The position numbers and the translations under genes are program-made. Below, one piece after another: positions 1 through 64,000 of a stretch of DNA of 64,000 nucleotides. How positions within the stretch are numbered: the stretch's first letter is position 1; each line of letters starts with the position of its first letter. Where the stretch lies: assembly GCA_025462885.1 (NCBI GenBank), contig JAOAPN010000006.1, forward strand, positions 248,001 through 312,000. The letters run 5' to 3'. The DNA is from Acidobacteriaceae bacterium (GTDB lineage: Bacteria > Acidobacteriota > Terriglobia > Terriglobales > Acidobacteriaceae). A model generated the notes under the pieces. That model ran no database searches. It was not told where the DNA came from and was given only the letters and a program-made list of their open reading frames with translations.

Positions 1-2
1 CC

Positions 3-692
3 GTCGACCGCCGCTCCGAGATCGTCCGCGACGAGCTGGTGCAGCTCTATCTCGCCCGTCCCGCGGGGGGACGCAAGCAGGCGACGCTTACCAGCGAACT
101 GGGCTCCAACGTCCTCTTTGAGTCGTTCGACCCGCGTAACGCAACGCTCGAACCCGAGTACTACGGCGACGTCGACGTCGAGAAGTACGCCATTCGCAAG
201 CCGCTCATTTACTTCTGGCAGATGTTCGACCGCTCACCCGTCGGCCTCAACCACTGGCTCGGCTTCCGCTTCCGCTGCATGCTCGGCCGCCACATCTTCC
301 GGCATCTCGGCAAGGGCGCCAAGATCTTTCATAACGTCGAATTCACCTACGGCTACAACCTCACCATCGAAGACAACTGCACCATCCACAAGAACGTGAT
401 GCTGGACGACCGCGGCGAGATCATCCTCCACGAAGGCACCAGCGTCTCCGACTACGCGAACATCTACTCCCATAGCCACAACATCAACCAGCAGGCGGAC
501 GTGATCAACAAGGTCACCGAACTCGGCCCGCGCGCTCGTGTGACGTACCACGCAACAGTCCTGGCCGGAGCGAACGTCGGCGAGAACGCCATGCTCGGAG
601 CGATGGGGGTAGCCACGCGTCCCGTTCCTGCAGGCACCGTCTCCGTGGGGATTCCCGCCCATGTCCAGCGCGAAAAAGACCCGACGGCTTAA
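3..692 (+). CDS. Acyltransferase, left-handed beta-helix (hexapeptide repeat) family, 5' truncated by window edge
   Basis: ORF is open to the window edge upstream of the listed GTG at 39; hexapeptide-like repeats (TIEDNCTIHKNVMLDDRGEI..., ANVGENAMLGAMGVATRPVPAG). Confidence 0.75.
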   Translation, partial: VDRRSEIVRDELVQLYLARPAGGRKQATLTSELGSNVLFESFDPRNATLEPEYYGDVDVEKYAIRKPLIYFWQMFDRSPVGLNHWLGFRFRCMLGRHIFRHLGKGAKIFHNVEFTYGYNLTIEDNCTIHKNVMLDDRGEIILHEGTSVSDYANIYSHSHNINQQADVINKVTELGPRARVTYHATVLAGANVGENAMLGAMGVATRPVPAGTVSVGIPAHVQREKDPTA

Positions 693-771
693 AGACCCTA
701 CGGCTTAGGCAAACGAATCCGTGGCGGCATGTCTTCGTCAGTACGGTTGCTCAAATGCTCAAAGGTTATTC

Positions 772-863
772 GGAAAGGCACAGCTTCAGCCATGCCAAAA
801 GCCGAGGGATCCGGAAAAACAAATCAAAATGTGTATCTGCAAACCTGAAGATATGCCCTTCCA
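772..863. repeat. Intergenic palindromic repeat family C, diverged copy
   Basis: GGAAAGGCACAGCTTCAGCCATGCC at left and CCTGAAGATATGCCCTTCCA at right, same bipartite layout as 48482-48625. Confidence 0.5.
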
Positions 864-935
864 AAACACTAAGTGTTTAGCGGAAAAGCAGGCGCTTATA
901 GTGGATTTATCAAAGGCGTATAGCTGAAAGAAGGC

Positions 936-998
936 AAGTGCCAAGGCGCCCTGACGCCGGGCAGGCGCCACTTCGTGGGGTCTTGGACGCTTCGCGTA
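936..998 (+). repeat. Intergenic palindromic repeat family A, copy 1
   Basis: AAGTGCCAAGGCGCCCTGACGCCGGGCAGGCGCCACTTCGTGGGGTCTTGGACGCTTCGCGTA; three further copies in window. Confidence 0.85.
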
Positions 999-1033
999 AT
1001 GGGAACAACTTTACAGCGAGGGGGAAATCCTCT

Positions 1034-1867
1034 CTAGCCCAGCTTCTCCCGCAAACGGTCGTCTACGTCTCCGATCTTGTCGGTCAGCAGGTTCAGCTTC
1101 TTCGCGAGCCCTTGAATCTCGGACTCGGCGCGCCGGTTGACCTCGTAGTCCAACTCGCCGCGCAGACGGTCCTTGGTGTCCTGCCGGTTCTGGCTCATCA
1201 TGATCACCGGAGCCTGGATCGCGGCCAGCATCGACAGGAACAGGTTCAACAGGATGAACGGATAAGGATCCCAGGCCTTCCCGCGCAGCGCGATATTCAA
1301 TGCCGTGTAACTTACCAGCACCACGCCAAACGAGATGATGAAGTACCAGGAGCCGCCAAACTTCGCCACCGAGTCGGCGACCCGATTGCCGAAGGTAGCC
1401 TCTTCGTCGATGATTTCGTTCGGGTTGCGGCTCGCGCGGATTCTCACTAACTGCTGGTGGGCGTGGAGTTGCCGAGCCAGCACGGTCAACATATCCATGC
1501 CGGCCATCGGTTTGCGCTGCAGCAGAATCGTTATATCGTTGCGGTCCACCTCCAGGCAGACCGTCTCTTCGAGAGCCAGGGCGTTGGTCTGGTGTACGGT
1601 CTGCTCCAGCATGGAGGCGAAGCCGAACAGGTCGCCGTGCCCCGGCGTGTCAACCAGAACCTCCTGGCCGTCCTCGTCAAAGGTACTGACTGTCACACTG
1701 CCGGACATCATCACGTAGCCCTGGCCGCCTACATCGCCAATTTTGTAGATCCGCTGCCGTGCTGCGAACTTCCGCAACTCCACCTGCGACGCCAATACTG
1801 CTACTTCTTCGTCATCCAGCAGCGTAAACAGCGGAATATGCCTTAATTCACTTGGATCACAAGCCAT
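1034..1867 (-). CDS. Cyclic-nucleotide-binding domain + DUF1003 membrane protein
   Basis: N-terminal cNMP-binding fold (LFTLLDDEEVAVLASQVELRKF...GHGDLFGFASML), C-terminal DUF1003-like (WDPYPFILLNLFLSMLAAIQAPVIMMSQNRQ). Confidence 0.85.
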   Translation of the reverse strand: MACDPSELRHIPLFTLLDDEEVAVLASQVELRKFAARQRIYKIGDVGGQGYVMMSGSVTVSTFDEDGQEVLVDTPGHGDLFGFASMLEQTVHQTNALALEETVCLEVDRNDITILLQRKPMAGMDMLTVLARQLHAHQQLVRIRASRNPNEIIDEEATFGNRVADSVAKFGGSWYFIISFGVVLVSYTALNIALRGKAWDPYPFILLNLFLSMLAAIQAPVIMMSQNRQDTKDRLRGELDYEVNRRAESEIQGLAKKLNLLTDKIGDVDDRLREKLG

Positions 1868-1959
1868 CTCTCACCTCAATCGGTCGCATACCCTAAACAT
1901 ACGGGTCAAATCACGCAAAGCCCATACTCTGTCTGCAGTCTTTCGGTAAGCTAACAAAT

Positions 1960-2661
1960 ATGAGTCAGAGTGTCGTCCTCATCCTGTTTCAAGTTGTGGT
2001 TCTTATCCTTGCTTTCAGCGTGCACGAGTGCGCCCACGCCTGGACCGCCTGGCGTCTCGGCGATCCGACGGCCAAGATGCTCGGCCGCGTCACGCTCAAT
2101 CCTCTCAAGCACCTGGACCCCTTCGGCTCGGTTCTCTTTCCGTTGATCGGCCTGGTCTACGGCGGCATGTTGTTCGGCTGGGCCAAGCCCACGCCCGTAA
2201 CGGCCCGGAACTTCAAGCACTACCGCCGCGACGACATCCTGGTCACGCTGGCCGGTCCCGCCAGCAACCTGCTCTCGGCCTCCCTTGCTCTCACGCTGCT
2301 GCTGATCCTGAAGCACGTTATCGCTGGCGGCCAGATTGCCGTGATCACCGCCATGGCCCTTGCCTCGCACTATCCCGGCGTCTCCACCGAAAACCTGCCT
2401 GCGCTGTTTCCCGTCGCGCTCTTCCTGTACTACGTGATCCTGATCAACCTGGTGCTGTTCGTCTTCAACCTGATTCCGGTGCCGCCGCTCGACGGCAGCA
2501 ACATTCTCCGCCACTTCCTGCCCTACAAGGCGCTCCAGGTCTACGACCGCATCGGCATGTTCGGGATGTTCTTCATCATGATCCTGGGCGGAAGCTTCAT
2601 CGTCCGCATCTTCCTGACCCCGCTTCGCAACACCTTTGACACCATCCTCTTCACTCTCTGA
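1960..2661 (+). CDS. Site-2 protease family (M50) zinc metalloprotease
   Basis: HExxH-type motif HECAH plus NLIPVPPLDGSNIL. Confidence 0.9.
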   Translation: MSQSVVLILFQVVVLILAFSVHECAHAWTAWRLGDPTAKMLGRVTLNPLKHLDPFGSVLFPLIGLVYGGMLFGWAKPTPVTARNFKHYRRDDILVTLAGPASNLLSASLALTLLLILKHVIAGGQIAVITAMALASHYPGVSTENLPALFPVALFLYYVILINLVLFVFNLIPVPPLDGSNILRHFLPYKALQVYDRIGMFGMFFIMILGGSFIVRIFLTPLRNTFDTILFTL

Positions 2662-2752
2662 TCCGGCGCCGCATCTGCCCGCCTTTCCTCGTCCGAACCG
2701 GCAGTCCAGCGCCATTTCCCGTATCATCAATCCTTGAACCTATCTGACCCTG

Positions 2753-3931
2753 ATGCCCGGCATGCCTGAACAAAACTCCATCGCACCGCGCCCCCGTGTC
2801 CTCTCCGGCATGCGTCCGACCGGCCGTCTCCACCTCGGCAACTACATGGGTGCCCTGTACAACTGGGTCCAGCTCCAACACCAATACGAGTGCTACTTCT
2901 TCATCGCGGATTACCATGCGCTGACGACCGATTACGCGAACACTGCACCCTTGATGGAAAACATCCGCGAAGTTGCGCTCGATTTTCTCGCTGGTGGCCT
3001 CGACCCGAATCTATGCACGCTGTTCGTCCAAAGCAAGGTTCCCGCGCACTTCGAATTGCATACCCTGCTCAGCATGATCACCCCGGTGACCTGGCTCGAG
3101 CGTGTCCCGACGTACAAGGACCAGCAGGAGCAACTCAAAGAGAAGGACCTCGCCACCTACGGCTTTCTTGGCTACCCCCTTCTCCAGACCGCCGATATTC
3201 TTGCGTATCAGCCCAAGTACGTCCCCGTAGGCAAAGACCAGGAGGCCCACGTCGAGATCACGCGGGAGATCGCGCGACGCTTCAACTCCCTCTACCCTGG
3301 TCGTTTTTCTTTTGGACCTGAAGCCGCCCCATGGGAATTGGAGGCCGTCAAGACCAAGGCGCGCAAGATCGCGGGCCAACCCGACAAGGTTCATTTCACG
3401 ACCCATGAACTCGTCCAGGCGGCGCACCAGACCAAGCTGAAATCACCCTACGTCGTTGAGACCATCTTGCCGGAACCCGAAGTGCTTCTCACGCCTTCGC
3501 CCAAGCTGCCGGGCCTTGACGGCCGCAAGATGTCGAAGAGCTACAAGAACACCATCCTGCTCTCCGAGCCGGAAGCCGATCTCCGAGCCAAGCTTAAGAC
3601 CATGGTGACCGACCCGGAACGCATCCGTCGCACCGATCCGGGTAATCCCGACGTCTGCCCCGTCTTCGACCTCCACAAGGTCTTCTCCTCGGAAGAGACG
3701 CAGCTTACGGTACGGGAGGGTTGCACGACCGCCAGCATCGGTTGCATCGAGTGCAAAGGCTGGCTCGCCGACACCGTCGTAATTCAGCTCGCTCCTATCC
3801 AGGAGCGCCGTCGCTATTACGAGACGCATCTCGTTGAAGTTGATGAAATCTTTGCTGCGGGAAATCTCCGCGCTAACGCACGTTCAGCCCAGACGATGAA
3901 GGAAGTACGAGACGTCGTAGGTCTCCCTTAA
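2753..3931 (+). CDS. trpS: Tryptophan--tRNA ligase
   Basis: SGMRPTGRLHLGNYMG and KMSKS motif; full-length class I aaRS. Confidence 0.95.
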   Translation: MPGMPEQNSIAPRPRVLSGMRPTGRLHLGNYMGALYNWVQLQHQYECYFFIADYHALTTDYANTAPLMENIREVALDFLAGGLDPNLCTLFVQSKVPAHFELHTLLSMITPVTWLERVPTYKDQQEQLKEKDLATYGFLGYPLLQTADILAYQPKYVPVGKDQEAHVEITREIARRFNSLYPGRFSFGPEAAPWELEAVKTKARKIAGQPDKVHFTTHELVQAAHQTKLKSPYVVETILPEPEVLLTPSPKLPGLDGRKMSKSYKNTILLSEPEADLRAKLKTMVTDPERIRRTDPGNPDVCPVFDLHKVFSSEETQLTVREGCTTASIGCIECKGWLADTVVIQLAPIQERRRYYETHLVEVDEIFAAGNLRANARSAQTMKEVRDVVGLP

Positions 3932-3934
3932 CCA

Positions 3935-4960
3935 ATGCCCGAAGAGAACCTTCAACCCGAGCGTCCCACCGATTCTGCCCTGGAGTCGGACACTGTTCCA
4001 GAGCAGGAGACGCCAGTTTCTGTTGCTGATGCCCAGGCTACTGCTGTCTCAGCCGAGCCGGAGACACCGACCGAAGTCCATGCCCCCTTCGCCCTCGAGC
4101 CCAAGCCGATCGCTCCACCGACGGAGCCGAAGCGCCCCACGGCTGAAAAAGAAGAGGCCTCGCAGTCTCCCTTCTCGATCACCGTGGGTCAGGTCTACGA
4201 CGGGCCTTTCGATCTTTTGCTGGACCTGATCCGCAAGCAGAATATCGACATCTACGACATTCCAATCGGCCGTATCACCAGCCAGTTTCTCGAGTACACC
4301 CATCACCTGAAGCAGACGGACGTTGATGCTGCCGGCGAGTTCATCTACATGGCTTCGCTGCTGATCCACATCAAGTCGAAGACGCTGCTGCCGCGGGACC
4401 CGTCCGATCCGACCGGAGCCGACTCCGAAGATCCTCGCCGTGAGCTGGTCGAGCGCCTGCTCGAGCACGAGCGCTTCAAAGCCGCCGCGCAGATGCTGAT
4501 GCAGAAGCAGCAGATCGAAGAAGCCACCTGGACGACCCCCGGCCTGCGGAACTTTCGCCGCGACATCGGGGAAGGCAACGGTCCCACCCTGGACGAAGAC
4601 CGCGAGGTCGCAGCCGATACCGTCGACCTCGTCCGCGTCTTTCAGGAGATTCTGGAACGGCTTCGCGCCCGTCCCATCCTCAACGTCGACGAGGAGTCCG
4701 TCACTGTCGCCCAGATGATCGACTACGTGAAGCGCCGCCTCATCATGGAAGACAAGCCGGTCTCGCTCCGACGCCTGCTGCACAATACCCACACCGAGCG
4801 CGCGTTGATCTGCATGTTCCTGGCGATGCTGGAGCTGGTTCGGCTGCAGGCGGTCCTGCTGCATCAGCCAGTTCTGCAGGGGGATATTTTGATCAAGAAG
4901 ACAGACAACTTCGATACTGTGTTTGCCGATCAGCAAAGCACGCGGGATGACTGGCGATAG
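3935..4960 (+). CDS. scpA: Segregation and condensation protein A (with ~75 aa acidic/Pro-rich N-terminal extension)
   Basis: VYDGPFDLLLDLIRKQNIDIYDIPIGRITSQFLEY motif, C-terminal winged-helix region. Confidence 0.93.
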   Translation: MPEENLQPERPTDSALESDTVPEQETPVSVADAQATAVSAEPETPTEVHAPFALEPKPIAPPTEPKRPTAEKEEASQSPFSITVGQVYDGPFDLLLDLIRKQNIDIYDIPIGRITSQFLEYTHHLKQTDVDAAGEFIYMASLLIHIKSKTLLPRDPSDPTGADSEDPRRELVERLLEHERFKAAAQMLMQKQQIEEATWTTPGLRNFRRDIGEGNGPTLDEDREVAADTVDLVRVFQEILERLRARPILNVDEESVTVAQMIDYVKRRLIMEDKPVSLRRLLHNTHTERALICMFLAMLELVRLQAVLLHQPVLQGDILIKKTDNFDTVFADQQSTRDDWR

Positions 4961-4973
4961 GAATTATTTCCCT

Positions 4974-5033
4974 TACGCGAAGCGTCCAATACCCCACGAA
5001 GTGGCGCCTGCCCGGCGTTAGGGCGCACTTGGC
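4974..5033 (-). repeat. Intergenic palindromic repeat family A, copy 2 (inverted)
   Basis: Reverse complement contains AAGTGCGCCCTAACGCCGGGCAGGCGCCACTTCGTGGGGTATTGGACGCTTCGCGTAA. Confidence 0.85.
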
Positions 5034-5131
5034 AGTTGAGTCTTGAAATAAGTCTTGAAAGATAAAAATCCACCCTGCGAGCCGAAGCCAGGGCGGATGG
5101 TTTCAAAAGATATCGTTGAAGATTAATTACG

Positions 5132-5186
5132 AAGGGCGCCCTAACGCCGGGCGGGTGCCACTCCGTGGGGCGCTGGCGCTTCGCGT
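5132..5186 (+). repeat. Intergenic palindromic repeat family A, copy 3
   Basis: GGGCGCCCTAACGCCGGGCGGGTGCCACTCCGTGGGGCGCTGGCGCTTCGCG. Confidence 0.8.
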
Positions 5187-5197
5187 TTGAGAACAGC

Positions 5198-6208
5198 CTA
5201 TTTCGTTGACATCTTGCGTCGTACAGCAGCGGCCAGCGACATCATGCCTGTTCCCATCAACATCAACGTCCCAGGTTCCGGGACAGGAGAGCCAGGATCG
5301 TAAGGCAGCGTACCGGTGAACTCCACGTTATGGACTTCGCCGGTCTGGCCGATCTGCGCTGCGATAAACGTTCCACCCATCTGCGAACCACCCGTCAGGA
5401 TTGCGAACGGGGCCAGGATCGACGCGTTGAACTGGGCGTTGATCGTGACCGTCTGGGCCGTGGAGAAGTTGAACAGGATGTTGGCGTTCGCCGCGCTGTC
5501 GCCTGAGGTCTGGTTGCCGTTGTAGTACAGGCCCGTTCCAAGGGTTACGTTCACTCCGTCGACGTTTACGATGATGGTCGAGCCAGCCGGAGCCTCGATG
5601 TCGATGTTGTGATTCGTGTCCGCGAACTGGGCTGCGGTGAGGTTGAAGATGTTCAACGTCGTGCTTGTGCCTTTCAGCACCAGCCATGACGGGTTGTGGC
5701 CGGGCTGGTTCGTCCCCAGGACGACACCGTTGGCGGTCTGTCCGGCGAGCAGCATGGTCTCAAGGTCCAGCGCTGTGCGGAGAGCGTTGAAGTCGATCCC
5801 CGAGCTGCCGCTTGCGACCCGGTGGCCGCCGTCGTTGAAGTTGATATTTCCGTTCGAACCCGGTGCAAAGGCATTTCCGCCGCCGTTCATATTGAAGCTC
5901 TGTCCGGCAACCAGGCCGTTGGTCGAAACCAGTCCGTAGGTGGCGAGCGAGCCGTAGGGGTCGTTGTTGAGGGAACTGCCGATCGTCGTTCCGTACAACA
6001 CCTTGTCGGCGGCGGCTACACGTCCGGTCACGTCGGCGTTTGTCCCGATGGTGCCTGCAATCACTGTCACTCCATGGGAGTCGACTGTTCCAAGAGCGAC
6101 CAGGTTATACGCGCTGGCGACGCCAAACGGGGCGAGAGAATCGGCATGCGCAGCCGCGGCGCCGGCGGCCATGGTGAGCACGAGCAGGGAAAGAGATTTT
6201 CTGAACAT
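5198..6208 (-). CDS. Choice-of-anchor A family (ice-binding-like) secreted protein with PEP-CTERM sorting signal
   Basis: Signal peptide MFRKSLSLLVLTMAAGAAAAHA; C-terminal VPEPGTLMLMGTGMMSLAAAVRRK (PEP motif + TM + basic tail). Confidence 0.88.
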   Translation of the reverse strand: MFRKSLSLLVLTMAAGAAAAHADSLAPFGVASAYNLVALGTVDSHGVTVIAGTIGTNADVTGRVAAADKVLYGTTIGSSLNNDPYGSLATYGLVSTNGLVAGQSFNMNGGGNAFAPGSNGNINFNDGGHRVASGSSGIDFNALRTALDLETMLLAGQTANGVVLGTNQPGHNPSWLVLKGTSTTLNIFNLTAAQFADTNHNIDIEAPAGSTIIVNVDGVNVTLGTGLYYNGNQTSGDSAANANILFNFSTAQTVTINAQFNASILAPFAILTGGSQMGGTFIAAQIGQTGEVHNVEFTGTLPYDPGSPVPEPGTLMLMGTGMMSLAAAVRRKMSTK

Positions 6209-6219
6209 ACCCCCCTACA

Positions 6220-6235
6220 AGCAATTGTCTCTCCA
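6220..6235 (-). promoter_or_regulatory. Candidate sigma-54 -24/-12 element upstream of PEP-CTERM gene
   Basis: Minus strand TGGAGAGACAATTGCT: GG-N10-GC spacing with TTGCT at -12; would give a near-leaderless mRNA. Confidence 0.3.
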
Positions 6236-6567
6236 AACGCTATCGCAGCCTTGTCTGGGGAAAATTAGAAAAATGCGTAATTTCTAGCCCACTGAGTGAA
6301 GCAATTTACACAAAAGAGGAAATAAATTCCGACTTAGACACTTTAAGTGCATATTTTGTCGCAGGCCGATTCACATGCAATTGCAGAAAGAGACTGTCAG
6401 ATCGATCAACCCAATTCGTAGACATTGGGACGGACAGGTAGCAGCTCTACCAGGACTCAGCGTCCTGATGCCGCGTTCTTCCGTTCGCTCAGGATTCATG
6501 CCTCTGTAACGCCTCCGTAGCAATCCCGCCCTAGTCTCAACCCACTGCGCGAACTCTCGAACTCAAG

Positions 6568-8202
6568 GTGATTGATCCCATGGCAACTCCCGTAACCGAT
6601 CCCGCAGCCCTGGCAAGCGGATCCCTCCTGGATCAGAAGCTGGCCAAGTCCAGCCCCGGCAAAGCTGGTCTGGTCGTCTTCGCCCTGATGCTCGTCGGTG
6701 GGCTCTTCTACATCGTCAGCAAGCTTTCGGACGATCTCTCCTTCGTCCATCAGGCATCGATCTACCCCTATGTTCTGCTGGGTCTGGCGCTGCTGATCGC
6801 GCTGGGCTTCGAGTTCGTGAATGGCTTCCACGATACCGCCAACGCCGTCGCGACGGTCATTTACACCCACTCGCTGGAGCCGCATATCGCCGTAGTCTGG
6901 TCGGGGATCTGGAACTTCATTGGAGTGCTCACCAGCTCCGGTGCCGTCGCCTTCGCTATCATCTCGCTGCTGCCCGTCGAGCTGATCCTGAAGGTCAGCA
7001 AGGGGTCAGGCTTCTCGATGGTCTTCGCGTTGCTGGTCGCCGCGATCCTCTGGAACCTGGCGACGTGGTGGCGCGGTCTGCCCGCCTCCAGTTCGCATAC
7101 GATGATCGGCTCGATCCTCGGCGTAGGCGTCGCGAACCAGTTGATGCAGGGCAACTCCGGCACCTCTGGCGTCGACTGGGAACAGGTCACGAAGGTCTTC
7201 AAGGCGCTGCTGATCTCGCCTATCGTCGGTTTCGCCTTCGCAGCCCTGGTCTTCCTGATCTTCAAGGCTGTCGCCAAAGATCCTCGCCTCTACAAGGCTC
7301 CTGAAGGCACGGCACCGCCACCGTTCTATATCCGTGCGCTGCTGGTGCTGACCTGCACGGGTGTCAGCTTCGCCCACGGCTCGAACGACGGCCAGAAGGG
7401 CATGGGGCTGATTATGCTGATCCTGGTCGGAACGGTTCCCACGGCGTACGCGCTGAACCATACCGTTACCGCCGCGCAGATCCAGACCTTCGCTGCCGTC
7501 TCCACGCAGGTCGCGGGAGCGCTCGGAGACTACACCCAGCCCGGAGTCATATTGCAGGAGTCCGGCCCTGAGCTGGAGAAGTTTGTCTCGACGAAGCAGT
7601 ACGAGCCCGCCGTCATCAACGCCTTGCAGCAGATGATTACGGACATCCGCAACGAGGCCACCAGCTACGGCTCCCTCGGACAGGTTCCGCAGAATATGCA
7701 GGCCAACGTCCGCAACCAGATGTACCTCACCAGCGAGACGCTGCGCCTGCTGGGTAAGGCCGAAGGCGCTCCTAAAATGTCCGATGCCGACGTCAAGGCG
7801 ATCGCCAATTACAAGAAATTTCTCGACACCTCCACCAAGTTCATTCCTTCGTGGGTCAAGGTCGCGGTCGCCCTGGCTCTCGGCCTTGGGACGATGGTTG
7901 GCTGGAAGCGCATCGTCGTCACCGTAGGCGAGAAGATCGGCAAGACCCACCTGACCTATGCGCAGGGCGCCTCGGCCGAACTGGTCGCCATGTGCACCAT
8001 CCTCGCCGCCGACGGGTACGGGCTTCCGGTCAGTACGACGCATGTGTTGTCTTCAGGAGTCGCCGGCACGATGGCGGCGAATAGGAGCGGACTCCAGATG
8101 TCGACCATTCGGGATATCGCTGCCGCGTGGATCTTTACGTTGCCCGCCGCTGCGCTCTTGTCCGGATGCCTCTTCTGGGTCTTCAACCTGATCGCAAAAT
8201 AA
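6568..8202 (+). CDS. Inorganic phosphate transporter, PiT family
   Basis: GFEFVNGFHDTANAVATVIYT and SFAHGSNDGQKGMG signature motifs. Confidence 0.93.
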   Translation: MIDPMATPVTDPAALASGSLLDQKLAKSSPGKAGLVVFALMLVGGLFYIVSKLSDDLSFVHQASIYPYVLLGLALLIALGFEFVNGFHDTANAVATVIYTHSLEPHIAVVWSGIWNFIGVLTSSGAVAFAIISLLPVELILKVSKGSGFSMVFALLVAAILWNLATWWRGLPASSSHTMIGSILGVGVANQLMQGNSGTSGVDWEQVTKVFKALLISPIVGFAFAALVFLIFKAVAKDPRLYKAPEGTAPPPFYIRALLVLTCTGVSFAHGSNDGQKGMGLIMLILVGTVPTAYALNHTVTAAQIQTFAAVSTQVAGALGDYTQPGVILQESGPELEKFVSTKQYEPAVINALQQMITDIRNEATSYGSLGQVPQNMQANVRNQMYLTSETLRLLGKAEGAPKMSDADVKAIANYKKFLDTSTKFIPSWVKVAVALALGLGTMVGWKRIVVTVGEKIGKTHLTYAQGASAELVAMCTILAADGYGLPVSTTHVLSSGVAGTMAANRSGLQMSTIRDIAAAWIFTLPAAALLSGCLFWVFNLIAK

Positions 8203-8220
8203 ACTGCAGGGAATCGACTG

Positions 8221-8253
8221 CGGCGGGCTGCCCTCAGCCCGCCGTTCCGTTTT
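8221..8253 (+). terminator. Putative intrinsic terminator after PiT
   Basis: CGGCGGGCTG-ccct-CAGCCCGCCG followed by ttccgtttt. Confidence 0.7.
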
Positions 8254-8329
8254 GGAACTCATTCTTTAGACTTTAGAAGTCTCGTAGATTGTTCTTTTTG
8301 CTGTCAAATCCGCCGCAGCTCCAAGTAAA

Positions 8330-8575
8330 ATGATAGAGAAGCCGTATCGAGGAGCTACAGTTATGCCGAGAAAATCCTCATCAAAGCTCTCTTCTGCGAA
8401 GGCATTTCGTCTTGGCGAGGCTAGCGTCCGCCTTGAAGGTTTTGAGCCTAAGGATGAACCAGCGTACGAAGGTCTGAGGTCGCGCGTAATTGCAGGGGAG
8501 ATCGATGTTGACGAAATGGTAGATCAGCTTCTCGCTCTCCACAATCACGCCAGCTCAAAGACATTCGCCGCGTAG
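8330..8575 (+). CDS. VbhA-like antitoxin of a class I Fic toxin-antitoxin module
   Basis: Small ORF 1 nt upstream of fic; contains SVRLEG fitting the (S/T)xxxE(G/N) inhibitory motif. Start may be the internal ATG at 8363. Confidence 0.7.
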   Translation: MIEKPYRGATVMPRKSSSKLSSAKAFRLGEASVRLEGFEPKDEPAYEGLRSRVIAGEIDVDEMVDQLLALHNHASSKTFAA

Positions 8576-8576
8576 C

Positions 8577-9206
8577 GTGGATTCAAACGACTTTTACTGC
8601 TATCCGGGCACCACCGTGATCCGGAACAAGCTCAATATCAAATCGTCAGACGAGCTTTCAAAGGTTGAAGGCGCAGTCACTGCGGCAATGACCGGTCAGT
8701 TAGCGGAACGGGCGAGTCTATGGCCTTCGGACAAGCCCAATCTGCTGAAGCTCCATCAAGCTCTTTTTGGAAGAATCTATCCCTGGGCGGGCCAGACTCG
8801 ACGCAACACTGGAAGTATGACTAAAACACGAGAAAACGGCTCCGTCGTGCTCTACGGGGACTCTGCATTTGTAGACTCGCAACTCGACCTTGTCTTTGTC
8901 CAACTCAAATCTGAGGACTATCTACAACATCTCACCCTGGAGGCCTTTGCCGCGCGTGCGACGCATTTCTATGGCGAACTGGATGCCGTTCATCCCTTTC
9001 GCGAGGGCAATAGCCGGACCCTGCGGCTCTTCTTTTACGGTCTGGCCCACAAAGCGGGGTATCTGCTGGACTGGGCGGTGCTGGGGACCGTAGAAGAGGT
9101 GGAATCCGCGCGCCAAAGACTCTACCGTGCTCGCGATCTGGCCGTAATGCGCGCTGACTCTTCTGCACTTACGGAGATATTTGTCTCTATCCTCTCGGCT
9201 CTGTAG
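8577..9206 (+). CDS. Fic/DOC family protein (putative AMPylator)
   Basis: Canonical HPFREGNSRTLR Fic motif; GTG start. Confidence 0.9.
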   Translation: MDSNDFYCYPGTTVIRNKLNIKSSDELSKVEGAVTAAMTGQLAERASLWPSDKPNLLKLHQALFGRIYPWAGQTRRNTGSMTKTRENGSVVLYGDSAFVDSQLDLVFVQLKSEDYLQHLTLEAFAARATHFYGELDAVHPFREGNSRTLRLFFYGLAHKAGYLLDWAVLGTVEEVESARQRLYRARDLAVMRADSSALTEIFVSILSAL

Positions 9207-9248
9207 GCCCGTCCGGCCGTCCGTCGCGATACACTCATCTCTGCACCT

Positions 9249-10472
9249 ATGAGCCTGAAAGCAAAAATAGAAGCCGTTATCTACGCGTCCGAAGAGCCTG
9301 TCACTCTTGCCCAGCTCGCTGGCCTTCTCGGCCACGAGGCGCAGGCCGAACTCGATCATCTTGACGCCGCCCAGCAAACCCTCAGCCTCGATGCCGCCGA
9401 AGCTGGCACTCCGGCCGAAGCCGGCGCGGAGAGCGACGCGGATGCTTCCGTCGACCAGGATGGCCTGAATCAAGAGATTCTCGCCGATGCCGAACCCCTG
9501 GCGGAAGCGAGTTCCGAAGCGTCCGCAGAGCCCGAGGCTTCCGAGGTTTCCGAATCTATCGTTGGAACTCCAGCCCTCGCAGAGCAGGGAAGCGAAGCCG
9601 ACTCCGAAGCGGCCGCCCAGAAATCCGCGAAGGCGAAGGACGATAAGGCTGAAAAAGAGAAGGCGCGTCGCCTCCGCGAGTACTTCCGCTCGATCCTGGA
9701 CTCGCTGATCGCCGACTACGCCGCGTCCGCCCGGGGCATCGAGATCCGCGAGGTCGCCGGTGGCTACCGCCTTTCGACCAAGCCGGAGTATCACGACGCC
9801 GTGCGCGGCTTCGTCAAATCCCTGAAGCCACCCCTGAAGCTTTCGCTCCAGGCGCTCGAGACGCTCGCCGTCGTGGCCTACAAGCAGCCAGTTACAGCTC
9901 CGGAGATCTCCGAGATCCGCGGAGTCGATACGGGAGGTGTGCTCGGCTCGTTGATGGCGCGCAAACTCGTCACTACGGCCGGCCGCAAACAGGTCATCGG
10001 CCGCCCAATACTTTATAAAACTACAAAGGATTTCCTCCTTCGCTTCGGGCTTAGGGACATTAATGAGCTTCCCAGCATCGAAGAGTTTGAGAAGATGGCC
10101 GGCGAGCTGGCAGATGCCGAACCCGTCCAGGAAGAGATACCGATGCAGCATGCCGAGACCGCCGGGGACACCCAGGCTCACCACGCTCCTGAATCCGCAA
10201 TGGATCTCGAACCCGAGCGCCACACGCATGCTCCGCAGGCCGATGGAAGTCCCGACGAAAGCGACAACCCTCTCGACGATCCGCTGGACGAGGACGACTC
10301 TGACGACGACAGCGCGAAGGATGACGAAAGCCCATTGCAGGACGACTTCAGTGACGTCCGCAGAGCGTCAGCGGATGCCGGCGAGACGACACAGAACTTA
10401 GTTGATACACCCGAAGGGGACAACGAGGATTTGCCCGATGCTCCCCTGAAGGCAGCCTCCGAGGATCTTTAG
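9249..10472 (+). CDS. scpB: Segregation and condensation protein B with long low-complexity insert and acidic tail
   Basis: MSLKAKIEAVIYASEEPVTLAQLAGLLG; LSLQALETLAVVAYKQPVTAPEISEIRGVD; GRPILYKTTKDFLLRFGLRDINELPSI. Confidence 0.92.
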   Translation: MSLKAKIEAVIYASEEPVTLAQLAGLLGHEAQAELDHLDAAQQTLSLDAAEAGTPAEAGAESDADASVDQDGLNQEILADAEPLAEASSEASAEPEASEVSESIVGTPALAEQGSEADSEAAAQKSAKAKDDKAEKEKARRLREYFRSILDSLIADYAASARGIEIREVAGGYRLSTKPEYHDAVRGFVKSLKPPLKLSLQALETLAVVAYKQPVTAPEISEIRGVDTGGVLGSLMARKLVTTAGRKQVIGRPILYKTTKDFLLRFGLRDINELPSIEEFEKMAGELADAEPVQEEIPMQHAETAGDTQAHHAPESAMDLEPERHTHAPQADGSPDESDNPLDDPLDEDDSDDDSAKDDESPLQDDFSDVRRASADAGETTQNLVDTPEGDNEDLPDAPLKAASEDL

Positions 10473-10545
10473 AAGCCTCCCGCCATCGACACGGACAAGC
10501 TCTAAGGTTGGACTGCATCGTCCGGTTCTGTCTCATCAAATAACA

Positions 10546-10585
10546 CCACGGGCCACTTTTCATCAAAAATGAGGAGTGCCCGTGG
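10546..10585 (+). terminator. Hairpin downstream of scpB
   Basis: CCACGGGCCACT ... AGTGCCCGTGG imperfect inverted repeat in the intergenic region. Confidence 0.4.
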
Positions 10586-10723
10586 GCTTGCTTTCAGGCG
10601 GCCGGCAGGCGATTTGGTTCTGCGGATACCCTCTCAGACTCCGCCCAGCTACAATCAAATGTAGAAGCACCTCAGCAGTACCCAGACCGCGACGAGCCGT
10701 TCCGCAGTCAGAAAGCTAAAATC

Positions 10724-11668
10724 ATGCCTCCCAAGCACTCCACTTCGACCCCTAAAGAAGACGCCCCTACGGGCGACCGTCTCCAGAAGATCCTCGCGCA
10801 AGCCGGGATTGCCTCCCGCCGCAAGGCCGAGGAGATCATCCTCGAAGGCCGCGTCCAGGTCAACGGAACCACCATCACCACGCTCGGCACCCGGCACGAC
10901 CTGACCCGTGACCATATCCGCGTCGATGGCAAGCTGCTGCATGGCCGCGAAGAGCAGCGCTACTACATGCTTAACAAACCGCGCGGCTACGTCACTACGC
11001 TCGTCGATCCGCAGCATCGCCCGACGGTGATGCAGTTGATGCAGCCCAAGTCTGGCCCCCACGGCGACCAGGTTCGCCTGTATCCCGTCGGACGCCTCGA
11101 CTACCTCTCCGAGGGGCTGTTGCTGATGACCAACGACGGCGACCTCGCGAATTCGCTCTCGAAGGCTGCTGCCGGGGTCGAAAAGACCTACCTGGTCAAA
11201 GTCTCCGGACAGCCTCCTGCGTCGGGGATCGATCAGATCCGGCGCGGCATCATGATCGATCGCGGCCGTCTGGATGAGATTCGCTCCGGCCGCCGCGACC
11301 GCATCATCACCGCTCCTGCGCAGGTCGAGCTCGTCCGTGGCGGCGACAATCCCTGGTATCAACTCACCCTCATCGAAGGTCGCAATCGCCAGCTGCGCAA
11401 GATGTTTGAGGAGATCGGCCATCACGTCGAGAAGATCCGGCGCATCGGCTACGGAGCCCTTCGGCTCGATGTTCCTCCAGGCGAGTTCCGTGAGCTTACT
11501 CCAGGAGAAGTTCAGGCCCTGGATCGCGCCGCCAAGGGTAAGAAGGTTGTCCCCAAGGCCAAGCTCCCCGAGTACGCGCAGCTCAAAGCGCCCGTCAAAA
11601 AGCGGTCGGCACCTGCTCGCCGGACCTTCGCTTCCAAGGCGTCTCCGAGCCGCCGTCCTAACGCGTAA
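10724..11668 (+). CDS. rluB: rRNA pseudouridine synthase, RsuA/RluB family
   Basis: S4-like N-terminus (LQKILAQAGIASRRKAEEII), VGRLDYLSEGLLLMTNDGDLA. Confidence 0.9.
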   Translation: MPPKHSTSTPKEDAPTGDRLQKILAQAGIASRRKAEEIILEGRVQVNGTTITTLGTRHDLTRDHIRVDGKLLHGREEQRYYMLNKPRGYVTTLVDPQHRPTVMQLMQPKSGPHGDQVRLYPVGRLDYLSEGLLLMTNDGDLANSLSKAAAGVEKTYLVKVSGQPPASGIDQIRRGIMIDRGRLDEIRSGRRDRIITAPAQVELVRGGDNPWYQLTLIEGRNRQLRKMFEEIGHHVEKIRRIGYGALRLDVPPGEFRELTPGEVQALDRAAKGKKVVPKAKLPEYAQLKAPVKKRSAPARRTFASKASPSRRPNA

Positions 11669-11901
11669 AGTCAACCCATCGACACGCTGGCAAACTCCGC
11701 GATCCATCCCGGTCGCGGAGGCCGGATAGATCGAAAGATATTGGGGCTCTATGTTGCCTGTGCTACATAGAGCATTGTGGCGCATTCTTTGCAAATAAAA
11801 CATTTCAAAGTTTTTATGGGGCAGGTACACGTCCTGTAACTGCTGTGCAAGCGCGCTTGACACCTCTCCTTCGCAAAGCCAAAAATACTCCTGCAATTCA
11901 C

Positions 11902-12438
11902 ATGACGCCCGATGACAATCGGAAGCGGCGAGCATCCAATGAACTGCAAAGGAGCAACACCGTGGCAATGGAAAAGGCTGTATTTGGAGCAGGATGTTTT
12001 TGGGGCGTAGAAGCCCGCTTCAGCGAAATAACAGGTGTCATCGATACGGCCGCAGGATACGCAGGCGGCGACCTCGAACACCCCACTTATAAAGAAGTCT
12101 GTACGGACCGCACTGGCCATGCGGAGGTAGTAGAAGTGACCTTCGATAACAGCCGTCTCAGCTACGACGCGCTTCTCGACATCTTCTTCAGCCTGCACGA
12201 TCCCACGCAGGTGAATCGCCAGGGACCCGATTACGGATCGCAGTACCGCAGCGTCATCTTCTCCCGTTCAGCAGAGCAGTTCGCTCAGGGGCGCGCTCGT
12301 ATCGCAGAGCTCAACGCCTCCGGGATGTATCGTCAACCCATCGCGACGCAGGTCCTCCCCCACTCGACTTTTTGGAGGGGGGAGGAGTACCACCAGAAAT
12401 ATCTGGAAAAGCGCGGCATGGTGAGCTGTCACATCTAA
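11902..12438 (+). CDS. msrA: Peptide-methionine (S)-S-oxide reductase
   Basis: GAGCFWGVEARF catalytic motif, YxxVCTDRTGHAEVVEV, GPDYGSQYRSVIF; the listed ORF start at 11845 is likely too early. Confidence 0.92.
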   Translation: MTPDDNRKRRASNELQRSNTVAMEKAVFGAGCFWGVEARFSEITGVIDTAAGYAGGDLEHPTYKEVCTDRTGHAEVVEVTFDNSRLSYDALLDIFFSLHDPTQVNRQGPDYGSQYRSVIFSRSAEQFAQGRARIAELNASGMYRQPIATQVLPHSTFWRGEEYHQKYLEKRGMVSCHI

Positions 12439-12457
12439 AACATGAGTCGGATAATGC

Positions 12458-12488
12458 AAGGGCAAGGCTGTGAAGCCTTGCCCTTTTC
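12458..12488. terminator. Bidirectional terminator between convergent msrA and flippase genes
   Basis: AAGGGCAAGGCT-gtga-AGCCTTGCCCTT followed by TT. Confidence 0.8.
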
Positions 12489-13845
12489 ATGCGCCCTGAA
12501 TCTCGCGAGGTTTCAAGAGAAATCCTCGAACAGAGACGTAGGAATGCGCTGTCAGATAGCAAAAGCTGGAAACGAGACTCAGCATGACGGCCTCACGCGT
12601 GGTCCTGACCCCAATCAGGATCACATAGGCAATCTGTACGCCAAGCAGAAGAACAATCTCAACCATGCTACCGCTCCAGAACACCCACTTTCTGGCCCGG
12701 TTTATGATCCAGATCAGACCAGCAATGTAATTCATGCACGCCGAGAGTACGACCCATCCCACGATCGAGCCGAGGCCCGCGTACTTCGCTCCAAGAAGCC
12801 ATAAAAACGCTCCCGGCCATTTGAATGCGATCAAGACAACCGGAAGGCCGACAAGAGAGGCTAAAGCGACGAACCCCAGAAAAATGGGTAGCAGTTGCTT
12901 CCGCTTCAGCCGTGCGATGTAAGGCTCAACCACGATCAGGTTGAAGGTCATCAGGACCGCGAAGAGTTGTCCAATGCGGCCCAGAGCAGCCACCTCCGCG
13001 ATATAAACTGTTCCGCCAAAGATACTGATCAGGAATAGAGTGATCTGCGCCTGGAAGGCCGCGAAGATGATTGCAGGGGCGGCAGGAAGGATGTAGTGGA
13101 TCAACTCCCGGTCGGTGACGGGATCATCCTGCTCGGGCCACTCATGATACGGCTGGCTCGCTTTGGCAAGCAGACTTGCGTTCAGGGTGACGTTCAGGGC
13201 ACTTAGCACTGCAGCGGTCCAGGCATTCAATCCACCGCCAAAGGCAAGCCCGATATAGGCTACGAGTCGGCCCAACCCGGTGGCAACCTGCGGAACGTAG
13301 TATGCGCGAAGCCGTCCAAAGATCAGCAGCGGTGCAGAATAGTAGGAGAAGCGTCCACTGGAATAAAGCGCCAGAAGAACGGATGCCAGCAGCATGAACT
13401 GGGTCGTCCAACTCCAATGCTGCTTATGCATGATGGCGAGGAACGAGAGGATGGCTACCGGAGCCAGCATCCAGAAGGCACGGTCTCGCAGATGTTTCGC
13501 GGAGCGCACATATCGACCGACCAGCGCACGATCGTCTCTCCGATCCGCCACCATCGGAATGATGGTGCTCGCGAACCCCATATCCATCAGCGTCGTGAAC
13601 ACCGCTTGAAAGCCCGTGGCAAGACCAAACTGAGCATAGGCTTCCACACTGAGCGTTCGGACCAAAAGCAAGCCCGCCAAGATACTCACGCCCTGCGCTG
13701 CGCCTTGACCCAGGAAGAAGCCGGTGAGGACGCGCACGATACGGCGTCCTCGACTCCGAATCATCCTGGGTGGCACGGGAGGCGGAGGATCGGGCGGCAA
13801 TGGTTCGCCGTGAAAGTCGCCTAACTCGGTTTGAACTATCGCCAT
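12487..13845 (-). CDS. Polysaccharide flippase (MATE/Wzx-like) multispanning membrane protein
   Basis: ~12 hydrophobic segments, genomic context with glycosyltransferases. Confidence 0.75.
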   Translation of the reverse strand: MAIVQTELGDFHGEPLPPDPPPPVPPRMIRSRGRRIVRVLTGFFLGQGAAQGVSILAGLLLVRTLSVEAYAQFGLATGFQAVFTTLMDMGFASTIIPMVADRRDDRALVGRYVRSAKHLRDRAFWMLAPVAILSFLAIMHKQHWSWTTQFMLLASVLLALYSSGRFSYYSAPLLIFGRLRAYYVPQVATGLGRLVAYIGLAFGGGLNAWTAAVLSALNVTLNASLLAKASQPYHEWPEQDDPVTDRELIHYILPAAPAIIFAAFQAQITLFLISIFGGTVYIAEVAALGRIGQLFAVLMTFNLIVVEPYIARLKRKQLLPIFLGFVALASLVGLPVVLIAFKWPGAFLWLLGAKYAGLGSIVGWVVLSACMNYIAGLIWIINRARKWVFWSGSMVEIVLLLGVQIAYVILIGVRTTREAVMLSLVSSFCYLTAHSYVSVRGFLLKPREIQGA

Positions 13846-13875
13846 GACGTCGATTTTAGAGGAATGGGGGCGAAC

Positions 13876-14784
13876 CTACTCCTGCCGCGAAGTCGGCTCT
13901 AAAAGCCACTGGTCCGGCAGAAGATCGGGGTAGTGACTTTCGGGCTTAAGAAGCCAATGCTTTGGGGCGAAGACCATCTTGTCCGGACTCGCGTTCAACC
14001 ACGCTCCCCACCAGGAGAATGTGCTGTTTGCAATGATGTGATGGCGGCACGAAGACATCAGCCGCAGGTCTTCGTGCGAAGAGGCAACGTCATTATGAGA
14101 TACAAAGAATGCATCCTTGCCGAGTTTCAAATGCTCCCTGGCGTATGCAATGTCATCCGAGAAGACAAAGAAGGTGGGATTGCCAAGTCGCTCCCTCATG
14201 GTCGAAATCGCACGTTCATAGTAATCCAGAGGCAAGGCAATGTTTCCTTCTGCTGCGAGCGTAAAGTCGCCTCGCCTCATATGCAGCGAGACCGGGTTCT
14301 CGCTGCGTTCTATCTGGCGCAGAATTTCAAGGTTCTTCCCCTGGGGTGAGTCCCGGAATCGAAATTCCTCCCGAAGTTCGTCGGCAACTTCATCGACTAT
14401 GCGGTGCGTTTGCCAGTAGCCCACAAGGTAGAGCGTTTTCACCTCGTCACTGAGTGGCAGGTCCTTAAGGAATTGATAGCGTTGCGAAGCGTTTTCGCTG
14501 ACTACCTGGATCTTCAGGGCGCTTTTCAGTAGATCCGTTACAGGTCTGATCCAGTGCTTACGCGCCAGCATGATGCGATCGAAGGGCGAGATTTCGGCGG
14601 CCACCACTTGCATTGCGAGGTGCGACATCATGTAGGGTCTTGGATAACCGTGCGAGACAGCACGACGTGGCGGGTCGATAGCCAGTCTCATTTGCGCTCC
14701 GTAGCGCCTGGAGTAATATCGCCCGGCGGCGTATTGAAAGAGTTGGTTTCCAAGGCCACTGAACTGCCGCACTATGATCTGCAT
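13876..14784 (-). CDS. Alpha-1,2-fucosyltransferase-like (GT11)
   Basis: GLGNQLFQYAAGR N-terminal motif; SLHMRRGDF; ANSTFSWWGAWLN. Confidence 0.9.
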   Translation of the reverse strand: MQIIVRQFSGLGNQLFQYAAGRYYSRRYGAQMRLAIDPPRRAVSHGYPRPYMMSHLAMQVVAAEISPFDRIMLARKHWIRPVTDLLKSALKIQVVSENASQRYQFLKDLPLSDEVKTLYLVGYWQTHRIVDEVADELREEFRFRDSPQGKNLEILRQIERSENPVSLHMRRGDFTLAAEGNIALPLDYYERAISTMRERLGNPTFFVFSDDIAYAREHLKLGKDAFFVSHNDVASSHEDLRLMSSCRHHIIANSTFSWWGAWLNASPDKMVFAPKHWLLKPESHYPDLLPDQWLLEPTSRQE

Positions 14785-14846
14785 CTCAAGCCTTTAGGTG
14801 CGGTCTTCATTCCAGGTTTAGCCATCGTAGAACGTTTCAATTCCTC

Positions 14847-15767
14847 TTACCGAGTGAATTCAAAGAGGCCGCACGCCATTTCGCTCTGAGGCATTGACAG
14901 AGGGTCACAATTCTCATGGAGGGATCCATCGTCTGCGACGAAGGAGAACGACACCAGTTTCAGCTCGGAGAAACGCTCCAAAATAGTCTGGGGTGCAAAC
15001 ACTCGATGCGCGTTGAACTCTACACGCTCCCGTCCTACAGGGACAGAGAAGTAAAGCCGTCCGTCCGGAGCCAGAACTCGCTGCAAGGAGCTCATGAATT
15101 TGAAATAGGCATGCGGATCGATGGGGTCAGTATAGCGTCCTAATCCGAAGTGCTCGGCAACATGCAGCGAGGAGAGCGAAGCGATACTCCCGCTGGTCAG
15201 GTTCGCAAGTTCGGCGGCGTCGTCCTGCAGAAAGGTAAGTCCGCGAATATCGCTCTCCAGGGGACGAATGTCGACCACAGCCACCGGCATGAAGACCAGC
15301 AAATGCGCGATGAAACCGTCCGTGCGTGATCCGATGTCCAGGTGCCGTTCCGGGCGGCGTTCAAAGATCTTGCGCGCTGCCCAGAGATCCTGATGAAAGT
15401 AATGTCCCTCTGCGATGCCTGCTCCGGCGTCCATATCGGTCAAAATAGGAAAGGCGTCGCGCAAGCTGAATTGAAACGATGGCAGATCGTTCATCGCACG
15501 ATAGCGCCGCAGCGTCCGAAGATAGGCCGGCATCGCCTTGAGGCTTCGGAGCAGCACTCTCGGTTGAAACCCGGTGAAGTAGCTCTGTTTGCTGCGAAGA
15601 GAGTCGATCACCGTCTCATCCTCCCATCTCCGAACGTATTCCGACAAGTTCCCCGCTGTATTCCGGCAGATATACTTATGGCGCAGGTAAGAATCAGCAT
15701 TCAGCAGAGGACATTTAAGTGGTGAGCGATACGCCCGGCACGGACAGCTTGTCGTCGTCCACGGCAC
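14847..15767 (-). CDS. DUF268/SAM-methyltransferase-like protein
   Basis: HLDIGSRTDGFIAHLL...SLSSLHVAEHFGLGRYTDPIDPHAYFKFMSSLQRVLAPDGRLYFSVPVG; true start probably downstream because the 5' end overlaps the divergent GT2 gene. Confidence 0.75.
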   Translation of the reverse strand: MPWTTTSCPCRAYRSPLKCPLLNADSYLRHKYICRNTAGNLSEYVRRWEDETVIDSLRSKQSYFTGFQPRVLLRSLKAMPAYLRTLRRYRAMNDLPSFQFSLRDAFPILTDMDAGAGIAEGHYFHQDLWAARKIFERRPERHLDIGSRTDGFIAHLLVFMPVAVVDIRPLESDIRGLTFLQDDAAELANLTSGSIASLSSLHVAEHFGLGRYTDPIDPHAYFKFMSSLQRVLAPDGRLYFSVPVGRERVEFNAHRVFAPQTILERFSELKLVSFSFVADDGSLHENCDPLSMPQSEMACGLFEFTR

Positions 15768-16729
15768 CCCGATCAGTTTGCGTCGTCATCCCCACGTATA
15801 ACCGGGTGCAGGCTCTCCTCACCTGCCTCCAGCATCTTGAACGACAGACGTGGACAGACTTCGAGGTCTTTGTCGTCGACGATGGCTCGACCGACTCCAC
15901 AGTTGCTGAGATAGAGCACTATCGCCAACATACGCCTCTCCAACTTCGCTTCCTGCATCAGCGGAACAGTGGCCCGGCGCGTGCCCGAAACCTTGCAATC
16001 TCCCTCACCGAATCTCCTTTGTGCATCATCATCGGGGACGATATCTTTCCTTCGCCGGACTTCGTGAAAGTCCACCATGACTTTCATCATCGGAGGCCGG
16101 ACCTGTATGCCGCAGGTCTGGGGCTTACCCGCTGGAGCGAGACCGGGCAGGTCGTCACACCATTTATGCGTTGGCTCGATACTAGCCAGATGCAGTTTGG
16201 CTACGAGGCCCTCATGAAGGGCAGTCTCAAGCCCAACTGGCTCCATTTCTATACCAGTAATATCTCGTTGAAGACTGAGGCCTTGCACCTCAACCCCTTC
16301 AACGAGCTCTTCACCAAAGCGGCCATGGAAGATCTCGAACTCGGCTATCGCATGGAGCGCGAGCACCAACTCAGCATCGTCCTGTTGCCAGATGCCCTCG
16401 CTCATCATCTTCACCCCACTTCTTTCCTGCAGGGCTGCAAGCGCATGCAGGGAGTGGGATTCGCAGCCCACCTGTTCCACGAGCTATGGCCGGAGCATGT
16501 TCCCCCGGACAGCATGGGGCGTCGCGTTCGCGACATACTCTGCCGGTATCCCGTGCCGCTCAAACCTCTTACGGCTTTAACCGACGTGTGGACCCGTTTC
16601 CAGTGCCCCAATCCACTGCTCCGCCGAGTGCTGGAATATCACAGCGGCGTGGGCTATCGCGCGCGCCACCCTCGTTGCCAGGAATCCTTCTCGAAGCGGG
16701 AGTACTGCGGAGTAGCCTCGGAGCACTGA
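15719..16729 (+). CDS. Glycosyltransferase family 2
   Basis: CVVIPTYNRVQALLTCLQHLERQTWTDFEVFVVDDGSTDST. Confidence 0.92.
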   Translation: MVSDTPGTDSLSSSTAPRSVCVVIPTYNRVQALLTCLQHLERQTWTDFEVFVVDDGSTDSTVAEIEHYRQHTPLQLRFLHQRNSGPARARNLAISLTESPLCIIIGDDIFPSPDFVKVHHDFHHRRPDLYAAGLGLTRWSETGQVVTPFMRWLDTSQMQFGYEALMKGSLKPNWLHFYTSNISLKTEALHLNPFNELFTKAAMEDLELGYRMEREHQLSIVLLPDALAHHLHPTSFLQGCKRMQGVGFAAHLFHELWPEHVPPDSMGRRVRDILCRYPVPLKPLTALTDVWTRFQCPNPLLRRVLEYHSGVGYRARHPRCQESFSKREYCGVASEH

Positions 16730-17072
16730 CGAGCGCCGATCTCTAAAATCTGTGCTATGCTGTACATGCATTCTGAAATACGAGTGCAGGCATCGCAGGC
16801 AAAGACTCCGTAGCGTCATCCCGGGTCTGGCCAGAGACTGCGATTCGCCTCACCACCGCACCCCTTCCCAAAGCAACATCCTAAGGAAGTCGCGCTGGTT
16901 GCTCTGGCTGGAAGGTTCGTCATCGGACGAGTCTCGCCGTGCAGCAGCAGCGCTTCGAAATCCCAAGCAATGCTGACTAGATAAATCTATGGTGCCCGCG
17001 AATGGGTACCCCTGCATCCCTCGCTGGTCGATAGCCCAGCACTGTGCCGTAACCACACCTAAAGGAAAACAC

Positions 17073-18641
17073 TTGAATTCCGCAACTCTTGAGCCGCAAA
17101 CAGAAGTAAAGAATGAAGTTCTGCACCAGAACCATACCGCTCCCCACGCAGCAACTCCCCAGGCAGCATCCGCCGAAGTTCTCAGCCCCAGCGGCCTTCC
17201 GCTCGTCGCTAACGTCCACTTCACGGACTTCAACATCTCCGATTCTCTGAAGAACCGCCTCACCAGCGCAGGCTTCACGCTGCCCACGCCCGTTCAGGCC
17301 AAGGCCATCCCGCCCGCGCTCGAAGGCGCTGACATCCTTGCCACTGCCTCCACCGGCACCGGCAAGACGCTCAGCTTCCTGATCCCGATGATTCAGCGGA
17401 TGGATGCCAACTCCGTCCCCAGCACCAAGGGCAAGCGCGGTCCTATCCGCGCGCTGATCCTGCTGCCGACGCGCGAACTTGCGATGCAGGTCCTAGAGGC
17501 CTACGCCAAGCTCGTCCCGGGCGCGAAGAATGATGCCGTGCTCGTCTGCGGTGGTCTCTCCGAGAACAACCAGCTCGATCAGCTCGACCGCGGCCCCCGC
17601 CTGGTCGTCGCCACGCCTGGCCGTCTCGAAGACTTCCTCCGTCGCCGTTCGATCAACATCAACTCCGTCGAAATGCTGGTCCTCGACGAAGTCGATCGCA
17701 TGCTGGACATGGGCTTCCTGCCCGCGATCCGCCGCATCGTCGGCGCGCTGCCGAAGACCCGCCAGACCATGTGCTACTCCGCGACGCTCGATGCCAACAT
17801 CCGCGAGATCGTCAAGGACTACGTCAGCAAGCCTGTTCGCATCGAGATCGGCACGACCTCCAAGCCGTCCGACCGCGTTGAGCTTCGCGTCTACACCGTC
17901 ATGCAGGACCAGAAGCTCGGCCTGCTCGACCAGATGCTGCGCGAAGAGGAAGGCACCTTCCTCGTCTTCTCGCGCACCAAGCATGGCGCCGACCGTATCT
18001 CGAAGAAGCTCGAAAAGCTCGGCCACGATGCTGACGTGATTCACGGCGATCGTAGCCAGTCGCAGCGCACTGCCGCTCTCAAGGGCTTTGCAAACGGCAA
18101 GCACCGCGTGCTCGTTGCGACCGACGTTGCAGCGCGTGGTATCGACGTCAACGACATTGCGCACGTCGTCAACTACGACCTGCCCAATGCCTCCGACGAC
18201 TTCGTTCACCGCATCGGCCGCACCGGTCGCGCCGGTAAGAAGGGCGTTGCTACGACCTTCGTCGCGCCGCAGGAGAAGTCCGACGCCCGCAAGCTCGAGC
18301 GCGAATTGAAGATCAAGTTCGAGTGGCGTGAAGCCGATAAGAACCTTGAGAAGGAACTCCGCAACCAGCCGGTCGACACCAACAAGGGTCAGGACCTGAT
18401 GCAGATGGAGACTCGTTCGTGGAAGGGCAACGACCCGATCACGGCCATGACCCCCAACCCCAGCCCTTACAAGTCGGCAGGCGGTGGAAATGGCAATGGC
18501 TTCCGTGGTCGCGGTGGTAACGGCGGCGGCGGTTTCGCTGGCGGTCGCAACGGTGGTGGCGGACGTCCCGGATCCAACGGACGTGCCAGCAGCAACCGTC
18601 CCGGCAGCAGCCGCTCTGGCCCGGCCCGTCGCGGTCAGTAA
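17073..18641 (+). CDS. DEAD-box RNA helicase (RhlE-like) with Gly/Arg-rich tail
   Basis: ASTGTGKT, LDEVDRMLDMGF (DEVD), SAT, HRIGRTGR motifs; likely TTG start at 17073 behind AAAGGA; the listed ORF begins at ATG 16989. Confidence 0.92.
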   Translation: MNSATLEPQTEVKNEVLHQNHTAPHAATPQAASAEVLSPSGLPLVANVHFTDFNISDSLKNRLTSAGFTLPTPVQAKAIPPALEGADILATASTGTGKTLSFLIPMIQRMDANSVPSTKGKRGPIRALILLPTRELAMQVLEAYAKLVPGAKNDAVLVCGGLSENNQLDQLDRGPRLVVATPGRLEDFLRRRSININSVEMLVLDEVDRMLDMGFLPAIRRIVGALPKTRQTMCYSATLDANIREIVKDYVSKPVRIEIGTTSKPSDRVELRVYTVMQDQKLGLLDQMLREEEGTFLVFSRTKHGADRISKKLEKLGHDADVIHGDRSQSQRTAALKGFANGKHRVLVATDVAARGIDVNDIAHVVNYDLPNASDDFVHRIGRTGRAGKKGVATTFVAPQEKSDARKLERELKIKFEWREADKNLEKELRNQPVDTNKGQDLMQMETRSWKGNDPITAMTPNPSPYKSAGGGNGNGFRGRGGNGGGGFAGGRNGGGGRPGSNGRASSNRPGSSRSGPARRGQ

Positions 18642-18679
18642 GCTCGTAACGAAGCTGTAGGCTTTGCGCTCTCAAAAGA

Positions 18680-18733
18680 AACTGCCGCGTCGCTCCGCAC
18701 GTCAACCAACGTCCCGAGTGCCGCGGCAGTTCT
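18680..18733 (+). terminator. Hairpin downstream of helicase
   Basis: AACTGCCGCG ... CGCGGCAGTT perfect 10-bp arms. Confidence 0.45.
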
Positions 18734-18868
18734 GTTTGCCGAAAGTCAGTCGCCGCTGGCCCTTACTTGACGCCCGGATTCTCCTTGGACATCTCCGTCC
18801 GACGCTCCTAGCGGCTTACAGACCGCAACAGCATCAGCATCCTATCCATGTAAGACTATTCGTATTTT

Positions 18869-20101
18869 ATGGCCACTTTTAAGAAGCTGGAAGAGTCATC
18901 GGTGCCCGCCTCGCCGACACGTTTTGTCGATTCCTCTGCCTCTGTCCTCTTTGATTTATTTCGCGGACTTGCGGCTCTACTCGTGTTCCTCGAACACGGT
19001 CGCAATCTCCTCTTCGTGGACTATCCGGACCTCGTCTCACACCGTCTTCTTCTGGCAGTGCCGTACGTCTTGTGCGGAGCAGGCCATCAAGCCGTTGTTG
19101 TTTTCTTCGTGCTCAGCGGTTACTTCATCAGTGGTGCCGTCTTCAGTGCTGTCCGTCGGAATCAATGGCTTTGGAGTGACTACCTTGTACGCCGTCTTGT
19201 CCGGCTTTGGGTCGTCCTTGTTCCAGCGCTTTTGTTTTGCGCTCTGTGGGACAAGTGGGGCATCTATCTGGGGCACGCGCCTGAACTTTACCGTGGTGCC
19301 GTCCAGAATCATATGCTCAGAGACGTCGGACAATCTCTGACGCCGGGTATTTTCTTTGGGAATCTCTTCTTCCTTCAATCCATTTTTGTAGACACATTCG
19401 GCTCGGACAGCGCCCTCTGGAGCCTGGCGAACGAGTTCTGGTATTACATTCTTTTTCCGCTCGGCTTCTTTGCCTTGCGGCGTTCCACTCGGCTTGCTCA
19501 TCGTCTGCTCTACGGACTGCTCTTTGTCGGCACAGCCTGGCTGGTGCGTGGCGGGATTCTATTCGGGTTTCCCATCTGGCTCGCCGGAACCCTTCTTCTG
19601 TTCGTTCTGCCCCCTCGATTCGACCCACGCCGGGCACGGCTATTACGCGTTGTGTCGACACCCGTCTATTTGTTGCTCCTTTTCTTTCTGGCAAAGGTTC
19701 ACGGAATTCCGGGTCTTGTCAGCGACTATCTCCTCACGGTAGCTACCTTCGCCTTCCTCTGGATACTCCAGTCTGCGAACCATCGGTCGGACCCTAAATC
19801 TCCGTTCGTTCGTTTCTCCCGCGAGCTGGCGCGGTTTTCCTACACTTTGTACGCCGTGCATATTCCGCTGCTCGTATTTATGGCGTCGCTTACTATCGGC
19901 GATACCCGCTGGATCCCAACGCCCGCCCACATCCTTGCGGGCCTCGGCCTTGGCTTGGTCACCTTGTTCTACGCCTTTGCACTCGCATCGTTTACGGAGT
20001 TTCGGACCGACGCTGTCCGAAGAAGAATCGAAAAATTATTGCGTCTCCCGTCTCCTCGCTCGTCTTTACCATCAAATCCCAACATGACTCCGTCTCCATA
20101 G
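18869..20101 (+). CDS. Acyltransferase 3 family membrane protein
   Basis: DLFRGLAALLVFLEHGRNL N-terminal motif and ~10 TM segments. Confidence 0.88.
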   Translation: MATFKKLEESSVPASPTRFVDSSASVLFDLFRGLAALLVFLEHGRNLLFVDYPDLVSHRLLLAVPYVLCGAGHQAVVVFFVLSGYFISGAVFSAVRRNQWLWSDYLVRRLVRLWVVLVPALLFCALWDKWGIYLGHAPELYRGAVQNHMLRDVGQSLTPGIFFGNLFFLQSIFVDTFGSDSALWSLANEFWYYILFPLGFFALRRSTRLAHRLLYGLLFVGTAWLVRGGILFGFPIWLAGTLLLFVLPPRFDPRRARLLRVVSTPVYLLLLFFLAKVHGIPGLVSDYLLTVATFAFLWILQSANHRSDPKSPFVRFSRELARFSYTLYAVHIPLLVFMASLTIGDTRWIPTPAHILAGLGLGLVTLFYAFALASFTEFRTDAVRRRIEKLLRLPSPRSSLPSNPNMTPSP

Positions 20102-20219
20102 AAAATTACCTCGGCCATGGTGGCTCTTAGGTTGATGAGGCCCCATGCCCCCAATGCCTGGCTGCTAGAATTGCCTGAGTTCCAATAGGTTTATCAATAG
20201 CTCTAGTCCAGGGATCGGT

Positions 20220-20795
20220 ATGTCGAAGCTCTCACAGGATCTCGCCCGCTACAAAGCTAAAGGCTTCAAAGGAAGGCAGCTTTGGCTGAATCCCACGGTC
20301 TGGTCGATCGTCACGTATCGCCTGGGAAACTGGCTGTACACGACCCAGCCGGGCGTCCTCGTTCGCATCCCGGCGAAGATCGTCTACTTCGTCGCCAATA
20401 TGTTCTGTGAAGTGGTGATGGAGATGTGTATCGACGCGCAGGCCACCATCGGCGGCGGAATCTGCTTCGGCCACATCGGCGGCATTCATATCAATCCGGG
20501 CGCAATCATCGGAGACAACTGCGATATCGCCCACCGCGTCACCATCGGAACGTCCGCCATGGGCCGCAAAGGTGCGCCGGTGCTGGGCGATAACGTCTAT
20601 GTCGGAACGGGCGCCACGCTCATCGGGAGACTCAAAATTGGCAGCGGAGCGAAGATCGCCGCCAATACGCTGGTGATCGGCAACGTGCCGGAAGGTGCAA
20701 CCGTAATCGGTGTGCCCGGTCGTGTCTTTCCAGCTCCACCCAAGGCAGCGCCACCATCCCCTGCTTCAGAAGTAGAAGCAGCCACTGCCTCCTGA
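20220..20795 (+). CDS. Serine O-acetyltransferase-like hexapeptide transferase
   Basis: CysE-like C-terminal beta-helix (GGGICFGHIGGIHINPGAIIGDNCDIAHRVTIG...). Confidence 0.8.
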   Translation: MSKLSQDLARYKAKGFKGRQLWLNPTVWSIVTYRLGNWLYTTQPGVLVRIPAKIVYFVANMFCEVVMEMCIDAQATIGGGICFGHIGGIHINPGAIIGDNCDIAHRVTIGTSAMGRKGAPVLGDNVYVGTGATLIGRLKIGSGAKIAANTLVIGNVPEGATVIGVPGRVFPAPPKAAPPSPASEVEAATAS

Positions 20796-20958
20796 TCGCA
20801 CTGCGACAGCGCGGCCTCGTGGAGACGGCGTCGAAGCAGCAGGGACCGAAAACAGAGCAGATAGCGGGCAGTTCTGTAACTTTCCGGGCCAAACTCGGCG
20901 AAATCGCGCTTCCTCACAGTCTTTAAACACTGTTGCCCTATAAAATAAGAGAAAACCT

Positions 20959-22596
20959 ATGATCTCTGTATCCAATGTCACCATGCGCTACGGCTCCAAG
21001 CTCCTCTTTGAGGATGTCTCCGTCACCTTCACCACTGGCCGCCGCTACGGCCTTACCGGCCCCAACGGCGCTGGCAAATCCACCTTTATGAAGTGCCTGA
21101 CCGGCGAGATCGACCCGCAGAAGGGCACCGTCGTACGTCCCCGCAAGATCGGCGTTCTCTCCCAGGACCAGTACGCCTTTGACGCGTACCGCTGCATCGA
21201 CACGGTCATCATGGGCAACAAAGCTCTCTGGGCCGCCCTCGAAGAGCGCGAGATTATCTACAACAAGCCCGAGATGACCGATGAAGACGGCTCACGCCTC
21301 GGCGAACTCGAAGGCGTCGTCGGCGACGAAGACGGCTATGAGGCCGAGTCCAACGCCGCCGTCCTGCTGCAGGGGCTCGATATTCCCGACGAGCTGCACG
21401 AGCGCAAGATGTCCGAGCTGCAGGGTGGCCAGAAGGTCCGCGTCCTGCTCGCCCAGGCTCTCTTCGGCAACCCGCAGGCGCTGCTGCTGGACGAACCGAC
21501 GAACTATCTCGACCTCGAATCCATCCACTGGCTGCAGGACTTCCTGACCCGCTACAACGGCACCGTCATCACCATCTCGCACGATCGCCACTTCCTTAAC
21601 AACGTCTGCACCCACATCGCCGATATCGATTACGAGACCATCATCACGTACAACGGTGGCTACGACGACATGGTCTTCCAGAAGACCAGCGTCCGCACCC
21701 GCATCGAGAGCCAGAACGAACAGCGCGAGAAGAAGATCGCCCAGTTGAACGACTTCATCGCTCGCTTCTCCGCCGGTACACGGTCATCGCAGGTCAATTC
21801 GCGTAAGAAGGAAGTCGAGCGCCTCGCCACCTCCGAGCTGGCTCGCTCCAATATCGCCCGCCCCTTCATCGCCTTCAAGATGGAGCGCCCCTCCGGCAAG
21901 ACGGTCGTCGAGTTCGAGCACGTCAACAAGTCCTACACCCAGAAGGACGGCAAGGTCGAGCACGTCATCAACGACTTCTCCGCCTCCGTCAACCGCGGCG
22001 ACAAGGTCATCCTCATGGGCCGCAACGGACAAGGGAAGACCACGCTGCTCAAGGCACTGCTCGCCAACGGCCCCGGCATCGAAGAGAAGGATGTCTCCAT
22101 CGACTCCGGCTCGGTCAAATGGGGCCACGAGGTCTCGATCGGCTACTTCGCCCAGGACCATAAGGGTTCCATCCAACTCGGCATGACCGCCTCGGACTGG
22201 CTCCACCAGTTCGATCCCTCGGCCACCAAGGAAGATATTCGCGGCATCCTCGGACAGATGCTCTTCAAGGGTGAAGAAGGCCTGAAGAAGACCGACGCGC
22301 TGTCGGGAGGAGAGGCGGCCCGCCTGCTCTTCTGCAAGATCATGCTGCAGAAGCCGAACGTGCTGGTGCTCGATGAGCCCACCAACCACCTTGATCTGGA
22401 GAGCATCAACGCCCTCAACCAGGCGATCCAGAAGTACGAAGGGACGGTCTTCCTCGTCACCCACGACCAGGATTTGATTGAAGAAGCCGGTACCCGCATC
22501 TGGCACTTCGAAGGCGGCCCCACCAGCTTCCACATCACCGACCACAAGGGCCCATACGAAGAGTATCAACAGCAGTTAGCTATTGCCGCAAAGTAG
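20959..22596 (+). CDS. ABC-F family ATP-binding protein (YbiT-like)
   Basis: Two Walker A (GPNGAGKST, GRNGQGKTT) and signature/Walker B (LDEPTNYLDLES, LDEPTNHLDLES), no TM segments. Confidence 0.93.
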   Translation: MISVSNVTMRYGSKLLFEDVSVTFTTGRRYGLTGPNGAGKSTFMKCLTGEIDPQKGTVVRPRKIGVLSQDQYAFDAYRCIDTVIMGNKALWAALEEREIIYNKPEMTDEDGSRLGELEGVVGDEDGYEAESNAAVLLQGLDIPDELHERKMSELQGGQKVRVLLAQALFGNPQALLLDEPTNYLDLESIHWLQDFLTRYNGTVITISHDRHFLNNVCTHIADIDYETIITYNGGYDDMVFQKTSVRTRIESQNEQREKKIAQLNDFIARFSAGTRSSQVNSRKKEVERLATSELARSNIARPFIAFKMERPSGKTVVEFEHVNKSYTQKDGKVEHVINDFSASVNRGDKVILMGRNGQGKTTLLKALLANGPGIEEKDVSIDSGSVKWGHEVSIGYFAQDHKGSIQLGMTASDWLHQFDPSATKEDIRGILGQMLFKGEEGLKKTDALSGGEAARLLFCKIMLQKPNVLVLDEPTNHLDLESINALNQAIQKYEGTVFLVTHDQDLIEEAGTRIWHFEGGPTSFHITDHKGPYEEYQQQLAIAAK

Positions 22597-22615
22597 CCTG
22601 AGCGCGCAGCGTCTA

Positions 22616-22651
22616 GAGTATCAACAGCAACTAGCCATCGCCGCAAAGTAG
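22616..22651 (+). pseudogene. Orphan duplicated 3' tail of an ABC-F gene
   Basis: 36 nt encoding EYQQQLAIAAK-stop, same peptide as 22561-22596, with four nucleotide differences, all synonymous. Confidence 0.75.
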
Positions 22652-22672
22652 GAGAGTCATATAAACGGGTGC

Positions 22673-22698
22673 CCCATGTCCCGACTCTGGGACATGGG
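22673..22698. repeat. Perfect 10-bp-stem palindrome
   Basis: CCCATGTCCC-gactct-GGGACATGGG. Confidence 0.7.
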
Positions 22699-22818
22699 CA
22701 TTCGCAAAGCGAACCGCCCTCTTCTCCCAGCCTCAAATCCACTCCCAAACCCGCAGTGCCCTCTTGGCTAGAAGTGGGATACTGGTCCTGCAAGACTTTT
22801 AGAAAAAGAGAACACTCA

Positions 22819-23220
22819 ATGCCCGCACTTGACCCCCAGATCCCACGCGGTAAGAACGTCCTCGGCCAGCTCCTCGACACCTGTGGGTGCGACCCCATGA
22901 CCGGCTTCTACCGCGACGGCTGCTGCAACACCGGGCCTGAAGACATCGGTGTTCACACCATCTGCTGCGTCGTCGACGCGCCATTTCTGGCCGCCTCCAA
23001 AGCTCTCGGCAACGACCTCTCCACCCCGATGCCCCAGTACGGCTTCGCAGGCCTCAAGCCCGGCGACCGCTGGTGCGTCTGCGCCGCCCGTTGGCTGCAG
23101 GTGCAGCAAGCCGGAGCCGCCTGCCCTGTCGTTCTGGAAGCCACCCACGAGAACACCTTGCAGATCGTCCCCTTCGAGTTGCTGATCCAGTACGCGATCA
23201 TCCCGAGCCAGCTCCACTAA
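22819..23220 (+). CDS. DUF2237 family protein
   Basis: NVLGQLLDTCGCDPMTGFYRDGCCNTGPEDIGVHTICC ... GDRWCVCAARW. Confidence 0.9.
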   Translation: MPALDPQIPRGKNVLGQLLDTCGCDPMTGFYRDGCCNTGPEDIGVHTICCVVDAPFLAASKALGNDLSTPMPQYGFAGLKPGDRWCVCAARWLQVQQAGAACPVVLEATHENTLQIVPFELLIQYAIIPSQLH

Positions 23221-23653
23221 AGCTCCGGAACGCGATCAGGAAACAGAGGCTCGTGGGTATCGTCTCCCAGGGTGCCGGGGCTACCCGTCGGAGTTGTCCG
23301 TCTAAAATCACGTCGATTCGCAGTTAGCGGCACTCGGCGATGCAGCATCACGCGGCATCCGCGCATCGGGCGAATGTGGTCGGATCAGCCAGCGCCCATC
23401 TGGTCAATTGTTAACAGAATGTTAATAAAGCTATAGGCCGATGGTGTGGGAAGTCTCAGGAATATGCTTTGTCCTTGACACACTCCGCGCGCTCAGCGAC
23501 CTTTAAGGCATTACAACAAATCCAGTTTTAGTCGTAAACAATGCGCCCACCTCTTCGGAGCAAGGACGCACAAGACTTTACAAGCAGACAATCTGCCATC
23601 AGTTCACACACCGCATCTTTGTTATCGGTGTCTTTCAAGGAGACCTCCACGCA

Positions 23654-26600
23654 ATGAAATCCTCTTCCTTTTGTAGGCAGCTTCTCACCCTTGCTGCTTC
23701 TGCCATGTTTCTCGCCGGAGCCATTATTCCGGCATCGGCCCAGAACGCAGCTCTCGGTAACCTGGCTGGCACCGTTCGTGATACACAGGGCGCCATTATT
23801 CCCAACGTGACCGTCGTTGTAACCAACCTCGGCACCGGCGCTGTCCGCAACCTGACCACCAACGGCGACGGCTACTACTCCGCCGACTTCCTGCAGCCGG
23901 GCCAGTACGAAGTCGTCCTCGGCGGCGGCTCCTTCGGCAAGATTGATCGTAAGAACATTCCCGTCACCGTCGGCAGCACCATCACGGTAGACGCCGCCCT
24001 GCCCAACGCCGGAGTTTCGACCGAAGTTGTCGTCTCCAGCGACGCGCCCCTGATCGAAACCGAGAAGGTGGAAGTCTCCCAGAACGTCGGCCAGAACCTG
24101 GTCTCGAACCTGCCCGTCAACGGCCGCCGCTACGACAACTTCGTGCTGCTGACCCCGAACGTCGTTCCGGACGGAGCCTCCGGTCTTATCTCCTACCGCG
24201 GCATCTCCGGTATCTACAACACCAACCTGATCGACGGTGCCAACAACCAGCAGGCCTTCTTCTCGGAAGCCCGCGGCCGCGCCATCGGCGCACCTTACGT
24301 CTTCTCGCAGGACTCCATCAAGGAGTTCCAGTCCTCCACCTCGGGCTACTCGGCTGAGTTCGGTCAGGCCGCCGGCGGACAGATCAACGCCATCACCAAG
24401 TCCGGTACCAACGCCACCCACGGAGACCTTTTCTACTACCTCCGCTACCCCTCGCTGAACGCACTCGATCCGCTGTCGAAGTTCCAGGGACGTCAGGTTG
24501 GTGGTAACCCCTTCCTGCTGACCCCGACCGTCCACCAGCAGCAGCAGTTCGGCGGTTCCGTCGGCGGTCCCATCATCAAGGACAAGCTGTTCTACTTCTT
24601 TACCTACGACGGCTTCCGCAAGGTTAACCCGCTGCTGTATACCTCCTCGCTTCCCGCAGCTACCCTCAATGGATATGTCTGCCCCACGGCGGTCTCAGCC
24701 ACGCAGTGCGCTGCGGTCAAGACCTTTATCCTCGCCCAGCAGGTCGCTGCGTCGCGCAACTTGAAACAGGATATTTACTTCCCGCGTCTGGACTATCAGC
24801 TCAACGGCAACAACCACCTCAGCGCTGAATTCAACTTCCAGAACTACAACCAGCCCAACGGTTACACCACCTCGGCGACCAATAACAACAGCTCTCCTAC
24901 CACCAATGGCCGTGCCGACTTCCACGAACGCATCTTCGTTGCCAACTGGGAAAGCGTCGTCTCTTCCCGTTCGGTGAACTCGGCTCGTTTCCAGTGGGCT
25001 CGCGATCTCGAAGTAACCTCCGCCAACGCCCCCGGCCCCAACGTCTCCCTTTCGGGAATCGTCGCTTACGGTATGCCTAATGCGTTGCCTCGTGGCGCCT
25101 TCCCTGACGAACATCGCTGGCAGGCTGCTGACACCTTCTCGACCACCCGCGGCAAGCACAGCCTGAAGGTGGGTGTCGATCTCAACTTCATCCACGAGCA
25201 GATTCAGAACCTCTTCCAGGGCGGCGGGCTTTATAGCTACGGCCTCCTCAACGGTCAGTGCCTTAACAGCCAGACGGCCGGCTGCACACCCATCACCAAT
25301 GCCAGCTACGGCGCCTTTGTCGGATACGTCAAAGACCTTTACGGTCTTGACGGCGGACGTCACTACACCAACTTCACCCAGGTGAACGACCCGATTACCG
25401 GCAAGGGAATCGACGATTTCTGGAACAAGGATCTCTCTGCCTTCGTGGAAGATTCCTGGAAGATCAGTTCCAAGCTGCTCATCAGTGCCGGTGTTCGTTA
25501 TGACACGCAGCTTGTACCTCAGCCTCAGCGCCCCTACACCAACAGCGCTAACGGCGCACTCAGCCCACTTGGCAACTCTGTTACCAGCTTCATCAACACC
25601 AACTACAAGATGATTCAGCCCCGCATTGGCTTCGCGTGGTCTCCTTACAGCACCGGGACGGTAGTACGTGGCGGCTACGGCATCTTCTATGGCCTCAGCA
25701 GCAACTCCACCTTCTACGCGACACGCGTCGAAAACGGCGTCTTCCAGCAGCAGTACAACTACGTTCCCACCACCACGGCCGGTATCGTATATCCTGCCGG
25801 ATCTCCCCAAAACATCGGTGTTCTCTTCACGCCGCCAGGACCGGCTCTCGCTGCTCCCTTCGCAGGAGCCCCGGTTACCACGGTCCAGTCACCTGGCGCA
25901 GGACAGTCTTTTGCCTTCCGCGGACAGGATAAGCGCTTCACCAATCCCTACACTCACTCCTTTGACCTTGCGGTCGAGCAGGAGCTTCCGTTCCACGTCA
26001 GCCTCACGATCGCCTACGTTGGAACGCGCGGTATGAAGCTGCCGTACTTCATTGACTCGAACCTGCCCAAGGCGAACCAGAGCCGTACCTATACGGTCAC
26101 GGAAGCCAATGGCACCACCTCGCAGGTCACCGTGCCGTTCTACGCCGCCACCAACCCCCGTCCCTCGCCGAATGATGGCATCATCCTCACCGGTTACAGC
26201 GGAATCAACTCCTGGTATCACTCGATGGCGACCTCGATCCGCAAGCCGATGTCCCACGGTCTGGAATTGCTCGTCAACTACACCTGGGCCAAGGCCATCG
26301 ACGGCAGCCAGGTTTCGGGTCAGAACGGTACCTTCAACGGAACCAATACGATCCTCGATCCTTTCAATCTGAAGAATCCGGGCACCCTGACCGAGTACAC
26401 GCGCTCGGACCTCGACATGCGCGGACGTTTTGTCGGAAGCATGGTCTATACCCCGACCTTCGCCTTCGCCAATCGCTACGCTCGCCTCGCTGCCAACGGC
26501 TGGTCACTCTCCGGTACCGCTACGGAGCAGACGGGTCTTCCTCTCACCGCTAACATGTCGGGCAACGTCACCGGTGGTATCGATGGCGGTGTGACCGGAG

Positions 26601-26932
26601 CCCAGGTCAGCCTCTTCGCCTCCAACAGCTCCGGCCGTGCCCCGCAGCTCCGCCGCAACTCTTTCCCGGGACCTGGTATCCGCAACGTCGATGCCCGCAT
26701 CTCGCGTGACATTCCCATCCACGAGAACATCAAGATGCAGTTCTTCATGGAAGCGTTCAACGTAGCCAACCGTCGCCACATCATCAGCCAGAACACGACG
26801 GCCTACCAGTTCAACTCCGCTACCACGATCGGCGTAGCCTCTCAGGCGACTCCGTTTGGAACTCCCACCGCTACCAGCAGTGTTCTGTATGGCCCACGCC
26901 AGCTTCAGTTCACCGCCAAGCTGTTTTTCTAA
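23654..26932 (+). CDS. TonB-dependent receptor-like (Oar-type) protein with carboxypeptidase-regulatory-like N-terminal domain
   Basis: Signal peptide, GNLAGTVRDTQGAIIPNVTVVVTN domain, plug region NLPVNGRRYDNFVLLTPNV, C-terminal QLQFTAKLFF. Confidence 0.92.
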   Translation: MKSSSFCRQLLTLAASAMFLAGAIIPASAQNAALGNLAGTVRDTQGAIIPNVTVVVTNLGTGAVRNLTTNGDGYYSADFLQPGQYEVVLGGGSFGKIDRKNIPVTVGSTITVDAALPNAGVSTEVVVSSDAPLIETEKVEVSQNVGQNLVSNLPVNGRRYDNFVLLTPNVVPDGASGLISYRGISGIYNTNLIDGANNQQAFFSEARGRAIGAPYVFSQDSIKEFQSSTSGYSAEFGQAAGGQINAITKSGTNATHGDLFYYLRYPSLNALDPLSKFQGRQVGGNPFLLTPTVHQQQQFGGSVGGPIIKDKLFYFFTYDGFRKVNPLLYTSSLPAATLNGYVCPTAVSATQCAAVKTFILAQQVAASRNLKQDIYFPRLDYQLNGNNHLSAEFNFQNYNQPNGYTTSATNNNSSPTTNGRADFHERIFVANWESVVSSRSVNSARFQWARDLEVTSANAPGPNVSLSGIVAYGMPNALPRGAFPDEHRWQAADTFSTTRGKHSLKVGVDLNFIHEQIQNLFQGGGLYSYGLLNGQCLNSQTAGCTPITNASYGAFVGYVKDLYGLDGGRHYTNFTQVNDPITGKGIDDFWNKDLSAFVEDSWKISSKLLISAGVRYDTQLVPQPQRPYTNSANGALSPLGNSVTSFINTNYKMIQPRIGFAWSPYSTGTVVRGGYGIFYGLSSNSTFYATRVENGVFQQQYNYVPTTTAGIVYPAGSPQNIGVLFTPPGPALAAPFAGAPVTTVQSPGAGQSFAFRGQDKRFTNPYTHSFDLAVEQELPFHVSLTIAYVGTRGMKLPYFIDSNLPKANQSRTYTVTEANGTTSQVTVPFYAATNPRPSPNDGIILTGYSGINSWYHSMATSIRKPMSHGLELLVNYTWAKAIDGSQVSGQNGTFNGTNTILDPFNLKNPGTLTEYTRSDLDMRGRFVGSMVYTPTFAFANRYARLAANGWSLSGTATEQTGLPLTANMSGNVTGGIDGGVTGAQVSLFASNSSGRAPQLRRNSFPGPGIRNVDARISRDIPIHENIKMQFFMEAFNVANRRHIISQNTTAYQFNSATTIGVASQATPFGTPTATSSVLYGPRQLQFTAKLFF

Positions 26933-26955
26933 CCATCACCGACCTAAAGCAAAAG

Positions 26956-26982
26956 CGGCCCCGGTTCATCCCGGGGCCGTTC
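26956..26982 (+). terminator. Hairpin after TonB receptor
   Basis: CGGCCCCGG-ttcatc-CCGGGGCCG followed by ttct. Confidence 0.65.
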
Positions 26983-27247
26983 TGCGTTTGGCGTCTGTCA
27001 TCTTGTCATCTGTCGTCGAAAACAAACCGTAGCACTTGACAACATCACTGCTCCTGACACCCCAAGTGGACGAGATTCGGATGATTTCCGTCCACTGAGA
27101 TGCCGGAGAAGTCCAGACCTAAAGTCTATCTTTCGAAGACTTTGAACGAAAAGCAGGGGGAGGGGTAGTGGGTTGGTCCGGCACGAAGAGGCGCCCCGCG
27201 CAGTCGATGCCGGACAAGCTCAAAAAAATAAATTTAGGAAGAAAAAA

Positions 27248-27324
27248 TGGTGCGCCCGAGAAGATTCGAACTTCTGACCTACAGCTTCGGAGGCTGCCGC
27301 TCTATCCAGCTGAGCTACGGGCGC
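27248..27324 (-). tRNA. tRNA-Arg (anticodon CCG)
   Basis: Minus strand GCGCCCGTAGCTCAGCTGGATAGAGCGGCAGCCTCCGAAGCTGTAGGTCAGAAGTTCGAATCTTCTCGGGCGCACCA; cloverleaf, TTCGAATC T-loop, encoded CCA. Confidence 0.96.
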
Positions 27325-27495
27325 GCATCTCTAGCCTAGCACGACACGCTGCCCCTTTCGCAATATCAAAGCACCGGTTGACAGGCCACATCCTCACCCC
27401 GCAGCATCAAGAGCGAGCCCAAAGTCCGATGCCCTAAGCCCGATGCTCGATGCCCGGCATCTGGACCAGCCTCTACCGAAAGTGAGAACAACATC

Positions 27496-28050
27496 ATGCG
27501 CCTCATCGCTACCCTGGCCTGTACGGCCCTCCTCAGTCTCTCCAGCCTCTCCGCAACCTCAGCCCAGGCCCAGATGGCGATGGACAAGCCCGGTGCTCCG
27601 CTGGCAAGCCCAGCCGCCACTGCCAAAGTCTCTCTCGGCGGCAAGGACGTCACCATCCACTATGGCGCTCCCTCCATTCGTACCCGCAAGATCATGGGCG
27701 GCCTCGTCCCCTACGGAGAGGTCTGGCGCACGGGCGCCAACGAAGCCACCACTCTGATCACCGCGGCTGAACTCAAGATCGGTACCCTTACCCTTCCCGC
27801 CGGCACCTACACCCTCTTCACGCTCCCCACCGCATCGTCCTGGCAGCTCATCGTCAGCAAGGCGACCGGCGAGTGGGGCATCCCCTATCCCGAGGGACAG
27901 GACTTTGGCCGTACGCCCTTGACGGGCAAGACCCTGGGGTCGCCCCAGGAGGTCATGTCGATCTCGTTTGAGAAGACCAAGGGCAACTCCACCGAGCTGC
28001 ACATCAAGTGGGAGAAGGCCGACCAATACATCGCAGTCACCGCGAAATAG
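27496..28050 (+). CDS. DUF2911 domain secreted protein
   Basis: Signal peptide; KVSLGGKDVTIHYGAPSIRTRKIMGGLVPYGEVWRTGANEATTL. Confidence 0.9.
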   Translation: MRLIATLACTALLSLSSLSATSAQAQMAMDKPGAPLASPAATAKVSLGGKDVTIHYGAPSIRTRKIMGGLVPYGEVWRTGANEATTLITAAELKIGTLTLPAGTYTLFTLPTASSWQLIVSKATGEWGIPYPEGQDFGRTPLTGKTLGSPQEVMSISFEKTKGNSTELHIKWEKADQYIAVTAK

Positions 28051-28145
28051 CACTACTACCGATTCATAGCGAAGAAAGCCGCGAACCTCTCTTGAGGTTC
28101 GCAGCTTCGCTGCTTGTATGGTTTGTCTACCGGACTTGGGTTCGT

Positions 28146-28208
28146 AAGTGCCAAGGCGCCCTGACGCCGGGCGGGCGCCACTTCGTGGTGTATTGGACGC
28201 TTCGCGCG
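28146..28208 (+). repeat. Intergenic palindromic repeat family A, copy 4
   Basis: AAGTGCCAAGGCGCCCTGACGCCGGGCGGGCGCCACTTCGTGGTGTATTGGACGCTTCGCG. Confidence 0.85.
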
Positions 28209-28218
28209 AGAGACGGCT

Positions 28219-28599
28219 TTAGAAGTTCAGGACTTCGCCAGCTCCGTCTGCATAGGCGACCGATCCACCTTCCGGCCCTGCCAGATCTTCCAGCCGCAGC
28301 GAGCAGCGGACGCTCACGCCATTGGCGAACGCGATCTCCACGGCCTCGCCGTCTTCGACCGTTGCTGCCGTGACGCTCTCGCCAATCAGTGCGCAGAGCC
28401 AGTCGCGGTACTCAGGTTCGCCGAACGCGTACGAGCCCTCTTCGCGAAAGACCTCCGGCCACTCATAAAACGTGACCAGAGGACCGTCAAAGCGAAGCTG
28501 CACGTAGTCTTGCACGAACTCGACCGCGCCCAGCTCCTGCCCTATAAGGGCTTCCAGATTGGTGCCGGCGTCCAGATTGCTGTCCGCTTCCAGATCCAT
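28219..28599 (-). CDS. Conserved hypothetical acidic protein, co-directional with gcvH
   Basis: Open frame 2 nt from gcvH stop; no family recognised. Confidence 0.65.
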   Translation of the reverse strand: MDLEADSNLDAGTNLEALIGQELGAVEFVQDYVQLRFDGPLVTFYEWPEVFREEGSYAFGEPEYRDWLCALIGESVTAATVEDGEAVEIAFANGVSVRCSLRLEDLAGPEGGSVAYADGAGEVLNF

Positions 28600-28601
28600 C
28601 T

Positions 28602-29018
28602 TTAGTGGCCCGTCTCTTCGGCGATAAACGCCTCGTAGTCCGCCGCCGACAGCAGTCCGCTGAGCTGAGCAGCATCCGACAGCTCAACCTTCAGGATCCA
28701 GGTCGTATTCGCGTCCGAGTTGATCTTCTCCGGTGCGCCTACAAGCTCTTCATTCACAGCCGTCACGGTACCTGACACCGGCGAAAAAAGATCGGAGACA
28801 GCCTTAACCGACTCGACCGATCCAAAGATCTTGCCCGACTCAAGCACGTCGCCGATCTTCGGCAGCTCGACGAAGACGATGTCGCCCAGCGAATTCTGCG
28901 CATAGTCCGTAATGCCGACGGTCCCAACCGCTCCGTCAACCTGAATCCACTCATGTTCCTTGGTGTACTTGTAATCCGCAGGATAGCTCATGATTTTCGC
29001 GTTCTCTCCGTCTTTCAT
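28602..29018 (-). CDS. gcvH: Glycine cleavage system H protein
   Basis: YTKEHEWIQVDGAVGTVGITDYAQNSLGDIVFVELPKIGD...FGSVESVKAVSDLFSPVSG (lipoyl-Lys motif). Confidence 0.95.
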   Translation of the reverse strand: MKDGENAKIMSYPADYKYTKEHEWIQVDGAVGTVGITDYAQNSLGDIVFVELPKIGDVLESGKIFGSVESVKAVSDLFSPVSGTVTAVNEELVGAPEKINSDANTTWILKVELSDAAQLSGLLSAADYEAFIAEETGH

Positions 29019-29060
29019 TGTAGTGTCTGGTTGTAAAAATTCAGTTGTCGCAAGTCCGTT

Positions 29061-29351
29061 TCAGCGCGGCGCAAATCCCGGATACGGGTCGAGCTGGGTC
29101 AGCGTCGGAAACTCGATCATCTGGAGCTGCGCCAGAGGTAGGCTCTCCACGGCGGCGCGAACCTCAGCTTCGGTAGCGGCTTCGATCAGCAGGGCAGCAC
29201 CCGCAATATCTTTCCGTCGCCATGCATTGCGAATGATGCTCGCGGTAAAGAGTTCGCGGATACGTTGCGCCTCGGCCTCCAGCAGCTCCGGCGTCCACGA
29301 TTCAGCAGGGAACACATCCATACGACGTCGTGTTAGAACAAGAAATTGCAC
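29061..29351 (-). CDS. YciI/muconolactone-isomerase-like small protein
   Basis: Small ferredoxin-like-fold protein MQFLVLTRRR...; family assignment tentative. Confidence 0.6.
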   Translation of the reverse strand: MQFLVLTRRRMDVFPAESWTPELLEAEAQRIRELFTASIIRNAWRRKDIAGAALLIEAATEAEVRAAVESLPLAQLQMIEFPTLTQLDPYPGFAPR

Positions 29352-29384
29352 GGCAGCTCCTTTGAGCGTAAAGACTCGGCGAGG

Positions 29385-30527
29385 CTAAGCTAAAACGACT
29401 TTCTTTGGCTTTTTATAAAAGGGAAGCGGCACCACCTTCGCCTTCACCAGTTGCCCGCGAATCTCGACGGCGAGTTCTTCATCGACCCCGGCGTATTGCA
29501 CCGGAACGTACGCCATCGCAATGTTCTTCTTCAGGAAGGGCGCCGGCGAACCACTGGTCACCTCGCCTATCTTGGTGCCATCGAGCGTCGCCACCGGATA
29601 GCCATCGCGCGCGATACCGCGATCGATCATCTCCAGCCCGACCAGCTTGCGCTTCGGACCGCCCGCAGCTTGGATCTCCACCAGCGCAGCCTTGCCGACA
29701 AACGAGTCCTTTTCGAGCTTCGCGTAGCGTCCAAGTCCGGCCTCGAAGACATTGATCGTCTCCGAAATCTCATGTCCGTACAGCGCCATCGCCGACTCCA
29801 ACCGCAGCGTATTGCGCGCGCCCAGACCGCAGGGGATGATTCCGAACTCTGCCCCTGCCTCCAGCACCTCAGCCCACACCCGAGCGCTGGTAGGCTCATC
29901 CGAAGGCACATAGATCTCGAAGCCATCCTCGCCCGTGTAGCCGGTGCGAGCGATCATCACGTTGTGCAGACCGCATACCTGGCCCCACGTGAACCAGTAG
30001 TTCTTGATCGTGCTCAGGTCTGTCGAGGTGAGCTTCTGTAGCGTCTCCACGGCCTTCGGCCCCTGGATCGCAAGCTGGGTGTAGTAGTCACTGAAGTCGT
30101 TGACGTGTACGCCGGGCATGTGCCCGATCTGCGAGCGTACCCACTGCACGTCCTTCTCTCGCGTACCCGCGTTGATCACGATGAGGTAATCGTTGTCCGA
30201 GAGTTTATGCACCACCACGTCATCCACAAACGTGCCATTCGGATACAGCATCGCCGAATAGTGTGCCTGCCCACCCTGCAGCTTCGAGGCATCGTTCATG
30301 CAGAGCTGATTGACAGCGGCCAGAGAGCCGGGCCCACGCAGTTGAATGTCGCCCATATGCGACACGTCGAAGATACCGACGCCCGTCCGTACCGCCAGGT
30401 GCTCGGCAATCAGTCCGGAGTACTCGACCGGCATATCCCATCCACCGAAGTCCACCATCTTGGCCTTGTGCGTGCGGTGCGTTGCATTCAATGCCGTCTT
30501 GCGAAGTGTTGCCGTTGCTTCTGCCAT
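29385..30527 (-). CDS. gcvT: Aminomethyltransferase (glycine cleavage T protein)
   Basis: [60 protein letters not shown]. Confidence 0.95.
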
Positions 30528-30777
30528 GAAGAGTCAATCCCGATTCTGTTTAGATTTGCCTGGTTCGATTTGCCAATACAGATTTGCCGATTAAATGAGC
30601 GGATAATCCACGATAGCACCGCAGCATCGCCCCTCGCGACCCAGCGCCCGCTCACTGGCCGGAATGTCCGGTACCCGAACGCAGTTCCTCGACCCTGCTC
30701 TTTCATCGTGGCGTAGATGCCTTCGCTGAGGGTCTCATACGTCTGCCATTTCACTTCGCCGGAGCTATCCGCCACCC

Positions 30778-31311
30778 TCATGGCATCTGTCCGGCTTTCT
30801 GAGTTACCAGCACCTTCAAATTTGCAATCAGAGTATTTACAGCGTCGTCGAAATTTCGATCATGCGTCTTCTGCAGCGCGGCACGTTCGATCGCTGTCGT
30901 TAGCGCCCAGAGAGCATAGTGCGTCTTTCGGTCGAAGATCACGAGTCTAAACATCGGTAGCGGATCGGACGCTCCCTTCGATTTATCCGCGTTCGCAGGC
31001 CCGCTCGGTGCGATGAGATGCAGTTCAAAGACCAGGTCTGCCTCCGCCGGATCATTCACTAGCTCATATCTGCCCCAGCGCGTCATCGCCGCGTAGAAGG
31101 AGTCATACCCTCGCTGCTGGTTTCCGCTGAAAGGATGCGGAAACAGGCCGCTATCTCCTCCCCCATTTGAGAGAAAGACCTTCTTCCCAGCCGACAGACC
31201 CGGTGGCACTGGAGCCACCGCCGCAGCCGGAGTGTCCTGCGCTATCGCTGCCGACGGCCCGCCGGATCCAACCAGACAAATCAAACCTAAATAAAAAAGT
31301 AGTCGCGACAT
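30778..31311 (-). CDS. Secreted hypothetical protein
   Basis: N-terminal signal peptide; no recognised family. Confidence 0.65.
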   Translation of the reverse strand: MSRLLFYLGLICLVGSGGPSAAIAQDTPAAAVAPVPPGLSAGKKVFLSNGGGDSGLFPHPFSGNQQRGYDSFYAAMTRWGRYELVNDPAEADLVFELHLIAPSGPANADKSKGASDPLPMFRLVIFDRKTHYALWALTTAIERAALQKTHDRNFDDAVNTLIANLKVLVTQKAGQMP

Positions 31312-31404
31312 ACTTTCTCCGATTCAGTCTCTTGTTTGCTGCTGATTCTGTTGATCCAGATCCTAAATGAAAGTTAAGCCAGGGATCCGAGCCTCGGCCT
31401 ACTC

Positions 31405-33015
31405 CTAAATCACCACCGTCTCCCGGTACTCCCCAAAGACGTGTCGCAGTACATCGGCAATCTCCCCCACCGTGGCATAGCTCTCCACTGCTTCCAGAAT
31501 CCGCGGCATAAGATTCTCCCCATCGCGTGCCGCGTCTTCCACCCCTCGCAGCCCTGCTTTCCAGACGCCCGTATCCCGTCGCGCGCGCATCGCCCGGAGC
31601 CGCTCCACCTGCCGCCCCTCCAACTGCGAATCGATCCGTTGGATCGGTACCGCCGCGTCGCCTTCGCTTACAAACGCATTGACCCCGACCACGATGGCTT
31701 CACCTGATTCAACCTCGCGCTGATACTGATAGGCAGCGTTTTGAATCTCGCGCTGGACGTAACCCTGCTCGATGGCACGCAGCATACCGTACCTGCCGAC
31801 TTTATCGAATCCGGCAATCGTCTGCAGGTAGGCCTCGGCCCTGCGCTCAATCTCATTGGTCAAGGTTTCGACATAGTACGATCCCGCCAGCGGATCCACC
31901 GTCTGCGCTACTCCGCTCTCATGCGCCAGCACCTGTTGGGTTCGCAGAGCGATCCGGGCAGCATTCTCCGTTGGTAGCGACAGCGCCTCATCGAAGCCGT
32001 TCGTATGCAGGCTCTGCGTGCCGCCGAGGACTGCAGCCAGCGCCTGCAGCGTCGTCCGCGCGATATTGTTCTCCGGCTGCTGGGCCGTCAGGGTTGAACC
32101 GGCCGTCTGCGTATGGAACCGCAGCATCCAGCTCTTCGGATTCTTCGCGCCAAAGTGCTCGCGCATGATCCGCGCCCACATCCGTCGCGCCGCACGGAAC
32201 TTCGCCACTTCTTCCAGCAAATTGTTATGGGCGTTGAAGAAGAAACTCAGCCGGGGAGCGAACGCATCGACCTGCAGCCCTGCGTCCACCGCCGCCTGTA
32301 CATAGGCCATTCCATTGGCCAGCGTGAAGGCTACCTCCTGCACCGCGGTGCAGCCTGCCTCCCGCATGTGATAGCCCGAGATCGAAATGGTATTCCACTC
32401 CGGCACCTCGACCGCTGCCCACGCGAACACATCCGTCACCAACCGCATCGCCTGCGGTACGGGATAGATATAGGTGCCGCGCGCGATATATTCCTTCAAG
32501 ATATCGTTCTGGATCGTTCCGCTCAGCCGCTTCACTTCGGCCCCGGTTCTCTTCGCAACGGCGACATACAGTGCCAGCAGAATCGAAGCTGTGGCATTGA
32601 TCGTCATGGAGGTCGAAATCGTATCCAGCGCGATGCCGCTGAACAACCGTTCCATATCTTCGATCGAGTCGATCGCAACCCCGACCCGACCCACCTCGCC
32701 AAGCGCCAGCGGAGCATCCGAGTCGTACCCGATCTGCGTCGGCAGATCGAACGCGACGCTCAGCCCGCCCTTGCCCTTACCCGCGCCAGCCCCCTGCGCC
32801 AGCAGAAATTTGTAGCGCCGATTCGACTCCTCGGCATCGCCCATGCCGGCGTATTGGCGCATCGTCCAAAGCCGTCCGCGATACATCGTCGGCTGGATCC
32901 CACGCGTAAACGGATACTCCCCCGGCTCGCCCACCAGCGTAGCCGCGTCGAGATCCTCCGCTCGATACACCACCTCAACCGGAATCCCGGAACTCGTTTT
33001 AGGCGTCTCACCCAT
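31405..33015 (-). CDS. Methylmalonyl-CoA mutase family, large (catalytic) subunit without B12-binding domain
   Basis: [65 protein letters not shown]; ends before any DxHxxG cobalamin domain. Start at ATG 33015; the listed extension to 33147 reads through a repeat. Confidence 0.88.
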
Positions 33016-33035
33016 GCCGCGTAGTGTACAGAAGG

Positions 33036-33067
33036 ACAGTTGTGAGTTGTGAGTTGGTAGTTGTGAG
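33036..33067 (+). repeat. Repeat family B (TGTGAGTT module), copy 1
   Basis: ACAGTTGTGAGTTGTGAGTTGGTAGTTGTGAG. Confidence 0.8.
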
Positions 33068-33141
33068 CAAGTACGAGTGCGACGGACAGTCACGTCTCGA
33101 TGAAATGGCGGAGAGCAAACCTCCAGCCCACCCGTGAGGCC

Positions 33142-33160
33142 ACTCACAACTCACAACTGT
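33142..33160 (-). repeat. Repeat family B, inverted partner
   Basis: ACTCACAACTCACAACTGT. Confidence 0.8.
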
Positions 33161-33164
33161 ATTT

Positions 33165-33668
33165 CTACTTTCTTCCCCGCCGGCTCGCCCGCACAAAGCC
33201 GGTCACGCAGAAGTAGCCGAAGACGATGGAGACGGCCACCGCGATCAGGAACTGGACATGCGCTTCGTGGTTGGCGTCGGTCCCGTGCATGGCGCTGCGG
33301 AGCTTCCATGCGCCGGTTGCTGCCGACAGCGAAAACAATCCGAAGAACACGCCGGTGAACTCCAGCCACAGAACCTTGCCGGCCTTGGTGAACGGCCCCC
33401 AGACCGCCTCTCCGAAGCGCTTCTTTCCCTGCTTCAGGTTCTTCTGCTTCTGCTGAACCTGCGCCTTCGTCTCGGCTGCCTTCTGTCCGAGCCGAGTGCC
33501 TGCCGCTGCTGCTCGCGTCTCCGCCTGCGGGGCCGAACGCGCAGTCCCGGATGCCGCTTTACCGGTGGAGGGGTTCGGAGCCGTTGCAGCATCGACCGCG
33601 GCTACCATCGTCTTAGCAGCGAGCCGAGTCCCGATCCCCAGTACCTTTCCAAAACGCACCGAATCCAT
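33165..33668 (-). CDS. Hypothetical protein with two C-terminal TM segments
   Basis: Ala/Lys-rich N-terminal half, TM segments VLWLEFTGVFFGLFSLSAATG and FLIAVAVSIVFGYFCVTGF; start at internal ATG 33668. Confidence 0.65.
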   Translation of the reverse strand: MDSVRFGKVLGIGTRLAAKTMVAAVDAATAPNPSTGKAASGTARSAPQAETRAAAAGTRLGQKAAETKAQVQQKQKNLKQGKKRFGEAVWGPFTKAGKVLWLEFTGVFFGLFSLSAATGAWKLRSAMHGTDANHEAHVQFLIAVAVSIVFGYFCVTGFVRASRRGRK

Positions 33669-33817
33669 ACCGCCAGTGTAGCCCGTCTTTTTCACCCATC
33701 CAAGCTCGCTCCGCTTGCATCCAACTCCCCATCGGAGCGCAGACGGCATGTCCCAGACAGATGTCGCTGCCCAGCCCGAAACCGGTTAGCCGCCTCAACA
33801 AAGGAGACTTGGCAACG

Positions 33818-33961
33818 ATGAAGAACTTTCTATGGCTCACCACTGGACTCGCCGCCGCTGCAGTCGGCGTCCTCATCTGGGGTCCGAAGCGGACCGCCCC
33901 CATGCAGGATCTCGCCCACCGGCTGGAAGCGGCCTGGGCCGACAATCACACTGTCGTCTAG
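33818..33961 (+). CDS. Small (47 aa) single-TM protein
   Basis: ATG 33818 preceded by AAAGGAG; MKNFLWLTTGLAAAAVGVLIWGPKR... Confidence 0.6.
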   Translation: MKNFLWLTTGLAAAAVGVLIWGPKRTAPMQDLAHRLEAAWADNHTVV

Positions 33962-34204
33962 CCGACTGGGCCCGTGTGGCCCAGCGCCTACTATCCTTCG
34001 AGTCCTGATGCTGGTACCCGGAATCTACCTTTGTCCTCCGCCAAATACCACAGACGATAGCCGTTGCAGTGGACGCCCCCACAGCGTATTGTGTCTCTAA
34101 GACAGACGTACACTAGTAGTACCCGCAATGCCGTTCCCGCCGGTCAGGCTTGGCCGGGAATACCCGATGCGTGGCCAGTCATGAACCCATAGGGCAGTCC
34201 GGAG

Positions 34205-34522
34205 GTGGCATTGAATCAAAAGGTAAAGAATCTTATCCAGAAACTTGGCGAAGCAATTCACGAGTCTGTCTCCGAATCTGAAGACATCGCCGGAGTAGTC
34301 AAAAACATTCGCGAGCAGGGTTTTGACGTGCTCCTGATGCTTGAGGCCACCATTGGCCTGAACGAAGTCGCTGAGGATTCTGCCGAATCGGAGTCCGTAG
34401 ACGCTGCCGATGCACCCGCTGACGGTCCCTTCACCGCCAACGACCTTAACTTTCTCAAGTCGCTCCGCATCAGCCTCGACGAAGACGAGGTTCCTGAAGA
34501 TCCGGCTGCTCCAGGCTCCTGA
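34205..34522 (+). CDS. Conserved hypothetical acidic protein
   Basis: Coding-like ORF with SD-like GGAGGTGGC upstream; no recognised family. Confidence 0.6.
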   Translation: MALNQKVKNLIQKLGEAIHESVSESEDIAGVVKNIREQGFDVLLMLEATIGLNEVAEDSAESESVDAADAPADGPFTANDLNFLKSLRISLDEDEVPEDPAAPGS

Positions 34523-34802
34523 AGCTCGGCAGCGCGTCGATTATCAGTCCAAAATCCCCCGGAAAATCCGGTTATCTCCTGCTGTCTCTCAATCCATACA
34601 ACGCAGAATCCCAAGGTTATGTCATAAACCTATGAGATCCGTCGTGATAGACTCTCGATTCTCCGAGCCAGGGTCTATTTTTGTGCATCCGATAGAGAGC
34701 AGCCAGGGTAGAGAAACCACGGTCGGTCCAAAGCGTTCCTTCGGCCGTCTAACGTTCTAAACGCAGAGGTTACACAGAGAGTTGCAATGAGGTAGCAGGA
34801 TT

Positions 34803-36065
34803 ATGAGAGATACGCTTGGTGTTCTTCTTGCCGGTGGTGCCGGCGAACGGCTCTTCCCACTCACCCGAGATCGTGCAAAGCCCGCCGTACCTTTCGCCGG
34901 ACAATACCGCATCATCGATATCACGCTTTCGAACTGCATCAACTCCGACCTGCGTCACGTGTACATCCTGACCCAGTACAAGGCGCTCTCTCTCAATCGC
35001 CACATCCGCGAGGGCTGGGGTCCGGTCGTCGCCAACGAGCTCGGCGAGTTTATCGAGATTCTGCCGCCCATGCAGCGCGTGTCGAAATCCTGGTATCAGG
35101 GCACTGCCGATGCTGTTTATCAGAACATCTATTCGATCGGCTCGGAAGAGCCCAAGTACGTGCTGATTCTCTCCGGCGATCACATCTACAAGATGAACTA
35201 CGCGCGCATGCTGGAGCAGCACAAGGCCTCCGGAGCGCACGTAACGCTCGCGACCCTGCCCATCAGCCCCGATGAGGTCTCGGCCTTCGGCGTGGTGCAG
35301 GTCGAACGCAACGGCGAGGTCACCGGCTTCGTCGAAAAGCCCAAGGAGACCAAGCTCCGCTCGCCCTTCAATCCGGATATGGTCGATGCCTCGATGGGCA
35401 TCTACATCTTCAATACTGACGTGCTGCTGCCCGAGCTGATCAGGGACTCGGAAGACCCCAACTCCAAGCATGACTTCGGGCACAACATCCTGCCCGGCCT
35501 GCTGGGGCGCTTCAAGATTCAGGCGTTCAACTTCGTCGACGAGAACAAGCAGAAGGCGCTCTACTGGCGCGACGTCGGTACGCTGGAGGCCTACTACGAG
35601 GCGAACATGGATGTCGCTGGCGTTACACCGACCTTCAACCTCTACGACAAGTCCTGGCCCATGCGGACGCGTCCGTATCAGTACCCGCCTGCCAAGTTCG
35701 TCTTCGGCGAGCCCGGACGTACCGGCATGGCGATCAACTCGATCGTTGCCTCGGGATCGATCGTCTCAGGAGCGGTTGTTCGCAACTCGGTCGTCTCGCA
35801 CGACGTCCGCGTCAACTCGTATGCCGATATCGACTCGAGCATCGTCTTCTCTCACGTCAATATCGGCCGGCACTGCCGCATCCGCCACGCCATCATCGAC
35901 CGCGACGTCCACATCCCGGACGGAACCGTCATCGGCTACGATCCCGCAGAGGATAAGAAGAACTATTTCGTCTCCTCGAGCGGTCTCACCGTCGTGACGC
36001 GCGACTACTCGGTCTATGAGAATCCTGTGTCGCCGGAGTTCTTGCAGCCTGGCGGAACCTGGTAA
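34803..36065 (+). CDS. glgC: Glucose-1-phosphate adenylyltransferase
   Basis: [36 protein letters not shown]-terminal beta-helix. Confidence 0.95.
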
Positions 36066-36067
36066 AA

Positions 36068-36101
36068 ACAGTTGTGAGTTTTGAGTTGGTAGTTGTGAGT
36101 A
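36068..36101 (+). repeat. Repeat family B, left arm of inverted pair
   Basis: ACAGTTGTGAGTTTTGAGTTGGTAGTTGTGAGTA. Confidence 0.85.
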
Positions 36102-36122
36102 AAGGCTAAAAACAGTTAAACG

Positions 36123-36158
36123 AGAATGGCCGGGGAGCAGCTGCTCTCCGGCCATTCT
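36123..36158. terminator. 36-nt near-perfect palindrome, probable bidirectional terminator
   Basis: AGAATGGCCGG-G-GAGCAG-CTGCTC-T-CCGGCCATTCT between convergent genes. Confidence 0.75.
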
Positions 36159-36166
36159 TATGCTGC

Positions 36167-36200
36167 TACTCACAACTCACTACTACCAACTCACAACTGT
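36167..36200 (-). repeat. Repeat family B, right arm of inverted pair
   Basis: TACTCACAACTCACTACTACCAACTCACAACTGT. Confidence 0.85.
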
Positions 36201-36206
36201 CTTGCC

Positions 36207-36914
36207 CTACTTGCTTCCGAAGCGGTACACGACGCCGCCGGAGATTGCGAAGAACTCGCGCGTCTCCGTTCCGAACTTCTCGATGATCATGTCCGGGGAC
36301 AGGCGAATCGCCCAGTGCTTGGAGCGGTTCAGATCCACGCTGGCGCCCACGGCAAAGATAGGAGCCGTCTTGTTCGCGTAGAGGCCGACGTTGTTGTACC
36401 GGGCCGGAATATCTCCCGTGCTGCTGTTGAACACGCCGTTCGCCGCGCCGCCATACGCATGGAAGTTCAGCGCGGCATGCTGGTTCTTGGGTCCGCGGTA
36501 TTGCGCTCCGAACATACCCATGTTCATGTACACCAGGGGGCGCGTGGTGTAAGGATTCGCGAGCACCGGGGTGGTTCCCGCTTCGCCGCGGTAGTCGGCG
36601 GCCAGGCCGATATGCTTGGTGATCCAGTAGGTCCCCAGGATTTCGCCGCCGCCCAGGTTCATCCGTTTGGGGAGTGCCTGGCCGGCCTGGAACGTCATCA
36701 GGTTCAGACCGCCGTAGATCTCCCATTTGTTGGCATAGGTCACGGGAGCCGCAGGCCCCAGTTTTCCGGTTGCTGTGGGTACTGCCTGGGCCTCGGCCGA
36801 GACTGCGCCGGAGATTGAGGATACGCCGGCTGCCATCAAACCAATCGTCCGAACCACACGCCCAACGCGCGCGCCGGAGATCCCGGTCAACGCCTTCATC
36901 ATGTCAAACTTCAT
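36207..36914 (-). CDS. Outer-membrane beta-barrel-like hypothetical protein
   Basis: Signal-like N-terminus after ATG 36914; alternating strands, terminal ...ISGGVVYRFGSK. Confidence 0.7.
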   Translation of the reverse strand: MKFDMMKALTGISGARVGRVVRTIGLMAAGVSSISGAVSAEAQAVPTATGKLGPAAPVTYANKWEIYGGLNLMTFQAGQALPKRMNLGGGEILGTYWITKHIGLAADYRGEAGTTPVLANPYTTRPLVYMNMGMFGAQYRGPKNQHAALNFHAYGGAANGVFNSSTGDIPARYNNVGLYANKTAPIFAVGASVDLNRSKHWAIRLSPDMIIEKFGTETREFFAISGGVVYRFGSK

Positions 36915-37142
36915 TCTCAAGGTCTTCTTTCCTGCCGCTTCAGATCCACCAGCGCACGAACCGCCGCGACTTACAACTGCCAACTCATAACGCAGTACTG
37001 TACTTCCAAGATATAACGTTTGGGCTACCTCTGCCCCGGCCTCCCCGTCGTATCTATACGCAGCAGCCTTAGAGGCCGCGCCTGTGCGACAATTGTGTCT
37101 GTCGCCGGCGCCTTCATCGCCCGGCTGCATGGGAGAAAAAGT

Positions 37143-37355
37143 ATGGGCGAATTATTTACACCAATGCACCTCATCGTCCTCGCAGTCGTTGTTCTGGTCC
37201 TGTTCGGCGGCAAGAAGCTGCCTGAGCTGGGTAAAGGACTCGGCGAGGGCCTGCGCGGCTTCAAAGACGGCATGAAGGGCGTCACCGAAGAGGTCAATAA
37301 GCCGACCGAGACGACCCACGCTGTCACCCCCAAGCCGGAAGAGTCGGTCAAGTAG
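37143..37355 (+). CDS. tatA: Sec-independent protein translocase TatA/TatE
   Basis: [38 protein letters not shown]. Confidence 0.93.
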
Positions 37356-37419
37356 GCATCGAGCTCCCTGAGCCGGGGAGTGCCCGCCTTTGCGCTGGCA
37401 CTCCTCCAGGCCATTCAGT

Positions 37420-38226
37420 ATGAAACTCAAGCCGCCCTACCTCGTTCCGTCCCGTACCTCCATCCGGTTGTCCAGGATCCCAACCGCCAGCACGGGAGAC
37501 TTCGTCTCCGAGCAGGCGGCTGCGCCTGTGCTTCTAAAGCACATCGCGGCGCTGGACAAGCTTCAAGAGGTCTTCTATGCCAGCGGCAAGAAGGCGCTGC
37601 TGGTCATCCTGCAGGGCATGGATTGCTCCGGCAAGGATGGCGCGGTCCGCAACATCTTTACCGGCATCAATCCCCAGGGCTGCGACGTTACCTCGTTCAA
37701 AGTTCCAACCCCGCTCGAAGCGCGGCATGACTTCCTGTGGCGCGTCCATAACGCCGTTCCTGCCCACGGCATGATCGGCATCTTCAACCGTTCTCACTAC
37801 GAGGACGTCCTTTCCCCCTTGATCCATAAGCGGATCACGGAGAAGGTCTTCCGGCAGCGGCTCAAAGATATCAACGAGTTCGAGCACACGCTGGCCGATA
37901 ACGGCGTCGTTCTGCTCAAATTCTTCCTGCATATTTCACGCGAAGAGCAGGCGATCCGGCTCAAATCACGACTCGAAGATCCGGAGAAGCAATGGAAGCT
38001 CGACCCGGTCGATTTCTACGAGCGTAAATTCTGGAAGCAATACAGCGAGACCTACGAGCAGATTCTCGCCGCCACCAGCCGTAAACACGCTCCGTGGTTT
38101 GTCATTCCGTCCGATCACAAGTGGTACCGGAATGTGACCATCTCCAGCATCCTGGTGGATACCCTGCAGAGACTGGATTTGAAGTATCCCAAACCGCCCG
38201 TGAGCCCGTCCAAACTCAAGTTTTAG
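37420..38226 (+). CDS. Polyphosphate kinase 2 family protein
   Basis: LQGMDCSGKDGAVRNIFTGINPQG, GMIGIFNRSHYEDVL, FFLHISREEQAIRL. Confidence 0.93.
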   Translation: MKLKPPYLVPSRTSIRLSRIPTASTGDFVSEQAAAPVLLKHIAALDKLQEVFYASGKKALLVILQGMDCSGKDGAVRNIFTGINPQGCDVTSFKVPTPLEARHDFLWRVHNAVPAHGMIGIFNRSHYEDVLSPLIHKRITEKVFRQRLKDINEFEHTLADNGVVLLKFFLHISREEQAIRLKSRLEDPEKQWKLDPVDFYERKFWKQYSETYEQILAATSRKHAPWFVIPSDHKWYRNVTISSILVDTLQRLDLKYPKPPVSPSKLKF

Positions 38227-38395
38227 CTCTCGATGGTCCTCGTGGGGGGGCAGAAGGCTTTTTAACAACGCCGGGGTAGGGTGGTGCGTCCAACGAATGG
38301 TGGCGAAGTTCGCGTGACGCTGGACCCGGCCACTGGTAATCTCAAGGTTGCAACAGATTTGGCCACTGGCCAGATCCTGTAAGGGAGAGTTCATT

Positions 38396-39772
38396 TTGGT
38401 AAGGCATATCGTACTCGCGGGTTCTCTGGCATTCTTTGCATCCGCCCAACCCAGCGCACAATCCGCACAGCAATCCTCGACCGCGGCTCTCCCCGAATCC
38501 CCGCAAGCCGCCCAGCAGGCAATGCCCGACTCGCCGCGCCCCCAGCAGCCCATCCTGCCCGGTTCTCTGAACCTCGCTCCCGGCAAGGGCACCACGCCTG
38601 AATCGAACGGCGACGCCCCTGACGACCCCGGCCAGAAAGAGGCTCCAGGCACCAGCCTGAAGGATAATTCCAGTTCCAGCAGCCAGGTCGATGACGGTGT
38701 TCCTCCTGAGATTCCTGTTTCAGGCGAAGGCTCCAAGGTTTTCACTATTCGGGGTGCAGGCACTAATTTCGTGGAAGTCCCCTTTACCGTGAAGGACAAG
38801 AAGAACCAACCGGTTCCCGGCATCACGTGGCGCGATGTGCGCGTCTTCGAGAACAACGTCCGGCAGAAGCTGAGCGTGTTTACCGTGGACCCGTTCCCGC
38901 TTTCGATCGCGATCGTCATCGATCAGAGCGTGCCGTACATGACCATGACGAAGATCAACAACTCCCTGGCCGCACTGCAGGGAGCGTTCAGCCCGTATGA
39001 CATGGTCTCGGTCTTCACCTACAACAACGGCCCGAAGCAGCAGACTGAGTTCACCGCCGCACAGAGCGCACGTCTCGGAGCAGCGCTTGAGCGGTCCAAG
39101 GCTGTCGGACGCGAAGGCGCGATGATGTACACCAGCGGCCCACTCTCGCAGAACATCAATCTAAACGGTGGCGCGATGGCCAGCACGATGCCGCTGGTGA
39201 ACTCGAACCATGGCACCAGCCAGAGCAACGCGATCAACGTTCCCAAGGAAGTCCACACGCTGAACGACGCCATCCTCGCTGCCGCGATTTCGACCTCCAA
39301 AGCCGCGCCGGGCCGTCGCCGCATCGTCTACGTCATCTCGGATGGCAAGGAGTACGGCAGCACGGCTAAACAGAAGGACGTCATCAAGTATCTCCAGCAG
39401 AATAAGATTTCGGTCTATGCCACTCTGGTCGGCGAGTCATCTCTGATGGGCATCGGCTTCCTGGATCGCATCCATCTGCCGTACACCATGCGCGACAATA
39501 TTCTGCCGCTCTACACGGATGCGACGGGCGGACAGATCGATCCGGAGTTCCGCCAGCGCGGTATCGAAGAGAGCTTCGCACGCATCACCGAGGAAGTCCG
39601 GACCCAGTACACGGTCGGCTACTACTCGCATCAGAGCTTCCTCGACGGCAAGTACCGCCAGCTCGAGGTGCGGGTGCTCAAGCCGAATCTGACGGTCGTC
39701 GCCAAGAAGGGCTACTTCCCGTCGGCTGAGAACTCGAAGCCTACCACCACCATCCCGACCGCCTCACAGTAG
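38396..39772 (+). CDS. VWFA-related acidobacterial domain protein (secreted)
   Basis: VRVFENNVRQKLSVFTVDPFPLSIAIVIDQS ... RTQYTVGYYSHQSFLDGKYRQLEVRVLKPNLTVVAKKGYF; probable TTG start after AAGGGAGAG. Confidence 0.85.
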   Translation: MVRHIVLAGSLAFFASAQPSAQSAQQSSTAALPESPQAAQQAMPDSPRPQQPILPGSLNLAPGKGTTPESNGDAPDDPGQKEAPGTSLKDNSSSSSQVDDGVPPEIPVSGEGSKVFTIRGAGTNFVEVPFTVKDKKNQPVPGITWRDVRVFENNVRQKLSVFTVDPFPLSIAIVIDQSVPYMTMTKINNSLAALQGAFSPYDMVSVFTYNNGPKQQTEFTAAQSARLGAALERSKAVGREGAMMYTSGPLSQNINLNGGAMASTMPLVNSNHGTSQSNAINVPKEVHTLNDAILAAAISTSKAAPGRRRIVYVISDGKEYGSTAKQKDVIKYLQQNKISVYATLVGESSLMGIGFLDRIHLPYTMRDNILPLYTDATGGQIDPEFRQRGIEESFARITEEVRTQYTVGYYSHQSFLDGKYRQLEVRVLKPNLTVVAKKGYFPSAENSKPTTTIPTASQ

Positions 39773-39779
39773 AGGCGGA

Positions 39780-40694
39780 ATGAATCTATCCAACCTTCCT
39801 GCGGGGCCGCTTCTGGCCCTGGCAGCCGCCGTCCTCTGGGGCGGCGGAGACTTTTCGGGTGGCATGGGAGCCAAGCATGCCGGGGGAACCATGCGCGCCG
39901 CTCTGCGCGTGGTGCTCCTGAGTCATACCACCAGCTTTGTCGTCCTCCTGCTGATCGCGCATTTCCGGGGAGATGTCTTTCCTCACGGAGCGCCGCTCGC
40001 CTGGGGCCTGGCCGCCGGAGTCGCCGGAGGACTTTCGCTCACTGCCTTCTACGTCGCACTGTCACGCGGAGCGATGGGAGCGTCCGCTGCAATTAGCGGC
40101 TTGCTTGCTGCGGCTATTCCGGCGGTGGTATCGATCTCGCAGGAAGGCTCGCCCGGACTGCTGCATCTTGTGGGGTTTGCCGTGGCCGGCTTCGCGATCT
40201 GGCGCATCGCAGCAGGACCGAACCCTGAGAACACGGAATCCGTTGATGAAGCTGCTGCTAAATCCGGCACCATGACGCTTGCGGTTCTCTCGGGAATCGG
40301 CTTCGGCCTCTACTTCGTCTGCCTCAAGTACGCTGGAACCAGCGGTCTTATCTGGCCGATGGCTACCGCCCGCATGGGCAGCCTGACCACTTGTACGCTC
40401 GTCCTGCTGGCAGTCTCGCTCGGCAAGCCTGCCGGCGACCCGGATCTTCGCCTTCGTCTGCCGAAAGCCGCCGTTCTGTGGTGCCTTTCCACCGCGCTGC
40501 TCGATACCTCGGGGAACCTTCTCTTCATCGCCGCAACGCGCGCCGGACGCCTCGACGTGGCCGCTGTGCTTGCATCGCTTTATCCCGCCTCGACGATCCT
40601 GCTGGCGGCGTGGACGCTCCACGAGAAGCCGACTCCTCGCCAGGCTCTTGGGATGGTCATCGCGGCTGGGGCGGTCGTCATGATTACGCTTTAG
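39780..40694 (+). CDS. DMT/EamA family transporter
   Basis: ~10 TM, two EamA-like halves. Confidence 0.88.
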   Translation: MNLSNLPAGPLLALAAAVLWGGGDFSGGMGAKHAGGTMRAALRVVLLSHTTSFVVLLLIAHFRGDVFPHGAPLAWGLAAGVAGGLSLTAFYVALSRGAMGASAAISGLLAAAIPAVVSISQEGSPGLLHLVGFAVAGFAIWRIAAGPNPENTESVDEAAAKSGTMTLAVLSGIGFGLYFVCLKYAGTSGLIWPMATARMGSLTTCTLVLLAVSLGKPAGDPDLRLRLPKAAVLWCLSTALLDTSGNLLFIAATRAGRLDVAAVLASLYPASTILLAAWTLHEKPTPRQALGMVIAAGAVVMITL

Positions 40695-40772
40695 AGTTCG
40701 GCTTTTGAATTCAATCAGCTACCAATTTGCTGGCGATTAGTCCCAACGGCCCTGTCCGTCGTCTAATGACGT

Positions 40773-41792
40773 ATGCGCTCCTCGCTCGCCGCCGCAACTG
40801 CCGCCGCCACCCTCTGCCTCACCCTGTCTCTGCACGCGCAGGAGGCCCCGTCGCCCGGTGGGCCGCCGCCATCCAGCAACGCCAAGCCGCAGGAGATTGA
40901 AGGCCTCGACACCCAGACCTTGAAGGTTACGGTCAACCTGGTCAACCTTTATTTCTCCGTCAAGGACAAGAGCGGCTTCATCACCAATCTGCACAAGGAC
41001 GACTGCTCCATCCTCGAAAACAAGGAACCGCAGAAGATCAGGAACTTTACGCAGGAGAAGAACCTGCCGCTGACGATCGGTATTCTGCTGGATACCTCCG
41101 GCTCGCAGATGAACGTCCTGCCCATGGAGCAGGAGGCTGGCGCCGAGTTCCTGAAGGACGTGCTCACTCCTAAGGACGAGGCGTTCCTGATCTCGTTCGA
41201 CATCAACGTCGACCTGCTGGCCGACTATACGAACAGTCCGCGCGAGATCAAACGCGCCCTCGATAAGGCCCGCATCAATACCGGCGCCGGCACAGGTTCC
41301 GTGACCGGCAACGGCGCGGCCCGTGGCACCCTGCTCTACGACGCTGTGTATCTTGCCGCACACGACAAGCTGCGCCAGGAGGCGGGCCGCAAGGTCCTCG
41401 TGATCCTCACCGACGGCGGCGATCAGGGTTCGCAGGAGACGCTGAAGACCGCGGCTGAAGCGGCCCAGAAGGCCAACGCGATCGTCTACGTCATCCTGAT
41501 CTCGGATAGCGGCTTTGGCGGCTTCGGCATGGGCGGTGCGAGCGAGATGGACCGCCTCTCCAAGGACACCGGCGGCCGGATGATCAATGTCGGCAGCAAC
41601 GGCAAGCGCCTGCAGGACGCCTTCAACCAGATCCAGGATGAACTGCGGACCCAGTACCTGGTGAGCTACACGCCAACAAATCTCAAGATGGACGGTACGT
41701 TCCGCGCGTTGAATGTCTCCTGCGGCAAGGACACCAAGGTGCAAACGCGCAAAGGCTACTACGCGATGGCGGATGCCAACGACGATAATTAG
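40773..41792 (+). CDS. VWFA-related acidobacterial domain protein (secreted), second copy
   Basis: LTIGILLDTSGSQMNVL MIDAS-like; LRTQYLVSYTPTNLKMDGTFRALNVSC...VQTRKGYYA. Confidence 0.88.
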   Translation: MRSSLAAATAAATLCLTLSLHAQEAPSPGGPPPSSNAKPQEIEGLDTQTLKVTVNLVNLYFSVKDKSGFITNLHKDDCSILENKEPQKIRNFTQEKNLPLTIGILLDTSGSQMNVLPMEQEAGAEFLKDVLTPKDEAFLISFDINVDLLADYTNSPREIKRALDKARINTGAGTGSVTGNGAARGTLLYDAVYLAAHDKLRQEAGRKVLVILTDGGDQGSQETLKTAAEAAQKANAIVYVILISDSGFGGFGMGGASEMDRLSKDTGGRMINVGSNGKRLQDAFNQIQDELRTQYLVSYTPTNLKMDGTFRALNVSCGKDTKVQTRKGYYAMADANDDN

Positions 41793-41807
41793 CGCTGCGG
41801 AAGAGTA

Positions 41808-42512
41808 CTAAGCCTGCATCGCGCCGGAATAGACGGCCATCCCGGCTACGGCATCGACGCCCATGGCATCCAGGGCGTCGACCTCGGCCTGTTCCTTGAT
41901 GCCGCCTGCCACGATCAACTGTTTTGCCGTGCAGGCGCGCAGGATGGCTGCTACGTCCAGCGGGAAGCCGGTCATCGTGCCTTCGGTGTCGACGTGGGTG
42001 TAGAGGAATGCCGCGCAGGAGTCTTCGAGCCAGGTGACGGCTTCCTCGGGCGTGAGGTCGACGGAGTCCTTCCAGCCCTTTACGGCGACGCGGCCGCCTT
42101 TGGTATCCACGCTGAAGACCAGGGCGTCTTCGCCGAGCGTCTTCTTGAGGGATTCGGCGAACTCCAGGCGGATGATCTTGTGGCGTCGCGGTGTCTCGCC
42201 GTCGAGGGGTGCTCCGAAGAGGGATGAGCCGTAGATTACCCGTTTGGCCCCGGCGCCGAGCAGGGCGCGGCCGTCCTCGGCGGTCTTCAAACCGCCTCCG
42301 ACCTGACAGGGAAGGCGCTTGCAGATCATCTCGATCAGGGCGCGGTTGTCGCCCTGCCGCATTGCGGCGTCGAGGTCGATCAACTGCACGACCGGGTATT
42401 TCGAAAAGCGCTCAATCCAATACTCAAAGTCGTCAAACGCCAGCTTCAGTTTTTCGCCCTGCACCAACTGCACAATGCGGCCGCCCATCAGATCAATCGA
42501 AGGAATCAACAT
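41808..42512 (-). CDS. hisA: HisA-type phosphoribosylformimino-AICAR isomerase
   Basis: MLIPSIDLMGGRIVQLVQG; QVGGGLKTAED; IVAGGIKEQAEVDAL. Confidence 0.85.
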   Translation of the reverse strand: MLIPSIDLMGGRIVQLVQGEKLKLAFDDFEYWIERFSKYPVVQLIDLDAAMRQGDNRALIEMICKRLPCQVGGGLKTAEDGRALLGAGAKRVIYGSSLFGAPLDGETPRRHKIIRLEFAESLKKTLGEDALVFSVDTKGGRVAVKGWKDSVDLTPEEAVTWLEDSCAAFLYTHVDTEGTMTGFPLDVAAILRACTAKQLIVAGGIKEQAEVDALDAMGVDAVAGMAVYSGAMQA

Positions 42513-42529
42513 TTAACTATTCTCTCAAA

Positions 42530-44050
42530 CTACTGCGGCGAGCCGGCGGCGGGGCAGACACACGCCGCAAATCCCTTCACGGTATGGTTTCCCAGGGTGC
42601 AGACGTACTGCGGCCACAGCGGCTTCAGCAGCAGGGACTGATCTCCGACGAAGTAGTGCTGTAGGAAGGCACGGCTCATTGGATCGCGGACGTCGGGATC
42701 GGCAGCGAACTCAGTGAAGAGGGTGTTCAAGGTGCTCGCAGAAAAGTCCGGCTTATGAAACGTTTCGCCGTACGAATACTCCTTCGTCCAGACGGCTCCT
42801 ACGCCTGTCATGTTCGACGCGGCGATGACGTCGTAGTCCAGCAGCCGCGATCCCACGGGGTCCACCTTTGCGACCGTAAACGACGGATTGTTGCCGTCCC
42901 AGGGCGAGATGGAGGAGATCATTTTAATCGGGACCTTTCCCCTCGCTCCCTTGCCATCCGTCCCGAAGAGCCGCATCTCGTCCATGTGCGAGTGCCCGAA
43001 CAGGCCGAGTTGGATCACGTCGGCGTACGCTCCCATAACGTCCGCCAAGCGCTCGGACGACAGAAACATCACCGGCTGATCGCCCACGCAGATATTTTTG
43101 AACTTGGAGAAGGTCGAGTACGGGTCGATGCCCGGTGGGATGTGTCCCACCACCCAGACCTTTTCTTTGGATCGCCGCGCCGAGGCCAGTTGCTTCGTCA
43201 GCCAGGCGATCTGTGCGCCGACTGCCTCGGGATTTGGCTTGTGCCCGCAGGTCTCATACTTGCGCGATTGAAACGTATCATTCAGCAGAATCAGGCGGGT
43301 GCGCTGCATCGGCGCCTTCATCTTCAGGCTCACGTCTCCGGTCAGGGAGTAGCTGGTCTCGGCTGCCTTCTTCTCCGCCCGTGAACTCGCCAGTCCATCC
43401 AGCATTGCTCGCTCGGTCGCCTTCAGGAATTCGTCGCCGCGATCCATAAAGTAGTCGGTGCAGCCGGAGTCGTTGTTCCCCAGCGCGACGTACAACGGCA
43501 TTCCCGCTAACGACAGGCGTATCTGGGCGACGACATATCGCAGGGTCTTTGCTGCGAATGCGGTGTACTCCGCCTCTGTTTTGCCCGGGAATACCGTCTT
43601 GAAGCGGCAGTCGAAGTCGTGGACCACCAGGTCGCCGGTTACCAACGCAAACCTGGCGTCGGGAGCGCTTTGCTCCATCGCCGCCAGGCTCGATTGGAGC
43701 AGCATCTCGGTCATGACGAAACGCTTCGCCTTGCAAACCGTCTGCACCCTTGCGAAGGTCTCGGCCCGGTCGGCGGAATCCGGCCCGTTCAGGATTCCGT
43801 TCCACTCGCCCTCCTGTGCGTCGAGCAGACGCTGGGCCTTGCCGGGATCGCGAAAGGGATCGAAGTGGATATCGCTCATCATCAATGCTGTGACCGGAGG
43901 GGCCGTGACCGGGGATGACTGGGTCGCTGTGGCCTTCTTCGCGGCGGTTCGCGCCTTCGCCTGCGCGTCGGCAGCAGGCCCGGAGACCACGCAACAAACC
44001 GCTACCCCACCCAACATCAGCCGTCGCACAATCCTGAGCATTTTCATCAC
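42530..44050 (-). CDS. Metallophosphoesterase (acid sphingomyelinase-like)
   Basis: MSDIHFDPF, VTGDLVVHD, ALGNNDSGCTDYF, VGHIPPG, LFGHSHMDEMRL. Confidence 0.88.
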   Translation of the reverse strand: MMKMLRIVRRLMLGGVAVCCVVSGPAADAQAKARTAAKKATATQSSPVTAPPVTALMMSDIHFDPFRDPGKAQRLLDAQEGEWNGILNGPDSADRAETFARVQTVCKAKRFVMTEMLLQSSLAAMEQSAPDARFALVTGDLVVHDFDCRFKTVFPGKTEAEYTAFAAKTLRYVVAQIRLSLAGMPLYVALGNNDSGCTDYFMDRGDEFLKATERAMLDGLASSRAEKKAAETSYSLTGDVSLKMKAPMQRTRLILLNDTFQSRKYETCGHKPNPEAVGAQIAWLTKQLASARRSKEKVWVVGHIPPGIDPYSTFSKFKNICVGDQPVMFLSSERLADVMGAYADVIQLGLFGHSHMDEMRLFGTDGKGARGKVPIKMISSISPWDGNNPSFTVAKVDPVGSRLLDYDVIAASNMTGVGAVWTKEYSYGETFHKPDFSASTLNTLFTEFAADPDVRDPMSRAFLQHYFVGDQSLLLKPLWPQYVCTLGNHTVKGFAACVCPAAGSPQ

Positions 44051-44175
44051 AACACCGTCCCGGGCAACCGCCTAAACCGATGCAGCCCGCCTTTCAGCGT
44101 AACCCAACCGGTCGACGGCAGCAGGGCAGGGAAGCACCCTACCCCTCGCCTATGCCAAAATGAAAGCAACAACTC

Positions 44176-45912
44176 ATGTCCAGCCAAAACACTCCAGAAT
44201 CCGTCATCGCCCCCGAAGTCATCGAGCCCACCACGCCCGTCGCGGCCACTGAAGTTCAGGAAGCCCCCGAGACCACCCCGGAGGCCTTCAAGGACATGCT
44301 GAAGCAGTATGAGCAGGCCCACGCGACCTACTCCGAGACGGGCCAGAAGCAGATCAACGCTACCGTCGCGGCCGTGACGGCGGACTCCGCGCTGCTGGAT
44401 ATTGGCTACAAGACCGAAGGCATTCTGCCACTGAAGGCGTTCTCGACTCCGCCCAACGTGGGCGATCCCTTCATCGTGACCGTCAAGGGACGCGATGAGG
44501 ATGGCTACTACCAACTCTCGCTGCTCAAGTTCGCCCAGCCCAAGGACTTTTCTTCGCTGGAAGAGGCCTTCGCGGCCAAGGGTATCGTTGCCGGGACTGT
44601 CACCGCTGTCGTAAAGGGTGGTCTTACGGTGGATGTGGGCGCTCGTGCCTTCCTGCCTGCCTCGCGCAGCGGCGCACGCGATGCAGCCGAGATGGAGAAG
44701 CTGGTCGGCCAACAGATCCGCGTTCGCATCACCAAGCTGGATGTAGAGGATGAAGATGTCGTCGTCGACCGCCGCTCGGTCGTCGAAGAGGAAGAGGAGG
44801 CCAACAAGGCCACTCGGTTTGCCGAACTTGAGGAAGGCCAGATCGTCCACGGGACCGTCCGGTCGCTAGCTCCGTATGGGGCGTTTGTCGATATTGGCGG
44901 GACGGACGGTCTGCTCCACATCTCTGATATCGCCTGGAACCGTATCACCAAGCCGGAGGATGTACTTTCAGTTGGGGATGCGCTCGACCTGAAGATTCTC
45001 AAGGTCGATGCTGAGTCGAACAAGATTTCACTTGGGCTCAAGCAGCTCCAGCCGCATCCCTGGGAGTCTGTTCCCGGAACGTATAAGGTTGGCGACCGGG
45101 TTACCGGCACCGTCACGCGCGACGCTGATTTCGGCTCGTTCGTGGAGCTTGCGCCGGGCATCGAAGGGCTGGTCCACATCTCCGAGATGTCGTGGGGCAA
45201 GAAGGTTCGCAAGCCCAGTGACATGGTCAAAGTAGGCGATACGGTTGAGACCGTGATCCTCGGCATCGATACCGATGCGCGGCGGATTGCGCTCGGACTC
45301 AAGCAAACTCTGGGTGACCCCTGGGCCGACATTGCGCAGAAGTTTCCTGTGGGCTCGGCGATTGAAGCTCCCGTGGTCAGCTTTACGAAGTTCGGAGCGT
45401 TTGTGCAGCTTGCGGAAGGCGTCGAGGGCATGATCCACATCTCCGAGATCACCGCGGAGAAGCGGCTGAATCATCCGACGGATGTTCTGCGCATCGGCGA
45501 AGTCGTCAAGGCCCAGGTGCTGGATGTGGATACCGCCAAGCGTCAGCTTCGGCTCTCGATCAAGCAGCTTATTCCCAGCGATCTGGACGAATTTCTTGCC
45601 GACCACAAGCAGGGCGATACGGTCACGGGCCGCATTATCAGCATTGATAGTGGCAAGGCTCGCGTTGAGCTTGGTGAGGGTATCTTTGCTCCGTGTGTCC
45701 TACCTGCTGCAACGGTAGAGGAAGCAGCGCCGGCGAGCACCGGGGCGGTCGATCTGTCGGCTTTCAGCTCGCTCCTCAAGGCCAAGTGGCAGGGTGCTGT
45801 GCCAGCTAACTCCAAGCCCAAGGCGGAGGTCCCGGCTGCGGGGCAGATCCGTAGCTTCCGCATCTCGAAGCTGGAGCTTGAAACGAAGCAGCTTGAAATC
45901 GAACTGGCATAG
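44176..45912 (+). CDS. rpsA: S1 RNA-binding domain protein (30S ribosomal protein S1-like), about six S1 motifs
   Basis: Repeated GTVxxxxxxGAFVDIGxxxGLLHISDI-type motifs. Confidence 0.92.
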   Translation: MSSQNTPESVIAPEVIEPTTPVAATEVQEAPETTPEAFKDMLKQYEQAHATYSETGQKQINATVAAVTADSALLDIGYKTEGILPLKAFSTPPNVGDPFIVTVKGRDEDGYYQLSLLKFAQPKDFSSLEEAFAAKGIVAGTVTAVVKGGLTVDVGARAFLPASRSGARDAAEMEKLVGQQIRVRITKLDVEDEDVVVDRRSVVEEEEEANKATRFAELEEGQIVHGTVRSLAPYGAFVDIGGTDGLLHISDIAWNRITKPEDVLSVGDALDLKILKVDAESNKISLGLKQLQPHPWESVPGTYKVGDRVTGTVTRDADFGSFVELAPGIEGLVHISEMSWGKKVRKPSDMVKVGDTVETVILGIDTDARRIALGLKQTLGDPWADIAQKFPVGSAIEAPVVSFTKFGAFVQLAEGVEGMIHISEITAEKRLNHPTDVLRIGEVVKAQVLDVDTAKRQLRLSIKQLIPSDLDEFLADHKQGDTVTGRIISIDSGKARVELGEGIFAPCVLPAATVEEAAPASTGAVDLSAFSSLLKAKWQGAVPANSKPKAEVPAAGQIRSFRISKLELETKQLEIELA

Positions 45913-45934
45913 CATAGAGAAGGCATTGCAAGAG

Positions 45935-45965
45935 AAGCCCTCCAACCCGGAGGGCTTTTCTTTTT
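45935..45965 (+). terminator. Intrinsic terminator after rpsA
   Basis: AAGCCCTCC-aaccc-GGAGGGCTT + TTCTTTTT. Confidence 0.9.
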
Positions 45966-46237
45966 ATGGAAGCGGCTTGCCGATCTCCCAGTGAGGGATG
46001 AACGATACCTTGCATGGCTATACAAAAACAGTGAATAAAAATCCATTTCCGTGCCCACTCTTCTCTCTCGCCCACCTCACCGTGTAGCATCAGTTAGAAC
46101 AAGTCCCCGAGCTCCACGCATAGACTGTGTCTCCGACATCTGGCCGGCGCGCGAAGCTGTAAGCAAAACCCATAGCCGCCTGGCACACATGGGGGACATC
46201 GGATTCGCAGCCCTCATTCCAAGAGAAGAGACGGCCC

Positions 46238-47485
46238 GTGCAAGCCTCCGAGTCCATCGCCCAAATCGTTTATAAGCAGCCCTCCACCCTTGCCGCAGAA
46301 CTCATCGCCTACGAAGAGCAGTATGGCGCGCATAACTATCACCCGCTGGACGTCGTCATCGAGCGTGCGGCGGGCGCGTGGGTCGTGGATGTCGATGGCC
46401 GCAAGTACCTCGACTTCCTCGCGGCTTACTCTGCCGTCAACCAGGGCCACTGTCATCCTGCCATCCTCAAGGCGTTTACCGAGCAGGTGCATAAGGTTAC
46501 GTTGACCTCGCGGGCCTTCCGCAACGACCAGCTTCCGCTGCTGCTCAAGGATCTGCACGACCTCACCGGCTTCGACATGGCGCTACCGATGAACTCGGGC
46601 GTCGAGGCGGTCGAGACTGCCCTGAAGGCCGCCCGTAAATGGGGCTACACCGTCAAGGGCATCCCCGCAGATCAGGCCGAGATCATCGTCCTCTCGAACA
46701 ACTTTCACGGTCGTACGATCTCGGTTGTGGGCTTCTCCTCGGAGCAGCAGTACCGCAATGGCTTCGGACCCTTCACGCCGGGCTTCCGCCACGTCCCCAT
46801 GGGCGACGTGGAAGCGCTCCGCGCCGCCATCACACCCAATACCTGCGCGTTCTTCTTCGAGCCCATCCAGGGCGAGGCCGGCATTCTGATCCCGCCGGCT
46901 GGCTATCTCCAACAGGTGGAGGCGATCTGCCGCGAGAACAACGTTCTGCTGATGCTGGACGAGATCCAGTCCGGCCTGGGTCGCACCGGCAAGCTGTTTG
47001 CCTACCAGCACGAGGGTATCTCTCCGGACGTCGTTGTTATCGGCAAGGCGCTTTCGGGGGGCTACTACCCGGTCTCCGCTGTCCTCAGCTCCCGCGAGGT
47101 TCTCGGCGTCTTCGCGCCGGGAGACCACGGCAGCACCTTCGGCGGCAATCCGCTGGCGTGCGCCGTAGCGCGGGCCGCTCTCAAGGTCGTCGTGGACGAA
47201 GATCTCAGCGCTCGCTCGGCTACGCTGGGCGAATATGCACTCTCTCGCCTCCAGCAGCTCAAGAGCCCCATCCTCAAGGAGGTGCGTGGCAAAGGCCTGT
47301 GGCTCGCCATCGAGCTTCACGTCCCCGCCCGCCCGCTCTGCGAAGCGCTCAAGGATCGAGGCCTGCTCTGCAAGGAGACCCACGATACGGTGATCCGGCT
47401 GGCACCTCCGCTGATCATCGAAGAGGCAGATCTTGCCTGGGCTCTCGACCAGATCGAGGCGGTCATTCAAGGCTACGCGGCGTAG
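46238..47485 (+). CDS. rocD: Ornithine--oxo-acid transaminase (class III PLP aminotransferase)
   Basis: Class III aminotransferase motifs; LMLDEIQSGLGRTGKLFAYQHEGISPDVVVIGKALSGGYYPVSAVLS. Confidence 0.92.
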   Translation: MQASESIAQIVYKQPSTLAAELIAYEEQYGAHNYHPLDVVIERAAGAWVVDVDGRKYLDFLAAYSAVNQGHCHPAILKAFTEQVHKVTLTSRAFRNDQLPLLLKDLHDLTGFDMALPMNSGVEAVETALKAARKWGYTVKGIPADQAEIIVLSNNFHGRTISVVGFSSEQQYRNGFGPFTPGFRHVPMGDVEALRAAITPNTCAFFFEPIQGEAGILIPPAGYLQQVEAICRENNVLLMLDEIQSGLGRTGKLFAYQHEGISPDVVVIGKALSGGYYPVSAVLSSREVLGVFAPGDHGSTFGGNPLACAVARAALKVVVDEDLSARSATLGEYALSRLQQLKSPILKEVRGKGLWLAIELHVPARPLCEALKDRGLLCKETHDTVIRLAPPLIIEEADLAWALDQIEAVIQGYAA

Positions 47486-47599
47486 GGCTAACCATTTGGG
47501 GTGAAGGCGCTTAGCGACACGGTCTCGGACGTGGCGCTGCGATATGATTCTCGCAGCGCCGGGCAGTTGCTGATGCCCGGCAGGAGACGACTACTACCG

Positions 47600-48454
47600 A
47601 TGCCCCTTGCTCGCTTCAAGACTCTCGCAGCCCTTGTGCTCTTCGCTCCGCTGGCCGCTTCTGCCCTGGCCCAGGTTCCCCCGTCTCCGCCCGTCCAGTC
47701 TCCGTCCATTCACGGGATCGCGCATATTGCGATCCGGGTCAACGATATCGCAGCGTCGCGCGCCTTCTACGAGAAGCTCGGCTACCAGCATGCTTTTGCC
47801 TTCTTCAGCAAAGAGCCGGGCAAATCCGATGTCGTGACACAGTCTTTTCTCAAGGTGAACGACCGCCAGTTCATCGAACTCTATCCGACCTCCACCAAGC
47901 CCGATAACCAGCCTGCACACGGCTTTATGCACCTCTGCTTTGACGGGGAAGACCTGAACGCGCTGCACGACTTCGATGTAGCGCAGGGCTTGACCCCGAT
48001 CGCGGTTCGCAAAGCCGGGGCCGGAAACATGCTGTTTACCCTTCGCGGCCCCGAAAACCAGAATATTGAGTACACCCAGTACATGCCGGGCTCGCTCCAC
48101 TATGAAGACCGCGGCAAGCACATCAGCACCAGCCGGATTGCTGAAGGCTTCTTCGCTGTCGGTCTGGCCATGAAGGGTGTTCCCGCCGCCAGCGAATACT
48201 ACACGGGCAAACTAGGCTTTACGACCGCCGAGACGAACAAGGCTTTGCTCAATATTCCGGGGAGCTCCGAAAAAATCCTGCTCGAGCCCTACACGGGTAC
48301 CGTTTCGAAGATTTACCTGAGCGTGCCCGACTTGAAGCAGACCGCCGGCAAACTCAAAGAACGCGGCATCGATGCGAAGGCCGCCGGGCACTCTCTGACG
48401 GTCACGGATCCGGACGGCAATCTACTAGTCCTGACCGACGCGCCCAATCTGTAA
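47600..48454 (+). CDS. Secreted VOC (glyoxalase-like) family protein, two VOC repeats
   Basis: GIAHIAIRVNDIAASRAFYEKLGY; second repeat VPAASEYYTGKLGF...VTDPDGNLLVLTD. Confidence 0.85.
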   Translation: MPLARFKTLAALVLFAPLAASALAQVPPSPPVQSPSIHGIAHIAIRVNDIAASRAFYEKLGYQHAFAFFSKEPGKSDVVTQSFLKVNDRQFIELYPTSTKPDNQPAHGFMHLCFDGEDLNALHDFDVAQGLTPIAVRKAGAGNMLFTLRGPENQNIEYTQYMPGSLHYEDRGKHISTSRIAEGFFAVGLAMKGVPAASEYYTGKLGFTTAETNKALLNIPGSSEKILLEPYTGTVSKIYLSVPDLKQTAGKLKERGIDAKAAGHSLTVTDPDGNLLVLTDAPNL

Positions 48455-48481
48455 CAGATTGGCAGTATTGACCTAGAGCCC

Positions 48482-48625
48482 TTGGAAGGGCACACCTTCA
48501 GGTGTGTCAAACGTCACATTTTTGATTTGTTTCTTTTGTCGGTTTGGCATAGGCAAACCGACAAAAGAAACAAAGGATTAGGAGAGAACGCTTCTTTCGG
48601 CACGGCTGAAGCCGTGCCCTTCCAA
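48482..48625. repeat. Family C composite palindromic element with 12-bp perfect inverted ends
   Basis: TTGGAAGGGCAC ... GTGCCCTTCCAA ends; internal 21-bp perfect hairpin 48526-48574. Confidence 0.85.
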
Positions 48626-48690
48626 ATATCCTTTCGAATTCAACCACCCGGCGAAGATGCAACGCCTGTATATGTCGATGCTGCCGAGCC

Positions 48691-49935
48691 CTATGCCCGT
48701 ATCGCGATTCGCTCCGGTACGGTCTCGCCGAAGCAGACGCGGTTGCGGCCGCTTCCCTTCGCCTCGTAGAGAGCTTTATCGGCTGCACCGATCAGGTCAT
48801 CCGGCAGATCGGTGTGGGTGGGCCAGCAGGTGGAGACACCGCAACTTACCGTCGCCCAAAGCGTTGGGAGCTGTGGAACCTCGTCCAGTGCCGGAGCGCC
48901 GGCGACCTCGACGAGCTTCCGGATCCGCTCGGCCACCATCATTGCGATCTCGGGCGATGTGTTTGGAAGCAGCACTACGAACTCTTCGCCGCCGAAACGC
49001 GCTGCGAAGTCTTCTTTTCCGCGCAGCGCCTGCTCCAGGAGTAGAGCAATTCGCTGCAGAACGCGATCGCCGTACAGATGGCCACAGAGGTCGTTCACGG
49101 ACTTGAAATTATCGATATCGATCAACACGGCCGAAAGAGGAGCCCGGGAGGTCAGGGCTCGCTTCCACATTTTCATGTACTGGTTGTCGAATGCGTGGCG
49201 GTTGGCCAGGCCGGTCAAAGAATCCATGCTGGAGATGCGTTGTAGTTCCTCGTTGCTGACTGAAAGCTTCGCACTCTGGATCTCCTCCCGCAGCCGCAGC
49301 AGATAGGCCAGCCGCTCCTCGCGGCCCAGGCTGTAGTTTGCCATGACCGTCATGGCGACCGCGCAGAGCGTCAGGGTGGCTCCGAAGACCTTCTCAGTAG
49401 TGCCTTGAAGCTTGTCGAAGTACAGGAAGGTCAGATCGCCCGCCATCATCGTAATCGACGCTGCGAGCGCGTATGGGAACTGCAGCCGCATCACCATGTT
49501 CGTGAACAGGACCGCTACGATCACGCCCACCTGGGCGTACGCGGGACCCATGGCATATGGTCCGGTTTCGAGGTAAAGGTGAATCAGGCAGATCCAGCAA
49601 GCCGCCAGGGCGATACTTGCCTCGCGGTACACGCGGCCCGGCCACGTGCGCATGCTGAAGTTTACACCAAGCGCTACGGGAGTGATCAGACCAGATCGAA
49701 CCAGCACATCATGCAGGGCCACCGTGTGCAGTAAGCAAAGATTTGCGAAGAGAAAGAGGTTGAAGAGGGCAATCGCCACCAAGCCCTCAATCCATAGCCT
49801 CGCCAGTCGTGCGGGCGCAACATCCTGCTCAAAACGTTCTTCCAGGCGCTCGGGGAAGGAGAGCCACTGAAACTTCCCTGCTGAGAGTCTTTCGATCTCT
49901 GGCGGGACGAGTTCGTAGATGGATGGAAGAGACAT
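48691..49935 (-). CDS. Diguanylate cyclase (GGDEF) with N-terminal six-TM sensor region
   Basis: RFGGEEFVVLLP; SMDSLTGLANRHAFD. Confidence 0.93.
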   Translation of the reverse strand: MSLPSIYELVPPEIERLSAGKFQWLSFPERLEERFEQDVAPARLARLWIEGLVAIALFNLFLFANLCLLHTVALHDVLVRSGLITPVALGVNFSMRTWPGRVYREASIALAACWICLIHLYLETGPYAMGPAYAQVGVIVAVLFTNMVMRLQFPYALAASITMMAGDLTFLYFDKLQGTTEKVFGATLTLCAVAMTVMANYSLGREERLAYLLRLREEIQSAKLSVSNEELQRISSMDSLTGLANRHAFDNQYMKMWKRALTSRAPLSAVLIDIDNFKSVNDLCGHLYGDRVLQRIALLLEQALRGKEDFAARFGGEEFVVLLPNTSPEIAMMVAERIRKLVEVAGAPALDEVPQLPTLWATVSCGVSTCWPTHTDLPDDLIGAADKALYEAKGSGRNRVCFGETVPERIAIRA

Positions 49936-50120
49936 TGGGAGTGACAGAAGAGAATCCTTGTGTGAAGCGGACGGGTGGACGATCTGCCCCTCCTGATTCT
50001 ATGTACTGCGAAGGTTCGCTCTTCTGCAACTTTCGTTGTATCTTTCAGCTTTTGTTGGGATATCCTCGACGATTCAGGAGAGAAGGCCGCGTCCGATGGT
50101 GCATACGCACCACCGGACAT

Positions 50121-50253
50121 CCACAGGAAAACCGCTCTAGAGCATTTCTCCTGTTACTGCGCACCGGACAAGCTTTGCGAGTGCCGTTTTTCTTGGAAAA
50201 AAACGGCACTCAGATCTGCGGTTTCGGTTTGCACCCACAAGAGAACCGCTCTA
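50121..50253. repeat. Intergenic element with 19-nt direct repeats and 13-bp hairpin
   Basis: CCACAGGAAAACCGCTCTA (50121-50139) and CCACAAGAGAACCGCTCTA (50235-50253); GAGTGCCGTTTTT-cttggaa-AAAAACGGCACTC (50179-50211). Confidence 0.75.
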
Positions 50254-50739
50254 ATTGGGTTTGAACATCTTGGGCGCGTTTCGCATACCCAGGACGTTGA
50301 AGTCTTTCAGACGATCTTTCAGGACGTAAATCAGGGTGTTATTGCCATTGGGATCCGTCGGCATCATGAAGAATCCATGCTCCAAAACGTAATCCCGGCT
50401 GTTGCTGATAATCCCTTCGACGGTTTCGCCGTCGTTAAATGCGATTCGCACCCAGAGTCCCTGCACGATGGGCGCATTTTCGTGAAAATGGAGGGCGCGG
50501 TGATTGACATCGCCGTCAAAGGTCTTCACGAAGAAGACAGCTTTCGCGTTCTTGGTAGAGACATTTTCCGCGACTCCGCCATCCACGAGCTTCAGCCGGA
50601 TTGATTCGAGCGAAGCCGCAGGCTCATTGCGGAGAAGTTGTTCGATGGAACCGAGTTCACTGGCTTCAGCGAACCCTCTGACGGCATGGTCTTCGTAGCG
50701 AATAACGATGCGATACGTTGTAAGAGATTCTGGATCCAC
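50251..50739 (-). CDS. Conserved hypothetical protein downstream of sigma-54 activator
   Basis: GTG at 50739 behind GGGAGC; the listed ORF start overlaps the upstream gene. Confidence 0.65.
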   Translation of the reverse strand: MDPESLTTYRIVIRYEDHAVRGFAEASELGSIEQLLRNEPAASLESIRLKLVDGGVAENVSTKNAKAVFFVKTFDGDVNHRALHFHENAPIVQGLWVRIAFNDGETVEGIISNSRDYVLEHGFFMMPTDPNGNNTLIYVLKDRLKDFNVLGMRNAPKMFKPN

Positions 50740-50750
50740 GCTGCTCCCGG

Positions 50751-52166
50751 CTACGCGCGGTTCTGCGGTGACAGATCGTACTGCTTGATCTTGTACAGCA
50801 GAGCCTTGTAGCTGATTTGAAGGTCGTTTGCTGCCGCTTTCCGATTCCATCCGACGCCTTCCAGAACCTGCGCAATTGCGGTCGATTCAGCCTCGCCCTT
50901 CAGATTTCGAACGAGAGCTTTGAGTCCGGCTCCGCCCTGCCCATCTGCACCGACTCCGGAGTGCGTCTCGACGCTCTCCGGTGGCGTCAGTTCGTCGAGG
51001 ATCGATTTTTCATCACCGAGTACCAGGTAGCGATTGACCACGTTCTCAAGTTCCCGAAGATTGCCGGGCCAGTGATGTCCAACCAGTGAATCGGTAAGGC
51101 TCTTCGAGAAGGGAAGTACGCTGCGTCCGTACTTCTTGGCGCCCTTGCGCATGAAGTATTCGGAGAGGACAGGAATCTCGTCCTTGCGCTCCCGCAGCGG
51201 CGGAATGCTCAAAGTGAAACCGTTCAGGCGATAGTAGAGGTCCTCGCGGAACGACTTGTTGGCCATCGCTTCCTTCATATTGATATTGGTCGCGGCGATC
51301 ACCCTTACGTCCACCTTCATGGGTGCGCGGCTGCCGAGGCGGGAGAAGGTCCCGTCCTGGAGGACCTGCAAGAGCTTTGCCTGCAGAATCGCCGGCATTT
51401 CTCCGATTTCATCCAGAAAGATCGTTCCACCGGTACAAATTTCAAACTTGCCCGGCTTGGTCTTGATCGCTCCAGTAAAAGCACCCTGTTCGTAGCCAAA
51501 CAGTTCGCTTTCCAGCAGATCCGCCGGAACTGCGGCGCAGTTGACCTTAAGGAAGATCTTCGAGCTGCGGGAAGACATTTTGTGCGTATAGAGAGCGAGG
51601 ATCTCTTTTCCCGTGCCGCTTTCCCCAAGAATCAAGAGAGGAATGTCTGCGCGTGCTACGAGAGCGGCCTGCGCCTCGAGATCGCGCATTCTCTTGCTGG
51701 ATCGGACGAACGAGTGGGTCTCGTTCAGCGGGATCTCCCGCATGGTGTCGGCTGTAGCCTTCTTGTCTTTATCGGTTGCCACGGTCGCGAGTTGCTCTTC
51801 GATCGCCTGCTCGACGTCGCTGCCGAGAAACGGCTTCATCACGATCGCACGCACACCGAGCCGGATGACCATCTCAAGGTCGCCGAGTTCGGCGGAGCAA
51901 GAGAGTACGATCACGGGAAGATTCGGCTTCGTGCAGCGAATATGCGTGAGCAGGGGCATCGGATCGCGGTGTGCGTGCAGTGCCAATAGCAGCAAATCCG
52001 GCTCGGCACCCTGCTCGAGTCGTTCCAGCAGGGTCTTCTCCTCAGAAAAGAGGCTGAGCGAGTAATGATCTCCAAGAGTTGAGCGCAGGTAATCGAGCAC
52101 TGCGAGATCCGGCTCCAGAATTAGGATCTGCGACCGGAATTTTGAATTCGACTTCAAAGCAGACAT
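50751..52166 (-). CDS. Sigma-54-dependent enhancer-binding protein with receiver-like (apparently degenerate) domain, AAA+ and Fis-type HTH
   Basis: GESGTGKE, ELFGYEQGAFTGA (sigma-54 contact), GGTIFLDEIGEM, C-terminal GVGWNRKAAANDLQISYKALLYKIKQY; start at 52166 or at the listed 52229. Confidence 0.92.
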   Translation of the reverse strand: MSALKSNSKFRSQILILEPDLAVLDYLRSTLGDHYSLSLFSEEKTLLERLEQGAEPDLLLLALHAHRDPMPLLTHIRCTKPNLPVIVLSCSAELGDLEMVIRLGVRAIVMKPFLGSDVEQAIEEQLATVATDKDKKATADTMREIPLNETHSFVRSSKRMRDLEAQAALVARADIPLLILGESGTGKEILALYTHKMSSRSSKIFLKVNCAAVPADLLESELFGYEQGAFTGAIKTKPGKFEICTGGTIFLDEIGEMPAILQAKLLQVLQDGTFSRLGSRAPMKVDVRVIAATNINMKEAMANKSFREDLYYRLNGFTLSIPPLRERKDEIPVLSEYFMRKGAKKYGRSVLPFSKSLTDSLVGHHWPGNLRELENVVNRYLVLGDEKSILDELTPPESVETHSGVGADGQGGAGLKALVRNLKGEAESTAIAQVLEGVGWNRKAAANDLQISYKALLYKIKQYDLSPQNRA

Positions 52167-52638
52167 TGGATAAGACAGCGATGCTGACATTCGTAAACCT
52201 CTCGATTCCGCCATTGCAGGACCAATCACCCGTTATTGGCGTTGCTCATCGACTCGTGGCGTACATCGAGTCCCGATACTAACCACTTCATACTGAAAAG
52301 AGCCCTGGAACGACGGCGAACTCAACACACGAGACCGGTTGGAAGGAACAGATCAGGACGAATCAAACTTCGGCAGAGATGTAGTACTAATTTTGCTGAC
52401 AAAAGAGAGAAAGGTTTTCTCTTTCTCTCCTCAAGTATTGCAAGCTTACATGCTAATAACTTGCTTCGTGAGAGAAAAAAGAGTTATTTTTAGTTGTGTG
52501 ACTTTGGTAACGTAGCGCATTATGACCGCCGGGATGATGATAAACAGAAGGTTACATCGTCCTTTTCCGCCCTGTTTTCCATTGGCTCAGTCATCATCGA
52601 AATAGATCCGTCCGGCAATGCAATCTTGCAATTGAGTG

Positions 52639-52654
52639 TGGCAGTTAACGTGCT
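52639..52654 (+). promoter_or_regulatory. Candidate sigma-54 -24/-12 promoter of the second activator gene
   Basis: TGGCAGTTAACGTGCT; GG-N10-GC spacing, 44 bp before ATG 52698. Confidence 0.45.
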
Positions 52655-52697
52655 TATCAATTCATGTTGCTGGACTGCCATACCTCGATAGGGAAAA

Positions 52698-53801
52698 ATG
52701 ACCTTGGTGCACAATAATGAGTCCGCTGCATTGCTCGATCTGCCGCCGCTCGACATTATTTTCGGAAAAACTCCTGCCATGCAGGCGGTCCGAAATAAGT
52801 TAGAGCGGGTAGCAGAGACTGACGTGCCCGTTTTAATACAGGGAGAGAGCGGAACGGGGAAAGAGATCTCCGTGCGTCTTCTTCATGCTTTTTCCATGCG
52901 GGCGCGCGGTTCACTTGTAAAGGTGAGCTGTCCGGCGATTCCAAACTCTCTTCTTGAGACTGAGCTGTTTGGGTATGAAAAAGGCGCCTTTACGGGCGCG
53001 ATGAACACCAAGCTTGGCCGCGTCGAACAGGCGCATAATGGCACACTCTTTCTGGACGAAGTAGGAAGCCTGGATCTTGCGGTTCAGTCGAAGCTGTTGC
53101 AAGTCCTTCAGGATGGGACGTTTGTGCGGGTTGGCGGACACGAGCCTCGCTCCATCGCGACACGTCTGGTATCGGCGTCTAATGGCGATCTTCGCAACCA
53201 GGTTGAAGATGGCACTTTTCGGCTCGATTTTCTCTTCCGCATTAATGCGGTGACGATCAATCTGCCCCCGCTTCGACAGAGAATTGTAGATCTGCCCGTC
53301 CTGATCGACTATTTCATTGAGCATTACGCCAGAGCCTTTCACAACACTCCGGAACTTCTTTCGAAGAGCGCCGTTCGGCTGATGCAGAACTATCATTGGC
53401 CCGGAAACATCCGCCAACTTGAAAATCTCATCCGCAGTTATGTCCTGATTGGAAGTGAAGAAGCTTTGGTTGCGGAGCTGATGCCGGAGTCGCCGCGCAA
53501 TGGCGGAATTACGACGGAGATCGATATCAGCGAACCTGTCTCGTTGAAGCGGATTACAAAGCAGGCTACGCAGGATCTCGAACGGCAGATCATCTTGAAG
53601 GTGCTTCAGGCGAATAGCTGGAATCGTCAGAAGACAGCGAAATGGCTGCAGATCAGCTATCGGTCCCTTCTGTACAAACTGAGCGAGGCCGGCATGCCGG
53701 AGGTTCCACCGCGTCCGATTCGCGTACCCCAACTTCTCAAGAAGAGCCCGGACGAGAGGGGTCTCAAGACTGCCCTTTTCGGGCGATCGAGAGTGTACTA
53801 A
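52698..53801 (+). CDS. Sigma-54-dependent enhancer-binding protein lacking a receiver domain (AAA+ + Fis-type HTH)
   Basis: GESGTGKE, ELFGYEKGAFTGA, NGTLFLDEVGSL, C-terminal NSWNRQKTAKWLQISYRSLLYKL. Confidence 0.92.
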   Translation: MTLVHNNESAALLDLPPLDIIFGKTPAMQAVRNKLERVAETDVPVLIQGESGTGKEISVRLLHAFSMRARGSLVKVSCPAIPNSLLETELFGYEKGAFTGAMNTKLGRVEQAHNGTLFLDEVGSLDLAVQSKLLQVLQDGTFVRVGGHEPRSIATRLVSASNGDLRNQVEDGTFRLDFLFRINAVTINLPPLRQRIVDLPVLIDYFIEHYARAFHNTPELLSKSAVRLMQNYHWPGNIRQLENLIRSYVLIGSEEALVAELMPESPRNGGITTEIDISEPVSLKRITKQATQDLERQIILKVLQANSWNRQKTAKWLQISYRSLLYKLSEAGMPEVPPRPIRVPQLLKKSPDERGLKTALFGRSRVY

Positions 53802-53844
53802 CTGTTCTGGTTTGGTTCTGGATGCATTGGATTTAGATACTGAG

Positions 53845-53879
53845 AAGCCTTGCAGCGATCATCGCTGCGAGGCTTTTTT
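53845..53879. terminator. Terminator between convergent activator and EPS operon end
   Basis: AAGCCTTGCAGCGATCATCGCTGCGAGGCTT + TTTTG. Confidence 0.85.
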
Positions 53880-53953
53880 GATTGAGAGTTGGACTTGACG
53901 GCTGTGGCTGTCATCCTCGCGGTACTCGACGTGTGTGAGTGCTAAGGTCGGGT

Positions 53954-55333
53954 TTACTGTGCGCCCTGCCGTCGAATGATGGTCTTGACTGTCTCGAACA
54001 TGATGAGCAGATCGAGACCGAGCGCCATGTGTTTGATGTAGTACAGGTCAAATTCGAGCTTCTCGCGTGCTTCGGCCAGCGTGGCACCATATCCGTAACG
54101 GACCTGAGCCCATCCGGTAAGGCCAGGACGAATCATGTGCCGCAGTTCGAAGTACGGGATTTTCTCTACCAGCATCGGAACAAACTCCGGTCGCTCCGGT
54201 CGCGGGCCAACGAATCCCATGTCGCCGCACAGTACGTTCCAAAGTTGTGGAACTTCGTCGAGACGGGTCTTGCGCATGAACATTCCGATTCGGGTGACAC
54301 GCGGATCGTTCTTGGTAGCCCATTTCGCGCCTGCTGCTTCGGCGTCGGTTCTCATGGTGCGAAACTTATGCACTTTAAAATTGCGTCCGTTCATTCCGAC
54401 GCGGGTCTGGTGGAAGAAGATCGGTCCGGGGGACGAAATCCTCACCAGCAAGACTACAAACGGAAAGAATGGTGCAAAGAGCAGCAGTCCGAAGGCTGCC
54501 GTCAAAGTTGAAACCAGGCGGCGGGCGATTTGTTGCGACGGCTTGATCCGAAATCCTTCGCTGTAGATGAAGCTGCTGGGTCTCAGGCTATCCAGATAGA
54601 GCTTGCCGGTCAGTCTTTCGAGGAGAGTGGCGGCATCCTCAATCACGATCCCGTTGAAGCGTAGCTTCAAAAGCTGACGCATCGGGAGTTCGCCGCGGCG
54701 GTCTTCGAGCGCGATGATGACTCGATCGACGGGAGGCTTGGGTACCAGGAACGAAGCCAGCGCGGTTTCGAAAGTTTCCTTCCGCAGTTCCTTGTCGTTG
54801 GAGGCATCGTCGTCCCAGCCGACTACTTGCATGCCAGCGTCTTTGCGGGAGCGGAGCGTTTCGACGACGGTACGAGCGCGTTCGCCGGCTCCGAGAACAT
54901 AGACTCTCTCGCGAAACATATCCTGCCCGATGAGCCACTCGTATGCACTGCGCCACGCGACTAATGCGGCAGTCAGGAAAGCCAATCCGACCACCAGTAC
55001 GTATCGCGCGATGTCCGCGGCGGGGAAGAGGTAGGTGATCGCCGACAAAAGGAACGAGAGAAACCCGAGGACGAGCAGCAGTCGGAAATAAATCTCCCAA
55101 CGCGCGGAGATGCGCTGGGGTTCATACAGATCAAAGTAGTACGAGCAGAGCAGCGTGAGAACGGTAAGGCCAAGGATCTTTGCTGCCCCGTACTCGTAAT
55201 TCAGCACCAGGTACGTGTCGGGTCCCACAAGCAACACCGTTGCCAGAAGAAACGAACCACTTACAATCAGTGCCTCGCAGAGCAGTAAAACGATGGTGCG
55301 GGTTGGGTAGTACACATTGAACAGCCGTATCAT
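53954..55333 (-). CDS. Undecaprenyl-phosphate sugar transferase of exosortase/PEP-CTERM system (TIGR03013-like)
   Basis: N-terminal TM region, CoA-binding-like middle, bacterial sugar transferase domain (KVHKFRTMRTDAE...TRLDEVPQLWNVLCGDMGFVGPRPERPEFV). Confidence 0.9.
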   Translation of the reverse strand: MIRLFNVYYPTRTIVLLLCEALIVSGSFLLATVLLVGPDTYLVLNYEYGAAKILGLTVLTLLCSYYFDLYEPQRISARWEIYFRLLLVLGFLSFLLSAITYLFPAADIARYVLVVGLAFLTAALVAWRSAYEWLIGQDMFRERVYVLGAGERARTVVETLRSRKDAGMQVVGWDDDASNDKELRKETFETALASFLVPKPPVDRVIIALEDRRGELPMRQLLKLRFNGIVIEDAATLLERLTGKLYLDSLRPSSFIYSEGFRIKPSQQIARRLVSTLTAAFGLLLFAPFFPFVVLLVRISSPGPIFFHQTRVGMNGRNFKVHKFRTMRTDAEAAGAKWATKNDPRVTRIGMFMRKTRLDEVPQLWNVLCGDMGFVGPRPERPEFVPMLVEKIPYFELRHMIRPGLTGWAQVRYGYGATLAEAREKLEFDLYYIKHMALGLDLLIMFETVKTIIRRQGAQ

Positions 55334-55359
55334 CGGTTCGCTTGCTCCGTCTGGTTCTA

Positions 55360-56325
55360 CTATTCTTTGTCTGCGTCGTATCCGTAGTAGGTGCCGACTT
55401 GAGGTTGCGTTTCCACAGCATTGAGAACAAAACCGAGGATGTTAGAGGCTTTCAATTGAATCTGAGCTTTCTGTGCGACCTGGAACTTGGTAACCCCACC
55501 CCTGGCGACCAGCAGAACTCCATCGCAGGCGCGTGCCAGGTTGACCGCATCCGATACGGGAAGCACCGGCGACGAATCGATGATAATCCAGTCGAAATAC
55601 GGGGAAGCTGCCCGAATCAGCTCTCCAAATCTTGGATTGCCGGAGAGGTCTGCCGCTTTGTCTCCGCCGTTGCCTCCGGCGATGAAGGTGAGATTCGGCA
55701 GGATCGCGGAACGTACCCGATCGGCGGCACGGGGTTCCTCTGCGCGCTGCATGACCTCTACCATCTCGGCTTTGCCTGAAAGATAGTCGGCGAGTCCGGG
55801 ATGAGGCTGGCACCCGAGCAACTGATGCAGGGTGTAGCGGCGCATATCGCCGTCAATCAGGAGAACCTTGCTGTTCTTGTGCCGTGCAAGGCTGATTGCC
55901 AGGTTGGTCGCAACAAAACTCTTTCCTTCTTGAGGCAAGCCGCTGCTGATCAGGATGGATTTCAGGGGTTTGATGTCCCGCAGCTCGTAGATGCGAGAAC
56001 GCAGGCTGCGAAACTGTTCCACTGCAGGTCCACGCTCCAGAAGCGCCGGCAACTGGGAGTAAGTCGGCGTCCAGACATGCCTTGGAACATCGTTCAGACT
56101 GAGCGCCGGCGTAGCCGATCCCGATTCTGATCGGGAGGCGCGGCGCGGCTGCGGTGACGCGCTGTGGATGGCAGCGTCCGCCGGTAGAGCAGGTGCAACC
56201 TCATACTCTGGTGTTGTCTCCAGCGAAGGGCTAAACGGCTGATCTTCCGCCTGGGGCTCGCGGTCCAGCAGCCCTGCCTTTCGGTCCGACTCTGCTTTCT
56301 GCAGTGCTTCGTAGATACGGCTCAT
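55360..56325 (-). CDS. CpsD/CapB-family tyrosine-protein kinase (exosortase-locus type)
   Basis: SILISSGLPQEGKSFVATNLAISLA, VLLIDGDMRR, WIIIDSSPVLPVSDA; start MSRIYEALQKAE at 56325. Confidence 0.9.
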   Translation of the reverse strand: MSRIYEALQKAESDRKAGLLDREPQAEDQPFSPSLETTPEYEVAPALPADAAIHSASPQPRRASRSESGSATPALSLNDVPRHVWTPTYSQLPALLERGPAVEQFRSLRSRIYELRDIKPLKSILISSGLPQEGKSFVATNLAISLARHKNSKVLLIDGDMRRYTLHQLLGCQPHPGLADYLSGKAEMVEVMQRAEEPRAADRVRSAILPNLTFIAGGNGGDKAADLSGNPRFGELIRAASPYFDWIIIDSSPVLPVSDAVNLARACDGVLLVARGGVTKFQVAQKAQIQLKASNILGFVLNAVETQPQVGTYYGYDADKE

Positions 56326-57251
56326 CGATCCTGTCTCCCATTGGACTCGTCGTTGAACGACGTCATGAAGCCCGAAGATTCTCCTGGCGCATTGCGCGTA
56401 CCGTATCCACCGCCCATCGCTGCGGAAGAGATCAGGAACGGCTGTGACTCTAGCTCCAACTCTGCGGCTACGCCTTCGATCATCGGCACGGTCACTTGCT
56501 GCACCTGCTCCACGTAGGCGACGATCAGAGCGTGTTCGCACATCAGGTTGATGATGCGCGGAATGCCACGGCTATAGCGGTGGATCAACTCCAATGTCTC
56601 AGACGGGAAGATCTGCCAGGAAGCGCCGGCGATGCGAAGCCGCTCCGCCACGTAGGCGTGGGTCTGCACCTCGGTGAGGGACTGGGTCCGGCACCACAGG
56701 GAGACTCGCTGCCGCAACTGGCGGACGCTTGGATGGCGCAGCTTTTCTTCCAGCTCGGGTTGGCCGGAGAGGACGATCTGCAGAAGCTTCTCCGAAGACG
56801 TCTCAAGATTCGTTAGTAGACGAATCTCTTCCAAAAGCTCCCACGACAGGTTCTGCGCCTCGTCGACGACCACGACACAGGTCTCCTCCATGCGGAATCG
56901 CTCGATCAACCAACGGTTGAGTTGGAGAAGCATTCCAGACTTGGTTCGGGTCGCAGGTATCAGGCCAAAATCGGTGAGGACGAATTCGAGAAAGTCGAGT
57001 ACGTCAAGACGCGGATTGAAGACGAAGGCCGTCGAGACACGGCGTCCATTGAAGGAGCTCAGCGCGCGTCGCAGCAGGGTCGTCTTTCCGGTTCCAACCT
57101 CGCCGGTCAGCACTGTGAATCCCTTTCGTGCCGAAATCCCGTACTCCAGGCAAGCCAGCGCTTCGCGCGTATGCGGCATCATGTAGAGGAACCTGGGGTC
57201 GGGACTGGTCCCGAATGGGCTGCTCTGCAGTTTGAAGAAAGCCTTATACAT
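56322..57251 (-). CDS. ExeA-like AAA ATPase (XrtA/PEP-CTERM-associated type)
   Basis: FFKLQSSPFGTSPDPRFLYMMPHTREALACLEYGISARKGFTVLTGEVGTGKTTLLR. Confidence 0.9.
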   Translation of the reverse strand: MYKAFFKLQSSPFGTSPDPRFLYMMPHTREALACLEYGISARKGFTVLTGEVGTGKTTLLRRALSSFNGRRVSTAFVFNPRLDVLDFLEFVLTDFGLIPATRTKSGMLLQLNRWLIERFRMEETCVVVVDEAQNLSWELLEEIRLLTNLETSSEKLLQIVLSGQPELEEKLRHPSVRQLRQRVSLWCRTQSLTEVQTHAYVAERLRIAGASWQIFPSETLELIHRYSRGIPRIINLMCEHALIVAYVEQVQQVTVPMIEGVAAELELESQPFLISSAAMGGGYGTRNAPGESSGFMTSFNDESNGRQDR

Positions 57252-57253
57252 GG

Positions 57254-58807
57254 TTATCCACCCGCATTCATCAACGGCTTATTCGCCGTGGGTATCTCGT
57301 CTTTTCGTTTGCCAAATCTGCCGAAGCGTCCAAAGCGTCCGGTACGTTTCGACTCGCGCTGAATGACGTCCGGTGCGACAGAGATGACCGCCAGCGTTGG
57401 CAGCTTGGTGAAGGCCCAGATATCGCGCTCGGAACGCATCGCTGTGTCCATAAATTCGATCAATGCCACGATGAGCAGACCCAGCATCATGCCAGCGCCC
57501 AGTCCGCCGCCAACGAATACGCCGCGCTTCGGGAAGGAAGGGCCGTCCGGGAGATTTGGCGCGTCCATCAACTTGAACTGTTCGCCCTGTTGACGGCGTT
57601 CCAGATCCGTTGCCATCTTAGACTGATTCATCTTTCCAAGCAGATCGGTGTAGAAGGCCTGCGCGGTCTGATAGTCACGGGTGATCTGTTTGAACTCTTC
57701 CTGAACCGCAGGGCTCGACGAGACCCGTTCCTGATAGAGGCGCATCTGGTTCTGAATCTGCGCCTGATCGCGACGCTTCTGGGTGACCATCTGATCCATC
57801 CCGCGGATCTGTGCCCGAAGCTGAACGATGTTCATCGGCTCAGGACCCTTGGGAGCGGCGGATACCACGGTTGAAGCGGAAGAAGCCGGCTGCGGCTTTG
57901 CCATCACGGCACGCAGTTCTTTGATCTTGCGCCGTACCGTCACTACATCCGGATAATCATCTGTATAGCGAGTTCGAAGGTCGGCTTCCTGTGCCAGGAG
58001 ACCTTGTAGCTCTGTCTGCTGGGCCTGCGGCTGCACACGCTGCTGCTCGGGAGAAGAGGGCATCTCGCGCGTCTGCGCGGACAGCATGGACTCTGCATAT
58101 CCCTTGTCCAGCTCCATCCTACTCAGGGCCTGCGTCGCGGCGTCCAACTGGGTGCTGAGGGTGGTGAGCATGTTCATGTTCGTGCCCTCTTCCCCTGGTA
58201 GCTTGCCCGCGTAGGTTCGCTGGAAGTTGGCCATCTTTGCATCCTGCTCATCCAGACTGCGCTTCGCATCGGAGAGCTGCTGCTTCAGGAACTCCATGGT
58301 GCCTTCGGCAGACTGTTCGCGGGCGTGCAGGTTTTCGCTGATGAAGAGGGAAGTGATCTCACCACAGACCTGTTGCGCGGTCTGTGCATCGCGCGCCTGG
58401 AAGGAGATGAAGAAGCCGGGGAGACCACCCGTACGGGCGATCTGGGATTCAATCGGCTTGATGGCAATGTCCTTACGGACTTTATCGATACGGCCGTCCA
58501 TGCCCATGCCGGGGTACAGGTTGAAACGTTCAATGATGGGCTGCAAGCGCGAACGGCTAAGGATCTGCTCCTGCATCGATGCGAGGCGGGCGTTCAGGTC
58601 TTCGGAGACGACGGGCTTGACATAGTTGTCCGGTACCTTCTGCTGTTCGATCAGAACCAGTGTCTGCGAGGTGTAGACGGGAACGACAAAGAAGGTTGCG
58701 GTAAATCCCGCAATTGCAAAGATTGCGGCAGGGATCGCGACGATCCACCAGCGCTTCTTGAGGATATTCAGATAGTCTTCGGCAGCAAGCGTGCGGTGAC
58801 CAAGCAT
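57254..58807 (-). CDS. Wzz/GumC-type polysaccharide chain-length/co-polymerase protein
   Basis: DYLNILKKRWWIVAIPAAIFAIAGF N-terminal TM, long coiled coil, PNLPDGPSFPKRGVFVGGGLGAGMMLGLLIVALIEF C-terminal TM. Confidence 0.9.
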   Translation of the reverse strand: MLGHRTLAAEDYLNILKKRWWIVAIPAAIFAIAGFTATFFVVPVYTSQTLVLIEQQKVPDNYVKPVVSEDLNARLASMQEQILSRSRLQPIIERFNLYPGMGMDGRIDKVRKDIAIKPIESQIARTGGLPGFFISFQARDAQTAQQVCGEITSLFISENLHAREQSAEGTMEFLKQQLSDAKRSLDEQDAKMANFQRTYAGKLPGEEGTNMNMLTTLSTQLDAATQALSRMELDKGYAESMLSAQTREMPSSPEQQRVQPQAQQTELQGLLAQEADLRTRYTDDYPDVVTVRRKIKELRAVMAKPQPASSASTVVSAAPKGPEPMNIVQLRAQIRGMDQMVTQKRRDQAQIQNQMRLYQERVSSSPAVQEEFKQITRDYQTAQAFYTDLLGKMNQSKMATDLERRQQGEQFKLMDAPNLPDGPSFPKRGVFVGGGLGAGMMLGLLIVALIEFMDTAMRSERDIWAFTKLPTLAVISVAPDVIQRESKRTGRFGRFGRFGKRKDEIPTANKPLMNAGG

Positions 58808-58816
58808 AATTACTCC

Positions 58817-60148
58817 TTAGAACTGGTTCAATCGAGTGCGGCGGGGTGCAAACGTAACTCCAACGCCGATCGAATGAGTCAGTCCGTTATACGCATTAAG
58901 ACCCAGCAGTGAATTGGGAGTCGATTGTTGGATCGCGGTGTAGCTCATGTAAGCAGAGAATTTCTGTCCAAGCCGACGTGTAACCTGCGCACCACCATAG
59001 ACTGAGGTGAAGGTTCCTGGGAGCGCCAGACCGGTGGTGCGGGCATACGACATGCTGAGCGATCCGGACCAGTCCCGTCCCCAACCTCGTCCAACCTGAC
59101 CTGAAAGGGTGTCTGCAACGCTGCCGATCTGCAATCCAGAACCAGAGTTCACCCCGCGTGAGTAAATCACGGAGCTATTGAAGTGATGATGCATATAGAG
59201 CAGCGACGCACTCGCCGATAATCCAAGTCGCGACGGCACAAGCACCGGGGTCGTGATGCCACTTCCAGCGATTGGGAGTGAGAGGAAGGAATTCGTCCAC
59301 TGCGGGCCAGCCGAACCCTGGACGCTTAGTTCCTTGGTCAGCGTACGGCTATAGGTCAGATTCAGGCCGCGCGATTGGAACGAGGTCGAATTAATACCGT
59401 AGCTGTAGGCCGAGTATTGCGCGTTGAGTCCGATGCTGCTGCGTCGATCCAACTGGTGGTTTATCCCCACCTGTCCAGAGACCTGATCGCTGGAGAAGCC
59501 GACGCCATCTATGAAGCGCAGGATCCCATAGCTTCCGGTGCCGCTGATCGAGGTGCGGCCGGTCAACTGGCGCGAGATGTTTCCGCTTACTGAATTGTTG
59601 ATCTGGCGACCGTAGTTGCTGAGCACGGTCTGGTTGGGCGCGAGTGGATCCAGGATGGGTGATACTCCCAGATCGCCAACGCCAGGGATGCCGGAAATTC
59701 CGGTGGTACCGGTCTGCGGCAGGAACGAAAGCGTGTCGGAGACTCCCATCGCCCATCGACCCTTGATCAGGCCCTGCGAAGCGGACACGGATTGGAAGGT
59801 GGAAACTCCGCGCCCGGAGTAGTTCGAAAACAGAACTCCGCCGCTGTAGATCATGGAGAACGGATGGCTCGAACTGCTGTTTGTATATTGCATGTTGCCG
59901 GAAACGCTCGAGATCGAGGATGAACTGGTTCCGCCGCCTCCCGAATAGCTGTTGCCGAACTGGACGATCTCCGACCCTGTGAGGCTGTACTGGAAGTTGC
60001 CGTCCATAAGAGGAAGCATTGGACCCGGGCTATACACCGCTGGGCCAGCAGTTGCGGTGGGTGTAGCCTGTGCGAACGCACCGACGCTGCTGCCGAAGAG
60101 AAGAGCGAGAGCTGCCATGGATATCTTCATTGGTTTAGGAGATCTCAT
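58817..60148 (-). CDS. Outer-membrane beta-barrel protein of EPS locus
   Basis: Signal peptide and repeated aromatic amphipathic strands; position between Wzz and Wza genes as in exosortase EPS loci. Confidence 0.75.
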   Translation of the reverse strand: MRSPKPMKISMAALALLFGSSVGAFAQATPTATAGPAVYSPGPMLPLMDGNFQYSLTGSEIVQFGNSYSGGGGTSSSSISSVSGNMQYTNSSSSHPFSMIYSGGVLFSNYSGRGVSTFQSVSASQGLIKGRWAMGVSDTLSFLPQTGTTGISGIPGVGDLGVSPILDPLAPNQTVLSNYGRQINNSVSGNISRQLTGRTSISGTGSYGILRFIDGVGFSSDQVSGQVGINHQLDRRSSIGLNAQYSAYSYGINSTSFQSRGLNLTYSRTLTKELSVQGSAGPQWTNSFLSLPIAGSGITTPVLVPSRLGLSASASLLYMHHHFNSSVIYSRGVNSGSGLQIGSVADTLSGQVGRGWGRDWSGSLSMSYARTTGLALPGTFTSVYGGAQVTRRLGQKFSAYMSYTAIQQSTPNSLLGLNAYNGLTHSIGVGVTFAPRRTRLNQF

Positions 60149-60837
60149 GGGACCACGATCGTGTCGCCGGGCTGCAGCGTGACCAACTGTTTGCTGTCGC
60201 CTTTCAGCGCCTGCTTGTAATTAAAGGGAATCTTAATCTGCTTGCCCTGGGGTCCACGAAGTATATAGATACGCTTTGAATTCGCGAACGTGCTGAGACC
60301 GCCTGCCGCGGAGATTGCCTGCAAGGGGGTCATGCCGGGTGAAAGCATCAGTGGGCCGACCTTGCCGACCTCGCCGATCATGAAGATGCGCTGGCTGTTC
60401 ACCGCTGTAACGACTACGGAGACGCTCGGATCCTGGATGTATTTTTTGAGGCGGTTCGTAATATCGTTGCCCAACTGCATGGGCGTAATGCCTGCCGCCG
60501 GAATGTCCCCTGCGAGAACCAGGGAGATCATGCCATCCGGACGAACCGGGAAGGTGCCGGAGAGAGTGGGCTCCTTCCATACCGTGATCTGGAGGGAATC
60601 TTCAGCCCCGATGATGTAGCTGGAGCTGTCGATCATCGTGGTGCCCTTGGCCTGGGGTGCGGCCGGTCCAGCGGTGCCTGCTGTTGCCGGTGCGGGCGCA
60701 GGAGTTGCCGGGGCTGGGGCAGATTGCGCGTCCTGTGCGCTTCCGTAGGCTCCAAAGAACATCACAGAAGTCGCCAGGACGGAGGGAACGAGCATCGTGC
60801 GTAACCGTCTCATCGGGATAAGTCCTTTATTTTTCAT
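60145..60837 (-). CDS. Polysaccharide export (Wza-type, SLBB) protein
   Basis: YIIGAEDSLQITVWKEPTLSGTFPVRPDGMISLVLAGDIPAAGITPMQL; SLBB region. Confidence 0.92.
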   Translation of the reverse strand: MKNKGLIPMRRLRTMLVPSVLATSVMFFGAYGSAQDAQSAPAPATPAPAPATAGTAGPAAPQAKGTTMIDSSSYIIGAEDSLQITVWKEPTLSGTFPVRPDGMISLVLAGDIPAAGITPMQLGNDITNRLKKYIQDPSVSVVVTAVNSQRIFMIGEVGKVGPLMLSPGMTPLQAISAAGGLSTFANSKRIYILRGPQGKQIKIPFNYKQALKGDSKQLVTLQPGDTIVVP

Positions 60838-61003
60838 TCTTGATCCAACTATCCTAATTCTTGCGGAATTTGTTTAGCAGCTTACGCCGCTGTAGCCTGC
60901 CCAGGCACCGGTACGTACGCGGAGAGTTGCTCTCTGGGGCAAGTGAATCTGCGTCTCATACTCTATCTAAGACATGGTGGCCTGAGATATCCATTATCCT
61001 TCA

Positions 61004-61019
61004 AGCACTACGAGTGCCA
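61004..61019 (-). promoter_or_regulatory. Candidate sigma-54 -24/-12 promoter of the EPS operon
   Basis: Minus strand TGGCACTCGTAGTGCT vs TGGCACG-N4-TTGCW, 10 of 12 defined positions. Confidence 0.6.
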
Positions 61020-61144
61020 AAGTCTCGAAATTGGGAGTCGGCGTTGAAATTATTTACTTGAAAGTGCAAGGATTGGGCAGTTTGTAGTCAACCGAGTGGC
61101 CGCTTGGCGTCCTGGACGATTTGCTTCTCGCAATTGCGGAATGA

Positions 61145-61159
61145 ACTGTAACTTACAGT
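61145..61159. promoter_or_regulatory. Candidate shared upstream activator site
   Basis: Perfect 7-1-7 palindrome ACTGTAA-C-TTACAGT, roughly 156-159 bp from each predicted divergent +1. Confidence 0.5.
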
Positions 61160-61177
61160 GTGCAGATTACCAGCACG

Positions 61178-61197
61178 AAGGGAAAACATTTTCCCTT
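61178..61197. promoter_or_regulatory. Second perfect palindrome in the divergent region
   Basis: AAGGGAAAA-CA-TTTTCCCTT. Confidence 0.5.
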
Positions 61198-61281
61198 TTA
61201 ATCGTTTTCAACCTACCACTTTGGTAGACCTCAGGCTGGTTTGTGGTTGAATTAGACTCCTATCTACACAGACTTGAATTG

Positions 61282-61297
61282 CGGCATTCAAATTGCA
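61282..61297 (+). promoter_or_regulatory. Candidate sigma-54 -24/-12 promoter of exosortase gene
   Basis: CGGCATTCAAATTGCA; 9 of 12 defined positions. Confidence 0.45.
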
Positions 61298-61310
61298 TAC
61301 ATGGTGACTC

Positions 61311-62279
61311 GTGAAGTATATCGTCCCAACCACCGACGTTGGCAGTGAACAGGCTGAGCCACCTTTATCGGATGCAATCACCCCGACATACGCGGAAAGC
61401 CCAATCGACTCGTCCAGAAGCACTTCGAACCCTTCCGGGATGCATCGGGACTGGTGGCCCTATGCACTGATCGCCTTCCTGCTGGTGGCTATCTACTTCC
61501 GCGTCGCGGGCAAACTAGTCTTCGACTGGTACGATCTTCCCGACTACTCGCATGGCTTTCTCGTCCCGTTTTTCGCCCTGTTCGTGCTTTGGGATAACAG
61601 GGCGGTTCTCCGCAGCGTCCCGGTCCGCGCAACGTGGAGTGGAATTCCCCTGGTTCTTGCGGGTATTGCGGTCGTCATTCTTGGCGTGTATGGCGCCGAC
61701 CTTTTTCTCTCTCGCATCTCCTTTCTTATCCTGCTCTGCGGCATCATATGGACGTTCTTCGGCAGGGGCATGCTGTACGCGGTGCGTTTTCCGATCTTTA
61801 TCCTTCTCCTCGCGATTCCTTTCCCGGCCATTGTTTTCAACCAGATAACTTTCCCGCTCCAGCTCTTTGCTTCGCAACTGGCAAGCTTTATCCTGCCGTT
61901 TCTGGGGGTTCCGGTGCTCCACGAGGGCAACGTCATCGAGTTGCCAGTCATGAAGCTGGAGGTAGCCGAGGCCTGTAGTGGCATTCGCTCGCTGATGAGC
62001 CTGTTCACCCTGGCTGTTTTTTATGGCTACTTCCTGGAGCGCACCACCACGCGGCGCGTCATTTTAGCGATAGCGAGCATTCCTATTGCGGTCGCGGCCA
62101 ACGCTGCACGTATCGTCGGAACTGGCCTCTGTGTTCAGTACTGGGATCCGGAGAAGGCTCTGGGCTTCTTCCATGAATTCTCCGGTTGGGTTATGTTTGT
62201 CATCTCGCTGGTCTGTCTTTATCTGTTGCACCGTCTTATGCGTCTCGTGGCACCCCCCGCGCGGGAGAAGGCTTTATGA
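61311..62279 (+). CDS. Exosortase (PEP-CTERM sorting transpeptidase)
   Basis: DLPDYSHGFLVPFFALFVLWDNR; catalytic EACSGIRSL Cys, AANAARI Arg, FFHEFSGW His. Alternative start ATG 61440. Confidence 0.93.
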   Translation: MKYIVPTTDVGSEQAEPPLSDAITPTYAESPIDSSRSTSNPSGMHRDWWPYALIAFLLVAIYFRVAGKLVFDWYDLPDYSHGFLVPFFALFVLWDNRAVLRSVPVRATWSGIPLVLAGIAVVILGVYGADLFLSRISFLILLCGIIWTFFGRGMLYAVRFPIFILLLAIPFPAIVFNQITFPLQLFASQLASFILPFLGVPVLHEGNVIELPVMKLEVAEACSGIRSLMSLFTLAVFYGYFLERTTTRRVILAIASIPIAVAANAARIVGTGLCVQYWDPEKALGFFHEFSGWVMFVISLVCLYLLHRLMRLVAPPAREKAL

Positions 62280-62962
62280 AATCCCCTCGTTTCTGGACAG
62301 TCGCCCTCCTGCTGCTCGCCACTGCCATCATGCTGCATAGCCGTGGGGACGTCGATCGCGTTCCAACCAGCCAGCCTCTCAGTTCCATGCCGCAGACCAT
62401 CGGTCCCTGGAACTCACGCGATATTCCCATGCAGGACGACGTCCTCGCGATCCTGGGAAAGGGCGATTTTCTGAATCGTATCTATTTGGGTCCTCGCGAC
62501 GTCTCGGGTTCGAATCTGCAGCCTGTTTCGACGGCGAGTGCCCCTTTAGTGCCGATCAGCCTTTTCATCGGATACTTCGCATCCCAACGCAGCGGCCAGT
62601 CGATCCACTCACCTCAAAATTGTCTTCCCGGTGCTGGCTGGACTTTCGAATCTTCCCGCTACACGGACCTGACGGCTGACAACGGAAAGGTCTTCCGGGT
62701 AGGCGAGTACGTGATCAGCGACGGAACGACCCGGCAGTTCGTTCTTTACTGGTACCAGGCTCATGGACGGAGCATCGCCAACGAGTACGCCGCCAAATGG
62801 TACATGATTACGGACGCCATCCGCTTGAATCGCACCGACGGCGCTATCGTCAGGGTGATCACGCCCATTCAACCTCGGGAAGACGTCGCGACCGCACGCG
62901 ACCGGGTCGTCCGGTTCACCGGCATGATGGCGCCATCGCTTCCCAGGTTTATCCCGGACTAG
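62276..62962 (+). CDS. EpsI family protein (exosortase-associated)
   Basis: ATGA overlap with exosortase stop; IGPWNSRDIPM..., FIGYFASQRSGQSIHSPQNCLPGAGW. Confidence 0.92.
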   Translation: MKSPRFWTVALLLLATAIMLHSRGDVDRVPTSQPLSSMPQTIGPWNSRDIPMQDDVLAILGKGDFLNRIYLGPRDVSGSNLQPVSTASAPLVPISLFIGYFASQRSGQSIHSPQNCLPGAGWTFESSRYTDLTADNGKVFRVGEYVISDGTTRQFVLYWYQAHGRSIANEYAAKWYMITDAIRLNRTDGAIVRVITPIQPREDVATARDRVVRFTGMMAPSLPRFIPD

Positions 62963-63003
62963 AACGACAAACACAGGGAACGACCGCCCTGCACAGAATC
63001 GGA

Positions 63004-63019
63004 CGGCACATGCAACGCT
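63004..63019 (+). promoter_or_regulatory. Candidate sigma-54 -24/-12 promoter of TPR lipoprotein gene
   Basis: CGGCACATGCAACGCT; GG-N10-GC spacing, 53 bp before ATG 63072. Confidence 0.35.
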
Positions 63020-63071
63020 GTACTCGCAATCGAACGCGCCTCATTGAAGAAGGGCTAAAGGATAATCCGTT

Positions 63072-64000
63072 ATGAAAACACCCACGATTTCGACAGCATT
63101 TCGCATTATGGCCACGCTGTCTGTCTCACTTGTCCTCGGTTCTTCCGTTGGCTGCCACCGCGATCCGAACGTGCAAAAGCAGAAGTATCTCGAGAGCGGC
63201 AAGCGCTATGCCAAGGACGCCAAGTATAAAGAAGCGACGATCCAGTTCTCGAACGCGTTGAAGGTCGACCATAATTTTGCGGAAGCCCACTATGAGCTCG
63301 CAAAAGCGTACATGAAGACGAATTCGATGATGCAGGCTTATGCCGAACTCACGCGGACCGTCGATCTGCAGCCCACGAATGCGACCGCTCGCATTGACCT
63401 GGGCAACCTGCTGCTTGCCGGCGGCCAGCAACAGCGTGCCACGGATCAAGCCAATGCTGTGCTGGCCCTGCAAAGCAATAACGCCGACGCACACGCACTG
63501 CTCTCCGGCGTCGCGGCCATGAAGAACGATCGCGCTACGGCACTGACAGAGATTCAGAAGGCCCTCACTCTCGATCCGGGCAAGGCTTCGTACCATGCCG
63601 CCCTCGGTCTAATTCAGAGCAGCGATCCGAACTCCGGAGGCGCGGCGGAGGAGCAACTTCGTAAGGCGGTTGAGCTTGATTCCAAGAATGCGACGGCACA
63701 CCTCGTACTTGCCGCTCTGCTGGAGCGTAAGGGCGATCAGGCCGGTGCTGCGGAACAGCTCAATTCGGCCATCGCCCAGGACCCGAAGAACGTTCAGGCT
63801 CGCGGTGGACTGGCTGGTCTTCTGATGCGCCAGAACAATAACGCCAAGGCCGAGGAGGTATTGAAGAAGGCAGCTGACGATCTTCCCGATAGCCCCGAGG
63901 CCGTCCAGATGCTGCGGGCCTTCTATGCCCAGACCAACCAGATAGATCATGCCGAACCGGCTTATGCCGATCTCGTGGCGCGGCATCCGAAGAGCACACA
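63072..64000 (+). CDS. TPR-repeat lipoprotein of exosortase/PEP-CTERM system (PrsT-like), 3' truncated by window edge
   Basis: Translated by eye: MKTPTISTAFRIMATLSVSLVLGSSVGCHRDPNVQKQKYLESGKRYAKDAKYKEATIQFSNALKVD...; lipobox SVGC and repeated TPRs; absent from the ORF track because no stop is reached. Confidence 0.85.
   Translation, partial: MKTPTISTAFRIMATLSVSLVLGSSVGCHRDPNVQKQKYLESGKRYAKDAKYKEATIQFSNALKVDHNFAEAHYELAKAYMKTNSMMQAYAELTRTVDLQPTNATARIDLGNLLLAGGQQQRATDQANAVLALQSNNADAHALLSGVAAMKNDRATALTEIQKALTLDPGKASYHAALGLIQSSDPNSGGAAEEQLRKAVELDSKNATAHLVLAALLERKGDQAGAAEQLNSAIAQDPKNVQARGGLAGLLMRQNNNAKAEEVLKKAADDLPDSPEAVQMLRAFYAQTNQIDHAEPAYADLVARHPKST

Follow-up and report, generated by a model that had tools for sequence, protein, structure and literature searches.

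The 64,000-nucleotide stretch of DNA analyzed here (the window) belongs to a 5.26-Mb genome whose kin are the soil acidobacteria Edaphobacter and Granulicella (Acidobacteriaceae). Within it, a Wza-type gene heads a leftward exopolysaccharide (EPS) operon and an exosortase gene opens a rightward one (Table 1), a divergent arrangement that recurs in all 30 genomes compared (this one and 29 relatives of the same genus). The Wza-type product scores 141 bits against the XrtA/PEP-CTERM export model TIGR03027, under the cut-off of 180, and a search of NCBIfam with the second gene of the EPS operon (58817-60148, minus strand; 443 aa) matched no model. An Rfam search of the locus likewise returned no match over threshold. 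The original prediction from this DNA had also placed two sigma-54 activators 8-10 kb away, and both are there. Genes A and B are divergent, and each product combines an AAA+ domain containing GAFTGA with a Walker A motif and a Fis-type HTH, the set of features that defines a bEBP. In activator B, the acceptor position reads PDLLLLALHAH by eye and the Response_reg score falls under the Pfam cut-off; because the acceptor aspartate of a canonical response regulator is missing, ordinary phosphorylation of this protein is unlikely. A diguanylate cyclase gene (48691-49935) lies beside the activator genes, and we treat it simply as a neighbor.

Table 1. Genes and sequence elements of the locus (window coordinates; a dot marks features given no strand).
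Feature	Position	Strand	Remarks
Wza-type polysaccharide export gene (wza)	60145..60837	-	First gene of EPS operon; Poly_export 85 bits
Remaining EPS operon	53954..60148	-	443-aa ORF, XrtA-type chain-length determinant, XrtA-associated ATPase, tyrosine autokinase, EpsB_2 sugar transferase
Exosortase (xrt), 8TM EpsH family	61311..62279	+	Exosortase_EpsH 248 bits; TIGR02602 above cut-off
EpsI-type (DUF3485) protein, then PrsT-like TPR protein	62186..63998	+	Downstream of exosortase
Activator A, sigma-54 AAA+ activator	52698..53801	+	Regulatory domain absent; GAFTGA; Pfam, sequence
Activator B, sigma-54 AAA+ activator	50751..52229	-	Receiver domain lacking acceptor aspartate (PDLLLLA); GAFTGA; Pfam, sequence
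wza/EPS operon sigma-54 -24/-12 element TGGCACTCGTAGTGCT	61004..61019	-	Predicted transcription start 60993
Exosortase operon sigma-54 -24/-12 element CGGCATTCAAATTGCA	61282..61297	+	Predicted transcription start 61308
Palindrome ACTGTAACTTACAGT	61145..61159	.	Perfect 7-1-7; present, not conserved
Conserved dyad GGGAAAACATTTTCCC (61180-61195), as AGGGAAAACATTTTCCCT	61179..61196	.	Best candidate shared activator (enhancer) site
Half-site block TGTGCAGATTACCAGCA	61159..61175	.	Adjoins dyad; possible second, weaker activator site
Second motif-like site GTTGAAATTATTTACTTG	61043..61060	.	Near wza promoter; score 8.36, 8th in window
Conserved block CTACCACTTTGGTAG	61213..61227	.	From alignment
Sigma-54 element TGGCAGTTAACGTGCT before activator A	52639..52654	+	TGGN6ACGTGCW, position kept in most of 21 genomes
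Sigma-54-like element TGGAGAGACAATTGCT	6220..6235	-	Precedes the window's PEP-CTERM gene (5198-6208, -); weak

The core of the original prediction was that the intergenic region carries two outward-facing sigma-54 promoters, one for EPS export and one for the exosortase operon, with a palindrome between them as a shared enhancer. All three sequences (TGGCACTCGTAGTGCT, CGGCATTCAAATTGCA and ACTGTAACTTACAGT) occur where they had been placed, the GG-N10-GC spacing is exact, and the distance arithmetic is right, the palindrome center (61152) standing 159 and 156 bp from the two predicted starts. Both elements present the TGGCAC/TTGC-like context around GG-N10-GC that marks sigma-54 promoters, and the genome encodes a single rpoN (one Sigma54_DBD match, 198 bits, C10:250270-250743). 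In one genome such boxes are barely above chance, since near-matches to the consensus are about as common in shuffled DNA: TGGCAYRN5TGC with at most one mismatch occurs at 18 sites in 64 kb, against 14.8 expected, and by a weighted sigma-54 score over the whole window, with thresholds here and for the motif below of our own choosing, the wza element ranks second and the xrt element eighth.

Comparison with relatives supplies a stronger argument. In a 23-genome clade (support 100/100), the xrt box is kept in 20 genomes, all but L010, L030 and L031, and 22 or 23 genomes keep the wza box; in the seven genomes outside the clade, the xrt box appears in none and a wza-like box in one. Eight fresh close loci, obtained through a separate search at 64% or higher exosortase identity, served as an out-of-sample set, in which the xrt box is present in six, the wza box in seven and both in five. 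Alignment of relatives' intergenic regions, proposed with the original prediction as a check, retains the GG/GC boxes and does not retain the palindrome. In this 20-genome alignment, conserved blocks stand at the two ends (TTTGGCA...GC at wza, GGC-N8-ATTGCWTACA at the exosortase), the intervening DNA is largely scrambled, and background columns approach saturation, the commonest base having a median frequency of 0.55. Because these 20 genomes were chosen by box pattern, their complete GG/GC identity arises by construction, and the fair conservation figures are 20/23 and 22/23. As the boxes persist in surroundings that have for the most part diverged, we take them as more than chance; judged from sequence conservation across a clade that keeps both activator genes, the two -24/-12 elements are very probably real promoters.

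An alternative is that a sigma-70 promoter drives the exosortase operon and that the xrt GG-N10-GC box is incidental. TTGCWT-N17-TATAAC can indeed be read downstream of the xrt box in several genomes, and TGCGATAAT precedes the exosortase in six of the seven non-clade genomes. However, TATAAC lacks the final T and gives way to CGCAAC, CACAAC or TTCAAC in clade members, whereas the GG at -24 stays, and TGCGATAAT is found in none of the 23 clade genomes; we consider this account quite unlikely. For wza, a sigma-70 promoter reading TTGGCA-N16-GATAAT was rejected on failing to recur in relatives read by eye, and the wza leader folds no better than its shuffles. The extended -10-like character of TGCGATAAT in six genomes (L032-L036, L038) may reflect a switch of promoter class from one lineage to another.

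With sigma-54 as the preferred assignment for both promoters, the start of the exosortase transcript deserves comment. The original prediction had warned that this mRNA might be near-leaderless, a caveat that proves real: the predicted start falls just before GTG 61311, and across most of the clade the spacing between xrt box and this GTG is almost constant, which puts the predicted start 2-3 bases before the codon. In the window genome, translation could begin at GTG 61311 or at ATG 61440, with no alternative start ahead of the latter; many other genomes offer an ATG or GTG 7-9 codons further in. Evolution of the exosortase gene is far faster over codons 1-43 than over the remainder. In four genomes (L013, L018, L025, L229), the frame from the GTG is closed and the DNA GTGnnGTATAACG is still kept. 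For this segment (61311-61325), which follows the predicted start, an initial transcribed region, a leader peptide and an operator are all options.

The enhancer portion of the original prediction fared differently. The palindrome at 61145-61159 is a perfect 7-1-7 repeat lying almost midway between the predicted starts; however, it is private to this genome, being absent from all 29 relatives searched, and it is one of nine such perfect palindromes in 64 kb. On this absence we rejected it as an enhancer, a role for which we now leave it the faintest of chances. Conserved in its stead is an adjoining dyad (61179-61196), present in 20 clade genomes and centered 94.5 bp from the xrt -24 element and 168.5 bp from that of wza. 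Next to it, the half-site block retains TGCA and CAG in most of the 20 genomes (pattern TGTGCAG..CAG; half site TGTGCA at 61159-61164). Further along from the dyad stands a conserved CTACCACTTT, and ACTTTGGTA is conserved both in the block at 61213-61227 and between the activator genes. The exact form GGGAAAN3TTTTCCC occurs at three sites in the genome, namely the dyad and two others beside ribosomal-protein-like or other unrelated ORFs.

A likely meaning of the dyad emerges from genes elsewhere. This genome encodes 14 PEP-CTERM genes, many with a sigma-54 box 30-145 bp ahead of the start. Across six genomes with both activators, boxes scoring 9.5 or more precede 31 of 67 PEP-CTERM genes in the sense orientation, versus 3 of 67 in antisense (p 8e-9). 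Motif discovery by expectation-maximisation with a palindromic model, run blind on the sequences preceding 32 such boxes, with wza/xrt DNA left out of the training set, returned tgTGCAAaattTTGCAca, a TGCAA-N4-TTGCA type site, with a log-likelihood of 128 versus 33-37 in five shuffles. This motif was recovered in three held-out cross-validation folds, and its confident sites lie 29-144 bp before the -24 element. It superseded a first model built from the xrt/wza dyads only, which was too narrow for PEP-CTERM promoters. Sites of at least 10 bits accompany 22 of the 31 box-positive and 16 of the 36 box-negative PEP-CTERM genes. In a relative with neither activator (G020), a box precedes only 1 of 13 PEP-CTERM genes and the motif none (0/13). 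In G009 and G021, which stand outside the clade and encode diverged activators, PEP-CTERM motifs are present and the divergent box pair is absent; boxes also occur in one genome without the pair (G004; 63% complete). A composite motif-gap-box pattern gave 62 matches in the genus versus 14 for a reversed control over 61 genomes, a result that we do not count as proof because many matches look coding. As boxes and motif precede PEP-CTERM genes and are nearly absent from the relative that lacks the locus activators, we read this set as a regulon, which on sequence evidence comprises the sorting machinery, EPS export, the sorted substrates and one activator gene.

In a scan of the window, the PEP-CTERM motif has its top intergenic site at the dyad (61179; 8.45 bits, seventh in 64 kb), followed by the site at 61043. 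The window's own dyad would be unconvincing by itself, because the peak score stays under 8.8 bits in 95% of shuffled upstream sequences; it is the conservation that convinces, since among the other clade genomes that have both boxes nearly all score 8.4-13.5 at the same position. Since the score here is only 8.45 bits, with GGGAAA instead of TGCAA, the dyad may serve a second activator or another factor. We also weighed an intrinsic terminator or RNA hairpin, as a pattern scanner classed 61177-61198 as terminator-like. The dyad, however, stands between divergent promoters with no gene there to terminate, the T-run is missing in some relatives, shuffles yield 0.6 such sites in the same scan, and the sigma-54 promoters of PEP-CTERM genes are preceded by a related motif, all of which makes a terminator very improbable.

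Accepting the dyad as a candidate activator site leaves the question of which promoters it serves. The single activator dimer site first envisaged is too simple, as a motif-like site lies near wza (61043-61060) and a conserved half site flanks the dyad. Both boxes might thus be sigma-54 promoters with separate activator sites, the dyad acting mainly on the exosortase and wza using 61043-61060. Stronger sites occupy a similar place near wza in L012, L022, L023 and L024, and the 168 bp between dyad and wza box exceeds the 29-144 bp of confident PEP-CTERM sites. Spacing points the same way: the distances between dyad and xrt box form clusters at about 80, 91 and 101 bp (14 lineages, p ~0.02 without correction for our own choices), which is compatible with helix phasing, and no phasing is seen towards the wza box, which lies 168 bp from the dyad in this genome and 124-181 bp from it in relatives. 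Yet the central dyad is conserved and the wza-proximal site is not present in all genomes, so that we hold separate sites to be possible but somewhat doubtful.

As to the protein that would bind the dyad, the 23 clade genomes carry orthologs of A and B with 76-95% identity, for the most part in the vicinity of the wza/xrt pair. Outside the clade, versions at 61-68% identity are found in G009, G021 and G034, and none above the general paralog level in G004, G008, G017 or G020. This distribution fits A and/or B as the most likely regulator, although the genome encodes several further sigma-54 activators. Because activators and boxes alike follow one clade, the distribution does not separate A from B, and the association does not amount to many independent events. 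The conserved sigma-54 promoter of activator A itself suggests feedback. In the region between the activator genes (52230-52697), the conserved blocks GACAAAAGAGAnAAAGGTTTTCCC and ACTTTGGTA resemble blocks of the wza/xrt region.

Taken together, these observations make it likely that the intergenic region is a divergent sigma-54 control region in which the conserved dyad serves as a shared site for one or both locus activators, within a wider PEP-CTERM regulon. Sigma-54 RNA polymerase would occupy the two outward boxes, transcribing the wza/EPS-export operon leftward and the exosortase operon rightward. An activator, most likely A and/or B, would bind the dyad and open both promoters by DNA looping, while activator A, through its own sigma-54 promoter, could feed back. 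Given the same motif and boxes before many PEP-CTERM genes, export, sorting and the sorted proteins may be switched on together. The co-ordinate switch first proposed thus stands with respect to its two conserved sigma-54 promoters, loses its palindrome enhancer, and gains a scope wider than one intergenic region. A more detailed version, rather unlikely to hold in every part, would place the clade's whole PEP-CTERM/exosortase/EPS programme under a kinase-free activator pair, one sensorless and one with a receiver not phosphorylated in the usual way, acting jointly on a TGCAA-N4-TTGCA type site; it would include feedback on A, an exosortase mRNA starting 2-3 bases before a conserved GTG, and an exchange, in one direction or the other, of sigma-54 for sigma-70 promoters at the exosortase between lineages.

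Regulation of this general kind is already known, and the present case differs in its motif, activators and phylum and in including the sorting enzyme and EPS export. In Proteobacteria only, a sigma-54 box and an activator motif were described before PEP-CTERM genes and matched to PrsR, PrsK and PrsT (Haft et al., 2006; PMC1569441). The locus resembles that system in its -24/-12 boxes with an upstream motif at PEP-CTERM genes, in NtrC-type activators near EPS and exosortase genes, and in a PrsT-like TPR gene. Of four marks of the PrsK/PrsR system, however, the sigma-54 box is found here and the other three are not. The best genome match to PrsR (TIGR02915, cut-off 502.6) reaches 408.8 bits and the locus activators 300.8 and 272.6; the best match to the PrsK histidine kinase (TIGR02916, cut-off 300) reaches 92 bits in the genome, with none in the window; and the proteobacterial motif, compared through the text describing its logo, ends 3' in TTTACA (PMC1569441), as opposed to TGCAA-N4-TTGCA here. 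Moreover, unlike in the PrsK/PrsR system, the exosortase and EPS export operons themselves bear boxes.

Other precedents share single aspects. The RpoN1-dependent pepA of Aquincola tertiaricarbonis has a mapped start behind a TGGCAC/CTGCTT box in an EPS/flocculation setting (PMC9850573); it is of the PrsK/PrsR type, a single substrate gene that was tested experimentally, with no divergent exosortase/EPS switch described. Desulfovibrio vulgaris offers known cases of divergent sigma-54 operons served by a common activator site, for example type III secretion genes/DVUA0100 (PMC4641369); these differ from the present case in function, activator and phylum. In the same species, DVUA0057 is an NtrC-type activator of PEP-CTERM and EPS genes (PMC3333781, PMC4641369), a plasmid-encoded response regulator whose targets come from a DAP-chip binding assay. 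That sigma-54 governs the cell exterior is a general theme (PMC3162934). Among the open-access papers searched, none brings Acidobacteria, exosortase and PEP-CTERM together, and sigma-54 control of PEP-CTERM genes has hitherto been described as proteobacterial and run by PrsK/PrsR. If the present reading is true, sigma-54 has been linked to sorting into exopolysaccharide more than once, or an older link has changed its regulator; either way, a defined regulon with testable sites would be available for a soil group with a poorly known surface biology. More distant Acidobacteria (L246-L248, L252, L255, L260, L263) also have a sequence close to the dyad, AGGGAAAGTATTTGCCCA, 220-380 bp ahead of the exosortase.
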